NCBI GenBank assembly: GCA_021432635.1
Contig: MU270102.1
Coordinates: forward strand, 1-64,000
Source: Thozetella sp. PMI_491
Taxonomy: Eukaryota; Ascomycota; Sordariomycetes; Chaetosphaeriales; Chaetosphaeriaceae
Length of the DNA stretch: 64,000 nt
Direction of reading: 5' to 3'
Shown: positions 1 through 64,000 of the stretch, piece after piece
Layout of the letters: every line of letters begins with the position of its first letter
Numbering within the stretch: the first letter of the stretch is position 1
Made by a program: the position numbers and the translations under genes
Notes under the pieces: model-generated
What the model saw: only the letters and a program-made list of their open reading frames with translations
Database searches by the model: none
Told to the model about the DNA's origin: nothing

Positions 1-22
1 GGATATTACGAGATATCCACGG

Positions 23-39
23 TAAGGGTTAGGGTTGGG
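23..39 (+). repeat. short interstitial telomere-like tract
   Basis: TAAGGGTTAGGGTTGGG contains one exact TTAGGG, the ascomycete telomere unit, flanked by two imperfect units. It is too short to be a functional telomere and may be chance or a repair scar. Confidence 0.35.
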
Positions 40-50
40 TATGGGGATGG

Positions 51-69
51 ATCAGCTGGCCCAGCTGAT
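51..69. repeat. perfect 9-bp inverted repeat
   Basis: ATCAGCTGG, one centre base, then CCAGCTGAT form a perfect dyad with two CAGCTG cores. It could be a dimer binding site or a small hairpin; no function is shown. Confidence 0.5.
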
Positions 70-386
70 TTGGATCAGCCGGACCTCTGACACCAGCTGC
101 TCTCGTGATATTACTCCCTCAGCCCCTGCGGGGGGCGACGTATGTGGGGCAACATGCCAGGTATCGTATACATTTGATTCCCAGGAGAGCTCCATGCAGC
201 CGCAGTTCCTGTACATGAGCTCTTGCCTGGGAGCTATGTACAATGTACCCTGCCGCCCTGCTGCCTGGGGCTCCCCATTTCTTGGCCTGAGAGGCGGTCT
301 CAGCCTTGCGATATTATCATAGTGCAAAACCTGCTCGCCAGTCCTGGTTTCGGCGCCTCCTGGGCTGCGCTTTCAGAATCGAAGCC

Positions 387-3300
387 ATGGCCCAGCCTGT
401 GCTCATTTCGGATCATGTTGCTCGATGCCTGCGTCTCTTAGTCCAAGCAGAAGAGGCCTTGCAGAACGTCGGTGAGAAGACCAGCGTCTCGGTCCTAATA
501 AGCCTCAGGGACCAGCACACGCGCTTCAGGCTATGGTCGGGAAACATAGGAGCGCACAAAAAGGGAATGAGCTCCCTCGACTACAGAGTACGTGACTCTT
601 CTAAAATTAGAAATCAGGTCATCCGTCTCCTAGGGGACCTGGCGGAGCAAGTGCAGGATGTGATCACGATTGCCTCTGGCCAAAGGCTACCTTGGGATCA
701 GCTCCCAGACGATGAGTCGGAGCCGGAGCCGGAGCGACTTCAGGAGGGCGAAAATGTCGAAGAAGAGAAGGCAACGCATGGGCTGGCCTCGACAGAGCTC
801 GAGCAGATATCTATGGATATCGTGGAAGTTGTGGACTGCCTCTTCCGACTCAATGTGGCCATCAGAAACCCCGCTCCACACGACCGATTCGTCAAGTACA
901 AGTTCACCGATACCTCCTACTTTGAGCCGTTCGACATCCAGCATGTCCACTCCAAGTTTGCCTCCATCAGTCCTAAACTAGAAGAGCGGCTGGGCAAGGC
1001 GATATCCCGGCGGCGTCAATACTTCAAGTACCGCAAGGCGCACCACGAAAAACTCCAGCAGAATCTAGACGACGACGGCAAGCCATGGAATGATGAGCCG
1101 GCCCAGAGCACGATAGCCTCTTCAATCCCTAGCCACTTAAAAGAGCAGTCGGAAGGGGGCCCTAGTCGGACAGTGCTGCTAGAGGAGGACAGGTCAGACG
1201 CCGGGCTTTCCGAAACCTCGTACGCCACGTCGGCTGCGGCCGCGGAGGTCCTCCGGATACCTCCCATGCCAGAAGCTGCCCAAAAGGGACCCTTCGAGTG
1301 CCCTTTCTGTTTCATGATGATAGTTGTGACAACCAAGACATCCTGGAAGTAAGTTCGACTCCCTAAACATATCTCGCACCACTGGAAGTTAAAAATGCCC
1401 TTCAGGAAACATGTTTATGGCGATCTCCGCCCTTACATCTGCCTGGAGCCTGACTGTGTCACCGCCGACCGAGAGTTCTCCCGCCGCCACGAGTGGATGG
1501 AGCACACCAGGCAGGTCCACTGGAAGGCATACATTTGTCCTTTTAACTGCCACGCCACTTTTGCTTCCCCAGCTGACTGCAAGGCCCACCTGAAAGCGAA
1601 ACATCCAGAGGCAGTAGATGAAGACTCCAGGGATGCTCTCGTAAAATTGGCTGCTCGAGATCTTGACATAGAGAAGGGAGTACCTTGCCCGCTATGTCAC
1701 GAGGATCTCAAATCCGAAAAGAAGTACCAGAGACACGTGGGGCATCATCAAAAGCAATTGGCGCTCTTTGCACTCCCAGTTCTGGACTCCAAGGATGACG
1801 ACGATGACGATGGCAACGCCAAGAATTCTGACGCTGATTCTCGATCCACTAGTGTGACCTCGAGTGCTGCAGATCTTGACGACGTTGCTAGCACGCCAGC
1901 TCCTTTACCGGATGAACTATCTGAGCCATCCCGGGCCGCTCCCATCCAGGACAGAACAGAAGACCTAGCGATAGAAAACCCGCCCGGGGTTTCTGAAGGA
2001 CCGCGGCTGGCAGAGCACGTTATCAGCCGACTAGAGGAGTATTACCAGAGGGACCGACACCCCAGCATTGCTGCAATGGAATTCCTGGCTGTCAACCTTG
2101 GCATCGAGACAGATGACGTCCCAGTAAGCTTTATTCTTACCCTAAGTGGCCCCGAAGGGAGACTGTGCACTGACATGAGAAGCACTGGTTTCGCAATCGC
2201 CGCGAGAAAGAGGTGATGGCATATGGGCATCAGGGCCTCAAGGTAGATGATCAAGCTCTTGAGTCTAAAGGAGGAGCACAGAGGGTGCTCGTGGAGCAAC
2301 CGAACAACGTTGTATTGGCCGAAGAGGAATCGCGACGGCTTCGAAATAGGACAAGAAGTGCCGACGCTTACCGTGCTGGATCTCGGCAGACGAAGCATAC
2401 TCCCATCTCACAGCGGAGGGCGTCCATGACCTTGGGACAAGACGCGTTCGAGTACTTGACTCCGGGAGATTTGGTGCGATACGATCTCATGGCCCACGAC
2501 AGCAATACGGATGAATACCATCGTCCTCGTGTCCGTTCAAATTCTAACCCCAGGATAGCTTATGAAGAGGAGCGGCAGTCGCGAGCAACTTCACAACTGC
2601 CGAGGAGCCCGAACAAACCAGATAACAATGTTGCGGGGCCCTCCTACGAAGCCCCGTCTAGTTGGACGAATGAATCCCAGCCCGAGAAGGAATCTCCTGA
2701 TAGTCCCGTCGTCCTTCCGGAGGCGACGGTAATTGGCGATCCCGCTGTTCCTCATGCGCCCGCTTCGGATCGCGGTCGTTCTAGTCACACGGCCGCATTT
2801 GATGAGAACAGTTCCGCGGGCCATATAGTTCGCCGCCGGCACGCTTCCTCAGCATTCAATCCCAACGACCTATCGGGGCTAAGAGCATTGCGTGCTCAAT
2901 TGGCCGGACAAGAAGATGAGCAAACACTGCGGGAAAAAGTTCCTAATGATGTCGAACCTTCTTTTAAGCAGCCGGGGCAACTCGGTGCCGAGATGACAGC
3001 AACATTGAGCACCGAGGAGTCTGCTCTAAGTTCTCCGCCACAGCAGATCGAAATTCTTTCCTCTCCGCCCGAAATAGACGAGAAGAAGCCCATCAAGGGA
3101 ATTCTCAAACCGCCAAAGGCACAGTTCCCCGAGGAACTTAATCCTATCAGAGAAGGCGTCGCTCCACACAAAGACGACCAGAAGAAAGCTGCCGTTCCGA
3201 CTGGAGCTCGGTGGACCAAGATCAATCGACGACTAGTCAACCCTGAGGCCCTGACTATCGGAAAGGAGCGATTCGAAGTTCGTGATGACTTCGTAATCGT

Positions 3301-3442
3301 TCTCCGCGTTCTGTCCAAAGAAGAAATTGAGGCTTATATCGTTGCCACGGCGCAGCTAAGAGGTGAGCTTTATGCGTCCTTTAGCAGGATTCTACTCAAG
3401 CTTCATCGGGCACAGCTCGTGTCTGATGTAACAGACTATTAA
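387..3442 (+). CDS. C2H2 zinc-finger / homeobox-like protein with DUF8035-like C-terminus
   Basis: Three exons (387-1348, 1406-2123, 2180-3442) join in frame across 57 and 56 nt introns (donors GTAAGT and GTAAGC) to give 980 residues. Start M (MAQPVLISDH) is in GCCATGG context. Residues about 303-440 carry three or four C2H2-type fingers, including CPFC, YICLEPDC with a later HTRQVH, YICPFNC with HLKAKH, and PCPLC with HVGHH. Splicing intron 2 creates a homeodomain-like segment at about 515-572 ending KHWFRNRREKE, close to the WFxNRR recognition helix. A low-complexity linker follows, then a block at 906-955 (RRLVNPEAL, RDDFVIVLRVLSKEEI) that I associate with fungal DUF8035. Likely a nuclear DNA-binding protein; targets unknown. 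A GTGAGC just after that block could be a further donor, so the last 25 residues are less certain. Confidence 0.8.
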
Positions 3443-4538
3443 CAACGTACTAGAAATGCGACTCGACGAACTAACTCGCCAAGAGCCGAAAGGATAGAGT
3501 CCAAGCTTAGAGCTTGCTGTTAGTATCTATTCAAATAGCCACCGCTGCAAGGGACTTGGAGAGGTCTTTTATTGTGCCTAGAGTTCTCAGCTTACTGCTG
3601 AAGTAATGGGGTACCGCAGCGAGGCGTGACATGGTGGACACCGGGCGGAGGCTGAGAGAAGCTATGGTTATACTTGGGGTGAGCTTGTGCATTTTTGGGC
3701 AGGTGTTTGAAGTCTAGATTTGTCTCAAGCATCTTCACCAGATAAATTCGCGTATCACAGCATGACGAACCACGAACGGTGAGCGGTAACTACTATTATC
3801 ATAAGAGAGCATATGTTCACCCAGACTCCAGTTGTTTAGGTTAATATATAGCCGGGTTAGCTGGTACACAAATGGGTAACAAATACACAACTAAGGTAGC
3901 CGTGTGGAAGCTCTAGTAGATCAGCGAAAGTCGAATGATGCACATTTTGTTCACTCGATGACTCTTGCCATGTTCGTCTACTCTCACGCCTATCCTCGAT
4001 CAGTTCCTTGTGACTTCCTTACCCTAGTAACAGAGGTGTTAGCTTGGTGTCAAATATTAGGCGATCCAACCAATTGGCGGGCAGACTCTAGCCTCTTTGT
4101 AACCGGACATGCGGCCCTGGCTTGCCCGGTCCCTTCACCATATGGCCCTGCCAACCTAGTCGCAACTTCCCCGAGCTAACAATATTTCCAAGATCCGGCG
4201 CCTAGGTACCTAGTTACAGCACTAATAATTACTTGGTATAGTGAAGTGATGGTGATGAGTAGAGTGGGCCGGAGTCAGGGGCAGTTCTTGGCTACCCATC
4301 TAGCTTTTGTGCCGCAGCATGGGGAGGCGCTAGCGACCTTGGTACTGTGGTTGCACCGCCACTCCCAACAGCTTCGCCAAAGTCAACACGCCACGCGCGT
4401 GTTCGACTGCCCACTGCTCGCCTACTTGAGACAACGATACGCTTCACTTGGACTACTTCCACCGCATATATGTCGAGAGCTTTCAGCCCCCTCTACAATT
4501 TTTTTCGGCCTTTGGCGCGCCGACGACTTTTCTCCACC
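3443..4538. other. intergenic, no gene seen
   Basis: About 1.1 kb between two plus-strand genes. Short open frames (for example 3904-4179) show no conserved motif or plausible splice partner. It presumably holds the 3' UTR of the upstream gene and the promoter of the next. Confidence 0.5.
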
Positions 4539-5889
4539 ATGGAATTGCTCCCCACCCAGGAATCTGAGCAGCAATGGACACAGGCCGCACAAGAACCGCG
4601 ACTGCGCACCTTGCCTACCCGCGCTGTCATCCACACATTCCCAGACCCTTACTGGACGACCAATCTAAACACTGCCTATGCCCCGGAGGATGAGGATCTG
4701 GAGTCGTTTCATCTCGCCGGCCGGTCTTCCTTCTTTGCCGCCCTGGCACGCCTACCCGAACTTCCTAACGTACAAGATATCGCTCTTTGCTTCACACCCG
4801 AGTGCAACGGAGATGGTAACGCAAGTTACGCGTCATATCCCCTCGGACCGGAACCCCGGTGGCTGCGTGCCGACGTGCTGCGAGCCTTCTTCTCAGCGGC
4901 GGCTGCCCATCGCCGAACACCCGGCAACGCGCCGATACGCGCGTTGACGGTGCGAAACCTACAGAACGTAGCGGAGTCGGTTATCACTGCCTCCGAAGAC
5001 TTTGTGGAAACAATGCGGGACGTGACCAGTCTGCATCTACAGATCTGCACGGAACACGAGCCGAAGAACGAGCTTGCCGTTGACAAGCCTGAGATGCGTA
5101 CTTTTTGGCCGAGCCTCCGAAAAGAGTGGCTGGAGCCGCTAGCGGGGCAGCTGGAGCACCTCACGCTGTACTGGGACAACCACTGGGGTATGATGCCGTC
5201 TATCGACCTCGCCGGCCTGCATTTCCCACGCTTAAAGTCGTTGTCTCTCGGGACGTTCGTGTTCGGCAAAGACGAGCAATTAGAGTGGCTGCTACAGCAC
5301 CGCACCCTAGAGCACCTCGCCTTCGACAGCTGCACCATTTGCTTCCACTGGGAACTGTATGGCAGTCCTTGGGAGGAACCATTCGACCGCTCGGGATTGA
5401 CGCCCAAGGAGGTAGACCCAGCTCGGCTGAAAGAATCATGGGTGGATTCTATCTTGACGTACGACGGAACCTGGTCTAGGTACTTTGATCGAATAGCGAC
5501 GGGGCTACCTAGGCTCAAGAAATTTCAGATGGGCTACACTTGGGCTCCTTGGGGCGGTGTGAGATATCCCTTCCAGTTTTGGGCAACATCGATTCTGCTT
5601 GCAGTAGAGGATCTACAGGACGAGTCTGCTAACAATTCTTGGCAAATAGGGATTTGAGGGGTGCGATAGTCGTTTCGAAGACCGTGAGAAGATCGGAGCC
5701 GAATTGCATCATTGTCGATATGTCGCGTTCACATCGGAGACAGCACCGGGACCGTTCCTAGACCCTAATACTCCGGATGGAATCTTTTACGGCCTGAATT
5801 TTGAAACCGAGTCTCCTACCAAGAGGATTGGAGACGCAGACCAAAAGTCGTTAAATGCTCTACTGCGTACCGTGGACGCTCGCAGATAG
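4539..5889 (+). CDS. hypothetical protein, leucine-rich / F-box-associated style
   Basis: Two exons (4539-5603, 5650-5889) give 434 residues. The 46 nt intron is short, but it has a TGCTAAC branch site and an ATAG acceptor, and the join is phase 0; without it the frame stops at once. The start is chosen at CACCATGG (MELLPTQESE), although the frame stays open upstream to 4347. The middle has irregular leucine-rich segments such as LEHLTLYWDN, LKSLSLGTFVF and LEHLAFDSCTI, typical of fungal F-box/LRR hypotheticals, but no F-box is visible. No signal peptide or membrane helix, so probably cytosolic or nuclear. I do not recognise a specific function. Confidence 0.75.
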
Positions 5890-7366
5890 TCATATACCTT
5901 GTACCCTATGAACGGGATAGTACCCGTCTTGTGGACAAAAATTTAGCAACACGATGTCCTCACCTCGTTTGGTATTTTCGAGGTCTGATCCACGAGCAAT
6001 GCATATTGTAGACCGCCTAATCTTGGTGCAGTTCCAGCTCAAAACACTTGTAGCTTTTGGCAACATGATATATCGTGGTCAAGCCCTTCTTTAGCTGCAA
6101 TGATGGTTTACGGTGGTTATCCTTTAGTTCCAAAATGCAAGAACTCTACCGAAAGTTAGCTGCGAAATCTTAGGTCATCTACCGTAATAATTTACCGCGA
6201 GCATTTCCCCAGTGGTCAAGTCACTCATGCGATTGAAGTCCGCATCAGCCCTAAAGTATTAGAGTAAGAGAGGCACAATGTCCCGAATCTCGGCAAAGCG
6301 CGGTTGCGAGCCCCTCGGACTCTGATGTGATAGCTGCCTCAAAGCAGGATTGGGGCAAAAGCCGGTAGATGGTCAATGCCCGCTCACGACCCTGTGGCTT
6401 ATCCTCATCTATAATGCACAAAAACTCAAGGGACGAGCGCGCATGGGCCAATTACAATCTCTGTTCCCAGAGTTGCCTACGGAGCGTTTCCTGAGCTCCT
6501 ATTCCAATTCGAGTCTAATTCTTCACAAACGTGAGAGCTGGGCTGCCGATATTTAGCAGTAAGTAATTTTTTTTTTTATTTCTTTTCCCCGTCGCACAGA
6601 GTAGATAGCTATAGAGATGGGACGACGAAAAGCGTTAGCTCTTTTGGGCCATCTAAGCTCATTCAATTTCAACTATCAATGAGGCTCTGTATACGCGGGC
6701 CAGTTTATTGATGTCTCAAGCCCGGAGGGAGCCGTATCCAGGCAATCTTGGACGCTGCCTAAGGTAAAGTACCATGCGTGGGGTGATCGACACGGCTGAC
6801 TAGTCCGACAAAGGTAAAATGCTCACACAATTTCCCTTTGTATATGCGGTAAGGCGCAGTGGACAAGCGGCATTGAGCATTTCGCAGGCAGCATCTTATT
6901 ACTCGATTACCCCTGATTCGGCCGCTAGGCTTCTCGAAGCGAACCTGGATTTCGCCGGCGGTGCCACAGCCACGCTCAGCGTGCCATATGCCCCAAACCC
7001 ACGTGGTCAAGGCCCGATAATCCATGAAGCCGATCGCCTGTGCCGCATCCGATATCCCCATTTGAACAGCAAACTCGGTGGCATTGGAATTCCGTTAGGT
7101 AATAGGGTTGTCGTTTTCCATTATGTCACTGTCCACGCGAACAGCCTCACGGACATCGCCGGAATAGCCTTGTGATGATGGACTGGAGGTTGAAGGGTGG
7201 GCGCACTGATGTAAAAGAGTATAAAAGACTGGGCACGCGGCTTTCTTCGGGGACAAAAAATTAGACCAAGCAGATCACCATCCAAGTCTTTCACTTCAAC
7301 AGAGTTTTCAACAAAAGTTTACACGCTTATTTCTCAGCATCTCAAGCCTCTTCACAATCGTTCAAC
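5890..7366. other. intergenic region with promoter of the GH114 gene
   Basis: No gene is supported in about 1.5 kb. A poly-T tract lies near 6567-6578. The frame at 6819-7175 has no recognisable motif. The last 150 bases form the promoter and leader of the following gene: a TATA box at 7220-7226 and a CA/CT-rich leader before the ATG. Confidence 0.5.
7220..7226 (+). promoter_or_regulatory. TATA box upstream of GH114 gene
   Basis: TATAAAA lies 141 nt before the ATG at 7367 and is followed by a pyrimidine/CA-rich leader, as expected for an inducible, highly expressed secreted enzyme gene. Confidence 0.55.
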
Positions 7367-8357
7367 ATGAGACTCACGGTTGCGGCAGGCACCTTGGCTC
7401 TCTTTGGCTCGGCTCAAGGCATCGCCATCGCCCCGCGTGCCGACATCTGGAAGCCTACCGTGGGCGCCTCATGGCAGATTATCCTGACGGGCCAGCTGGA
7501 CATCGGCGCGAGCACTCAGTCTATCACCCCTAACGTCGACGTCTTCGACATTGATCTGTTTTACAACACCAAGAACGGCTCCGACAAGACCATCATCGAT
7601 GCGCTGCACCGGCTTGGCAAGAAGGTCATCTGCTACTTCTCCGCCGGCAGCTTCGAGCCCGACCGCCCCGATAGCGGCTCTTTCCAGGCTGCCGATCGGG
7701 GCAGGAACATGACCCAATGGCCCAAGGAGCAGTGGCTCAACTATAACAACGACAATGTGCACAAGATCATGGCTGCGCGGATCAAGATGGCTGCCGACAT
7801 GGGATGTGATGCTATCGATCCGGACAATGTGGATGGTGAGTACCTCTTCAGTCTACCATTTTTATCAACCAACTGACGTTGGCGTGCGCAAAGGCTACGG
7901 CGAAAACGGTGGCAAGAATCCTACCTTCACTCTAACGCAGACCGACTCGATCAACTTCGTCAAGTTTCTCGCCAGCGAAGCAAAGAAGAACAACCTCGCC
8001 ATTGGCCTCAAGAACGCGGGTGAGATCATTCCCGACGTCCTGTCGGTCGTAGATTTCTCGGTGAATGAGGAGTGTGCCAGCCGCACCGTCGCCGAGTGCA
8101 GCACTTTCCGCGCCTTCCCGGACGCCACCCCGAAGAAGCCCGTTTTCCACATCGAGTACCCCAATAGCGGCTCCAACAACCCTAGCTCAACCACTCCAGT
8201 CACGGATACCAACCCTTGGTGTAAGAGCGAGAGCGAGGACGGCGAGAATGTTAACATCTCTGACTTCAGCACTGTCATCAAGAACTATGATCTGAATGGC
8301 TGGGTTCAGCTTTGTGACAAGTCGGTTGCCACAACTCCCACTAAATCTGTGAGCTAG
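7367..8357 (+). CDS. secreted GH114 endo-alpha-1,4-polygalactosaminidase-like enzyme
   Basis: Two exons (7367-7835, 7894-8357; 58 nt intron, GTGAGT donor, CAACTGAC branch) give 310 residues. The first about 20 residues are a typical signal peptide (MRLTVAAGTLALFGSAQG). The mature part is one TIM-barrel GH114 domain: DIDLFYN, ICYFSAGSFEPDRPD, DAIDPDNVDGY (formed across the splice), LKNAGE and VNEEC are family landmarks. The Asp in DPDNVDGY and the Glu in VNEEC are the likely acid pair, by analogy with Aspergillus Ega3. The family cleaves alpha-1,4-galactosamine stretches of fungal galactosaminogalactan and related polymers, so the protein would act outside the cell on biofilm or cell-wall polysaccharide. 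It stands alone; no galactosaminogalactan synthesis genes are in the window. Length is normal for the family. Confidence 0.92.
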
Positions 8358-9746
8358 ACGCAACAGAGGCTGCTCCAACCTCCCTGCAATGCGGCGGTGC
8401 GGTTATATCGGTCCCATCTGCCTCATCGGCTGTGTGGGGGTAGAGGACGTTTCATACTGCATTCTTTCTATACTTTGGCTTAGTCTTTCTATGGCCGTAT
8501 CGTTTCTCAATAGACCATTCAGCCCTCGCCGGCAATTACCCTCTACTTCACAAGGTCAATAAACATACGCGTGACCCTTTAACCAGTCTGTGGTCGCTAC
8601 AGTCGACCAAGAAGTGAGCAATGCTCTAATTAAGCGAAGCGAGGCAAACAGCGCCAGTGTGCCCGGTGTTTAATTTGTCCGGGCCTTGATCTCTGAATAG
8701 AAAAGCCTTGCATCTAGCTCGTCTAACAGTATCTTTAGCGTGACTCGGAGAGGATGAGAGCTCTAAGTGTGGATCGAAGGATTCGCGTTGTGTAGGGCAA
8801 TTTACAAGCTCCTAACCTTCAGCCAATCTCGAGCGATCACTCGCCAATTCCGTTCAACTCAAGACGCAACTACATTACATCAGACTGTTTCTCAAAGAGA
8901 ACCGGAGCAGAGACGCATAGCAATAATTGGAATATGCATGGGCTAATCGACAGACGATCTAGCCACCCCTTGATATTCGAGCTTCCCGCCTCCCGTCCCC
9001 GGTGACCCGGGCACCAGCATTCCCCCCTTCCTCCAAGAAAACGACCATTAGGGAGCAAGAGTGAAATTGTCGCGGGATTGGAAGGCGCGAAATGGCGCTC
9101 TGGAGGAGGCTCGGATAAATAGTGCCGGGCTTGACTCGCTCCCGGCGTTGCCTCCGTACGGTTACGCAGGGTACGAATTGATACCCGGTTGCCCTTGGCA
9201 CATGGCCAAGACGAATTCTGATTCATTGCCCTTAGAATATCCCCAAAGACAAGAGGGTCCTTCGAGGAACCTGCAAGGCGTTTCTGATTTGTTCTGTGGT
9301 GCCGCAGATGCCGAGTCCAATTGCACAATGTCACTTGAGACTACCCACTGCATCGGTGTGCCAGCCCATCAACGGTGTGCTGCTCCCCCAGATGCCAGTC
9401 ACCTTAATCGCTCGAAAAAGGTATCGACGGTTGGAAGGAACCCGGAATGTGGTTGCATGTTAATTTGCCGAGACCCTTGCAGTCTGAATTCAGCTATCAG
9501 CCGCCTCAGAATTACCCCCGGCCTGACAAGCTTGGTCGGGAAGTTTTCGCTCATTGAGCCGGAATTCTAGAACGCGGTCATAAATGAAGTGCCTCCGAGC
9601 TCGACGGATGCCGCTGCGGGGTATGGAGTCAAGAGAGTGGCCTTAAGTGTTGGAATAAAAGGAGTGTGAGGGCTGGCTCTGTACCAAAACATGTGATTGA
9701 CGTCTCGATCTCACTTGTATCACCCTCCTCCCTCCAAGCAGAAGCC
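8358..9746. other. intergenic, no gene seen
   Basis: About 1.4 kb with overlapping short frames on both strands but no family motif, signal peptide or splice-consistent model. GGAATAAAAGG near 9652 is a possible TATA-like element for the next gene. Confidence 0.5.
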
Positions 9747-11455
9747 ATGCCGTCATATCCAGTGCTTTTCGCTGTGTTGTCCGCCGTCCTGGGGCCGGGC
9801 GTCACGAGCAATGTGGCACGCGCTCAAGCAGTCGGCGGCTGCACTGCGAACTCCTTCACACTACCCGGCTGGCTTGTCCAGGACTTTCACCACTCTCAAG
9901 CCTCATCTTCGAGTCCCCAAGACGTATCCTTTAGCGTTATAAATCGGGCCATAAACAGTTCTGCGGAGTTCTCATGCAAGGGTGCAAACAGCACGGTCAA
10001 ACTAGGCCAGGATTCTGCGAGTTGGACACTTTGCTCGGCCAAGGCGGGCAGCAAGACCAGCAATAGCTTCGATGCGTTCTTCCAGCTGAATGCAGTCACG
10101 GCCAGTGTGCTCATCAACGAGACATGGTCATGCGGTGATGTGACCCCTAAGAAGCCGTATGCTATCTGCCACCAACATTCTCTTCCTCAACACTGGCTGT
10201 CTGAGGTCTCGTACCGGTAATACTAACATAAGACGCGACTACACAGAATCGTATTCACGGCAGTGGGAAACAGCTCGCTTCCTTTGAACAACACAAGTAC
10301 GCCACTATTCGTGAAAGCGTCTCTGCTTTCCCCTGTAAGGATCACCCCTGCATATGTCAAGGGGCCGTCGGGGCACAGCGAACAGGGTTGTGCGGCGCGG
10401 TCGAACGCCCCCTCCTGGGACCTTGGGGGCATTCAGCTGAACCATCGCACGACTGCCATTGGTAATGGAAGTATGGTATCAGAGAGCCTTCAGATCCAAG
10501 TTGGTAGCGACACCATCGGTTATCGGTCCACATGTGGGGGCTTTGGAGGGGGCGCCGGGCTCATGCATGTGTCCTGCCAAGCACAGGAGCCTTTCCGGCG
10601 TAGTGAGAGGTACCGCATCCAGACCGATGCTACCTTTGATCCTGACACGTACAACTTCACTGTGACAGAGAATTGGTTTTGCGACGACGCGGACCCAGCG
10701 ACACCGTGAGTGATTCAGCCATGCGCGCGTAGCCCTACTGACCGTTTTGCTTACCATCGACCGCCACAGTGTTAGCATTGTCGCTTCGGGAAGTGGGAAG
10801 CTCCCGCTCCTGTGCGATAGATTCTTCGAGTCTTCGGCTGAGAATGTGACGTTTTGCACAAGCGATGACTTCAAGTTCTCTGGGAATGTGATCTCGAAAC
10901 AAGCACTGCCGGCCTACTCTCTGACCGACCCGTTCTCAACCACTGACAGCTGCACGATATCATCCATCGTAGCACCCACGTGGAGGCTCTATGACTTCGA
11001 GACCAATAGTTATTTTGGTAACTACGGGTCGGTCAGGTTCACTATGGAGCTTCAGACCAGCAACGAGTCCAGCGAATATCCGACGACGGTGGTCCAGAGC
11101 GAGGTGCAGCTGACGGCCTCTAGCCCTTCGAAATGGTATCCCTGTGCCTTTGACGCGTTCGAAGCCCCGACGGTGCCCTCCAACTGCTCTTTCCGATATG
11201 ATCCGGGGACCAAATCTTTGGCTCTGGACACGCAGTGGCTCTGCAGCGATCTCGACAGCGCTCACCCGTACGTTTGCCACTGCGCAGTCCGGAGATGACG
11301 TTTTGCTGACAATGAGTTCTAGGGTCACATTTAAGGGTTCCATCAACACCACTATCCCCGAACTTAGCTGCGGGCCGGAAGGAAACGCAACGCGTTGCGG
11401 AACGGCCACTGGGGATTCATGGAGCGCAAGCATTGGATCGGTTTCTTGGCACTGA
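9747..11455 (+). CDS. secreted Cys-rich protein of three exon-encoded repeats
   Basis: Four exons (9747-10156, 10247-10705, 10770-11267, 11323-11455) give 499 residues. The N-terminus is hydrophobic with a likely signal peptide ending near ARAQA. Exons 1-3 each encode one copy of the same roughly 140-residue unit: a Cys, a Trp-x-x-x-[DG] stretch (GWLVQDF, SWDLGGI, TWRLYDF), an N-glycosylation-rich beta-type middle, a Cys after SW, HV or KW, and a closing WxCxD signature (WSCGD, WFCDD, WLCSD). All three introns are phase 2 and fall at the same place, inside the Pro codon a few residues after that signature. Exon 4 supplies a short Cys-containing tail. The family is unnamed to me; an extracellular structural, adhesive or effector-like role is possible but unproven. 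Confidence 0.8.
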
Positions 11456-12076
11456 GCGACAACATCTTGGCTAGAAGAGGAGGAAGAGGGCAGGGCAAGC
11501 AGAATAGACCAGGATAATGCATTAATGGAGTCTATCCTGTGAGCTTCTCGGAGCTATTATTATTATTATTGACATGAAGCTTGCTGGAGCTGGTCGGTAG
11601 GATGGGATTTGCTGAATAACCTGGGGGCCAATTCAGCCCGAAGGCCAAGTTTAGTGCTTGGGCTTATCAACCCGTAGAGACGTTGGGGGCCGCCGACACG
11701 TTAGTTATGTACAGCAAGATGGATTTGTTTCGGGTCGGGTTAACCGGCGGGCCTCCCAAGGCTTGAACGCCTGGGTATCCGCCTCGGAAAACGGCCTGTG
11801 GCGCTGCTCGCCGCAGCCGCTGCCACGCCATTGGCCGACCGGCTTCTCGCCTGCTCAATGGGGCAATGCCTCTGGAGGCATCCAGACGAAGGCTCTCTCG
11901 GGCCTCTCTTGGCCCCCATGTCTCGATCCGATAGAAAAGTGCCCAGGATCCGAGCGCCTGTCGCTGCCATATAGAGAGTATAGCGTACGAGAAAATACAT
12001 ATGCGGAGGAGCCCGGGCGCAAGAGCCGCCACCCTCCTACACGACCAGCCAAACCTTCACCATCGCCGGAATTTTC
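11456..12076. other. intergenic, no gene seen
   Basis: About 620 bases. A short (TTA)n tract lies near 11558-11571. Frames at 11658-12194 are unsupported. This is probably the 3' UTR of the repeat protein and the promoter of the 2EXR gene. Confidence 0.5.
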
Positions 12077-12892
12077 ATGCGCAAGCAGCAACCCCCATCG
12101 CACCCCAAGATGGCTGGTTCAGACAAACCCAGCGATGAGAGCCAAACGCGGCCAGACCAGTTTCAGCCGTTCCCGCGTTTACCTGCTGAGCTAAGACGCG
12201 AGATTTGGAGCTTTGCCGCATCTTCGCCAACCTCAGTGTCCAGTGTCTGCATCTTCACATCCGACATGGCGAGCAGGAAAAAGCCCATGATTGTTCACGA
12301 GCCGACCAACGCAGTTCTTCTGGAGACTACCCGAGAGGCGCATCATGTAGCATCCGAAACATCGACCACCCGTGCCTATAACCCAGATCGCGATGTCCTC
12401 TACATAAGCAAAGAGATGTTCCAGCGCTTCACAACTAGCGCTAGCGCTCAGCGTGGGCCGTCGTGGGTGCCCAGGATCCGGCATCTTGCACTCGCCATCG
12501 CCGGGTCTGACCAGGGCCTCTGGCTACCGATTGCATTACGCCAGATGGACTCATTGGAGAGCATATCGATCGTATACCCCGCAGTATCGGGTACCGTTGA
12601 TTGTTTTGCGGACGTCGGTATTCCCTCGAGGAAGGGCGCGTCCCTACGGTTGATGACGGAGGAAGAGAGAGAAAGGCTTATCGTCTCCGCCGACTATGTC
12701 TATGGTACTTGGGCCGGAGACTTCAACATCCGCTGGACAAGGAATGTGAACGAGCACCTGGTTAAGGTCATAGAGAACATGAATAGAGAGAGCGGCCCTG
12801 GAATGCCTGGCGGGGCAGCGCCGATGTGGGATCCAGAAACCAAGCAGCTTAGATTAAGATTTGAGGCTCGGGTCTTCGAACCGTTAGAGTAA
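12077..12892 (+). CDS. 2EXR domain (F-box-like) protein
   Basis: Single exon, 271 residues; an in-frame ATG at 12110 in AAGATGG context may be the real start (260 residues). The motif FPRLPAELRREIWSFAA at about 31-47 is the hallmark of the fungal 2EXR family, an F-box-like N-terminal module. The rest (NAVLLETTREAHH, DRDVLYISKEMFQRF, IRHLALAIAG) follows the usual layout: a recurrent-residue helix, a DxxxD/E-LYFS-like strand and an LRR-like strand set. No signal peptide or membrane helix. The biological role of these proteins, greatly expanded in filamentous fungi, is unknown; adaptor function in ubiquitin ligases is only an inference. Its 3' end faces the regulator gene that ends at 12956. Confidence 0.85.
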   Translation: MRKQQPPSHPKMAGSDKPSDESQTRPDQFQPFPRLPAELRREIWSFAASSPTSVSSVCIFTSDMASRKKPMIVHEPTNAVLLETTREAHHVASETSTTRAYNPDRDVLYISKEMFQRFTTSASAQRGPSWVPRIRHLALAIAGSDQGLWLPIALRQMDSLESISIVYPAVSGTVDCFADVGIPSRKGASLRLMTEEERERLIVSADYVYGTWAGDFNIRWTRNVNEHLVKVIENMNRESGPGMPGGAAPMWDPETKQLRLRFEARVFEPLE

Positions 12893-12955
12893 TATACACG
12901 ACCACCCTGGCGCCTGTCCGGGGTAACCGTCTGGGGTAATTTTATATTGCATGCA

Positions 12956-15046
12956 TCATGTCCCCTCGAACATGTCCCATAGGCTGGGAAACAGCTCGTC
13001 AACGTCAGGGATGTCAGACATGACGAGCTCTTGAAGCTCGGGAATGGCCGTTGAAGGGCTCACCCCCGCAGTGGAGGACAAGAGCTTGTCCACCACTTCT
13101 GTGTACTGTGCGAGACAAAGGTCCCCGAGGTCCCAGCCGGCATCTTGGCGATAAGCGGCCAGGGCGGTGATCAAGTCCTTGGCAAGCCGCAGGGATGCGC
13201 TCTGCGCAAGCCCGCCGGCAGAATTTTCCGTCTCCAAGGCGCATCGGAGGAGGAATGTAACGGTAGAGGCGAATGCAAAGGCCGCGACGGGCAGCCAGAA
13301 ATCCCCGAGGTGGCGCTCTTCCAGCTCCTGCACGAACAGCACGATTTCTTCAGCGGCCCGGCGTACTTGCAGATAGTGGCGGGCAAGCGAGCCCTCGGCA
13401 GATTCGCCCTTTTGCTTCTCGATGTCTAGCTCAATCTTCCGGCCATGCAGTCGTATCGAGAGGTAGGCGAGCCTCAGGTTTGCGGCGCCTGGTATGTGCA
13501 GATTGGTTCCTCGGATGATGATGCGCCGTACGTCGTCGCCCAGCGACTCTTCCCAGTTGTCAAGGCCTGCGCCTAGATCTGCTACGTTTTTCCCGCCGGC
13601 AAAGCCCTCTGGAAGATCCAGCCGGTAGAGATATTCTAGGTAGTTATCAAGTGTCTCTGTGAGGGTCGCTAATGCTACATAGACAGACGAAGCTGCTACT
13701 TCTTGGGGTGTGGCGATTTGGCTACAGAGATACTCAAGGCGTGGCGTTGGGACATCGTACTGGCCTCGACGGATGTGCGAAGGCGTGCCATAAGCCAAGC
13801 AGCACCTGTGCATGTTAACTACCGGCAAGAAGCCACAACTAGCAAAGAATAGGCACTCACCACTTATCGTGAATCAATAGGCCCCACCATAGCTTTATCC
13901 TGAATAACTTCTCCGACGGCTGCATATCCCAATCCAGAGGATCGCGGTTGAGACCGAGAGAATGGGCGAGCGACACAGCTGACCCAAGCTGAACACTGTT
14001 TCCGATCATGGACGTGGTGGGCCGGCCACCAGTATTTATAAGAATCGCAATGATGGTAGCAATCCCGGGAGAGAGGTACAGCTCGGAATAGAGTGCCTCA
14101 CTTGCCATGTTCCAGATGAACCGTACGTCGGGGCAATGGTGGGCGGAAAGTCTCGGCGACCACCGCCAGAACGCCATCATATGCGCATAGATGCATGCGA
14201 GAAGAGATGGAGATATGTTTTCCTTTTCATTGCGGTACAGGTATCGGAAAGAGGACGGCTCGAGCAGCGGAAAACACAAGTTCACCTTCTCCAGGTATCT
14301 AGTGCTGTCAGTGCCATTTCAATCCTTCTACTTTTGCAACTAGAGGGATAAGCTTACAGATCAATTAGTTCTTCTAGCCACGGTTCCAGTAGTTTTTCTA
14401 TGACCTGATTCTTTTGTTGTGCCACTGTCTGGTGTGACGAGATTCCGAGAGGATGCTTTCGTACTGATGTGAACATGACCGAGGCCCGGCCCCCCCCTCG
14501 GCCCCATGCCCGCGCCGGCCGGCCGCTCACACCCGGCTCCGTCGAGAGGTACTGGGAAAGGACCTGGGTGTCGCCGGTCACGGCAGGTCCCACAATATGA
14601 GAGCTGTCTCGGGCCTCGACGCCCCCAACACCTGCTACTAGGTCCGCAAGCGGTGCTTGGGGGTGGCTCTCCAGACCCCCCGGCCCGGCGGGTGGGGTTG
14701 GCCGCGGCTCTGCTGGAGAAATTGGATTCGGAGGAATCGTGGGCGCTCTCTGACAGCATATATTAGATAGGCATTGTATGCAGAGGAAACACGCCTGGCG
14801 CACCTGCTCTTCTGTCCACCGGCTAGCGATACGCTGGCGAACGGCGGCCTTGCGCTGTCGCTGGGGACTGTTGGACTCCTGTCCCGGGAACTCACAGGGA
14901 GTCCCGTGCACGCTGCACATTAGACACCTTGGAGAATGTTGCTCCAGCTTGCAGCGCGACTTCCGCCGCCTGCACTGCAGACATGCCGGGCGTAGGTGCG
15001 AGCGGTACGGCCGGGGCTCCGGCGGGGACTCGAAGGCTTCGGCCAT
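12956..15046 (-). CDS. Zn2Cys6 transcription factor with fungal-specific domain
   Basis: Three exons on the minus strand (15046-14358, 14298-13861, 13805-12956) give 658 residues; introns of 59 and 55 nt (donors GTAAGC and GTGAGT) join in frame. Residues about 22-50 are a binuclear zinc cluster: C-x2-C-x6-C (CLQCRRRKSRC), then C-x2-C-x6-C. The fungal-specific transcription factor domain is spread over exons 2-3; its signature LWWGLLIHDKWCCLAYGTP is only restored by splicing, followed by YDVPTP. Cytosolic/nuclear. It is divergent from the permease gene at 15629 (582 bp shared promoter), with the decarboxylase gene next, so the simplest reading is that it regulates those two genes and perhaps itself. 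Between the two domains lies a Pro/Gly-rich linker. Confidence 0.9.
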
Positions 15047-15628
15047 TGCCTAACAGCACTGGGGTTGGTGTACAAAGCTTGTACGGATCCAAGTTTCCCG
15101 GTGCTATGAACAAGCGACTACTCCGCGGGTCGTCATAGACTTGTTGAATCTGAGGCCTCAACTCACGAGTAAGCCTGGACTCTGCGCGGGAAACTGTCCC
15201 CCCCGATACCGGCAAACGGCTAAAGTTGATTGGCAAACGGCACCCGTTCGTCGCGCCATCTTTCCGCGGGAAAGTGGCCGCGCACCCTCGGCAAACTGAC
15301 TAGAGGTTGCGGGGGTGTACCCTGTCGCCGATAATATGTGGAGACATGGCCGTCTATCATAGGTGGTTATCTTCGGGGACCCTGCACAGCTTCGAAGTAT
15401 ACAGGTCGTATCATTCTTATCGGGCGCAACCCCCTCAATTACGAGTCAGTAACAGTAGATTAAAGAGAAAGAAGCCCAGTTGAAGTGGCCCTGATTCACA
15501 GTCTTCCTGCGTATGCTCTTTGTAGACCGTAATTATTCGGACCACGGTGAGCTGGGAGTACCCCGGCCAAGACAATACGTAGTTGGATTGGCAGAGCAAG
15601 CAGAAAGCCCTAATTCCTACGATCCACC
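15047..15628. promoter_or_regulatory. divergent promoter of regulator and permease
   Basis: 582 bp between two start codons. It contains a GGCAAAC repeat: GGCAAACGGC at 15211-15220 and 15232-15241, and CGGCAAACTG at 15289-15298. It also contains CCGCGGGAAAGTGG at 15264-15277, which has a near match upstream of the decarboxylase. CCGCGG is an everted/inverted CGG pair, the type of site Zn2Cys6 proteins read. Function is inferred from position and recurrence only. Confidence 0.5.
15211..15298. repeat. three GGCAAAC direct repeats in promoter
   Basis: GGCAAACGGC occurs twice 21 bp apart (two helical turns), and CGGCAAACTG occurs 57 bp further on. All are in the same orientation within the divergent promoter. 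Candidate operator sites. Confidence 0.5.
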
Positions 15629-17254
15629 ATGTCGGAGGGGCCTCAACACGCTGCAGCGGCGCCTGCCGGCGAGCCCGAGATCGAGAAAAAGGCGCCTTCG
15701 ATCGCCGACATGGAACCGGACTTGAAAGGAGGCGACACGGTGCTCCTGGACGAAGCGGAGCTCTTCTTGCAGCAAAACGGCATCCCGCACTCGCGTCTTG
15801 CGGAGCTTCTTGCCGACCAGGATGCCCAGAAGAAGCTCATCAGGAAGATCGACTGGACGTTAATCCCGTTGCTCTGCGGAACCTACCTCCTGCAGTACAT
15901 TGACAAGCAGGCGCTCGGTTATGGCGCCGTCTTCGACCTATTTACGTCGACTGGGATGTCGCAGGACCAGTATTCATGGCTCGCTAGCGTCTTCTACATC
16001 GCCTATCTCGTCGCGGAGTGGCCGGCTAGCTATATGGCCCAGCGCTTCCCCACCGGCACTGTCGTGAGCACCTGCGTGATCTGCTGGGGCATCGTGCTCA
16101 TGTGCACAGCGGCGTCAAGCAACTTCGCCGGCATGGCCGCCTGCCGCTTCCTTCTCGGCATCTTTGAGGCCGTCATCACGCCCTGCTTCATGATGGTGAT
16201 CTCCATGTGGTATACCCGCAGCGAGTCGCCGGCGCGTGCTGGCGCCTTTTACTGCTTCAACGGGTTTGGCTCTATGGTTGGAGGAATCCTCTTTTACGGC
16301 GTTGGCCAGGCTAAAGGGTTCACCATCTGGCGCATCATCTTCATCCTCTGCGGCGGATTGACGATTGTGTGGGGCATTGTGCTGTACTTCTTTCTGCCGA
16401 ACAACATCCTGACGGCGAAGCGGTATAGCGTCGAGGAGCGCGCCATGCTCATTGCCCGCAGCCAGAGCAATGGCACCGGAGTCTTCAACCGCAAGATAAA
16501 GCCCTACCAGGTCAAGGAAGCCTTCATGGATGCCCAGGTTTGGCTGCTGTTCCTGTTTACTCTTCTGAACGAAGTTGTGAACGGCGGCATTGCCAACTTC
16601 GGCAAGCTCATCGTCAAGGGGTTTACCAACGACCCATTGATGACCACCGTGTATGGAATTCCGTACGGTGCATGGGTTGCCTTCTTCGTTTTCACCGGCC
16701 CGCTCTGCGCCTCCAAGTTCAAAAACGCGCGAACGTTGGTGCTCATGCTTTGGGTTGTCCCAACCATGGCTGCAATGATCATCTTTTTGAAGATCGACCG
16801 GACCAATCACACCGGCCTGTTGATGGGCTACTACATTGTAAGTTTACTACACATTCTATCCCAATGGAACGAGACTAACCATCCACAGAGTCCCTGTTTT
16901 GTTGGTGCGTTAGTAATAGCGCTTCAGATGCCGGCCGCCAACGTGGGAGGATACACCAAGCGTGTGACTGCCACTTCTCTCGTCTTTTTGGCGTATTGTG
17001 TGGGCAATATCATCGGGCCGCATGCTTTCCTAGGCAGCGAGGCGCCGGTTTACGAGACTGGCTGCTATGTTATTCTTGGCTGTTCCTCTGGGCAGATTCT
17101 AATCGCCATCGCACTCCGCCTGCTGCTGGTGCACCGCAATAAGAAGCGTGACAGTGAGGCCGCCACCTCGGCTCAGTATGTGGAGGACGGTGAGGATGAC
17201 ACACTGCTGGACTTGACCGATTTTGAGAACAAGCGGTTTAGGTACTCGATTTAG
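15629..17254 (+). CDS. MFS permease, DAL5/allantoate (anion:cation symporter) type
   Basis: Two exons (15629-16837, 16889-17254) give 524 residues. The 51 nt intron (GTAAGT donor, GACTAAC branch, CACAG acceptor) is a multiple of three without a stop, so reading straight through would wrongly add 17 residues. Start is CCACCATG. A cytosolic N-terminal stretch of about 85 residues (RKIDWTLIPLLCGTYLLQYIDK begins the first helix) precedes 12 predicted membrane helices; the region around CRFLLGIFEAVITPC with MWYTRSESPARAG is characteristic of the DAL5/allantoate/nicotinate family of the plasma membrane. Such carriers import small carboxylates and amides. Between a regulator and a dialkylglycine decarboxylase, it may import that enzyme's substrate; this is inference. 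Confidence 0.88.
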   Translation: MSEGPQHAAAAPAGEPEIEKKAPSIADMEPDLKGGDTVLLDEAELFLQQNGIPHSRLAELLADQDAQKKLIRKIDWTLIPLLCGTYLLQYIDKQALGYGAVFDLFTSTGMSQDQYSWLASVFYIAYLVAEWPASYMAQRFPTGTVVSTCVICWGIVLMCTAASSNFAGMAACRFLLGIFEAVITPCFMMVISMWYTRSESPARAGAFYCFNGFGSMVGGILFYGVGQAKGFTIWRIIFILCGGLTIVWGIVLYFFLPNNILTAKRYSVEERAMLIARSQSNGTGVFNRKIKPYQVKEAFMDAQVWLLFLFTLLNEVVNGGIANFGKLIVKGFTNDPLMTTVYGIPYGAWVAFFVFTGPLCASKFKNARTLVLMLWVVPTMAAMIIFLKIDRTNHTGLLMGYYIVSLLHILSQWNETNHPQSPCFVGALVIALQMPAANVGGYTKRVTATSLVFLAYCVGNIIGPHAFLGSEAPVYETGCYVILGCSSGQILIAIALRLLLVHRNKKRDSEAATSAQYVEDGEDDTLLDLTDFENKRFRYSI

Positions 17255-17920
17255 CGGGCGGCGTTGGAAGCATATCTCGTTGCATTTTGTTTGGTATATT
17301 TTTTTCCCCGGCTTACCTGTATTGCTGCGGAATGCAGCCAAGAGTAGGGATATAACGTGTTGGCACATCGAGAGAGGAATACAGTACTACCGAGTACAGT
17401 GGAATAAGAAATTCTGCAAACTGTGAAATGATGAGTTCCACGCCGTGCGGTGGTGTAACCTTCGGCCACGCAACATCATGATTTGGAAGATGAAGTGATG
17501 ATCAGCCATCACGTTCGAGATCAGCGGCCAAGACTGCTGTTCAACATGTCCATAAAAAGGCAACGCACCTCAATGGACACAGATGAGCAAAAGATTTTGG
17601 AGGTGGAGTGGAGCTCGCCGATGCAAGTGCATACGGGATACCCTATCCGTCCGTTGCCGCGTACCTGTAGTTCGCCGCGGAAAGTGGTGTGGCTCGCCGC
17701 GGGGAAGCTGACCTCCTGCAGAGCACCCCTCGCTGCCCCTTATCTACCTCAGTAAGAGGGCATGACTCCTCCCATGGGAGAATACATCAGTAGCAGCAGC
17801 GCACAGCCTAGTCAAATCAAGCTTACTACCTGGCTCATACCTTGGTCGAAGCATCCTATCTCCACTAGAGCAACCCCAACATTGCCTAACGCGTTTGGGT
17901 AATCAGCTTCACCTGCAGCC
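17255..17920. other. intergenic, promoter of decarboxylase gene
   Basis: 666 bp between the permease stop and the decarboxylase start. It has no supported gene. It contains CCGCGGAAAGTGG at 17675-17687 (listed separately) and a nearby CGCCGCGGGGAAG. Confidence 0.55.
17675..17687 (+). promoter_or_regulatory. candidate regulator site shared with 15264-15277
   Basis: CCGCGGAAAGTGG differs from CCGCGGGAAAGTGG in the regulator/permease promoter by a single G. It lies 234 bp upstream of the decarboxylase ATG. The CCGCGG core is compatible with a Zn2Cys6 dimer. Confidence 0.45.
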
Positions 17921-19321
17921 ATGGCCCCCATGATTGACGACGACCCAGCCAAGACCACGCCGGTGGTGGTCACTAAGAGCGATGGTGCACCCACGCTCTA
18001 TAGCCATGTCAACCAAGACGAGTCGCATGAGAAGGTGGGCAAATACCTTCTCAACTACGGCACCAAGTTCAACAAGGATGTCGTTGTCGGCAGCAAGGGC
18101 CTTTACATTTACACGGCCGACGGCCACAGGGTTCTTGACTGGACGTCCGGCCAGATGTCCTGCCTCTTGGGGCATGGAAATCCCGAGATCGTCGAGGTGA
18201 TTGCATCCCATGCCGCCCAGCTCGACCATCTCTTCTCCGGCATGGCCTCCCCGCCCGTCATCTCCCTCAGCGAGCGGCTTTGCTCGCTGCTGCCGGCTGG
18301 TCTCGACAAGGCCTTCTTCCTCAGCACGGGTGGTGAGAGCAATGAGGCCGCCATCAAGATGGCTAAGGTCTTCACCGGCAAGTTCGAGATCGTCGGCCTC
18401 GGCGCCTCGTGGCACGGCGTCACCGCACAAGCCCTCGGCGCCCAGTATCACTTCGGCCGCAAAGGTCAAGGCCCGCTCATGCCGGGCATGCACATGCTGC
18501 CGCCGCCGAACGCCTACCGCAGCGTGTTCCGGAAACCGGATGGTAGCCATGACTGGGAGACGGAGCTTGAATTCGGATGGAACATGATCGACGCTGCCTC
18601 GTGCGGCAGCCTGGCGGCCTGCATCGTCGAGTGCATTCAGAGCTCGGCCGGCATGCACGTCCTCCCGCCCGGATACCTCAAGGCGCTCAAGAAGCACTGC
18701 GAGAAGCGGGGAATGCTGCTGATTGTGGACGAGGCACAGACGGGCGTGGGCCGGTGCGGTGACTTGATGGCTATCAACTACGAGGGCGTGGTGCCAGATA
18801 TCCTGACGCTTAGCAAGACGCTTGGCAACGGCCTGCCGCTGAGCGCAGTGATCACACGGGAGGAGATCGAAAAGGTGTGCATCGAGCGGGACTACTGCTT
18901 CTACACCACACATGTCAACGACCCGCTCCCCGCTGCCGTCGGCGACAAGGTCCTGGAGATTGTGGTGCGGGACAACCTAGTGGCGCACTCCAAGGCCATG
19001 GGGCAGGTACTCATGGCCGGGCTAAAGAAGCTAGAGTCGCGGTACGGATGCATTGGTGATGTTCGGGGTAGAGGCCTGATGGCAGGTGTCGAGATCGTGG
19101 CGGATAGAGAGACGAAGACGCCCGCGCTAGACCTAGGTAAGGCGATCGGCGACAAGGCATACGAGCTCGGTGTGTGGGCGAACCTCAGCAGCCACCCTAG
19201 CTTCGGTGGTACCTTTCGGATTGCACCGCCCATCACTATCACGAAGGAGCAGCTCGAGACAGGTTTGGAAATCTTGGAGAAGGCGTTTGCTTCAACGCCG
19301 GGTACCATGCCTCTGTACTAG
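17921..19321 (+). CDS. 2,2-dialkylglycine decarboxylase (class-III aminotransferase fold)
   Basis: Single exon, 466 residues. A PLP enzyme that decarboxylates 2,2-dialkylglycines such as 2-aminoisobutyrate to a ketone and CO2 and then transaminates pyruvate to alanine. Landmarks: STGGESNEAAIKMAK (135-149), DEAQTGVG with PLP-ring Asp270, and ILTLSKTLGNGLPLSA with the Schiff-base Lys299. Residues that distinguish the bacterial decarboxylase appear to be kept: Gln78 in SGQMS, Trp164 in WHG, Ser241/242 in the SSAG loop, and Arg433 in FRIAPPITIT, which binds the substrate carboxylate. No targeting signal, so cytosolic. The divergent regulator and the permease upstream suggest a small catabolic cassette. 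Other class-III aminotransferases (GABA, ornithine) are a weaker fit because of these residues. Confidence 0.9.
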   Translation: MAPMIDDDPAKTTPVVVTKSDGAPTLYSHVNQDESHEKVGKYLLNYGTKFNKDVVVGSKGLYIYTADGHRVLDWTSGQMSCLLGHGNPEIVEVIASHAAQLDHLFSGMASPPVISLSERLCSLLPAGLDKAFFLSTGGESNEAAIKMAKVFTGKFEIVGLGASWHGVTAQALGAQYHFGRKGQGPLMPGMHMLPPPNAYRSVFRKPDGSHDWETELEFGWNMIDAASCGSLAACIVECIQSSAGMHVLPPGYLKALKKHCEKRGMLLIVDEAQTGVGRCGDLMAINYEGVVPDILTLSKTLGNGLPLSAVITREEIEKVCIERDYCFYTTHVNDPLPAAVGDKVLEIVVRDNLVAHSKAMGQVLMAGLKKLESRYGCIGDVRGRGLMAGVEIVADRETKTPALDLGKAIGDKAYELGVWANLSSHPSFGGTFRIAPPITITKEQLETGLEILEKAFASTPGTMPLY

Positions 19322-19553
19322 AGTAGCACGGTAAATTAATGTGAATGAGCGATTACTTGTGTATATCCTTTGCTCCGCCTCATGCCTTTTACGAATCTAA
19401 TTTGAGTCGGGCACCTCGGTCACTCTTCATAGGTAATGCTCGGAACATTTTACTGGCTTGAAGAAGGTATATATTCTTCGCATAAGCTGTATTCTATATA
19501 CCAATTTGATATGGCCAACGACACATGATCGATAGGGGCAAATAGGTTAGCGT

Positions 19554-21445
19554 TTAATCCTCAAACTTCTCAGTTTGCTTCCACCAAAAGTCGCACTCTT
19601 GCTTAGCCCATTCATACTTTAGAAACTGCGCTGAGATTCCCGCGTCTTTGCCCCCGGCCCGCTCGTCGTTGCCCTCGCCGAGCACCATGGTCTTACCTTT
19701 GTCTTTCCCACCCTTACCGGCGAAGGGAAGCCATTCCGGTCTGAGCGGATACCGGCCCTTAACCGCGCTGGGATCACCCGTCACGATAAACGACGTCACG
19801 TACGCGTGTGTGAAGCCGGCTATCTCATCCTGCGCTGGCGAGATGCTGCGTACCTCCGCATTGTAAGTCTGGTAGCGCATCTGATCCCCATGGTTGGCCC
19901 CGTATAGCGCTGTCTTGTTTAGGGCCCAGTGGTAGATGTAAATAGGTGGGTCAGCTGAACTTTTGCTCCCCCATTCCGCTGTTTGCCGTACTGGGCATGT
20001 GTAGGCGTAATGACCGTACGCCGCCTCGGCACGTTTGTATTGGGCTCCGATGTCCATGGGGCGTGTCTCGACGTACTGAGAAGTAGAGGCCTTCAGCGGG
20101 TCGGGATAGAGTTTGTTCAGTTGAGCAATGTCGCCGCCAGAGAGCTGCGGTAGCAGAATCCGGAAGAACTCGGTGAAGTCTTCGGACGTGGATGCGCTCC
20201 TGGGCACGTACATAGCCCCTTCATTGTGTGCGGAGCCAGTGAGGATGGGCACCTTGTTCCACTTGCCAGATTTCCAGGCATCGATAGGGCGGCGCGAAAT
20301 GATCTCTCCGTCGAGCACAGGCTGCCACGCCCAGCGGACCGACGGGTTGGACCGCTCAAATACCGTCTGTCCAGACTCAATAATGGTCGAGGATGGCAGG
20401 GCCCGAAGGCAGGGGAGATATTCGTGCTCCGGCCGGTTGCCGCACCCGGTCAGCTTGAGGAACTCTTGGAAATGAGCCTCATTCAGCGCCGAATCAGGGG
20501 GATGTACGGCACGGGCGGTATGAGCCCCGGAGTCCATGACTGCTTTGTGAAACAGCTTCTTGGGCTGATTGATATCCATGATCAGGTGGCCAATCTAGAA
20601 GCCGTCAGCAAGGTATTGCCATGAGAGGATATGGATCAAACGGCTCACTTACGCCGTGAGCAGCCGCTGATAAACCCAATATAGTAACGTCGTCCGGATC
20701 ACCCCCGAAAGCAGCGATATTCTCCTGGACCCATTCGAGCGCCACATACATGTCCTTGAGCCCAAGGTTTAGGAGGCCCTCCTTGGCCGTAAGCGCCGTG
20801 TTCAGTCCCCCGGCAACGCCAACCCGATACTGCATCGAAACTGCAATGAATGGTTCCGCTGACCATGCCAGCATAGACGGGCTGTTGTGCATCCTCGCAG
20901 CGCCACGGTTGAAGGCACCGCCCGGGATCATGACCATGACCGGAAGCTTCTTACCCTCCCCTGTATGTCCTTTGGGTCGATATACATTGACTGTCAGGCA
21001 GTCCTCGCTCTGCCAGTCCGGGCCGAGCCACTCGTCGTCCGTGAAAGGTACAAGCTGCTTACCAGGGCACCTGCAGGCGGTCAGCGGGTTGTCCACAAGG
21101 AACGAGAGGCCTCGCTAACCTAGGACCAAGCTGGAAGGCCTCAAGGACATCATTTCCTGCAGGCACAGGCACCGCATGGCGGAAGCGGAGCTGTCCAACT
21201 GGTGGCAAGGCATATGGGATGCCCATAAAACCCTCTAGGGGCTCCGGGAACGTGCCATCAGTGACGAGCCTGCCGACGATCGTACCCTGTCGGATAGCCA
21301 CGCTGGGGGTGTAGTCGTATTTGGGCTTCCCCGGACCCCTCACGAAGGCTATGGCCGACTCTCTCAAATCGGGAAGCCATCCAAGAATCGCTGCTACGAG
21401 GACCGGCAGCAAGAAGGCCAGCCGAATTGGAGATCCTTCCGCCAT
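19554..21445 (-). CDS. type-B carboxylesterase with membrane/secretory N-terminus
   Basis: Three minus-strand exons (21445-21120, 21070-20653, 20594-19554) give 594 residues; introns of 49 and 58 nt, phases 2 and 0. The N-terminus has a hydrophobic stretch (residues about 8-24) that is either a signal peptide or an anchor. Family landmarks: FMGIPYALPPVGQLRF, SEDCLTVNVYRP, MIPGGAF (oxyanion loop) and WVQENIAAFGGDPDDVTILG. The nucleophile elbow reads GLSAAAHG instead of the usual GESAGG/GESAGA: Ser243 is present but the Glu and the following Gly are replaced. NEG (usual DEG/SEEGT) and a His in YGANHGDQ are the likely acid and base. It hydrolyses carboxylic esters if active; substrate unknown. 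It lies in tandem with the next esterase. Confidence 0.87.
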
Positions 21446-22065
21446 CTCTGCTTATGTTTCGTACGCCGCACGCTACCAAAATTCTTCCTCGGGGGAAAGT
21501 ATTCAATCGAGGGGACAATGCAGCGCCCGGGCGTTGTTAGCTACTCTCATACAGCTGTTGCATGATAAGCGTTGGGGCGATAGTCCCACTGTTGTAGACG
21601 CTCTCGGCCGTGAACCGGATGTATGTACCCAGGCAAGGTACCTTAGTGAGCGGACTGGATGGCCTCTGGGTCCACACATCATCACACATCGCCGCGGAAA
21701 ACCCAGCCATTGTTATCTCAGCAAGGGGGGAGGCCCCACCTGATAGGCTTGCGGGATCCCCCGAATTGCTAATTGATATGAATGATATCACAAATGGCTT
21801 CGCGTCAGCAACTACGAAAGGGGCAATTCAGGTCTACGCTGTAGAAATAGGAAGCAACCGTGTCCTTGCCCTGCACACTTGATGTCAATCAGTGGTGTAT
21901 TTTCAGGTACAGAAGACGTGGCGGCACTTTAGCGTCGGCTTGGTTGTTTGTAGCCTTGATCCACCTTGTAGATTGGTAGTGATTAGTTATCAGCTCAGCT
22001 CTCCTGCCAATATCTAGTTTTCTAGCCAAGGTAGTTTACTACAGATAGCTCTCTAGATCCACCAC
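21446..22065. other. intergenic between the two esterases
   Basis: About 620 bases; overlapping short frames only. It should contain the promoter of the 19554-21445 gene and the 3' UTR of the second esterase. No motif of note was seen. Confidence 0.5.
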
Positions 22066-23936
22066 CTATCGCAAGAAGACGTCTCGATTAAGGTCATTAA
22101 TCAGTCTCATTCCCTCTGCACGCCAAGTGTCCTTCTCGACCGAGCTAGAAACATTAGCATTATAAAGGTAGTTGCGTGGCACGCCGTCATGCCCATAGTA
22201 TGCAGGAAACTTAGGAATGGGTACTCCCAAAGTCGGAGCCTGGTTTTGCCTCCCCTTCCACATATTAGGATTTCCATTAGCAATGAACGAGATCCAATCC
22301 CCATTCATGAGGCTAGCCAGGTCACTGTATTCTTGCCCGATGCCCTCGAACGGAGGAACCTTGACTGGAGGATAGCCCACGCCGAGTAGATTGTAGAACA
22401 CAAACCCAATCTCCGCATAGTGTGTCGCTCCCTGCAGGGCCGGTGTACCAGCAGGAACGGCATTGAAACGGAAGCAGTAAGTCTCCAGTCCGGCCTTGGC
22501 ATATGTCTCGCAGACCAATCGTCTGTTCGCAATGAACGTCTGGTCGCCTGCGTATGTAGCAGCACGTCGATACTGGAGCCCATATTGTGCGGTCGCCGGC
22601 GGGACCCAATCCTGCGGGAGGTTCTGGAGCACCGCCTCGGTGTTGTTCAGCGGATAGGCGTCCATTATCTGACTTGCTTGGCTGTCGCTCATTCCCGACG
22701 CCACCAGGCTCGCCTTGAACTCGTCGCTCGTATTCAGTCCGCGTGTGTAGAAGGCAGTGCCCTCTTCCGAGTTGCATCCTATCAGAATAGGGACATGGAC
22801 AAACTTCCCAGACGAAAGGGCCTCGCTATTGTATCCCGCGATAAAATCCCCGTCAATGGTCGGGAACCAGGTGCCGCCGAAGCCCATTGCCGTGCTGTTG
22901 ACGACGGCATTGAGCTGGCCATAGGGAGTATTTCGTAGGCACTCAAGCGAGTTCACGGATGAATTACAGCCTACCAGGCCCGCAAGCTTATCATAGGTCG
23001 GCTGAAAGTAGGAAACGGGCCTGGAGGTAGACACCGGTGTTCCGGATTCCATGATAGCACTTCGGAATAGGCCGTCGTCGCGGCCGTTGTACGCGATTAG
23101 GTGAAAGCCCACGGAATAGGCGCCGGCACTCTCACCCCAGATAGTCACCTTATCTGGGTCACCTCCGAAAGCAGCCACGTTCTCCCGAATCCAGTGGAGT
23201 GCTAGGCGCTGGTCGCGGAGCCCCCAGTTCGACTCTCCAGAGCTAGCGACCTCCTTGCTCTGCATGAAGCCCCACACACTCAGCCTATAATTGATGGTGA
23301 TGCCGATGACAGGCGTCCCCATTTCCACAGAGTGCTGGACTGTGAAAGACATGTTGTATCTTTGAGAGGTCCCTTGACCTCCTGTAAAGCCACCGCCGTG
23401 AATATATACCGCGACCGGTAGCTTCTTATCCTGGTGTCTGGAAGGCCTAATCACATTCAGGTAGAGGCAGTCCTAGGCCATAGTTAGCCTCAGTTCAGCA
23501 GACTAGCTCTATCTTGGGTCACCACGCGGAGATAGGCACCCACCTCGCTGAAAGTTACCGGGTCAGCCTAGGACGTCTCCAGTCAGCTAAAACACATTTC
23601 GTTTTGGAGGGAAGGCCGGCAAGTCGCGCTACTTACGCCATAGCCTACGCAAGATGGCGACCATTCCACTGCCTTTCGGGCCCCGCCCCACGAGTCATTC
23701 AATGGGAGCGGGTTCCTGAAGCGGAGCTGGCCTACGGGCGGCTGGGCGAAGGGGATACCCAGGAAGAAGTCCTGGTCGTACTCGACCGAGTGTACCCCTA
23801 TGTATGTACCATTCTTGACCGTCACTTTAGGGGCATGGTTTGAGCCACAATCGATGGTGGGGCTAGCGCAGGTCTCTTGTACTGCATAACTAAGTAGGCT
23901 GGCTATAACAAGCCGCCTTAAATTTAAGGAAACCAT
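22066..23936 (-). CDS. secreted type-B carboxylesterase / lipase-like, with 24-nt microexon
   Basis: Three minus-strand exons (23936-23637, 23567-23544, 23472-22066) give 576 residues. The start ATG begins a clear signal peptide (MVSLNLRRLVIASLLSYAVQ) that ends near the Ser-Pro before a first Cys. The 24 nt middle exon encodes only ADPVTFSE and restores the conserved GYG...SEDCLYLNV region; skipping it keeps frame but breaks the motif. Landmarks: FFLGIPFAQPPVGQLRF, VYIHGGGFTGGQG (oxyanion hole), WGESAGAYS with Ser223, GCNSEEGTAFY (Glu) and ATHYAEIGFVF (His), so the catalytic triad is complete. Extracellular ester hydrolase. Its promoter is shared with the double zinc-cluster regulator at 24533. 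Confidence 0.9.
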
Positions 23937-24532
23937 GACCACCCAACTAGGTAGTGAGCAAGTAACAGACCGTACGGATGAGCTGTGACCCAAGGACCCA
24001 AAGACCAATTTTCTGGGAAAGATCCTAGACGTATTAATACATCTCGGTCGCACCCCGCGGGGACCCCGGGTTTGTTGATTCTATGGGGGGATATGGCGAA
24101 TCGAGTCTCTACTCTTTAGATCCATGAACATTTATCAATTGTGCTGTTCCGATTGGAGGACCACCCTCGCTCGGAACAAGTGGAAACCAAACGTGGTCCC
24201 CTCCCCAAGCTCCGGGCTACCGCTAACGAGGAGCAGTCATAGCTGAAATGAACCCTGCCATGCTCCTAGTGATGTCCAGCTGACCACTTCCTCTCGGGGA
24301 TTTAATTCAAGGACCCAGAGGCTCTATTGGGTCATCAGTGGGCCCTCGATCAAGAGACGACGGAGATGATAGAGACGACGAGTCAGCTATTCAGCCCCTG
24401 CATTGCTGCCCCAGGAAGTGTCTCCAAGCGACGCTAGCAAAGTTGGGGTAGGCGTGGGTGGGGTAAACTGTCTAGCATTCCAACCGATTCTCCGGCATTG
24501 CGTGCTTGGCTTTGCTCTCCCAGACAGAGCAA
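23937..24532. promoter_or_regulatory. divergent promoter of esterase and double-cluster regulator
   Basis: 596 bp between start codons. It contains TCGCTCGGAAC at 24167-24177, identical to the element repeated at 38043-38109, and an inverted partner GTTCCGA at 24146-24152 that forms an 18-bp-spaced dyad with TCGGAAC. This is a possible palindromic site for a zinc-cluster factor. Confidence 0.5.
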
Positions 24533-27500
24533 ATGGGCGATCGTGTCCGGCCCAGTTTCTCTGCTGCAACCCCAGATATGGACTGTCCGAATACGTGGAG
24601 TCCGCCGCCAACAGCAGCGGACCCGGGCGACCCGGAGACCCTGTCTCCGGCAGCCACTCTTCTCAGCCTTTGGCGCCGCAGCCCCAACGGTGGGGAGTCC
24701 CGGCGAAACGCCAGAGGGGCCGTCCATCGGACCAATACCGGCTGTCGCACGTGCAGGTCGCGAAAGGTAGAGCCGCGATGTCCTCAAGCCAAGACACCTT
24801 GCCACTCGCCATTAACGCCGAGTGCTTCATCTGTATGCCCAGTAGTCGAATGGACACATAGCTAACATGCCTGATGTAGGTCAAGTGCGGCGAGCAGAAG
24901 CCCGCATGCGACCAGTGCCGCAAAGCTCGGCGGGTATGTGAATGGTCGGATCCTGGTATGAAAGCAGCGCGATTACCCAGGAGGGCCAACCTGACGGCAT
25001 GTGACGCATGTAAGGAGAAGAAGGTTGGTGGCTCCCCTTGCCCTCTTTCGAGATCCAGTGTGGTGTTACTGATCTGACCTTGTATCCCGGGACCACAGCT
25101 CAAGTGCGTTGGCGATTCCATGTATGCGTGCAAGCGGTGCATCGGCATAGGGATAGAGTGCCTGAGGAGCTCTCAAGGCGATACGCCGAGCGTGTGCAGG
25201 CCGCCCCATCCGGACGTCAGCATCACTACTCCTGGTTCTACCACAACAGTCCCATCCGCTAGCAATTATCCGTCGTCTATATCGCTAGCCAGCGGCACCG
25301 ATGGAGACTGCCGCTCACCCCTTAATAGCCATGACCGCAGGGCGAGAGAGTCCTCGTTACCCTTCCCTACTGAGCCAGGCCGATCGATGCCGCTCGGGGA
25401 ATTGCCAGCAGGCAAGGAGCTCGATGATCTAATACAGCTGTACTTCTCCTCCGTTCACCGTGAGTCCTTACTCGCTGTCATGGCCTTACCTCCTCTGCTA
25501 TGCCGATCTGACTCCTTTCCTCCAGACTTTGGCTATTTCGCGTTCATTCACCGGGGTGCCTTCAACCGCCTCCTTGAGAAGGGTAAATTGCCTCGTGAAC
25601 TGACTTTGATGATGATCGCCAGTGCTTTAAGGTGAGGTTCTCTGGTAATCTCAACTCTCTTTGAATCTTGTCTGACTGCGCCTCCAGGTTCGGCGCCATA
25701 CCCTCCACCTCCAACCTCCGACGAGCAGACGCCTATGCGGATGCGGCAATTGAAGCCACCTTGCCGCGCGTCTTCCAAGGTTTTGGGGCAATCCAGCTCA
25801 TGGTGCGTAGCCACTAGAACTTGATTCTTGGCTTAGCACATGTTAGCGGGCCATACTCCCTCTAAGGCTGGATTGGGGCTGCAACAAGATGGACTAACCT
25901 CTCGAACAGACGCTGTTGTTAGCCCAGCATTACAACCTACACCGTGGCAATTTCACCTCCGCCTGGCTTCTAGGCGCCAACTGTACGAGGTAAGTGGCCG
26001 TATGTCTAGACGGCTGCGTTAATACTTCTTCTTTCTCCTTATTGGAGCCCCACGGCGTCGGATCGGTGTACATGGCGCCTGGAACACGATGTTGACCATC
26101 GCCCACTGTAGAATGATGCAGATGATGTCCTTACAGACTTTCGATCGAACATACCCGGCTTGTCTGGCCTCCAACCTGCGGCTGTCCCCTCTTCTCTCCC
26201 CTGAGGCACTGCGCCGTATTGCATGGGCGACCTTCTATGCCGACTCGATGGTCGACGGCGGCCGGTATGGATTCCACATTGTAGACGAGAGCACGTATCG
26301 TCTCCAGCTCCCGTGCGATGAGGCCAACTTTTTGAGTAATGCGACGGTCGTGACGGAAGCGCTGCTGAGAGACTCGATCGATATTTCCGGTCCACATATC
26401 CCCTCCGACTTCGAGCGCGCACCACTAGACATGTCAGCCTATCTGCTGAGGGCGGCCGCCGCACGTCGCCGCGCCCTACACTTTGCTTTCCGCGCGTCTC
26501 ACAAAGAACAGACGCTGGAGCAGCAGTCAGCTGAGTTGGTTGCCCTCGAAGCACACATCGAAGAAGTGATCCGTGCCTTGCCACGGCCGTTCCACTTCAA
26601 CGGCGACAGCAAGTTCCTCCATCGTGATCGACTTAGCACCTTTATCCTATTACATGTCCTGCATCACAACCTCTTTATCGTTACTAGCCGTGCCGCCCTG
26701 CAGATTTACGCTCGTGACTCTACTATGGCGAATCGTATCCCACAGGTTCGTCGAAAAAGGGTTGCACATGCTCTGCCCATCTCTGGGTTGATCTCAGAAG
26801 GTCTTAAGGCTGGTGTTGTCTTTGATCCCCACATTGGAGTGCAGGCATATGTTGCTCTTGAGAGTAAGTGCTCCCTAATCCCCACCCTCAACTCTTCCCC
26901 CGAGTCGTATATTGATATGGATACTGTTAGTCCTCTTATTCGAACCACTACGCTTGGCTGAGCTAGACCCGGTCTACGATCCCAAAGCCACCGAACTGCT
27001 AGACGCGATGGCCCTTCTTCTAACAGTAATTCGAGATCTCGCGTCTCGCTCCGAGATTATTCACCGGCTAGTCAGTCAGCACCTTCCATCTAATCCTTTC
27101 CTTTTGAAGGGATGAGCACGAATCTAACGGCAGATTAAGCATATCGAAGCTGTCTATAGGCTACTAAAATGCGATTTGTTGCACTTGCTCAACCAGGCAG
27201 ACCTTGCCGCCTTCCGAAGGTGACGTTTCTTCCCTTACTTCTTTTCTCGAATTCTAGTTCTTCTCTCATGTACAAAGTGAATACTGAGACGGTCCACAGT
27301 GAGTATCGGCTTGCAGGGCAAGATGCGGCTGAGTACGACTTTGTCGACTTTCGGTGGGCGAAACTCGAGCGGATACGGCAGGGTGGAAGGTCGTCTCCCC
27401 CTTTGACTCGCGATGAAGCTCTGCTCGAATTCCAGGGGGATACGGAAGAGGCGCTTGACTCCACGACATCTTCCCCGCGGCTCGACGCACAAGACGTCGA

Positions 27501-27783
27501 AAATGTTGATAGGCAGATGCTGGGGCACCCACCGACGTCAGCATCCCCTGGGAGTTCCTCCTTGCCCGACATGCACCTCGAGCCGGCCGTTAGCTTAGTC
27601 GCAGGTTCCCATCAGCAACCATGGTGGGGCTTGCCCAAGACTAAAAACGTCGATGAGGCGTTCTTCCTAGACTGGTCATCGTGGCTACTTAGCGACACGG
27701 AGCAGCTGTTTCCACCCACTGGAGATGACACATCAACTTCTTGGAGTTCCCTGGCCACCCCATACCCCCCTTCCCAGATCTAG
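24533..27783 (+). CDS. transcription factor with two tandem Zn2Cys6 clusters
   Basis: Ten exons give 833 residues in one frame: 24533-24766, 24880-25023, 25099-25459, 25526-25631, 25688-25802, 25910-25989, 26112-26863, 26931-27070, 27134-27219, 27300-27783. Cluster 1: C71-x2-C74-x6-C81-x6-C88-x2-C91-x6-C98. Cluster 2: C119-x2-C122-x6-C129-x7-C137-x2-C140-x6-C147. Both are complete and only 20 residues apart, where most fungal regulators have one. Each is interrupted by a phase-0 intron at the same place, four residues after the second Cys. A Ser/Pro-rich linker is followed by the fungal-specific domain (YFSSVHHFGYFAFIH, WLLGANCTRMMQMMSLQ, ALRRIAWATFYADS). Intron 25460-25525 is 66 nt and stopless, so an unspliced model would gain 22 residues. 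The third-exon donor GTTGGT at 25024 is non-canonical but GT-AG. It is nuclear, and divergent from the secreted esterase. Confidence 0.87.
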
Positions 27784-29361
27784 GCGCCGAAGAACGGTAA
27801 TCAAAGAGGCCGTATTACATCGCATATCAGTAAGAAGCTACGCAACTAGGAGAAAGACAGGTACACTATAGCTTTATATTCACTTCCCCTAAAATATAGG
27901 CCGCTCTCTATCGTTGCTGCCATCTAGCTTGCGCACTAGACGCCTTTACCCACTGTGCTTTCCAAACAGTAAGACAGTGGGTCCAGATTCTGAGGGGCCA
28001 CCACCACTAACGCGAAAAAAAAAACGCGTCTAGAGATCTCCAAAAAAAAAATATCTATAACTAGCTATAGAACAACCGAACAACGCTATATGGACGAGTT
28101 ATATTTGCTATACGATATATGAAGACTATATAAGCTGCATTTGCTATAGTTGCTATACTATCTTCCAGTTGCGTACAAGCTATCCTGACCATACGATCCA
28201 CGAAGGCCATACATGACCGCGTTGGCCATACAATCCACGAGGGCCATGCGATTCACAAGAGTTCCCCAATCTACGTAGTGTACGCCCGCCAGGTAAAAGA
28301 GAGATACATATATATATAGTATGGATCGATAGCCTTTAATGGACTGATTATAGATCTTGCGGTTTTTGGTTTTTTTTTATTTTTTTTTTATTTCAACAAT
28401 ATCTGCGCGGGTCGAGATTGATAGGCGCTGTTGACAGAACTACTATTAGTGGCTCGATAAATCCACAAATCCGATTTAACTGGTTCGTTTAAGACATGAT
28501 GTCGACAGCCTTCAGAGCCACCCCTGGATCGTCCCGCGAGGCTTCACAGGTAATTTTAATTGGTCTTTCAGACGTTTCTAAGAGATCTTACAGCCACTTC
28601 CTTTTTACATATTTTGGCAAGCTCTGGATTAAACCCGAGAAGAACACAGCAAGTCTGGGCTCGAATGTCTTAGGCCCGACATCCAAGGCGCTTGCTTCAT
28701 TTCTGAGATATATTTGCAGATTCTTACTGCCCTGAAAGCCACGCTTGTGGTTAGGCGATTAATACTGCCCTAATATTAATACCTTATGTAACTAAATAAT
28801 CTCCTTTCGGGTGGTCTTCTGCCGATGTATCTAGTCATTAATCAACTTGTGACCCATTGTCGTTTTTAACAAATTCGTCTATCACCTATTTCCCTAAATC
28901 GTCTCCTCTATCTAATCGTGAGAAGAATATCGCTATTTTCCCTCTAGGGCTCACTTTTCCCTTAGGCCCTACAAAATGTGGTAGTAGGTGGTTTTCCTGT
29001 TTCTATTATAAGAGATTGTTGCAGTAGTCGTCGGTTATATCATGCTGAATAACATATATTGTCTTTGGAATCTTTTCACGGAGTTTTACAGTATCGTTAC
29101 TCTCTATAGTATCGGCGAACGTCTTTAGTTTGGTTGCTATCTGCTGCTCTCGATCCAGATGCCAGTCCGCTCTACCCATGATATTACAAATGTCTAGTAG
29201 GGCTTGGTTAATAGTTTTACACATAACACGATTGATATTGAACCTATCCTTATAATGAGAAGTAACGAAGAGTGTGGAACATCTCAGATGTGGAATCCTT
29301 GGCATATTTTGACTGTGTTCAGTCATGTACGTCCCCCGCGATTGGCCCCTGGGCAAGTTGA
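27784..29361. other. AT-rich gene-poor stretch
   Basis: About 1.6 kb, visibly richer in A/T than the flanks, with A runs near 28013-28050, T runs near 28371-28391 and repeated TATA/GCTATA strings near 28060-28330. Frames 28496-28735 (+) and 29006-29356 (-) have no recognisable motif. It may be a decayed (RIP-affected) repeat or transposon remnant; no terminal repeats or transposase were recognised. Confidence 0.5.
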
Positions 29362-32300
29362 CTAGGTATGTTCTGGAGCGGGGTTCTTCTCGTCTTCCGG
29401 CACCTCGTCGTCTGGCACCTCTTCTTCTGGCACTTCGTCTTCTGGCACCTCGTCTTCTGGCACCTCGTCTTCTGGAACTTCATCTTCTGGCATCTCGTCT
29501 TCTGGCACTTCGTCTTCTGGCACCTGCCCCTGGTACTGTCGACTGCCACTGATGCTCTCTGACTGAAAGTCATCCGCCACGAGCTGTATGTTGATTTTGT
29601 CTTCAGATTGAACCCAAATCTTCAAGACGGAGTCAGTATCAGACGGAGCACGAAACCGCCCCTGCTTCGTCATGACTTCGAGAACAGCTTTATCAAAATG
29701 CCAGATATCTTCAGAGCCGCAAATAAACCGCAGGTTGCAGAAACTAGAGATCTTGCTGCCAAAAGCCTTGGTTATTTTGGAAGTCTCTTTGAAGCGGCAT
29801 CGAATATGACCTGATGATATATTAAAGAAGACTCAGCATAGGTTCAAGGCAAGGCTTATCTGGGCCAAAGGTTATCTGACTAGGTAGACCTATACCACAG
29901 TCTCCTTTCAAGTGGCTTACCATATATGATCCAACCTCCCTTTTTGGAAGGCTTGGATGAGGCTTTATCAAAGTAGAAGATGCTCGATATTAGTCGACGA
30001 GTAACCTGGTTAACCCTGTTAAGAAGATTGTTCGTGATAAGCATGTCTCCCAAGAGCACTGAGATGCGAGAATGATCTGCCAGGAGAGATACATCATCGC
30101 CGTTCGGTAGCGGAGAGTCCCTGGAGAACTCTCGACATAGACGAATGTATCTATCCGGCTCCCGATGTGATTTATCCCCAAACGCCTTGCACCACATGGC
30201 TTCCGTGCCCATGCAGTCTTCTGAGTTGTCCGAAGTTATCTGACTCTTGTGACCGCAGCCAATAGAAACAAGAACGTCCGGTGGGCAGCTTAGCATGTGC
30301 GGCCAGAGAGATTGTGCCTCGAGGAGCGTCACCACAGCTGGACAGGCAAAGTCATGCGCGCCGCCCACATGCAAATCATTGCCAGGATTCAGGGTACAGG
30401 GGCCGAAAAAAGGTTGAAATGAAGCAGTCGCCTTCGCTGCTTCGCCAACGGAATAAATCTCAGAATATTCGTGACTTTTTCGATTTTTCTGAGCCGTATT
30501 TTGATTTTGATCTTGATTTGTGTCCGTAGCTTGTCTCCGGTAGTTCGTTAGAATCATCCCGCCCAATCCCTTCCTCGTCGAGGCCACAAAGAGCCGTATC
30601 GGTCCACTTCCAGTTTTAGTTCGTTGCGACTGGGCTTGAACTTAGCTACACTCACTTGTCAAAGCCACGGGGTAATCTCACCAGTGACATGGCCATTGGT
30701 AGTTTCGAGTCCTCGCCGATGGCGTTCTGGATACTCCAGATGAGGTTATGTTGAGAGTAGGGGTACTTAGGGCCCCACAGAAATTCGATGAAGCTCTGCG
30801 GAGATTGTTTTACGAATACCTTGGGAATTAGTTTGCTAAATTCTTTGATGGCCATGGAAATGTGCCACCCTCTGATGCCCAGTCCTAAAGCGTTGATTCC
30901 GCCAATGCCGGCCCCGCCGATCAGGTCGAAACAGTCCTGCACCGGGATTTCTTCACCAAGCCCGTCTTGGATGGCGGCCAAGACAGAGAGTTGCAAGATT
31001 CCTCTGACGCCACCTTCGTCAAGGCTGAGAAGCCTTCGCCCGACGGTATTAGGGAGATTGAGGAACTCAAAGGGTGGGTTAAGCTCCATGCCTCCTCCAG
31101 GGTGTTGATCACAGAGCTTGAAAATAAACACCCTATCGTCGTCATCACTCCTTATACCAATTTCAACCATGCAAGATGAGCAGATCCAGTGGCCGCAAGG
31201 CAGTCTTTCGGTAGGGAAATTTCGCATGCACCAGACGCAGCTAGGGAGCTTCTGCAGATTTACGTCCAACACCAGATCGTGCAAGTCTCTAATGGCCTTC
31301 CTGTGAAGATCCCATAAGCTGGGCAGCTCCGCAGTCTCCAGGCTGCACAGTCCGGCGGCCAGAGCGTAAGCCCATTGCTCAAGAAAATTGTCTTCGAAGT
31401 ATGGATCGAACAGACCGGATCCAAAACGGACCCCACTTGCATCCTGATGGAATCCTTTGCCGCCTTGACCGTGGGCTTTCTTACTGTTGACGCATACTGT
31501 TCTTTCCTCGCTAGAAGAGCCCGGGGACATGTAGCCGCACGGAATAGTCGAATCGGTAAACTCCCGGAGGGCTTTATCAACAGTATCCTCGTAAGAGTCG
31601 TCTCGCATTTCCAGGCTGCCTGGTGAAAAGTTGGAAGTATCACCTCGGAAGATGTGATAGAGAACGCCTGGAAAGTGGTTTCGACGACTGTCCATGGCAA
31701 TGGTTGAGCAAATTAAAGGAACCGCAGCTTCTACGAGTTGCTCAGCGTAAGCTTGGCGATTGGATGTTTTGTTTCCGTGTTTGACCGCCTTGAACGTTGC
31801 CTGCAGGAGCTCGAAAAAGTTGCCCGAGAGCTCGGCTGGAGAGTGGTGAACCGTGAAGAAGGCTTCCATGAAATCGAACGGGGAGGTCATCGACTTGGAG
31901 AAATGGTCGAACGTGAGCTGGTATAAATGGTGCAACTGCTCTGTGGAAAGAAGCATATTGCTCTCTTTCTTATTATTCTGTACGGTCTTCGCTAAGGAGT
32001 CGATTATGGCATGCAATTCTTGAAATTGTGACCTCAGACGTGATACGTTATGGGCAGTCGGAAGCCGAAGGAACTGAACAGCCGCGTAGGAGTTCTCGAG
32101 GATGGCTTTAATGCTGCCGTGTGGCAGATTGAGGTTTGATAGCTCGTTCATACGGTTCCTAATCGTCTCACTTTCGTTCATTAGATATTTGTTCTCCTCG
32201 AGAATCTGTGTCGTGGTCTCATCGGATCCCCATTTTTTAATTCTCGCTGGGTCGCATTGGTTGATCACAACGACGAGTGATGGAAGGGACGACCTGTTGA

Positions 32301-33483
32301 CAGAAGATGTCTCTGCCTTCTGAGACCATCTTACGAGCTTCTCGAGAATCTTGCCTACACTGGTGACGTTTGATTCAGACACGACGTATACGACAACATC
32401 TGAAACGTTATACACGAGCCTTGGGAAGAGCTCCTCCACAGCATTACTGCGGCTAGTATTCGAGTCTGACCAATATAGATTACGGGTCATGAACCTCATC
32501 GTGGCATTGAAGGTATCCTTTGTCCATTTCGTGAGCTTTGATGCATTCTGTCGTACGTGGAGTGGTGCTGCATTTTCCATGTTTTTCATCGATTGTGCCC
32601 TGCTACGTGCGGCGGCTGAGTGATTTGCGGCTTCGAAGCCTTCACAGTCGGCAAAAAGCAAAGGGCTTTGGGGGTTTGTCTTCGCCTCGATTGGGTCGTG
32701 GTAGAGATGGATATCGGATGACGTCGGCAGGGTGGTGATGATGTCCCCGGTTACAGGTACAAGAATACCATCAAGGTCTCGGTCGGTAACTCTGGAGTCC
32801 CACAAGTGGCCTATGAGCACCTCTATCAATGAACTCTTCCCAGCGCTTGTGTTACCGACAAAAGATACCAGGCGAGGGTAGTACGTTATGGGTCCATCCC
32901 CAGATGACCGCTGGACTTTCCTGCGGTGTTCTTCCATGACATCTGCGAATCTTGGGCATTCGTTGAAAGAGAACGGGCTGCCACTGGTGTCGTCGGAGCT
33001 AGACACTGAAACCCAGAGAGTCTCTAAATCACGGCAGTGGCGCTCATATTGCTGGTGGTCTCGATTCTGCTGGTCCTGCTCGACAGCGGTGGGATAGAAT
33101 ACCTGTTCAAGCCGGCGGCTTCACATTGGCGAGAAGTAAGAACAACTGGATTTCTTGACTGCGGTCCTTATTTTACAGACAGGGGAGGCTGTTACTAACC
33201 TAGAATGGACAATCTCTCCCGTTGGTGATCCCCCAGTCAGCTGTTTTCGCTCGTGTCTATAGTCCCCTCGAACGTGGGGGCTCGCCCCTGGCCAACAACT
33301 GTCGCACAAGTAGAGTTTGCATTGGGAACAATACGAGGTCGCTAGTTCTTGTGTATCTTCGGGGCACCAATCGCAGGGGGGCAGTTGATCTGACGAGGCA
33401 GGTTGCTGGCCCGAGGATGATGGCTCAGTAGCCCAAGCCTCCCGCTCGGGGCTTAAATCGAGCGAGGCCTCGATGCCCGACAT
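29362..33483 (-). CDS. B-box-like / P-loop GTPase / RING-like / pseudo-patatin protein
   Basis: Four minus-strand exons (33483-33200, 33118-30656, 30606-29921, 29810-29362) give 1293 residues; introns 81, 49 and 110 nt. Order: B-box-like Cys/His site (37-77: CDWC, YCSQC, CDSC, later H); P-loop GTPase with GNTSAGKSS (183-191), DCEG (252-255) and NQCD (381-384); helical middle; RING-like site (722-764: CVWC, CGHWICSSC, CDQH); patatin domain from about 790; and an acidic PEDE repeat tail. The patatin fold is recognisable (LSLDEGGVRGI, FDLIGGAGIGGINALGLG, VGEAAKATASFQPFF, DVLVSIGCG). However, the oxyanion DGGGxR reads DEGGVR, the nucleophile GTSxGG reads GAGIGG (Gly832 for Ser), and the DGG/DGA acid reads VGGA (residue 996). 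It is therefore very probably not a phospholipase. The architecture recalls fungal NLR-like proteins with a patatin effector, with a GTPase instead of NB-ARC; such a role is inference. The frame is open and splice sites are good, so it is not an obvious pseudogene. Confidence 0.82.
29390..29524 (-). repeat. in-frame 15-bp minisatellite (PEDEV repeats)
   Basis: About nine tandem 15-bp units encode Pro-Glu-Asp-Glu-Val/Met near the C-terminus of the pseudo-patatin protein. Units differ by a few substitutions (EEE, DDE variants). As 15 is a multiple of three, unit gain or loss keeps frame; length is likely to vary among strains. On the plus strand it reads as CTCGTCTTCTGGCAC repeats. Confidence 0.85.
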
Positions 33484-35193
33484 TCCTTGGAATTAGCGAG
33501 GTACTGTATTTGAGAAGTGTGTTTGAAAATAGTTAAGAATCAATCGTAGAATTCTTTTGCACGGTTAAGTAGATGTAAGTGCCAAGATGGGAGGGGAGCT
33601 TCCAAGATGAAAAGTCAGATGGTAGCAGGAGCGAGGCTACTGATGCCTAACTGATGCCCAACTCCTATCGTCCAACTCTTGTTAAAGTAGAGAGACGAAT
33701 GCCCCTCCATCTCGCCTGGGTCATGCTCTGCTAGTCTACTGGCTACCTTATTCTCCGGCTCTTCTGCGGTTGGTCAGCCCAGCAGTTGGTGTGCACGCGC
33801 TCCGGACTAGATTGGATTGGCCCATCGATTAGTAGTGAAGGTCCTCCAGTATATATAATCTAATGGGCTTCCTATCTACTTGATTCTCATCTACTAGCAG
33901 ACTGCGTGTGGAGCCAGCAAATACCCAAATAGAGATGGGTTTTGGGGATGGCGAGAGACAGACTACGGGCTTGCCGACCAACGCGACAGATTCAGGCTTT
34001 CGAGCCTCACTTAAAAGACATCTATTCCTGCGTCTCGATAGGTACCCTTCAAATTCTTGTTAGACGTATTTATAGGCCGGAGAGCTAGTAGAATTGGCTA
34101 CTACAACATGGATTGACTTGGCTACCACAAAATGGCCGGTACGAAATGGCTGGTACAAAGTGGATAGGACAAAGATTACGCCAATTACATTTAGTTTAGT
34201 ATGCTTAAGCTATAACGTTGAGATCGAAAGGCGGCTGGATTACTTCAAAAGGAAACCGCCCGAAATAGCGGCACTTCCGTACACACATAAATAACTAACT
34301 ACCCAATTTTCTTCTATTATCTTCTTAGTATCGGCCTACACCTTAGACTTCTTCTAATAGTCTTTCATTCGCTTAACGTTAATCAGCTGCCCGACTGTAA
34401 TTGGCTTAGTTTAACCCCTCGGCCTATATACGCAAGTACATAGTACTTAGCCTCGAAATACTGACAGACTGACACTTACCGAGAGCTGCCAAGACCCACC
34501 AAGGCTACACTGGATTCTACTCAGCATTATTTTCTCAAGACGGAAGGAAGCGCTTGGAAACATGCATTTGCATGTAGCCTACCTAGTGCAGTGGATCATC
34601 TACGCCCTTAACGCTACTATTTTTCCTTGTTGTAGGTAAGCGACAATGGGCCCGTCCCTTACAGCTCAGCGTACAGAGATGAGCCACACACTAGGTGGTA
34701 TAAGTTGCGTGACTCGCTCTTCAGTGATGTTGTCTGATTTACCTTGGTACAGTAGAAAAGTGCACATAAAAACTCCATCAAAACAACCGCAGAATCAAGA
34801 TATCACAGTCACTAGTGTATTACTTTGCCATCTGGCACCGATTACCCCACCCACAGTACATGCTCGCGCGTGCAAGTGATACCAGAGAATGAGGTTCTTC
34901 CCAGACGTAGAAACCATATCTGGTTGATCAAGGAGGCTACCTTTCACACCACACCCGGTATTTTGCAGCGCAAAATTATAGCCAGGACTAGAATAATATA
35001 AGATCAGCCGGTCACCATGTCTCGTCAGTGCCCGCAAGGATGGGGATTCCTTAACCCATCCAATGCAGCCCACTGGAGGTTCACGGTAAACCAAGACCCT
35101 GCCGCTTTACCTTCCATCTGTGTGTAATTGCTATGAATTCTCTAAATGCTGAACCTCCAAATCCTTCCGGTTCCTCTTCTCCCTTCGCACCGT
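33484..35193. other. intergenic, possible decayed repeat
   Basis: About 1.7 kb without a supported gene. At 34090-34165 there are degenerate short direct repeats of the type GGCTACNACAAAATGG / GGTACGAAATGG / GGTACAAAGTGG. The 34190-34450 part is AT-rich. No transposase or terminal repeats were identified. The first few hundred bases should be the promoter of the pseudo-patatin gene. Confidence 0.45.
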
Positions 35194-37729
35194 TCACGGC
35201 AGGGGGCATTCACCACCTCGCGCGCCCATCCAAGACTTCTGGAGCTCAACGTCGTCCTCCCAAAGCTCCGGTGCTTCATCGAAACCCAACCCCACGGCCG
35301 CGGCGGACTCACCCCAGATGACTCCGCATTCGACAACATACTCATCCCACAACGCCATCAACTCGTGTAGCTTCTGAGGCTCGTCCTGCGATAGGTCTTT
35401 AGTCTCGCCAGGGTCCTCAACGACATTAAACAACTCCCAGCCATCATCTCCCTCGCCAAGTCCTCCTTGCTTCTTCTCAATATGGACTATCTTCCAGTCA
35501 CCTTTACGCAAGGCGCCGCGTGCGAAAAGTTCCCATCCAATGGGCTCCGAGGACGAGTGGATGGACCATAATTCGCTATCCTCAACTTTCTCACCGCGCT
35601 GGAAGAATGGTATCCAAGATTTACCGCGGATAGCGTGCACCTCTTTCCCCCTAAAGGTGGTCATCTTCCGCGTAGCCGTCTTCTTATGTAGTGGTAGAGC
35701 TACTTTCTTCTCTATAGAGGGGGGCATGGACACCCCCGCCAGCTCTAAAAAGGAAGGCACGAAGTCCATCACGGTAGTAAAGGAGTGGTTAAAAGAACCC
35801 TGAGTAAGAGAAGGGAGAAAGGTGTTGGCGGGTGGCTTCACAACGCAGGGCACAAGGATGCCGCCTTGCGAGGGAAAGCATTTAAAAAGCCGTGAAGGAG
35901 CGGTAGATGCCTGCGCCCAGAGGGGCCCAAGCCTAGAAACCACCGTACATATTAGTATTCTGCCGTCTCTAGCAATGAGGCCCATAGGAACGAACCATGT
36001 GTAAGAATTCCAAGCACCGATATTATCGTATGAGTTATCGTAATACTGGTGAATGGCGCGCTTGATGTTCTCCCCCATAACCGCTTTGGGCCGAGGTTAG
36101 CTACTCCTTTGTACATATTTGCCACATAACTACCAAAGGTAGCAGATCTCACTTACGTACAGCTTCCATCCTGTGTGTCAAGAACGCAACCGTACCAATT
36201 AGTAGACACCCTTGGGCATTCCTGAGCTGGATCGGCACTTACGCGGCTCCCTCGGCGCCATTATCGCTCATAAATACGATAAAAGTGTTGTCGTACTCCC
36301 CCGTCTTCTTCAAGTAATCGACAACCTTTCCGACGTTAAGGTCGATGGAATCTACCATACCGGCATACGCTTCCATTGCACGACTCGAGAGTTTCCTCTC
36401 CTCTACCGTGAGATCGCCCCACTCTCCAGCGCCTACTGTGGAAGTTTCCATCTTGTGCGGCACCACGGATTTACTGATGATGCCTAATTCGACCAGTTTC
36501 TTGAGTCGTCGTTCGCGTAATGCGTGGGGGCCGTCATCGTACATTCCCTTATACCTGCAAATGGCGTGTTAGTCTTTGCCAATAGAGGCAGAGACAACGA
36601 GAGGTGCCAACGAAAGCAATATAGCGAACAAACCATGAAAGGAGATCAGAACGCAAAGCATAAAAGCAAAGTTGTGTATTTCACTCAACTTGTCACGTTG
36701 TGCCTTGGAGCACTGCAGCGGCCAGTGCGGGGCAGTGTAGGGCAAGAATGCGAAAAATGGCTTCGACTTGTCCTCATCCGAACGCCCATCGAAGTATTGA
36801 AGTAGTCGATCAGTGTAGTAGTCTGTTGAATAAAACCCCTCGGGATCTTCTGTCATATTCGGGGTGCTAGGAAGCAGCGGAATCGGCGTCAGCGTCAAGC
36901 ATATTGAAGCGCGAAATTCCGAGCTTTCTCTCTTTCTGGCATTCAACTCACATGTCAACCTTTTTGCCCTCCTCCGCATGGATCGGCCGGCCGCCCACAG
37001 GGAAGCGTTCCTGCACCGGCTCCCAGCCGTAGTGGTTGCTACAACCTGGAAGCATAGCGAACGCTTTTTGGAAGCCCCGCTGCCATGGACCTTGGGAGGC
37101 TCGCATGCCTAAATGCCACTGCAAAAGCACAGTCAGTTCCCTTTTGCCAAGGACAGACGGGAAAAGAGGAGGACGTTAAGGGTGGCATCGTCGGAGCGTC
37201 TTTTTGCAAGTCACTCTCCACCGACCCTTCGGCGTGACGCCAGCTGCCGCGCGGGATAGAGAACCAACCTTGCCGGACATAAGAGTAAAATAGCCATTGT
37301 CCTCGAGTACCTCGGGAAGGGTTGCGACGTCGTTGTTAAGATAACCTTCGTAGCCGGCCTTGCCAGACCAGCGCTGCGCTCGCTGCTTGTTACTCTTGTA
37401 CTCAATTAACACACCAAGCCCCCCGAGATGGGCGTCGGTGCCACTCATAAGCATAGCACGGGTGGGTGAGCAGGCCGCCGCCGCGTGGTGGTTTAACATG
37501 CGCACGCCCTCGGCAGCCAGGCGATCGATGTTGGGCGTCTGGATCTCGGCGCCATAACAGCCAATGTCTGAGAATCCCTGGCGGCATGAAGAGTTAGCCG
37601 GGGCTGTAGTACCGCGAACTCGTACAGCTGGGAACTAGAAGAGGTGCATCTTGGGCTACTTACCAGGTCATCGGCAAGAATGAAGAGAAAGTTGGGACGC
37701 TTGGGCGTCTGTTCTCCATTTCTCTCCAT
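35194..37729 (-). CDS. sulfatase (formylglycine-dependent, arylsulfatase type), with 14-nt microexon
   Basis: Eight minus-strand exons (37729-37664, 37577-37269, 37118-36952, 36866-36690, 36554-36243, 36170-36157, 36083-35996, 35932-35194) join in frame to 623 residues. No signal peptide, so cytosolic. NFLFILADDLGFSD carries the first metal-binding Asp pair; CSPTR starting at Cys58, followed by AMLMSG, is the sulfatase signature whose Cys becomes formylglycine; later SGKWHLG, PFFAFLPYTAPHWPLQ and FMSDNGAEGA match the family. Exon 6 is only 14 nt (encodes MEAV plus split codons) and is needed for the GAEGAAMEAVPVMGENI stretch. Intron 35933-35995 (63 nt) is stopless. It releases sulfate from sulfate esters, so a role in sulfur or sulfated-carbon supply is likely. 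It is divergent from an MFS sugar-type transporter. Confidence 0.9.
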
Positions 37730-38384
37730 TTGGGCAGATGGTGAAGGTCGCGGTAGCGTCGGAGGAGAAAGAGCAGTAGGAGCACAACAGATAGATGCCG
37801 AGAGGAAAATCCTTGCTGCGTAAGGCGGGCGTCGACAGATGCACAGTCACAGAGAGGCCAGGAGAAGATAGGAAGGAGAAGCAGGACTGTGGTAGTAGCT
37901 AAGAGGGCCGTCGACCCTAAAATTGCAATGCGATCTCGGATTAGGGAAGGGGCCTGTTCCGGTTGGGGACCTTAGCCGTGGTGCGAGGTGCAAGCAAGGG
38001 AACTAGGAATGAATTATCCCTGGCTCGCGTGCTACGCTAGGCTCGCTCGGAACGGGTTGCGTGATGGCATTCGCTCGGAACGGCTGAGAAGACAGCACTC
38101 GCTCGGAACCCCGCCCATGCGGGTACCGAGCGAGAACACTACAGTAGGTACGGACTCCGCATTTGCTGCACCCCCGAATCCTGGGGGTGAGATTGGGGGA
38201 GAAGCTAGGTACCATTAGTGCGGAAGTATCTGGGGAGACTGGGTGGGATAGGAAATAAAAAGAACCGCCCCCCAGAACGTCAATGCAACGCACATGAGCA
38301 CACTGTCCATCTACCGGTCGCTGCCAAACCCAGCGCTTCTCCCCCTAACTTCCTTTTCTCCGGCCGGCGCATCCCGAAATCGCC
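37730..38384. promoter_or_regulatory. divergent promoter of sulfatase and MFS transporter
   Basis: 655 bp between start codons. It carries three direct copies of TCGCTCGGAA(C) spaced exactly 28 bp and an inverted CCGAGCGA (described separately), as expected for shared control of the sulfatase and transporter genes. Confidence 0.55.
38043..38133. repeat. phased TCGCTCGGAAC direct repeats
   Basis: TCGCTCGGAACGG starts at 38043 and at 38071; TCGCTCGGAACCC starts at 38099. The spacing is exactly 28 bp each time, with dissimilar sequence between copies. CCGAGCGA at 38126-38133 is an inverted partial copy. The 11-mer TCGCTCGGAAC also occurs at 24167-24177. Confidence 0.7.
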
Positions 38385-40649
38385 ATGGCTCTCCTCACCC
38401 GCTCTTCTTGGTCTATGATGACCCCTATGCTCTTCTTCTCGAGCTTCTGTCTCCTCGTCGGCGACATGCTGTTCGGCTACGACACAGGAAGTTTCGGTGG
38501 CATCCTGGCGAATCCTGTGCGTGTCCAAACTTCTACCCCTTTCCAATATTTCTATGTCGGACTGCTGTTAGAAGGCGGCGCTACGTGGTGCTATTCAGAT
38601 CGGCTGACGCGGTGAAATATTATAGGGATTTGTTAGGCAGTTCGGCACCTACAATTCGAAGACCAACGCCTACGCCTTCGACTCACTCCACACCTCGCTC
38701 TTGTCATCGCTTGCTTTCATCGGAAAGTTTGTCGGCTGTTTAGTTGCCGGCCCAGCCATTGAGAGACTGGGACATCGAGTTGTGTTCTTTGCCCTTGCTG
38801 CTATCTCCATCATTGGTGTGATCAGTAAGTTGCTGGCCATTGCCATCATTCTCATCATTTTCTATCTGTCCTCTTTATAACACTCTCTACTTTGATCTAT
38901 GCCCCATCGATCCTCGCCTGCTGACTCTTCTGATGTCACTAGTTGAGATTACCGCGGCCGACAGCGGCATCGGGACCGGACGTTACGCTCAATTTATCGT
39001 CGGTCGCATTATCGTGTACATTTCGGTGGGCCTAGTTGAGGTAGACGTAACGTGAGATAGGCCCCTCCCAGGATCTCCTTGCATGTGCTGCTTCCAAGGC
39101 GCGACGCTGACTTGCTTGACTTCAGCACGTACCAGTCTGAGATCGTGCCGGCTCCTCTTCGTGGTCTCGTCGTTGTCTCCCTGCAGCTCTTCCTCACCAG
39201 CGGAACGCTTATTGCCAATGGAGCCAACAAGTCGTTCTCCCTCGATACCAGCCCGGCCGGTTGGAAAATTGTGACGGGCATCCAGTTCATCTTCGCAGTT
39301 TGTAAATGGCCCCCCTCCAAAACACCACTGTGGATTGGCTCTGTGTACGTACGTATTAACGAACTTAGTGATCGCCTTCTTCACCTTCTTTATTCCAAAT
39401 TCCCCACGCTGGCTTCTGTCCAAGGACCGCGAGGAGGACGCTATCGTCTCTCTGCGACGTCTGCGGCCTAAGTCTGATGTTGACAACGGGAACTGCGAAG
39501 CTGAGATCCAAGCGATCAAGGAATCGCTTCAGGACCAGGTACACAAAGGCCCTTGGATTGACCTTGTTCGTGGATCCAATTTGCGCCGAACGATGATTGT
39601 CATAGTCTACTACTTCTTCCAGCAGGTATGGATGATCCTACTCGGCTTAGTCCCAATAAATGTATTGGCCAGAGCTGAAATGATTAACTTTTGCCATGCC
39701 AGACCACCGGCCAAGCCTTCGTTTCAACCTACCAGACTGTGTTTTACGCAACCAACGGATACGCCGCAGAAGCCTTTACTTATCCCATAGTCAGCAGTTG
39801 CTTGGGTATGGTTGCTGTTATACCGGCCATGTATTTGGTTGAAAAGCTTGGGTAAGCAGTCAGGCGCCATCCACGCTCTAGTGTTCAATTCCTGGATCGT
39901 GCGGCTGACCTGTGTTATGACATTATGACAGTCGGCGATATACTCTCTTGATCAGCTACGGATTGCAGGGTTTCTTCCTGTATCTGTTGGCGGGCCTCGG
40001 GCAGAAGGATGCCAAGTCGTCCACTGAGAGCAATGCTATCGTGGCTGCTTTCATGCTGTTTGCAATTTCCTACAACGTAAGTCTATGCTTATCGCGATCC
40101 GCATTCAGCATATACACGCCTCCAAGTTGGCATCGGTGTTGACGATGCTTTGTTTTCACAGATGGGCAGCGCCTCGATCCCCTATCTCCTCGGCAGCGAA
40201 ATTCCAAACTCGGCTGTTCGGGAAAAGACGCAGTCCCTGGGCGCTGCATGGAACGTCATCTGGGCTTTTGTCACAAATTTCGTGCTTCCTTACATGCTCA
40301 ATAGCATCCATTTTCAGGTTGGGTGGGTCTTTGGCAGCATATCGCTTGTGGCTTTCTTGTTTACCTTCTTCTTCCTCCCGGAGACTAAAGTGAGTTCAAC
40401 CATGCATTCATTTCGCAGTTCTTGGACGACCAAACTGCTGACGTACTATCCTTCACGCAGGGCCGTGCACTCGAAGAAATTGATGCCATTTTTGCGGTTC
40501 CTTTCAATCCTTTCCGTCCAAGGCCTGTGGACTTTAGGGATGCCGAGCATCGCGTTGGTCAGCTGGAAGGAGAGAAGATGGTAGGATCGCACGAGAACCT
40601 TGACTCGAATATTGACAGTAGCAAGCCACAAGCCTCCCATCGATTATAG
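38385..40649 (+). CDS. MFS sugar-type transporter
   Basis: Nine exons (38385-38516, 38626-38824, 38943-39051, 39126-39301, 39369-39625, 39703-39851, 39932-40076, 40162-40389, 40461-40649) join in frame to 527 residues. Family signatures of the sugar porter group: GDMLFGYDTGSFGGIL in helix 1, GRYAQFIVGRIIVYISVG, TTYQSEIVPAPLRG (PESPR-like loop), FIPNSPRWLLSKDREEDA, and FFFLPETKGRALEEIDAIF at the end of helix 12. Twelve helices expected, plasma membrane. Most members carry hexoses, quinate or other polyols; substrate cannot be told. The divergent sulfatase suggests co-use of a sulfated or sulfate-releasing substrate (inference). The hydrophilic C-tail is about 60 residues. Confidence 0.9.
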
Positions 40650-41025
40650 AAGCACTATTTAAGATATCAAGAAGAACCTTTAGAACTAACAATGCTCTAA
40701 TATAAATATGCGAACCAATCTCTGGCCCAGCAGCCTCACTCCGTGTTAGTTAAACGTACCCAGGATCGCTATTCCACCTGTTATTGTGAACGAATGTACC
40801 TCAGATATCTTAACCCAACGCAGAGTTGCACTTTGCACAGTTGCGCGAATGTTACCTTACCAATATCATGTGACGAAGGAAGTGCCTATCAACAGGCTCG
40901 ACACAGAGTGCGGCTGAGTCGAAGAAACGGTTAATTCTTACCCCGCAGATTCTCCTTCTCTTTCTATCCATCGCTTGGCCCATAACGAGAATTCGACCAT
41001 TCGCTATTAATTGAAGATCTAAGCA
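40650..41025. other. intergenic, no gene seen
   Basis: 376 bases between the transporter and the broken NLR-type gene. It has a putative AATATAAATATG terminator/poly-A area near 40698 and nothing else recognised. Confidence 0.45.
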
Positions 41026-43565
41026 ATGGACGATAAGCCGCTCTGCCTTCTAGCCCTGGGTAAGCTCATGTGGATCTGTCCTTATGTCTATACTGACAAC
41101 TGTAGATGGCGGAGGCATCAGGGGGCTATCCGAGCTTGTAGTCCTCGAGGAGATTATGAACCGGATCAAGTTCGACCTCGACGCAGATGGAGACCTTCTT
41201 CCAGCAGATTTCTTTGACCTAATTGGTGGCACATCAACAGGAGGGTAGGATCACGCGATCGCTTGCTTTCCTGCTAATACATAGCTAATTTCGGGCTTAC
41301 CGCAGCTTAATTGCATTGCTACTTGGCCGCTTGCGCCGATCAGTGCCATAGGCCAGGAGAGAATATGTCCGTATTGCTGAAGAAGTTTTCTCCTTTCCGA
41401 GACATCTCAAGAAAAATACGTTCAACGGCCAGAAACTGGAGGCTGCGGTCAAGAGGCTTCTAGGGAATAATCGCAGCGACGAGAAAATGCTGGACAAAGA
41501 TGGTAACTGTAAGGTGTATGTTGCTAATGCCTATTGTTAGAACGACCTGCTGAACCAACTAGGTTTGTCTGCGCTGTTCCGCAGCAAGATGTCAGGGCTT
41601 GAGCTGGACCCCGACTCTTCAGGACTTATAGGGTGCGCGAAAATGCCTCGTTCAATTGCAAGATTTGGGAGGCCTGCCGAGCAACCTCAGCAGCACCTTC
41701 TTACTTCGAACCCATCAAAATAGGCGAAGATAGCGAGTAGGAGACGTTTGTAGATGGGGCGCTTGGGTACAACAACCCTATCGAGCAAGTATTGGAGGAG
41801 GCGAGGCGTGTCTTCCCAGGCCGGAAGGTTGCCTGCATAGTCAGCATTGGAACAGGCGTCGCGCCTACTATCGCCTTCCTAGGCTCTCTAAAGACAAGCC
41901 CAGTCAGTATTTTAAATGCACTGAAGGACATGGCAACCGAGTCGGAAACGACAGCAGAGAAGGTTCACAGGCGCTTTTAAAATGTTTAGGACATATACTT
42001 TCGCTTTAGCGTTGATCACGGCCTTTAAGACATTGGGTTAGAAGAGTGGAAGGAACTACCAAAACGTGCACACCTTTACGACAGGCTACCTCAATCAACT
42101 CGTCATATCCGAACAGCTCAACACTAATAGTCAGGGCCTTACTGGCATCGAAGGTTTTCGGTCAAGAGGGCTCGAACAGACAAGTTCACCTTTCCAGGGC
42201 CAGCTTGGGTTCAAGTACCTCGTAGCACCTATCTCAAACGCTAGAATAGCGGTCGATTAAAGGGTCTATCCCTAATTTTCTCTATACTACCGAGCAACTA
42301 GCATCTCATAGTATGTAGCTTTCAATCGTCTCAGCCAAGCTTGACTCTAAAACTAAGCTCCAATAGTTATACAACATCACTCACAACGCCACTTCATCGT
42401 GCCATTCGGTCGTAACGATAACTTTATCGGACGCTCAGAGGAGCTAGAACAGCTTCTAGCTCATAGTCCTCCAGAGGCTAGTAAAGACAACTGCCAGCAA
42501 ACCGTTCTTAAGGGCCTCGGTGGGATTAGAAAGACTCAGCTCGCTCTTAAGGCAGCCTTTCTGATACGCAATAATTACCCTGATTGTAATATTTTTTTGG
42601 GTCCCAGCCGTGGATGTGGCTAGTTTTGAGAATGTATATCACAAGATCGGCCAGGAGCTTAAAATCATAGGTATTGACGAAGACGAAGCTGACATCAAGA
42701 AACTCGTTCAGTCTAAACTTAGTCGTCAAGATGCCGACAACTGGCTGTTAATTGTCGACAATACAGATGATCTTGACCTCTTTGGTGCTAAATCTCTTTC
42801 GGAGTACCTCCCCTTTAGCCCTAATAGCTCTATTCTATTTACAACGCGAAACTATGACGTCACAAGAGGGTTAGACATCCCGGAGAACAGTGTTATTGTT
42901 GTTCAAGCCATGGATAAACGCAAAGCTTTCGACCTCTTGAGAAAGCATCTCAGGGAAGACCAGATACCCGCCACCAAGGTTACAACAACATTGCTGGAGC
43001 TGTTCGCCTATCTCCCTCTGGCAATACGTCAGGCATCCGCATATATTGCTAGAAATCGAATATCAATTGCGAAATACCTCGAGTTATATCTTTCCAGTGA
43101 AGAGAACATGATGGAGCTGCTCAACAAGGATTTTGAGGATCGGCATCGCTACAAAAATATCCGCAATCCTATTGCAACAACTTGGTGGATTTCGTTCCAG
43201 CAGATCTCAGACCATGACCTGCTAGCAGCAGAGTACCTGAAATTCATGTGCTTTCTGGCCGAGAAAGATATCCCGCGATCTTTGCTGCCTCAAGCTGAGG
43301 ACTTGCAGGCAGAGGAAGCGATCGGGACTCTCAAGGCATATGCATTCATCACTGAACGGGAAGAGCTAAACGCGTACGATATCCACCGGCTAGTTCGGTT
43401 GACGATGCGAAACTGGCTAGCTAAAGAAGGGAAGCTGAAGCCATCTGTCACCGCGGTAATACATCAACTTGCAGTCGTCTTTCCCTCTCCTGAATATGAG
43501 AATAGAGATTTTTGGACGAGGTATCTTCCGCACAGCTACGTGGTGTTGAAGTTTGCAACTGATTC

Positions 43566-44330
43566 GGCGGCTAGCCATGTCAGGGCGCAGATTCTTCAAA
43601 GGTTAGCAGTCGCGGTATCGAAGCAAGGGAATTATCAGGAGGCTGAGCGGCTACACCGAGAGGTACTCACGCTACGCCTAGATATACTAGGCGCCCGGCA
43701 TCCCAATACACTTACGACTATGAATAACCTCGCAAACGCAACATGGAGCCAGGGAAACTATCAAGAGGCTGAGCGGCTACACCGANNNNNNNNNNNNNNN
43801 NNNNNNNNNNNNNNNNNNNNNNNNNNNNNNNNNNNNNNNNNNNNNNNNNNNNNNNNNNNNNNNNNNNNNNNNNNNNNNNNNNNNNNNNNNNNNNNNNNNN
43901 NNNNNNNNNNNNNNNNNNNNNNNNNNNNNNNNNNNNNNNNNNNNNNNNNNNNNNNNNNNNNNNNNNNNNNNNNNNNNNNNNNNNNNNNNNNNNNNNNNNN
44001 NNNNNNNNNNNNNNNNNNNNNNNNNNNNNNNNNNNNNNNNNNNNNNNNNNNNNNNNNNNNNNNNNNNNNNNNNNNNNNNNNNNNNNNNNNNNNNNATAAC
44101 CTCGCAAACGCAACATGGAGCCAGGGAAACTATCAAGAGGCTGAGCGGCTACACCGAGAGTTGCACATGCTACGACTAGATATACTAGGTGCACAGCATC
44201 CTCATACGCTTATGACTATGTATAACCTCGCAAGTGTAATGTGGAAGCTGGGCGACTACCAGGAAGCTGAGCGACTTTACCGGGAGGCACTCACATTACA
44301 TACAAACTTGATTGGGGCCCTAGATCCTGA
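43566..44330 (+). repeat. TPR array of near-identical 126-bp units
   Basis: Units of 42 residues of the kinesin-light-chain TPR type (NLANATWSQGNYQEAERLHR...LDILGAQHPHTL). The 62 bases at 43724-43785 and at 44096-44157 are identical, whereas the terminal unit (NLASVMWKLGDYQEAERLYR) has diverged. High internal identity is typical of fungal NLR repeat domains under concerted evolution. Confidence 0.85.
43786..44095. other. assembly gap of 310 N
   Basis: A run of 310 N inside the TPR array. Flanks are identical for 62 bp, offset 372 bp, which is 6 bp short of three 126-bp units. The gap length is thus likely an estimate and the copy number is unknown. Confidence 0.99.
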
Positions 44331-44418
44331 TACACTCAGGATTAAGGATGAACTTGGCCGTCTAATATCAAATCGGGTAAGCTCCAACGGTAACGACCGT
44401 CGTGGTATGGGGTTTTAA

Positions 44419-45439
44419 AGGGTTTAGTTCGCAAGAAATCACGAATGTAGTAGTAGTTTCACAGATTTTCTTCTGGCTCTCGCTCTCCTTTCTCTTTCCA
44501 TGGCGTGCCGCAGCTAGACATAGAACAATGGAGGAATTTATAACAGGTGATATATACTTTTTGCTTTTCTAAAATCTCTAGCATTCTTGTCAAGCCGACC
44601 TTCATAGTCAATACGGGAATGCATGGTTCTAGTTAGACTATTACTGCCTAGCATCTAAAATAATATTCCCAGAAGGTTTCAGGTGACGTTGGAAGACATT
44701 ATTAGGAGCAAGCCAATAGCGACCGTTAGGTATCCTGGGGCAGCATCAAGGTAGAGCTTTAGGGTCCCACGGGTTTGTAAGAGGTTGTAGTCAATAGAGA
44801 AACTCGAGCGATGGCAAGGCCGAAAACTGGTGAAGCAGGCGTTCGATAAATATTAAGACAATGAGTGTAATAGCTTGATCAGAAATCAGAGAAACATCTA
44901 TACCAGGCGAGAGGAGAGCCTCAGCAGACAGACATCGAAGAATGACCACGCTGCTTCACAGAGCCAAAGCACCCGGTGGCTTAGCCGCCAACGTCAAAGC
45001 TCTTGAGTTGAAATCTGACACTGCGTGAGATCAAGCCGAGTAGGTTGGTAGGTACGTACTAGAGGACTAACCAATGTTAGAAGAGATGCAGCCTCAGAGG
45101 CTGAAAATTGCCAATTTGGCAATTGAGGTGAAGCGTAAACCCGCCACGTCGCGCCTTCTGCACCACTAGTAATTTCGCCAACCCCTCAGCTGAGAGCAAG
45201 CTAGACGCCACAGCTGTCGTAGCGCAGAGACAAAGCCAATAGATGCTTGAAATATCATGCCGGCACAGACCTTTGCTCCGAGAGAACGAGAATAAAAAGT
45301 GGGCAATTACGTGGACTTTGGCAGAGCCAAGACCAGGGTCGGAGAGACCAGCTACCAGCGTTCATAAAAGCCTCGATCTCTTGGCATCTTGTCGCTCCCG
45401 CAGAGCCCCATAACTTTATTCAACCTCAACTGGTATACC
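44419..45439. other. intergenic, no gene seen
   Basis: About 1 kb, fairly AT-rich next to the pseudogene. No supported frame, RNA gene or repeat was recognised. It includes the promoter of the membrane-protein gene at 45440. Confidence 0.45.
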
Positions 45440-47568
45440 ATGTCAGCAGCGGCTTCTGGCCTGTGGCGTGACCAGTCCCAGAATGTGGTACTCGGCGCCA
45501 CTCTTACCTTGCCCATACAACAGGCAAATCTGCTCTTGGCGGCTCTCGCCTTCTTGGTTACTCTCGCCGGGGGGAGCGTCTGGAATCTAGTGGCTCTCCT
45601 GATCCACAGCATGCTCGTGAGAGGGAAGGAATCCCACGTGCTGGGCCTCCAGCACCAAGTCGCGCTTCGGAACTCTGGATCCTCCGCCGTTGTCGTCTTC
45701 CACGTCGCGAGGATCCACTTGGCATGGTTGGGACGAGGCGTCCCGAACCTGTGGAAGAGAACGGCCGGACTTCTTCTCCCGGCACTCTTCATTTGGGCGA
45801 CCTTTGCTGCCGCATCCATTTTCACCTCGAGAGTCGCTCTGGGTAGCCAATCCGAAGCTACGATCGCGCGATTACAAGCAAACAACTGCGGGTTTTTCAA
45901 CTACAACACCACCACTATAGACGGCTTCTTGGCCTACATGAGTAAGATGACCAATGACACTCTCCAGGCGCGGAACTACGTCAACACTTTTTATAACAAT
46001 GCCACGACATCGCCGACTGGGTCGACGTTCAAGTCGCTTGTCCTACCGCACAAGGTAGAGACGGCTAGCCCCTGCCCGTTTCCGAATGCCGACAGGTGCA
46101 TTGGTGGGCACAATGCCGCAATGAACCTTTCGAGCGGCTTCCTCGACTCCTACGAGGATCTAGGCATCAACTCCAACGCCGGCGACCGGGTCACGTTCCA
46201 GTATAGCGTGGCATGCTCTCCAATACATGGGACGGACCTGGCGAAGAATCAGGTCACAAGCGATAATCAGACCTGGATAGATATATATTTTGGACCTCTG
46301 GTTGCCATGGATCTTCCGTATACCTACGAATTTGAAAAAGCTACCTCCAATACCCTCGTTGGTTACATCCTGAGGTAAGTCCTGCTCCACCATGAGAGAG
46401 GTCTAGCTCCCTCTGTAAGGTGGCCCTCCTTCTGACTCTGCTATCTAGCTCCATGTCTGCGTACGTCAGTAGTGCGCCCGATGATATCAACTGGGTTCCA
46501 ATCGCCGACTTCAACCGGACCGATGCCGATGTCACGGTATTTTTCCTAAGCGCAAACCATATCCTTTACCTCCATCCCACATTAGACCCATGGTTCATGT
46601 CTAGCGGGGTCCGTAACATCACCTCAAGCTTCGACAACTTCAACTTGACGGGCTACTGGTCCGATTATCTTCTCAACTCAATGATGTGCACCGAGCAATA
46701 CGTGCTCTGCAACCCAACGACAGGCTCGTGTTCCACCCCAGGAGGCATCAACCAATTTAATGAGGTCGTCATACAGAATCGTATGGGCTTGAACCCGGCC
46801 CAGCAATCGACTGCGTTCCGCATCGGCAAGGCCATGATCGACTCAAATATCGGCACTAGCGTCACTGCACTTGGTTCGGGGGCACTATGGGCGCATGATC
46901 TGCTCTCCGCAACCTTGTCGCCCGGGTTGCCAGATAACCAGTGGCAGCTTGAGGCGCTAGGATGGTTCCAAACCAGTATGGTCAAACTACAGGCGTACAT
47001 GATGCAGTACGCATCTCAGTCAGACGATCTAGGGCCGTACGGCGGCGTGGAGCTACCACGAGTCGCAAACAATCCAAATGCGTTCGATGATTTAAGCTTC
47101 CAGGCCTTCATGGACCAGTGCAGCAATCAGCTCGTACGGACCTCAGGAGAAGTGCAAAACTTTAGCTTCCTGGGAATTATGATCATCGTTTGCTTTAGCA
47201 TTGCTGCTATTGTTCTTAGTTTATCGGTAGAGCCCCTTCTTGACTGGTCTAACAGCCACCGTCGCCAGTTGCCTCGGGCAGCAGTGGCTCGTCAAGCGGA
47301 TAGCATGCTTCATCTCTTGAGGCTTGCTTTGCCGGATTCCGAAATGGAAGCTAAGCAATGGGAAGCAGGGCCCTTAGGCGTGCCGATCGCAAATAGTTGG
47401 CATACAAGACCCTCGATGAGTGAGGATGACCTGGCGTTGTATAGAGGGCAGACAGTGTCAATGATGCCTACGTCAATGGCAGAACCGCATCAGAATACGT
47501 GGGAGAACGAGGGGAAAAGGGTTAACGTTGAGCTTGATAGTCTCCTTGATGGGAATGACGCAAGATAG
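45440..47568 (+). CDS. fungal multi-pass membrane protein of unknown function
   Basis: Two exons (45440-46374, 46449-47568; 74 nt intron, GTAAGT donor) give 684 residues. The start is taken at MSAAASGLW; an upstream in-frame ATG at 45389 is possible. Hydrophobic segments: about 30-62 (LLLAALAFLVTLAGG and LVALLIHSML), about 110-135 (GLLLPALFIWATFAAASIF) and one near residue 575 (FLGIMIIVCFSIAAIVLSL). Between the second and third lies a long extracellular-type region rich in N-glycosylation sites and paired Cys (CTEQYVLCNPTTGSC). The layout matches a lineage-specific Pezizomycotina family often mislabelled 'cytochrome P450 protein' in databases (from memory); no P450 heme motif is present. The cytosolic tail of about 100 residues is polar. 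Function unknown; a cell-surface role is likely. Confidence 0.8.
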
Positions 47569-48004
47569 AGCACATTGCCATGTAATCTGTAATAATACAA
47601 TCCCATTTTTAGTCTGATAGCTACCTGTCCTGTGCCAAAATTATCCTAGCCCTTCCTGAACATGTCGAGCAATCTTCTCTCTTTCTTCATACTTGATTTC
47701 CTAAGCTGAGTAAACTGCTGCCCTTTCCCTTTCTCTTGCAAGTGCGCAATTCCACAAACTTGTGGCTCAGTACATGACCCACCGGCATAGCTGATTGGCT
47801 GCCACTCCTTGAGGAGGCTACTGGTTACGTTAGATGGCGTGCTCCGGCCAGTTACTCCGCACTTGAATGTGGGTGGCTCCCTATATCCAGCCCCACGCCG
47901 TCGCAACCCCGCCGCTGTCACGAGCGAGTGCCTCACCGCGATCTAGAACCACGAGAGTAACAGTTTGAAGGAGACGTCTAGCTTCAGTTTGTCTCAAATT
48001 GACC
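47569..48004. other. intergenic, no gene seen
   Basis: 436 bases, 3' UTR of the membrane protein and promoter of the dioxygenase-like gene. No motif recognised. Confidence 0.5.
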
Positions 48005-48766
48005 ATGGTCACCCGTCCCGCCATGGCGTCTCCCCAAGACGACCTGAAAACGGTGGTTGAAACTCGGACGCGGGAGTGGCATTTCCACATCTATTTCCTG
48101 CTGCAGTCGCCCACCGAAACCACCGCGGCACTGGCTCTTCGTGATGCTGTCTTGAGGCTTCGCCGCGATGGTAGCTAAGTCCGGCTACATCATGTCGCGG
48201 CTCTTCCTTCTAATTCCTCACAGGAGCATTCGTTGCTGTACCTCTGTTCAGAGTCAATGAGTACCCCATGGGGCCTCACCCTGCTGGGTCCTACGAGATT
48301 TGGGTCCCTGACTCTTCCTTCTCTGATGTCTTCTTCTACTTAGCCGCAAATCGCGGCAATCTGAGGTGAGTCCTGGTAGTTCTCAACACTAATAGTGCAC
48401 ACTTTGTTCGCGCCAAGGTCAAGTGCGAGCGGACAGCACCTTATGTTCTCATTCCTATATATGGAGGTGGCCAGATTTGGGCATATTTTAGCTAATACAA
48501 TGCTTAGTGTATTAATTCACCCCCTGACTGCGTCTCAACGCGAGGACCACGAGACTCGGAACGCTTGGATGGGCACGCCGTGGCCTATCTACCTGGACAG
48601 CTTGCCACGCCAGGGGTCTATTCCGCTTCAGTATCCAGAATTAGGTCTTGGCTGGTCTACCTCGCCGGAGCAAGAAATCTCGCTCGAGGAAAGGCGTAAA
48701 CGGGGAGCAGATGTCGAGGCCTTGTTGGCCAATGATCCAGAAGCTGCCCCGGCACCTAGAGATTAA
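48005..48766 (+). CDS. DOPA 4,5-dioxygenase-like protein
   Basis: Three exons (48005-48170, 48224-48365, 48508-48766) give 188 residues, normal for the fungal DOPA 4,5-dioxygenase family (PF08883). Landmarks: EWHFHIYFL at about 30-38 with the two His of the HxH metal site, PMGPHPAGSYEIWV, and VLIHPLT with a further His, all restored by splicing. Mushroom DODA opens the ring of L-DOPA in betalain pigment formation, but ascomycete homologues are widespread without betalains, so an extradiol cleavage of some catechol is the safest guess. No signal peptide, cytosolic. An in-frame Met at residue 7 (MASPQDD) may be the real start. The 142 nt second intron is long for this region but has a GCTAAT branch and TTAG acceptor. 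Confidence 0.85.
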
Positions 48767-49951
48767 TTGTGACATAACATACCGGGCCAAGTACTATGCA
48801 GCTAATCCAAACCAGACTCATCAAGTATTTGGTTGTGACGATTGGTGTATTGTCGCTAGGCTTGGCAGTGCAAGATACGATATCTACCGGGGGGGGCTGC
48901 ATGGTTGTTCACTTCTTCACATACAGATGCTTCTACCATAGCAGCCTTTGATTCTGAGGATTACATACCGAGAGTCGGACAGAGGTCAACAACTATGTTG
49001 CCGAGCTGTCACGTTATAGTTGAGGAGTGGACATAGGAAAGGCAATGCCAGAATTAACTAAAGGCTGTAGACCCTATGCTGTAGATGAATGGTGCGAACA
49101 AGCAGCACAGTATGTATGCCTGAAGCCTGATTAGTTTGTACAAGCTAAGTTCTCTCTGTCAGGCGTAACGACTTATCACTACATCTGAGCTTTAATTAGT
49201 TCAAGAAAGCCAAGTATTGCACAGACTTCGGAGGCATACGTCATACCCGTCATCCGAATACCCGTCGTCTGAAAATGCGGTGGGGCTTCTTCTGCATACA
49301 CTGTTATCCTAGTTTGGATGACAAGCTGATACAGGGGTTAAATATGCTCATTGAGGTAACTGGGGTTTCCTCGTTTGACCGAAAGAAGCTCGGCGAGTCG
49401 GTAAACGGTCGCTGGCGCCGACTGAGAAGCTCGGCAACTAGAGAAGTGCCTCTGCGCCGTTGAAGCGGCGCAAGCCTCGCCTCTTCGAAATTATGCTGGC
49501 ATAATGACTGCAGGGTGTATTGTGCATCCGTTACTTCGTCACTGGATGGACACATTTATTTGCTGTGGTACCGCATACGACTAGTGCTTATTTTAACTAC
49601 TGCCTGGTCGTGGCGGAGCCCTCCACCTTGAAACCCGACCCCTGCCCCTGGCTCGAATCCTGCTCCCCTGTGCCATTTTCTCTCGAGTAATGAAGACCCC
49701 TTGGGGCTAGACCTGGGCAATTTTCTCCCAAGTTGCAGGACTTTTGCCCCAAGTTATGAATGCATCCGCCTGCATCGCCAAGCAACTCAAATCGATGCCT
49801 ACTGCTCCTTTCCTGGACGATGCATCTAATAGTCGCACCTCCCCGACCACGCCTCTACATCTACATCTAGAATAATCTCTAACATCTCTTCAGCAAGCAC
49901 TACGGCGACTTTCGATTCTATGCGAGAGAGACAGCGGAGCGGCAGTCGTTC
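48767..49951. other. intergenic, no gene seen
   Basis: About 1.2 kb without a supported gene. Short frames at 49275-49463 and on the minus strand lack motifs. A GGCTCGAATCC-like string near 49651 is not part of a foldable tRNA. Confidence 0.45.
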
Positions 49952-51229
49952 ATGCATACTCTGAGTCAATTTCTCGTGGCCGCCGGCCTCTCGGCAAGCA
50001 TCATAGAAGCTGCGTCTACAGCGCCAAAACGGTTTTCTATCCCGGCCCGAAGACTCGGCAGTGGCTTGCAACGACGCGAGGGAAATGCAGTTGACGCGAC
50101 GCAGCATGTCGTGGTCGATTTCACCTTTGGGGGGCAGCCCATACCGGTGGCATTAGACTCGGGTTCCAGCTTTACATATGTCGCCTCAACCCTCGACGAG
50201 GGAGTAAGTTCCCTAGATCTTCCGGCGGTCTACAACCCAAATATTTCGACAACATTCCGCGATGACAACCCAAAATGCGGCAATCCATCGCTTGCCTGCT
50301 TCATGGGCGCCGACGACGTCGCAACGGGTGGACTGACGGCCAAAGACATGGTCTTTGGCGTGGTGACGAATCTTAGCAAGGGCGTCTTCGCGTCGGGGCA
50401 ATCCGCTACGATGGGCCTGGGCCGGCAGGCAAACAGTCCTTCCACGTGGCTGACGCGTGACCAACCTTTCTGGCTGCGCGTCGGCGCCGACCTCGAGATG
50501 CCCTACCTTTTTGCTACAGATCTCTATCAAGACCGGAATGGTACCATCGATTTTGGGTATATCGATACCACCAAATATACTGGAGAGATAATATTCGTTC
50601 CAATGAATACGACAAAGACAAACTGGAATTTTCAGATGTATGGATTTTCGATCGGAAATGGGTCGATGCAAACCGTACCGGAATTCACCGGCATCGTCGA
50701 CACCGGCGGCCCCAACATGGGACTTCCCAGCGCCGTTGTCGATCCTTACTTCAGCTCTTTCGGCGGCGGGCCCAGCACGGGCACTTCTCAAAAGTACCCA
50801 TGCTCCGCATATCCGCCCCCGGACTTGACGCTTTACCTCGATGGCGGCGCAAAGTTGGTTCTGAACGGCTCTTTCCTGGTGACGCCGCCGAATGGTAAGA
50901 AGTCTGGTTCATGTAACGGAAGAGTGGACGATGGTGTCCAGACGGGGTATAACATTGGCGCTTGCGTCTTTGATCAGAAGTTCGTCGTATTTGATCACCA
51001 AAACTCGAGGATAGGCTTCGCCGACAAGAGGCGGCTTGGACAATCAGAAGGCGTTCAAGTCACAGGAGCTGATTCGACTGGCACTACGACGACAGGAAGC
51101 CCGACAGCAACTGGCGCCAGTTCAACGTCAGCTAAGCCTAGCTCTGCAGGAGATCGGACGTTAGACATGAGGATGGGGAGTAGGCTTTCCATTTGTGCAT
51201 TGATTGCATCTGTACTTTTTGCTTTGTAG
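49952..51229 (+). CDS. secreted GPI-type aspartic peptidase (family A1)
   Basis: Single exon, 425 residues. A signal peptide (MHTLSQFLVAAGLSASIIEA) is followed by a propeptide-like basic stretch, then the pepsin fold. The first catalytic motif is ALDSGSS (Asp69; DSG instead of the common DTG, seen in many fungal members). The second is GIVDTGG (Asp250; usual DTGT/S). A Ser/Thr/Gly-rich stretch (about 365-400) and a hydrophobic end (LSICALIASVLFAL) indicate a GPI anchor, as in yapsins. Several N-glycosylation sites. It would act at the cell surface or wall. Its divergent motifs put it outside the classical digestive pepsins, but both Asp are present, so activity is expected. Confidence 0.88.
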   Translation: MHTLSQFLVAAGLSASIIEAASTAPKRFSIPARRLGSGLQRREGNAVDATQHVVVDFTFGGQPIPVALDSGSSFTYVASTLDEGVSSLDLPAVYNPNISTTFRDDNPKCGNPSLACFMGADDVATGGLTAKDMVFGVVTNLSKGVFASGQSATMGLGRQANSPSTWLTRDQPFWLRVGADLEMPYLFATDLYQDRNGTIDFGYIDTTKYTGEIIFVPMNTTKTNWNFQMYGFSIGNGSMQTVPEFTGIVDTGGPNMGLPSAVVDPYFSSFGGGPSTGTSQKYPCSAYPPPDLTLYLDGGAKLVLNGSFLVTPPNGKKSGSCNGRVDDGVQTGYNIGACVFDQKFVVFDHQNSRIGFADKRRLGQSEGVQVTGADSTGTTTTGSPTATGASSTSAKPSSAGDRTLDMRMGSRLSICALIASVLFAL

Positions 51230-52055
51230 CATACCCCTGTGTTTGTTTATACAATTAGAGTAGGGTCGCATAGCGGCGTTCTTATCATAGCATATGAAGT
51301 TGGGCACGCCCTAGCGACTGGCATGCGCTAAGAGCCTAATATAAATAACTGATCACCACATACGTCATGGGTCATACAATTCATCCCCTATAAGTTTGTT
51401 AGCGTGGGAATTAAATGGCTAGTCTTCATGAAAAAAAAAAAAGATTTGACCTAGATACAGGAGAGTTTACAGGTTCAATAAAGAGCCGAAAGGGCTAACA
51501 AGGAGCCAAATTGGCCAAGAACAAGCCTACAGGGTTGGTTACTGGGTTTCAAGCTCTCATAGCTGCCCGGTCTCTTTATTGTACCAAGCTAACCATCATA
51601 CATGGGGCAAATTGTACTGTTACTAGGCTAAAATAAGGTTCGGCTAGATTTGCGAGAGCCGGGGATGACTTGAATGTATGGAGTTTTAGGAATACCGCCA
51701 CATTGGCTGAAACTTGTGCCTATAATAGCTTATTCAAGACACAAGGTACATCTAAACATTATAGAGACAATCTACAGCTATCAGCGGGGGACTAGATTAT
51801 GCACAGTTAGGAGGATGTAGCGAGATTATTATTCCCTTTGAGAAAAGCAAACCCCGGGTCAGATCCCGAGTCAAACCCCGAGCTGCTGCGGGGGCCGAGG
51901 TCACACGCCAGATCCGTGTGAGAAGCCCCAAAGCGCTCTGTTATGGCTACCAAGATAGCAGTGTAGATATGTGCTACAGCCTAGAGCAGATTAAAGTTTA
52001 TAATATTAAGCAACTAAATTGCGTAGAAGATAATCTATCTAGTCTAATACATGGT
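51230..52055. other. intergenic, no gene seen
   Basis: About 830 bases between convergent genes, with a poly-A tract at 51430-51441 and short repeated phrases (AGAGCCGAAAGGGC, AAGGAGCCAAATTGGCC). A CCCCGAG-rich patch lies near 51850-51900. No coding frame is supported. Confidence 0.45.
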
Positions 52056-53472
52056 CTACATTCTTTTCCTGAAAACCCAGCCGTGTCTGGCTATGCGCGC
52101 GCCAACTAGGAAAGCCGTGCCAAGGACCATTGTTGTCCCGCCGAAGATCTGAGCGCCTAGATAGTTGCCACCGCGAGCCTGGATCAACTGCCCAGCGATG
52201 GGAGGGCCGCTCAAGGAAGCCACACTTACAACAGTGAACACCATGCCAATACGAACGCCGATCTTGCTCATGTCTTCCGTGAGGCTGCTCAAGGATGCCG
52301 GGAAGAGGGACTGAACACCGGCGCCAAAGTAGCCAAATACTGCCACAAATGCCCACATTCCTTCAATCGAATCAATGGCGATCCAAGCATACAGCAATAT
52401 TCCTGCGCTAAGTACGGTCGGGATGAAGCAGTTGACAGGCCCGATGTATCGGTCGGCCAGGATGGCGGGTATCACGCGTCCCGGAACGCCTATGCCGTTC
52501 AGGAGAAGGAGGAAGCTGAAGGAGGTATAGGAGCTGACGTGTAATATGTCTTTGGCGTAGGTCCGAACATAGTAGTAGGCGAAGTAGACACCCCAAAGGG
52601 TAAGAAATGTGCCTACAGAGTAGAGGGTGTATGGAAGCTCCTTGAACGCGGCCCAGTCGACGAGGGGCTGCTGTTTTCGACGCACTAGATCGGTTCTCTC
52701 TCGTACCAAGGCCATAACTACCACGCTGTTGAACAGCATAACGAAGCCCATGACGCGCACCGTCCAGGCAAAGCCTATCCGGTCGAGGAGCGACTGGGCG
52801 ATGGCAGGAAATACCATACCACCGGTCGCCGCCCCGCTTGCCTGAAGGGAGATGGCAACGGCCCGCTTTTTGGTGAAGTAAGTAGCCATGAGGGCAATGA
52901 TGGGACAGAAGAGGAGGCCATCGCCCAGTCCATTACATATGCCCTGCGCCAGGAAGAGCTGCCAGTATTGCGTCGCAAGCGAAGTCATAAACACGCCTAC
53001 AACCTGTAGGAGAAGGCCGAGGGCGATAGTTTGCTGGAAGTATCCGCCGTCCATGGCGCGGCCGGAAAATGTGCCAACGAAGAAGATGAGAAAGGTCTGG
53101 ACGCTGCCAACCCACGCAATCTCTGACTCTGTCTTGTTCAGATTCTCGACGTAGTAGTGCTGAAAGATGCCGAAGCTATTGATGTATCCCTGTGAACACC
53201 GCAGTTAGCCGGCGCACCTAGGCACACCGAAGGACGAAACATACCCAACTGTTGAACAAGACCAGATGCGCCGCAAGCACTTGCAGCCATGCCTGTAAGC
53301 CGCCATCTGGAGCAGGAGGCGAGCTGATACGGTCACGACTGTCATCACTCGGGCGTTCTAACTTCTCCACGTCCACAATCCTGTCCGCATCTGATGTACT
53401 GGAATCCGGTTGCTTCAAAAGCCCTGCCAATGACGGGGCCGCCAGCTGCGGTGCAGTAAAGTCGATGCTCAT
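52056..53472 (-). CDS. MFS monocarboxylate-type transporter (SLC16/MCT-like)
   Basis: Two minus-strand exons (53472-53245, 53189-52056; 55 nt intron, GTATGT donor) give 453 residues. The signature APDGGLQAWLQVLAAHL before helix 1 and GYINSFGIFQHYY, restored at the splice, are diagnostic for the fungal monocarboxylate porter family; GICNGLGDGLLFCPIIALMATYFTKKRAVA follows in helices 4-5. Twelve helices expected; N-terminal cytosolic stretch of about 60 residues. These proteins move monocarboxylates, riboflavin or similar small molecules across the plasma membrane or a vesicle membrane; substrate unknown. The neighbours give no clear pathway link. Confidence 0.9.
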
Positions 53473-55702
53473 GGCTGCAGGCAATGCACTGCTGCGGCAT
53501 CACATTCCGATGTGGAAAGGAGATTCGGTAGATGGAGGAGGATAAAAGGAGTGGAACAATTTGGAGGCTCACTGGGTGCTCCACCGCAGCAAACGCCGGG
53601 TTACGAGGCTTCTAGGTCCCGGGCCGGCGCGTCCAAGGGTGGATCCGGTGCCGGCGGCAGCGGCTGGACATTTATTGTGGGGCCCCAAAGGGCGCGGAAA
53701 GCTCTCCGGCCAAGGCAAATGGTGCACGAGGCGGTGGTGGATCGCCTGCCCGGGACACTGGGTTGGGTTCACAATTTATTGCAGGGGGCAGAGAATGTCT
53801 TGGGCGGAGGACATTACCGAATTTTCCAAGCTCAGGGAATTTCACCCGAACGCTAAGGTACCTACGGTAAGGTACCTAGACCGGCAGCGCTGTGCCAAGT
53901 GTGAATCCCGACCGGCATCTGCAAGTCAAGTCAAGCACACATGGCGTAAGCAGCAGCTGACCGGTAAACATCTGCGGCTTTCTCGCTGTTCACAAACAAT
54001 TGCGCAAATAATGTTCGGTCAGTCCACCCGCGAGTCTTATATTTCCAGCGGCCTGTCCTGAGTGGAGCCTGCTGACGATGGAAGCCTGCAGAGAAGCTAA
54101 GATCGGAAGTGCAGGACACGCCGAGCTCATGTAGAGCTCGAAGGCGCCTTCGAGAAGATTAGGCGCCTCGTGGCTTCGGCAGATCTCCGCACGGATCCGA
54201 TCGATGGTGGAGAGGCGAAAATGAAAAGAAAGGGGGAAAAAGGGGGGAAAAGGGGGGGTGGCGATATTGATGAATGGAAGACAATAGGCTGCAAGAGTTC
54301 CATCATGGCTGACAAACGAACGAAGGTATCGCTGTGACGAGGTCACCTATGCTTTCCAACAGAGATCGAGCTCATGCAAAGTAGATTTTCGAAGCCGGCA
54401 CAGGGTCACGGCCCCTGCTTCTCTCGTGTCTCCTCTGTTCTCTCACGGGTACACACAAGGACGATGGCGTCCGGCTGGGGACGGTTGGGTCAGATCCCCG
54501 AATTTTCCGAGCATGGCATCCACGTGGTAATCGATCATGATCCCCAAAAGCATTGGGCATGGCATCCCCTGTCTCAAGTCATCCCGTGTGTAACCACGTG
54601 GCTGCCCCCTCTCGAGCTCCGCTGTGAGCCAATCCCTCGACAGGACAAGGGATTTTATCGCGCTTCACGCGTGTATACATGCGGGATCGTCTCCTTCCCA
54701 CGTTTATGGCTTGGTTAGGGTACTTTTCTGGCCACGGCGAACCATTCATTCCGGAACCAAGTGAGACCTACAGCCGTGGTGCCATTGTTCCGCCCGGACA
54801 GACGGAAAGGAACCCTCGGCGGTGTATCTCCTTTGCAGTCTTTACACAATCAGCCGATGGACTGAATAACGAAGATGCCACGCTAACAGTTGATTTTATA
54901 AACTGCGAAGTAGCATGTGCAACCAGTGGACAAAGACGGTCGAAAATGGGACATTAGAAAATTGCAATCCGCGCGGTGTACATGGCAGAGACTACTTGCC
55001 GGAATGCTGATTTTTCATCGCACAGTCGACAGAACAACACCGACCTGTCTTACCGAGAGAACACACTCAATTGTGCAGTTGTTCGGTCCTTGTCATCTCC
55101 CGACCTTCCAACTGACAGGTCACGATGTCCGAAACAAAACTGCCCAGTTTGGTACAGTGCGTTGCCGATCAGTAAAGTAAGTCGCCGCCCGGTGTGTCCA
55201 GTAAAAGTGCGGAGACTCTCGACTCGGGTTGCCGCCGGCACAAGAACACGATACAGACGGGACCCTGAAGGGGTCTTGCCGTCGGCATGCCTACTTCGGT
55301 GTGGCCCAGGTGCAGCCGCCACGTTCAGCTAGAGGCGTCCCTCGGCGCCTCATCTGGTCGTCTCATCCCGTGGCCACGTGTGACTGGCGCAAATCGAGAA
55401 ACATGGCTAATGTGAAAATTGTCGTCAACTGAAGCTAGCAGTGAAGCACTTCCGAGCTAGAGCAAAATTCTCGAAGTGCAGTTATGGAAGGATCCGAACA
55501 CTAAACCGGACGGACGCACTTTCGTCATTGGCGCCCCCAACAGCGAGGAGAGGACATGTACGGTGCGATTTTCTATAAATTGCCTCTGTTCCTCCTCGTT
55601 TCAAGCAGCTTCTCGCGCAACAAAGGTCCCTCAGAGATGCAATTCAAACAACCGGTCTAACAGCACAAGAGCCTCACCGCTTCAACCGCCTCAGCCCTAA
55701 CG
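53473..55702. other. large intergenic region, no gene seen
   Basis: About 2.2 kb between divergent genes, no supported frame. A strong purine tract with three long G runs lies at 54222-54260 (listed separately). The 3' end holds the promoter of the D-amino-acid oxidase gene. Confidence 0.5.
54232..54258 (+). other. G-run tract, possible G-quadruplex
   Basis: Runs of five, six and seven G separated by five and four A (54232-54236, 54242-54247, 54252-54258) in a polypurine stretch. The seven-G run can supply two tracts, so an intramolecular quadruplex is possible on the plus strand. No gene lies nearby. Confidence 0.45.
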
Positions 55703-57323
55703 ATGGTGTTTAATCAGCACTCGAGATCCCTCCGGCTCTGGAGAGACATCACGCCGCTTTCGAGGCCACTGATCTCACCTAATGCCCTGTCGAAACGTGC
55801 CCTGATCGTGGGAGGTGGTGTGTAAGTGATGACGCCAGGCCCCGCATAAGCCCGGTGTGATCCCGTCGTATGATCTAGGCCTGCTCGCTAACTCGTAGGG
55901 CTGCAGTACCGGCCTAGTCACCGCATGGACGCTGCTCGACCGGGGCTTCCATGTCACCATCGTCTCTAAAGAATGGGCCTCATACACGCAGGAGCAACGT
56001 CTCACCTCCCAGATTGCCGGTGCCCTATGGGAGTTCCCGCCCGCTGTGTGCGGTCAGCACACTGACAGCATCTCGCTTCACAATTCTAAGCGTTGGTGCA
56101 TGGTGGTACGTAATATTGACCCTGAAACTAGCGGCCCCCTTTTTCGCCGTTCTGTTGGGACGGCAAGCCGTCCTATAGAATTCTCCCGGCGCTTGTATGA
56201 GGCTCAACAGTCACCCGTGGCACTTCTTGTGTGACAGTCGACTAATTATGGGTTCCCATCAGTCCTACCGTATTTGGGATGGTCTAGCCTCCGATCCGGC
56301 GGTGAGGGAAGAGCGCGGAGTCCGAATGAAGCCGAGCGCCTTCTTTTTTCCCGTACCTATCGAGGAGGATGCCGACCAGCTCTCCAAGATGGAAGAAATC
56401 ATGGCTGCAGGCGTCAGAGGTTTCCGCCGCAGCCCTGATATCCTGGAGCAGAGACGGGTAGATAGCACCCACGGGGGTGTAGACGCCTACGAGCTTATGG
56501 CTCCCATTATCGACACAGATCAAGCGATGACTTGGCTCATGGGCCTGGTTCAGGCCAAGGGTGCCACCTTGGTTACGGATACGATCTATCATGACCTTCT
56601 CGAGATTGAGGACGAGCTTCGCGACTGTTACTCTGCTGATGTGATAATCAACTGCACGGGTCTTGCAGGCTCTATCCTGGCCGGAGACGAGACCTGCTAT
56701 CCGATCCGAGGTGGTCTGATCCGCGTCATCAATGACGGCAGGGACTTCCCAAAGGTTGAAGCGGCGCTGACTATCACTGCTGATGCAGTGCACGATCACA
56801 ACGAGATCGTGTTCCTCGTGCCTCGTAACGATAACATCTTACTCATCGGTGGTACGTGATAGACACCCCCACGCTGCTCCTGACCCGCTCTGTGACTAAC
56901 TTCCCATCTTCGGCAGGCATTGCCCAATCCAATGAGTGGAATCTAGATTTGACACTTGATACACCAATCATTGAGCGGATGCGCGCCCGTTGCGAAGCGT
57001 TCCTGCCCGACCTCAAGAACGCTCGCTTAGACCCCGACTATCCTCTTGCACAAGGACTTCGTCCCTTCCGCTCCCACAACGTCCGCGTAGAACGTGAGCT
57101 ACGCCCAAAGCCGGGGACACGGAAGCCTAGTAGAATTGTGCACTCATATGGTCATGGCGGAGCAGGCTGGAGCCTCTCGTTCGGGTGCGCGAGCGATGTC
57201 CTCCATTTGGTGGGGGAGGCGCTTCGGGATGTGGCGCCACGGCCGATGGGGATGGAGACTGATGCGGACCGCGAAATTGACATCAACGTCGTATGCGAGG
57301 TCCAGGTGCGCGCCATGCTATAG
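55703..57323 (+). CDS. D-amino-acid oxidase
   Basis: Four exons (55703-55821, 55907-56105, 56263-56851, 56917-57323) give 437 residues. FAD-dependent oxidation of D-amino acids to 2-oxo acids, ammonia and H2O2. Landmarks: RALIVGGGV...GLVTAWTLLDRG (dinucleotide-binding fold, split by intron 1), QIAGALWEFPPAVC, INCTGLAG, CYPIRGGLIRV, and the DAAO signature IVHSYGHGGAGWSLSFG near the C-terminus with its His. About 35 residues precede the FAD fold, longer than usual. The C-terminus reads RAML rather than an SKL-type peroxisomal signal, so localisation is open. Intron 2 (157 nt) has several possible acceptors; the CATCAG at 56261-56262 was chosen because it restores MVSYRIWDGLA. A zinc-cluster regulator lies about 2 kb downstream. 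Confidence 0.88.
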
Positions 57324-59347
57324 AAACTGCGTTATGTACAAAAGTTCGCAATAAACTACGTGTATCGATGCTATTCGCGACCCGAAAAGTTTCAATTGGT
57401 GGCCTCTTCCGATCACGGGCTCTGCCCAAGCCGCTTCTAGATCTGACAGCGGCAGCCTCAGTCAGCCGGGACAAGACCAGACCAGGTAATCAGCATTCGA
57501 TCTGCATGCTCGCGGCCCGTAGTCTTTATTGGTATGTAATCATTGGACGCCTTGCTGAACTGGCAGGGAACCGTCTGCCGGGGGCCTCGATAGCCAACGG
57601 CGCAAGCTGATTAGTTTATATCGCTATTACTTGTGTCACATGGACGGAGGGAACTTTTATATATCGATTACTTGTATCACTTTACTGGTTCTATCAGGGG
57701 ACGCTTGATCGGCAGTGTAGTACCGCGGGCTAGGTTTGGGGGCTTACGCACATATCTCACCCCATACCGTGCCGTGGCGCCCGGTTCCGACCGACAAATA
57801 TGAGAGAGCCGCCCACTGGGACGAGACTAAAAATACGACAAGGTTGGCAGGTAGTGGCGGTGAATGTCTCAGCCGAGCCTGGCTCCCAACCGGTACCGGC
57901 CTAGGGCTGGGTCGCCCCCAGTGCTGCTGAGGAGTGCTGAGCGCGAACGCCAAATCCGGCTCGCAGTGTGTTTCTCTAGACTAGGTGACCCCGGTGGGGT
58001 CCAATTTCACCGTCGTCCATCGTAGTTGTGACGAACTAGTAGGCGGCGAGGAAGAAGAACTAGGGCCGATGAGAGTCGTTCACCGGGGTCTGCCGCGCGG
58101 TTGCACCACCGAAGGCACGTGAGTTGCTGGAGCCGGCGTGGATGGTTACTCAGTGTTCCCTGCAAGTGGCTATCGGTGGGATATATTTAGCCATTGGAGA
58201 TGTCCCAATCACAGGGGGTCCTACGATCTCTCAAGCCTTGCAAACGCTATGCGGGTCTCGTGTGTACCGACATGAGCAGTGCCGCCCGAGTGGGTGAGAC
58301 TCTGGGTGGCTGCTGCGTGTGACACCTGTCCACAGGTCGCGGGTAATCGAACCAAATAGGAAACACGAGTGGGCGGCAGCGGCAGGCGGCAGCGCTTACT
58401 ATGCAAAATATACCCCATGTCTAATACTGGCCATGGCAGTTACCATCTCCAATTCCCTCGATGCGGACTATGGCCGATAACCCACTTACTGCATCAAGAA
58501 CCTAAGTTCTCAAATCTACGTCACTATCTCTTCCCTATGTTTCCACCCACGCGGGACAATCCTATGCAAGGTGGACAGTGGATAGGGAGACCAGGATCCC
58601 CTCAGTGGAACTAAGCTAGCGAGCAGACTGGAACGTCCTGGCCTCCACGGACTTTTGTTGGTAATCTCATGTGGGGAGCACGAGCTAGACCCGAAAGATC
58701 TAGGCGCAAATCCCAAGGAGAGCGGCGAGATTTGCCGGTCACGCGTACGGATAGTTACAAAAAGGCAAATGCTGTCGTTTATCTTGCATTGAAGCGACCA
58801 AGTCGTGAAACCCAGCGTCGCAATGCAACCTGGTGGCTGGGCCGAAGTGCACCCAAAGTAACCGACTTGAATAGTAAGCTGGTGGGCTCTCCCCATTTCC
58901 CTATGCGCTTGAATTTTCCGCGTCCGTCTCAATTTCCCGGGTACTAAAGCACCCCCGGCAATCGGATGCACGGACGTCGCAATAGGGGGCAAGGGGGTTT
59001 CCTGCGCGGTCCTAGAATATGGCTTAGCACCCTTCCCGCGATCCTTCTCCTCGACGATAGGACCAGAATCTTCGATACAACGGCGATCTACGACAGTAGC
59101 CTACCAGCGGCCAGGCGTTATACGATGGTTTATATGCCAGGCAGTCGTTCTTAAGTCTGCCGAGAGCTCCTCACCGGTGGCACAGCGCGTGCTCGCGCCG
59201 CTTTGTTTCTCTGACGAGCCAAGTGGATCAGCCATGGATGGCAGCACCTGTGCCGCACAGGCCGGCACATGCATACCAACAAGCCGGCGGGATTCCGCCT
59301 TTTCAACTTCGAGCCGCCGATTCCAACCCTCAACCCAGGGACCCAAG
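57324..59347. other. large intergenic region, no gene seen
   Basis: About 2 kb with many short overlapping frames on both strands, none with a motif or splice-consistent model. It contains the upstream region of the Zn2Cys6 gene at 59348; earlier in-frame ATGs there (59177, 59234) are judged less likely starts. Confidence 0.45.
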
Positions 59348-61023
59348 ATGGAGGGAGATGCAGAGGTGCGAGCGAAGAAGATGCGAATTCTGAAGAATAC
59401 CGGGGCCCTGAGGTCCAAGACAGGCTGCCGAACCTGCAGGTAAATGCCTCCCTCTCTCCTGGCACTTTTTGCCAAGCTAGCAAGGGTCGAGGTGCCATTG
59501 CGGCGGCTGAACGAACCCACAGAATCCGGCGCGTCAAATGCGACGAGAACGAACCCGAGTGTCGGAGGTGCGCCTCAACTGGCCGCAAATGCGAGTGGTT
59601 TCCAGCCCCGATCCCCGCGGCCGGTCCGCTGGTACCGGAATCCCGCTCAGGCAGTCTTTCTCGAGCCGAACGGCCGCGACCAGCTCCGTCCGAATTTCCC
59701 CAGTTCAAGATCCATGAGCTGCGCGGCTTCGAGTTCTTCCAGCGGCGGACGGCGCCCGAGATGTGTCCGGTCTTCGAACTCGGTTTCTGGGATAGCGTAG
59801 CGCTCCAGCTCAGCCGATCGGACCCAGCCGTCCTGCGCGCCGCCGTTGCTCTCGGTACGCTGCACGAGATGCAGGAGAGCCTTGGCATGCCCGTCTCCAA
59901 GGACCGCGTGGCAGACCCTCGGCACCGATTCGCCGTGCTCCAGTATAATATGGCCATCAACACCTTGACCGAGCGGGCCAAAGAGGCAGCCAATGGGAAA
60001 ATCACCGCCAAGACCCGGCTCTCGCCGCTGCCAGCATGCCTGATCTTCACCCATATCGATTTGCTGCGCGGCCATTACGAGGCTGCTGTGCTGCACATCC
60101 GGAGCGCATTCGCCATTCTCGAGGAATCCCACGGGCTACTGCCGTCGGGTGCCGAGACGATGATCAGAACTGCCTTCAAGAGGCTGGAGCTTCAGTCGAT
60201 TCATTTTGACGACCAGACGCCCTTCACGCGCCTACCGATAAAAGAAGGAATCGAGAACCTTCTAATCGATATCGGGCGGCCGTTTAGGGACATTGCAGAA
60301 GGAAAGGAGCGGGTCGATCGGCTCGCCGGCTACACATATAAACTGGTCGGAATCTGCGAGCAGTATTTCTCCGGCAAGAAATCTGGACAGCCAGACGAAG
60401 ACACGATGAAGTCCCACGCATCGGACCTGCTCCGTATGCACGGCGACTTCATCCGGCAGTGCGATTCTTTCAGCCGGTCTCTCAACAAGACACAAACCCG
60501 CGAAAAGCGGGCCATGGAGCTATTTCAGATGCATACGAGGCTCGCGCGAATACTCCTCTCTGTCAACGTGTGCAAAAACGGGACCTACGACAGCTACATA
60601 CAAGAGTTCGAGTACATTATTCGAGGCGCGAAAGCCTACATCGCCGGGTTCGCCCGCGCAGACGGGAAACCACCAAAGCTACCAACGTTTTCTACGGACT
60701 GGGGTATCATCTTCCCCCTGACTGTGACGACCTTGAAATGCCGCGACCCCGCAGTCCGCCGGGATGCCATGGCTCTATTAGAAGTCTGGCCCCATCGCGA
60801 GGGCTTGTGGGACTCCTCTCTCGCTATCGTGCTCGGTCGCCAGGTCATAGAGCTGGAATCATCACGCGAAAGCGCCCAAGAGCAAGATGGGCAGGGCAGG
60901 CGGGTGACGCAGGTTATGTTCGACGTTCCCGAGGATCAGTCTAAAGTCGTCGTGAGCTGGAAGTGGGAAACACCAGAGACGAAGCCGAGCGACGACCGCA
61001 ACTTCAAGACCGTAGTCGTCTAG
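59348..61023 (+). CDS. Zn2Cys6 transcription factor (DUF3468/fungal-specific type)
   Basis: Two exons (59348-59439, 59523-61023; 83 nt intron, branch GCTGAAC) give 530 residues. The zinc cluster is restored by splicing: C27-x2-C30-x6-C37-x6-C44-x2-C47-x6-C54, with RIRRVKC at the junction. The rest is a helical regulator domain of the type found in many small fungal C6 proteins (FKIHELRGFEFFQRRTAPEM, FWDSVALQLSRSDPAVLRAAVALGTLHE), which I would place in the fungal-specific domain 2 group. The start at MEGDAEVRAKKM is chosen because it puts the cluster close to the N-terminus, as is usual. Nuclear. Target unknown; the nearest metabolic gene is the D-amino-acid oxidase. Confidence 0.9.
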
Positions 61024-61833
61024 AGATTATACCCAGCTTCAAAGCTAATTGTGTATCGGGGAAGGGCCACGGCGTCGCATATACGGTTGGATCAGGCTAA
61101 GGCGCCCTGTAGGGCCGGGAAGCCCGGACTTGGCGGGAATCAGGTTACAAAACTGGACATGGGTAATGAAACGAGGCCCAAATGCCCATGGGCTCCATCA
61201 ATAGCCTACTGCTCCTTCCGGGGTTTAAATTACCCAAGCTTAATTCGTGTACCCAAGCCTAATTCTTGCTTGTGATCCACACGGGACATCTGATGCTCCG
61301 GGGCGCCAGGCTTTACAAATACCCCATAGAAGCGTTCAGGGCCAGGATTTCTAGCCACGAGGCTAAGGGCCTATTGGACGGGAATGCGATCTGTACCAAG
61401 CCTGTCTAGCTAGCCGATGGTTGCCGGATCATCTCGCCTCTAGCATATGTACAGCTCGGGAACTTGCATTCGTCCGCTTTCGTCCACGGGACATCTGGAC
61501 CAGTATTAGAGAGCCGAGATGCACTAGGAGTTGGTCTTGGTGCTAACGCTAAAAGGCAAATGCTATTTCAGCTACGTCTCTCCACGTTCGAATTTATCCC
61601 TGAGCCCGCGCCCGGGCGGCTGGAACCATAGTGAAGCATGGGTTGGTTGGCCATACTGTAGAAAGTAAATTAATCGATACTTAAAATCATAGTATGGCCT
61701 GGAAAATTTCCGTTTAAGGGTATCGAAAAGCTACGAAGCGTTGCCTACAGCTCTCCAACGCCTGGCACTACCACCTCCCTTTTGACTACCCAGTTGCCTG
61801 TTAACATACTGTCTCTGGATCTGACCCTGGCCA
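61024..61833. other. intergenic between convergent genes
   Basis: About 810 bases. A short phrase ACCCAAGCYTAATTC occurs twice near 61231-61264. No frame is supported. Confidence 0.45.
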
Positions 61834-62714
61834 TTAGAGAAGCACTGCCGCCCAGACGTTGCTGGCGGTAACCCAAGTAGCCTTCTGGTTCTTGAGGTAG
61901 CAGAATCCGGCTCCGCTGCCACCCGTGTAGGAAGCAGCCACGCAGCCGGTGGTGTTGGCGCAAGTCTCGATGCAGCCGGCGAAGTTGACAGACTGAGCAA
62001 CAGCAATCTGGCCTTGCTGGTAGTCCTGGTAGCAGGTGACATTCCAAGTCGACTGACCCGAAGTAATGTACTGGTATCCGTCGTTGGCGGGGCATGCCGG
62101 GTTCGTCGCCGTGGGCGTGGCAGGCGGGGTGCTCGAAGTAGTGGTCGGGATGTCGCAGCCGTCATCGGTCGAGGTAGCTACAGCGCGACGGCGCAGGTCG
62201 CGCCGCCTAGGAGCAGGCGTAACTTCCGGGGATGGCACCGTGAAGCCAGGAGGCCTCACATCAAACTGCGTCGGAGTCACGGAGAGCGCCTCATGGGCAT
62301 TAAAGTTCTGGGAATAAGTTAGCAACACTGCTTTACGAGTCGTCATATATGGAATGTTCGCTCACCAGTGTGTAGGTGCCAAACTTGACCGAAGGGCACG
62401 ATAGCTTGGCCTTCCCGTCTATGAGAGTAGTAGGGGTGCATTGCACAACGTTCAGGTGAGCGTCAACAAGGTAAGGGCTGATCTCCACGGAGGATCCGAT
62501 GGACGCGAGGCAGGAGGCCTGAGCTACAATTTTGCTGTCAGAAAGAGAAGATAGTGGCTGAACAGGCTTTCATGAACGAACCGCTATCCAAGAAGGTACC
62601 CTCGATCGAGAGGCCGAGGTTCCAGGCAAGCGGGTTGAACGTAACGATCGGGAGCGCTGCGCCGCCCCAGACGGGCAGGTTGAAAGAGCATGTAGACAGG
62701 CTAATCTGGGCCAT
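61834..62714 (-). CDS. PAN/Apple-like domain protein, probably secreted
   Basis: Three minus-strand exons (62714-62582, 62523-62366, 62307-61834; introns 58 nt each) give 254 residues. The C-terminal half (about 175-250) is a PAN/Apple-like module: CYQDYQQG, FAGCIETCANTTGCVAASY, GFCYLKNQ with six Cys in the expected spacing, typical of fungal extracellular carbohydrate- or protein-binding proteins. A Thr/Pro linker precedes it and a RRR-DLRRR basic site lies near residue 127. The N-terminal half has paired Cys but no family I recognise. No clear signal peptide follows the chosen ATG, so a 5' exon may be missing. The first intron donor is GTTCGT, which is weak; the acceptor was chosen to avoid a stop. 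Confidence 0.65.
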
Positions 62715-64000
62715 GATGATAACGAATGTGTGCCGAAGCAAAAGAATGGAACTTGAGCAAGATCAACGGAACAGCAGGACAGCCTAGGCGGAAGTAACCA
62801 ATACTGATGCCGAACCAGAGAACACGGCTCGTGGTGAGAGGGACGGCATGTTCTTAAAAGGATCGATCTTTTGCCCCTTCTGTTGTCTTCTCCCCAGTTC
62901 CGGACCATATTCCATCCCTGGTACGGAGCATGTCTAGACGGGGCTAACTCTTTATCCAAGACCTTGGGCTACAACGATTGTAAACCTAGTCCTGTCAGCC
63001 GCTTACCCGCGCTTGATACTACATGCAAAACATCCCTGCGACGCTCGGTCGCAAAGACCCTGATAATGTTAATTAAGCGAGTCGGCTACACCAAGGAGAG
63101 CAAGTTTGGTGAAATTATTACCCTGGCAGGTCATGGTGAAATCTTGGGTAACACCTTAGTGCGCCCAAACCGTACAAGCGTCGCCGTTTCGGCGCATCCT
63201 TGCGATCTCGACGATGGGGCACATAAGCTGCGCCGCACGTGGACACCCTGTTCTGTTGGCCACTGCACTGGATAGCGGGCCAATAGACAGCTCAAGGGAC
63301 GAGTGTAAACTCACGCTATCTGACGATCTAGGCAATACTTTGCCCTGGTAACCCTAGCCAAGCCCTTGGTATGAGCCCAGCGTCCCTTACATGTCGACAG
63401 GGGCTGATGCAGCGGCTGCTCGTCCGGATCGTCATCGTAGCCCGGGGAGTCTGGCGCTGAAGTAGCCGATCTTCCGGGCGGCGATCACTTCCGGACTCAA
63501 CCTGAGGCTTGTATCTGTCGAGAGCAGAACGCTCTGCCTTGGGAGGAGACTTATCTGTGGTTATTTGCAAATTACGCATGGCATCATGAACACCTGTTCT
63601 TGCGAATCTGGCGCTAGGGGCCGGCCAGCTTGAGCGAAGAAGAGTACTGGGAGTCAAGTCCAAGCTAAGTTGGGAGAAGCATGATATGAAGCTCTAGCCT
63701 CAGAAATCTGCGGAGAGCCCATTCATGAATTCAGGGAACCTGCATCTCTCCGACGCGGCTTGGTTGATAAGAGGAGGAGTGGAAAATCCCACGATCTGAG
63801 GTTCTGCACACGTTTCCTATCCCTCCGGCGGGCTGCCTTTCGACCGCCGCAAACGTTACGGCTATTATTTAACGCAAGGTTTAGAAGCAAAATTAAAAGG
63901 AGGAGGGCAAGGGCTTTCGTGGGCCACCGTGCTTGCCGTATTTTGGCACCGGCCATTTGGCCTAGTTTGCCCGTAAAAATCTCACCTGGGTCATATACGG
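62715..64000. other. right-end region, no gene seen
   Basis: About 1.3 kb with only short unsupported frames (for example 62871-63275 +, 63328-63663 -). A gene running off the right edge cannot be excluded. Confidence 0.4.

What the first reader, a model, noticed from the sequence alone, without database searches (positions are those of the whole stretch)
29362..33483. GTPase-RING-patatin protein whose patatin domain has lost all three catalytic sites
Seen: complete GTPase motifs (GNTSAGKSS, DCEG, NQCD) and zinc sites, then a patatin fold in which DGGGxR is DEGGVR, GTSxGG is GAGIGG and DGG/DGA is VGGA. Known: patatin phospholipases need the Ser-Asp dyad and the glycine-rich oxyanion loop, and fungal NLR-like proteins often use patatin as effector. 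Inference: a full-length pseudo-patatin fused to a GTPase and a RING-like site may act as a sensor, scaffold or decoy, possibly in self/non-self recognition. Coding frame and splice sites are intact, which argues against simple decay.
Basis: partly seen in the sequence, partly recalled or inferred. Interest (0 to 1): 0.78.

Follow-up and report, generated by a model that had tools for sequence, protein, structure and literature searches.

The report
Fungal lipase-like protein without active site
A fungal gene encodes an intact-looking protein that joins zinc fingers, a GTP-binding switch and a lipid-cutting (patatin) domain, but the residues that would do the cutting have been replaced, so it probably works as a regulator or scaffold rather than as an enzyme.

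Summary
A four-exon minus-strand gene (33483..29362, 1,300 or 1,293 aa) reads B-box, GTPase, RING-like site, patatin and acidic repeat tail without a stop. In the patatin domain an oxyanion Gly is Glu, the catalytic Ser is Gly and the catalytic Asp is Gly; 80 of 80 prokaryotic relatives and four of four aligned own-genome patatins keep all three. No coding-strand frame restores GxSxG in the patatin region. A paralogue on contig C34 has the same GTPase-RING-patatin order and canonical motifs; searches found this GTPase at these two loci only. The window domain keeps 21 of 37 highly conserved columns, the four others 29-34, though at less conserved columns it lies among them. An open frame and a neutral-drift simulation argue against simple decay. 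Most likely it is a patatin pseudoenzyme acting as GTP-controlled scaffold or regulator; control of the C34 protein is a guess. It is a new variant of a known kind. Selection, expression and self/non-self roles could not be tested.

The parts
33200..33483 (-). exon 1, start codon at 33483; carries the B-box
   Evidence: GT-AG intron 33199..33119 follows
33241..33369 (-). B-box zinc finger (PF00643)
   Evidence: 26.2 bits v cut-off 24.1; only match at E <= 0.001 in the own assembly, 27.3 bits
30656..33118 (-). exon 2: GTPase, helical region, C..C..C..H site, RING-like site, first half of patatin
   Evidence: open frame of 822 codons, splice model
32233..32880 (-). GTPase domain (residues about 175-390), GNTSAGKSS / DCEG / NQCD
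   Evidence: MMR_HSR1 20.6 bits (cut-off 21.9), Dynamin_N 17.3 bits (cut-off 27), both below cut-off; 29.6% identical to the C34 paralogue
31102..31239 (-). RING-like zinc site, C3HC3H spacing (residues 722-767)
   Evidence: sequence, by eye; RING hits in Pfam below cut-off; same place in the C34 paralogue
30656..31038 (-). patatin domain, first half
   Evidence: PF01734 30.6 bits on exon 2 alone, 44.9 bits spliced; model with 43 prokaryotic rows, pLDDT 74.7, top PDB matches CapV
31015..31017 (-). Glu 796 in place of an oxyanion-loop Gly (DEGG for DGGG)
   Evidence: Gly in 80 of 80 prokaryotic relatives and in C34, C18, C47, C15; codon GAA
30907..30909 (-). Gly 832 in place of the nucleophile Ser (GAGIGG for GTSTGG)
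   Evidence: Ser in 80 of 80 prokaryotic relatives and in C34, C18, C47, C15; codon GGC
29921..30606 (-). exon 3: second half of patatin and following region
30363..30365 (-). Gly 997 in place of the catalytic Asp (VGGA for VDGA)
   Evidence: Asp in 80 of 80 prokaryotic relatives and in C34, C18, C47, C15; codon GGC
29362..29831 (-). exon 4: C-terminal region and acidic tail (29810 is the other acceptor)
29389..29525 (-). 15-base tandem repeat, 9.1 copies, coding the PEDEV tail

Best explanation
The locus is an intact fungal gene for a patatin pseudoenzyme. It belongs to a small GTPase-RING-patatin family whose other member found in this genome (C34) has canonical patatin motifs. Shown: gene model, domain order, loss of nucleophile, acid/base and one oxyanion-loop residue, a recognisable patatin domain, complete GTPase motifs, a paralogue with canonical motifs. 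Inferred: the protein does not hydrolyse lipids by the Ser-Asp mechanism. Inferred with less certainty: GTP binding switches its assembly, the zinc domains bind partners or ubiquitin machinery, and the patatin domain now serves as a lipid- or partner-binding surface, possibly holding back or tuning the catalytic paralogue.
For: Frame open over 1,300 codons with three GT-AG introns. Alignment with C34 over 984 columns, 24% identity, E 3e-54, with DGGGIRG, GTSTGG and VDGA intact in C34. Of 37 patatin columns at least 85% conserved in 80 prokaryotic relatives, the window keeps 21 and C34 34 (Fisher p 0.001); at 109 less conserved columns they keep 31 and 39 (p 0.31). Because those 80 were ranked by similarity to C34, I added a control: three other own-genome patatins (C18, C47, C15) keep 30, 30 and 29 of 37, with 33, 27 and 25 of 111 less conserved columns against the window's 30. 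So the losses cluster at the most conserved sites, many in or next to the active-site motifs. A neutral-drift simulation over 1,240 codons reaching the same loss gave 11 to 44 stops, and 0 of 200 runs had none. The true frame scores best on neighbour codon usage in 7 of 7 segments, though weakly in the first (-0.014 v -0.11) and the last (0.109 v 0.051). No RIP signal over the gene (composite -0.61). A near neighbour NLR shows the opposite picture: motifs intact, frame broken.
Against: No orthologue or strain data, so purifying selection is argued, not measured. The neutral simulation treats the lost positions as drifting at the whole-gene neutral rate. The gene's GC3 (0.564) is the lowest of the nine genes compared (0.59-0.78 in the other eight), which could mean relaxed or foreign codon use. 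The second patatin half is less like C34 (25.4%) than the first half (37.5%). Expression is unknown. The GTPase has no phmmer relative in the PDB up to E 10 and its single-sequence model is unusable (pLDDT 37.6). The link to C34 is homology only. The RING-like site lacks the usual final CPxC (recalled), so E3 activity is not assured.
Confidence: 0.55

Rival explanations
1. Non-canonical but active acyl hydrolase, as reported for plant pPLAIII patatins, which carry the Ser-to-Gly change in GxSxG and in most members a replaced Asp in DGG.
For: The same two changes in the window protein; pPLAIIIs are stated to have acyl-hydrolysing activity despite them (PMC4623698, passages).
Against: Rice pPLAIIIs keep the DGGG anion-binding element; the window protein has DEGG and has also lost the APT and NN residues, each conserved in at least 90% of 80 relatives.
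Confidence: 0.12
2. Young pseudogene or strain-specific null allele: the patatin domain, or the whole gene, is no longer selected but has not yet gained a stop.
For: Lowest GC3 of the nine genes compared; AT-rich flanks at 28-29 kb and 34-35 kb; a broken NLR about 7.5 kb away.
Against: 0 of 200 neutral runs kept the frame at the same level of loss; splice sites, GTPase motifs and (by eye) eight RING ligands kept; no RIP signature in the gene.
Confidence: 0.2
3. Self/non-self or pathogen-effector decoy: the dead patatin domain mimics the patatin effector of PLP-1-type NLRs or of C34 and is guarded or competes for the same partner.
For: Patatin is a known fungal NLR effector whose activity is needed for cell death in PLP-1 (PMC12881547, passages); a patatin-NB-ARC-TPR NLR remnant is in the same window.
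Against: No NLR domain hit in the protein; the neighbour NLR is broken, so no working pair is seen in this window; no population data.
Confidence: 0.1
4. Gene-model artefact: another splice restores the catalytic motifs.
For: Intron 2 is short (49 bases) and lies inside the patatin domain.
Against: No GxSxG in the patatin region and no DGGG or DG[AG]..NP motif in any coding-strand frame of the locus.
Confidence: 0.02

Closest known systems
C34 paralogue in the same genome (G000:C34 about 115.2-119.5 kb, L014)
   Same: collinear GTPase, C..C..C..H site, RING-like site and patatin; 24% identity over 984 alignment columns
   Different: canonical DGGGIRG / GTSTGG / VDGA; G4 reads NKIP; N-terminal finger is PHD-like (15.6 bits, below the cut-off of 24), no B-box hit; no PEDEV tail
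Plant patatin-related phospholipases of group III (pPLAIII)
   Same: Ser to Gly in GxSxG and, in most members, Asp replaced by Gly, Thr or Ser in DGG (PMC4623698 passages); GxGxG also in PMC4204433 and PMC7284883 (passages)
   Different: rice pPLAIII keep DGGG; pPLAIII are described as plant-specific and are reported active
CBASS patatin effectors including CapV
   Same: best solved relatives by sequence (a CBASS phospholipase E 2.7e-6, CapV E 2.2e-5) and CapV by fold for the first half of the domain (Foldseek probability 1.00, E 1.9e-3)
   Different: CapV has a catalytic Ser (an S58A mutant is among the entries); no GTPase or RING there (recalled)
Fungal PLP-1-type NLR (patatin-NB-ARC-TPR)
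   Same: patatin domain in a multidomain P-loop protein
   Different: no NB-ARC or TPR hit here; PLP-1 needs its patatin activity (PMC12881547, passages)
TRIM proteins
   Same: B-box and RING-like site in one chain
   Different: order is B-box, GTPase, RING, patatin, not RING-B-box-coiled coil (TRIM order recalled)

Membership tests
Patatin-like phospholipase (PF01734) | domain over the Pfam cut-off | tested here: met
   44.9 bits v 27.7 for the spliced domain
Patatin-like phospholipase (PF01734) | nucleophile Ser in GxSxG | tested here: not met
   GAGIGG; Ser in 80 of 80 prokaryotic relatives
Patatin-like phospholipase (PF01734) | catalytic Asp in DG[GA] | tested here: not met
   VGGA; Asp in 80 of 80
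Patatin-like phospholipase (PF01734) | oxyanion loop DGGGxR | tested here: not met
   DEGGVR; the first loop Gly, in 80 of 80 relatives, is Glu here
GTPase-RING-patatin family of this genome | collinear homology with C34 | tested here: met
   E 3e-54 over 984 columns; GTPase alone E 9.3e-20
Fungal patatin NLR (PLP-1 type) | NB-ARC or NACHT plus TPR/ANK/WD repeats | tested here: not met
   no such Pfam hit up to E 1 in any of the four exon pieces scanned
Plant pPLAIII | GxGxG and DGG Asp replaced | tested here: met
   GAGIGG, VGGA against the description in PMC4623698
Plant pPLAIII | DGGG anion-binding element kept | tested here: not met
   DEGG
Plant pPLAIII | residual acyl hydrolase activity | not testable with these tools
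   needs a bench assay
RING E3 ligase | eight zinc ligands in RING spacing | tested here: inconclusive
   eight ligands present by eye with His at the last place; all Pfam RING hits below cut-off
Dynamin-like GTPase | Dynamin_N over the Pfam cut-off | tested here: not met
   17.3 bits v 27; no convincing PDB relative

The most novel reading that the evidence does not exclude
The genome keeps a catalytic and a non-catalytic GTPase-RING-patatin protein as a pair: the dead one co-assembles through the GTPase domain with the C34 protein and sets the threshold for patatin-driven membrane damage, a fungal counterpart of enzyme/pseudoenzyme cell-death switches.
Probability: 0.12. Interest if true: 0.8.

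Novelty: new variant of a known kind. Interest (0 to 1): 0.48.

Why it matters
Fungal patatins are discussed as cell-death effectors of NLRs. An intact, multi-domain patatin that has lost its catalytic set, beside a full-length paralogue with canonical motifs in the same genome, gives a natural pair for asking what the patatin fold does without catalysis. It also parallels plant pPLAIII, where the same Ser-to-Gly change is reported together with retained activity, so it makes the question whether such proteins are enzymes at all testable in a second kingdom.

Tried and rejected
A splice that restores GxSxG: rejected on sequence. RIP damage as cause: no signal in the gene. NLR membership: rejected. 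Relatives of the GTPase in viral contigs: 46 pattern matches, none confirmed. PDB relatives of the GTPase: the two-sequence profile gave 24 weak P-loop matches, mostly ABC transporters, with VirB11 and one EngA GTPase at E 0.86, and phmmer found none. Single-sequence AlphaFold of the GTPase: pLDDT 37.6, not used. Flanking 33.6-35.1 kb as a repeat: one match, itself. Rfam at gathering thresholds: nothing. Literature searches for the architecture or for a dead fungal patatin: no listed title or shown start of an abstract names it; I saw only the listings (most capped) and passages of the papers cited, and the library holds open-licence papers only.
Full report
The window is the first 64,000 bases of contig C88 (236,409 bases) of an unnamed assembly of 72.3 Mb in 157 contigs. 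Short introns and patatin-NB-ARC-TPR genes point to a filamentous fungus; this is inference, no name was given.

Gene model. On the minus strand, exons 33483-33200, 33118-30656, 30606-29921 and 29831-29362 join to 1,300 codons without a stop; the second-best acceptor of intron 3 gives 1,293. GC1/GC2/GC3 are 0.546/0.417/0.564. With codon tables from six neighbouring open frames the true frame scores above the other two in 7 of 7 segments of up to 200 codons, weakly in the first and the last. Pfam gives a B-box over its cut-off in exon 1, GTPase and RING hits below cut-off in exon 2 and a patatin hit over its cut-off; the spliced patatin domain scores 44.9 bits. The B-box is the only match of that family at E <= 0.001 in the assembly, from a search that scored 2 candidates. 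The C-terminal tail is a 15-base tandem repeat of 9.1 copies coding PEDEV.

Active site. Residues 795-800 read DEGGVR, 830-834 GAGIG and 996-999 VGGA. They come from 78 bacterial and 2 archaeal records. The first loop Gly, the Ser and the Asp are canonical in 80 of 80. Two biases: the scan patterns came from an alignment that included the window protein and so tolerated Glu in the loop and Gly at the nucleophile, but the 80 were ranked by similarity to the C34 domain, which has canonical motifs, so dead relatives further down would be missed.

Of 37 columns at least 85% conserved in the 80, the window keeps 21 and C34 34 (p 0.001). Besides the three sites the window differs at APT (FQP), NN (AC), an invariant Glu (Gln) and others, some conservative such as Ile to Leu. 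At 109 columns of 30-85% conservation the counts are 31 and 39 (p 0.31). Since the ranking favours C34, three other own-genome patatins were added: C18, C47 and C15 keep 30, 30 and 29 of 37, and 33, 27 and 25 of 111 less conserved columns, against 21 and 30 for the window and 34 and 41 for C34 in the same alignment. The window domain is thus ordinary in its background and low at the most conserved sites. No other coding-strand frame of the locus offers GxSxG in the patatin region.

Survey in the own genome. One search listed 25 exon-wise hits (33 candidates scored), which I grouped into 20 loci. In 17 of 20 a GxSxG nucleophile motif is readable and in one more (C6) the Ser stands in GTSTSG. 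The two without Ser are this gene and a TGL-type gene on C51 (GTATGA). I did not verify the Asp in every locus, nor whether each locus is an intact gene.

The paralogue. L014 (C34) can be read as a gene with at least six introns, with an N-terminal PHD-like finger, GTPase, C..C..C..H site, RING-like site and patatin. It aligns with the window protein over 984 columns at 24% identity (E 3e-54). Its catalytic motifs are canonical, two of them split by introns. By domain the identity is 29.6% for the GTPase, 34.8% for the RING region and 37.5% and 25.4% for the two halves of patatin. Searches of the assembly with the exon-2 protein of the window gene and with the C34 GTPase found the GTPase at these two loci only (best candidates only are scored). 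The paralogue's G4 motif is NKIP where the window gene has NQCD, so each of the pair departs from the canon in a different domain.

Decay or selection. When 1,240 codons of the window coding sequence are drifted neutrally until 16 of the 37 conserved codons have changed, 11 to 44 stops appear (median 26.5) and 0 of 200 runs has none. This treats the lost positions as neutral from the start; if they were lost by selection the test says less. RIP indices over the gene are those of ordinary genes (composite -0.61). A near neighbour is a local contrast: 41023-44418 (+) is a patatin-NB-ARC-TPR gene whose patatin motifs still read DGGGIRG, GTSTGG and VDGA, but it has at least five stops in the frames that match patatin, a frame change near 42.6 kb and a P-loop reading GGIRKT. 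There the frame went first and the motifs stayed; in the gene of interest it is the reverse. Against this, GC3 of the gene is the lowest among nine compared, and no strain data exist.

Structure. The first half of the domain (159 residues with some upstream sequence), aligned with 43 of the 80 prokaryotic loci, gives pLDDT 74.7 and pTM 0.63. Its only meaningful PDB matches are two CapV chains (Foldseek probability 1.00, E 1.9e-3 and 2.3e-3; none of 13 matches passes E 0.001). By sequence the best solved relatives are CBASS patatins, CapV, patatin-17 and iPLA2beta. The prokaryotic rows shape such a model, so this supports the fold class, not the state of the active site.

Known parallels. Patatin hydrolysis uses the Gly-rich oxyanion loop, GxSxG and DGA/G (PMC12871566, passages). 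Plant pPLAIII proteins have Ser to Gly in GxSxG and, in most members, Asp to Gly, Thr or Ser in DGG, and are stated to be active nonetheless (PMC4623698, passages). The window protein repeats the pair of changes in a fungal protein of unrelated architecture and goes further by changing the oxyanion loop. In fungi, PLP-1 is a patatin-NB-ARC-TPR NLR whose cell-death role needs patatin activity (PMC12881547, passages), and patatin is one of the standard N-terminal domains of fungal NLRs (PMC4986451, passages). The main texts of five fungal NLR or immunity papers searched for the word GTPase hold no occurrence of it. That similar long proteins are annotated in many fungi as FabD/lysophospholipase-like is my recollection and not a result.

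Mechanism. Shown: domain order, intact frame, loss of the catalytic set, paralogue with canonical motifs. Inferred: no Ser-Asp hydrolysis (about 0.88); maintained by selection (about 0.75). Most likely working picture: GTP binding controls assembly, B-box and RING-like site recruit partners, and the patatin domain binds lipid or protein without cutting; control of the C34 enzyme by co-assembly is the most attractive special case (0.12). Each of these steps beyond the sequence is inference.

Noticed in passing
window 41023-44418 (+): Patatin-NB-ARC-TPR (PLP-1-type) NLR gene with intact patatin motifs but at least five stops in the patatin-like frames, a frame change and a P-loop GGIRKT; part of the TPR array (about 43786-44095) is masked as N.
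   Followed up: partly
L022 (G000:C51 about 11.06 kb): A TGL-type patatin in the same genome reads GTATGA at the nucleophile motif, Ser replaced by Ala: a second candidate pseudo-patatin of another subfamily (subfamily name recalled).
   Followed up: partly
L014 (G000:C34): The paralogue with canonical patatin motifs has NKIP in place of the GTPase G4 motif N-K-x-D, and one intron that fits only as GC-AG.
   Followed up: no
window 29389-29525: In-frame 15-base minisatellite coding an acidic PEDEV tail, likely to vary in length between strains.
   Followed up: no
window 34000-35000: AT-rich stretch with a RIP-like composite index (+0.39) upstream of the gene, but only one copy found in the assembly.
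   Followed up: partly
window 33241-33369 (-): The only B-box (PF00643) match at E <= 0.001 found in the 72 Mb assembly.
   Followed up: partly
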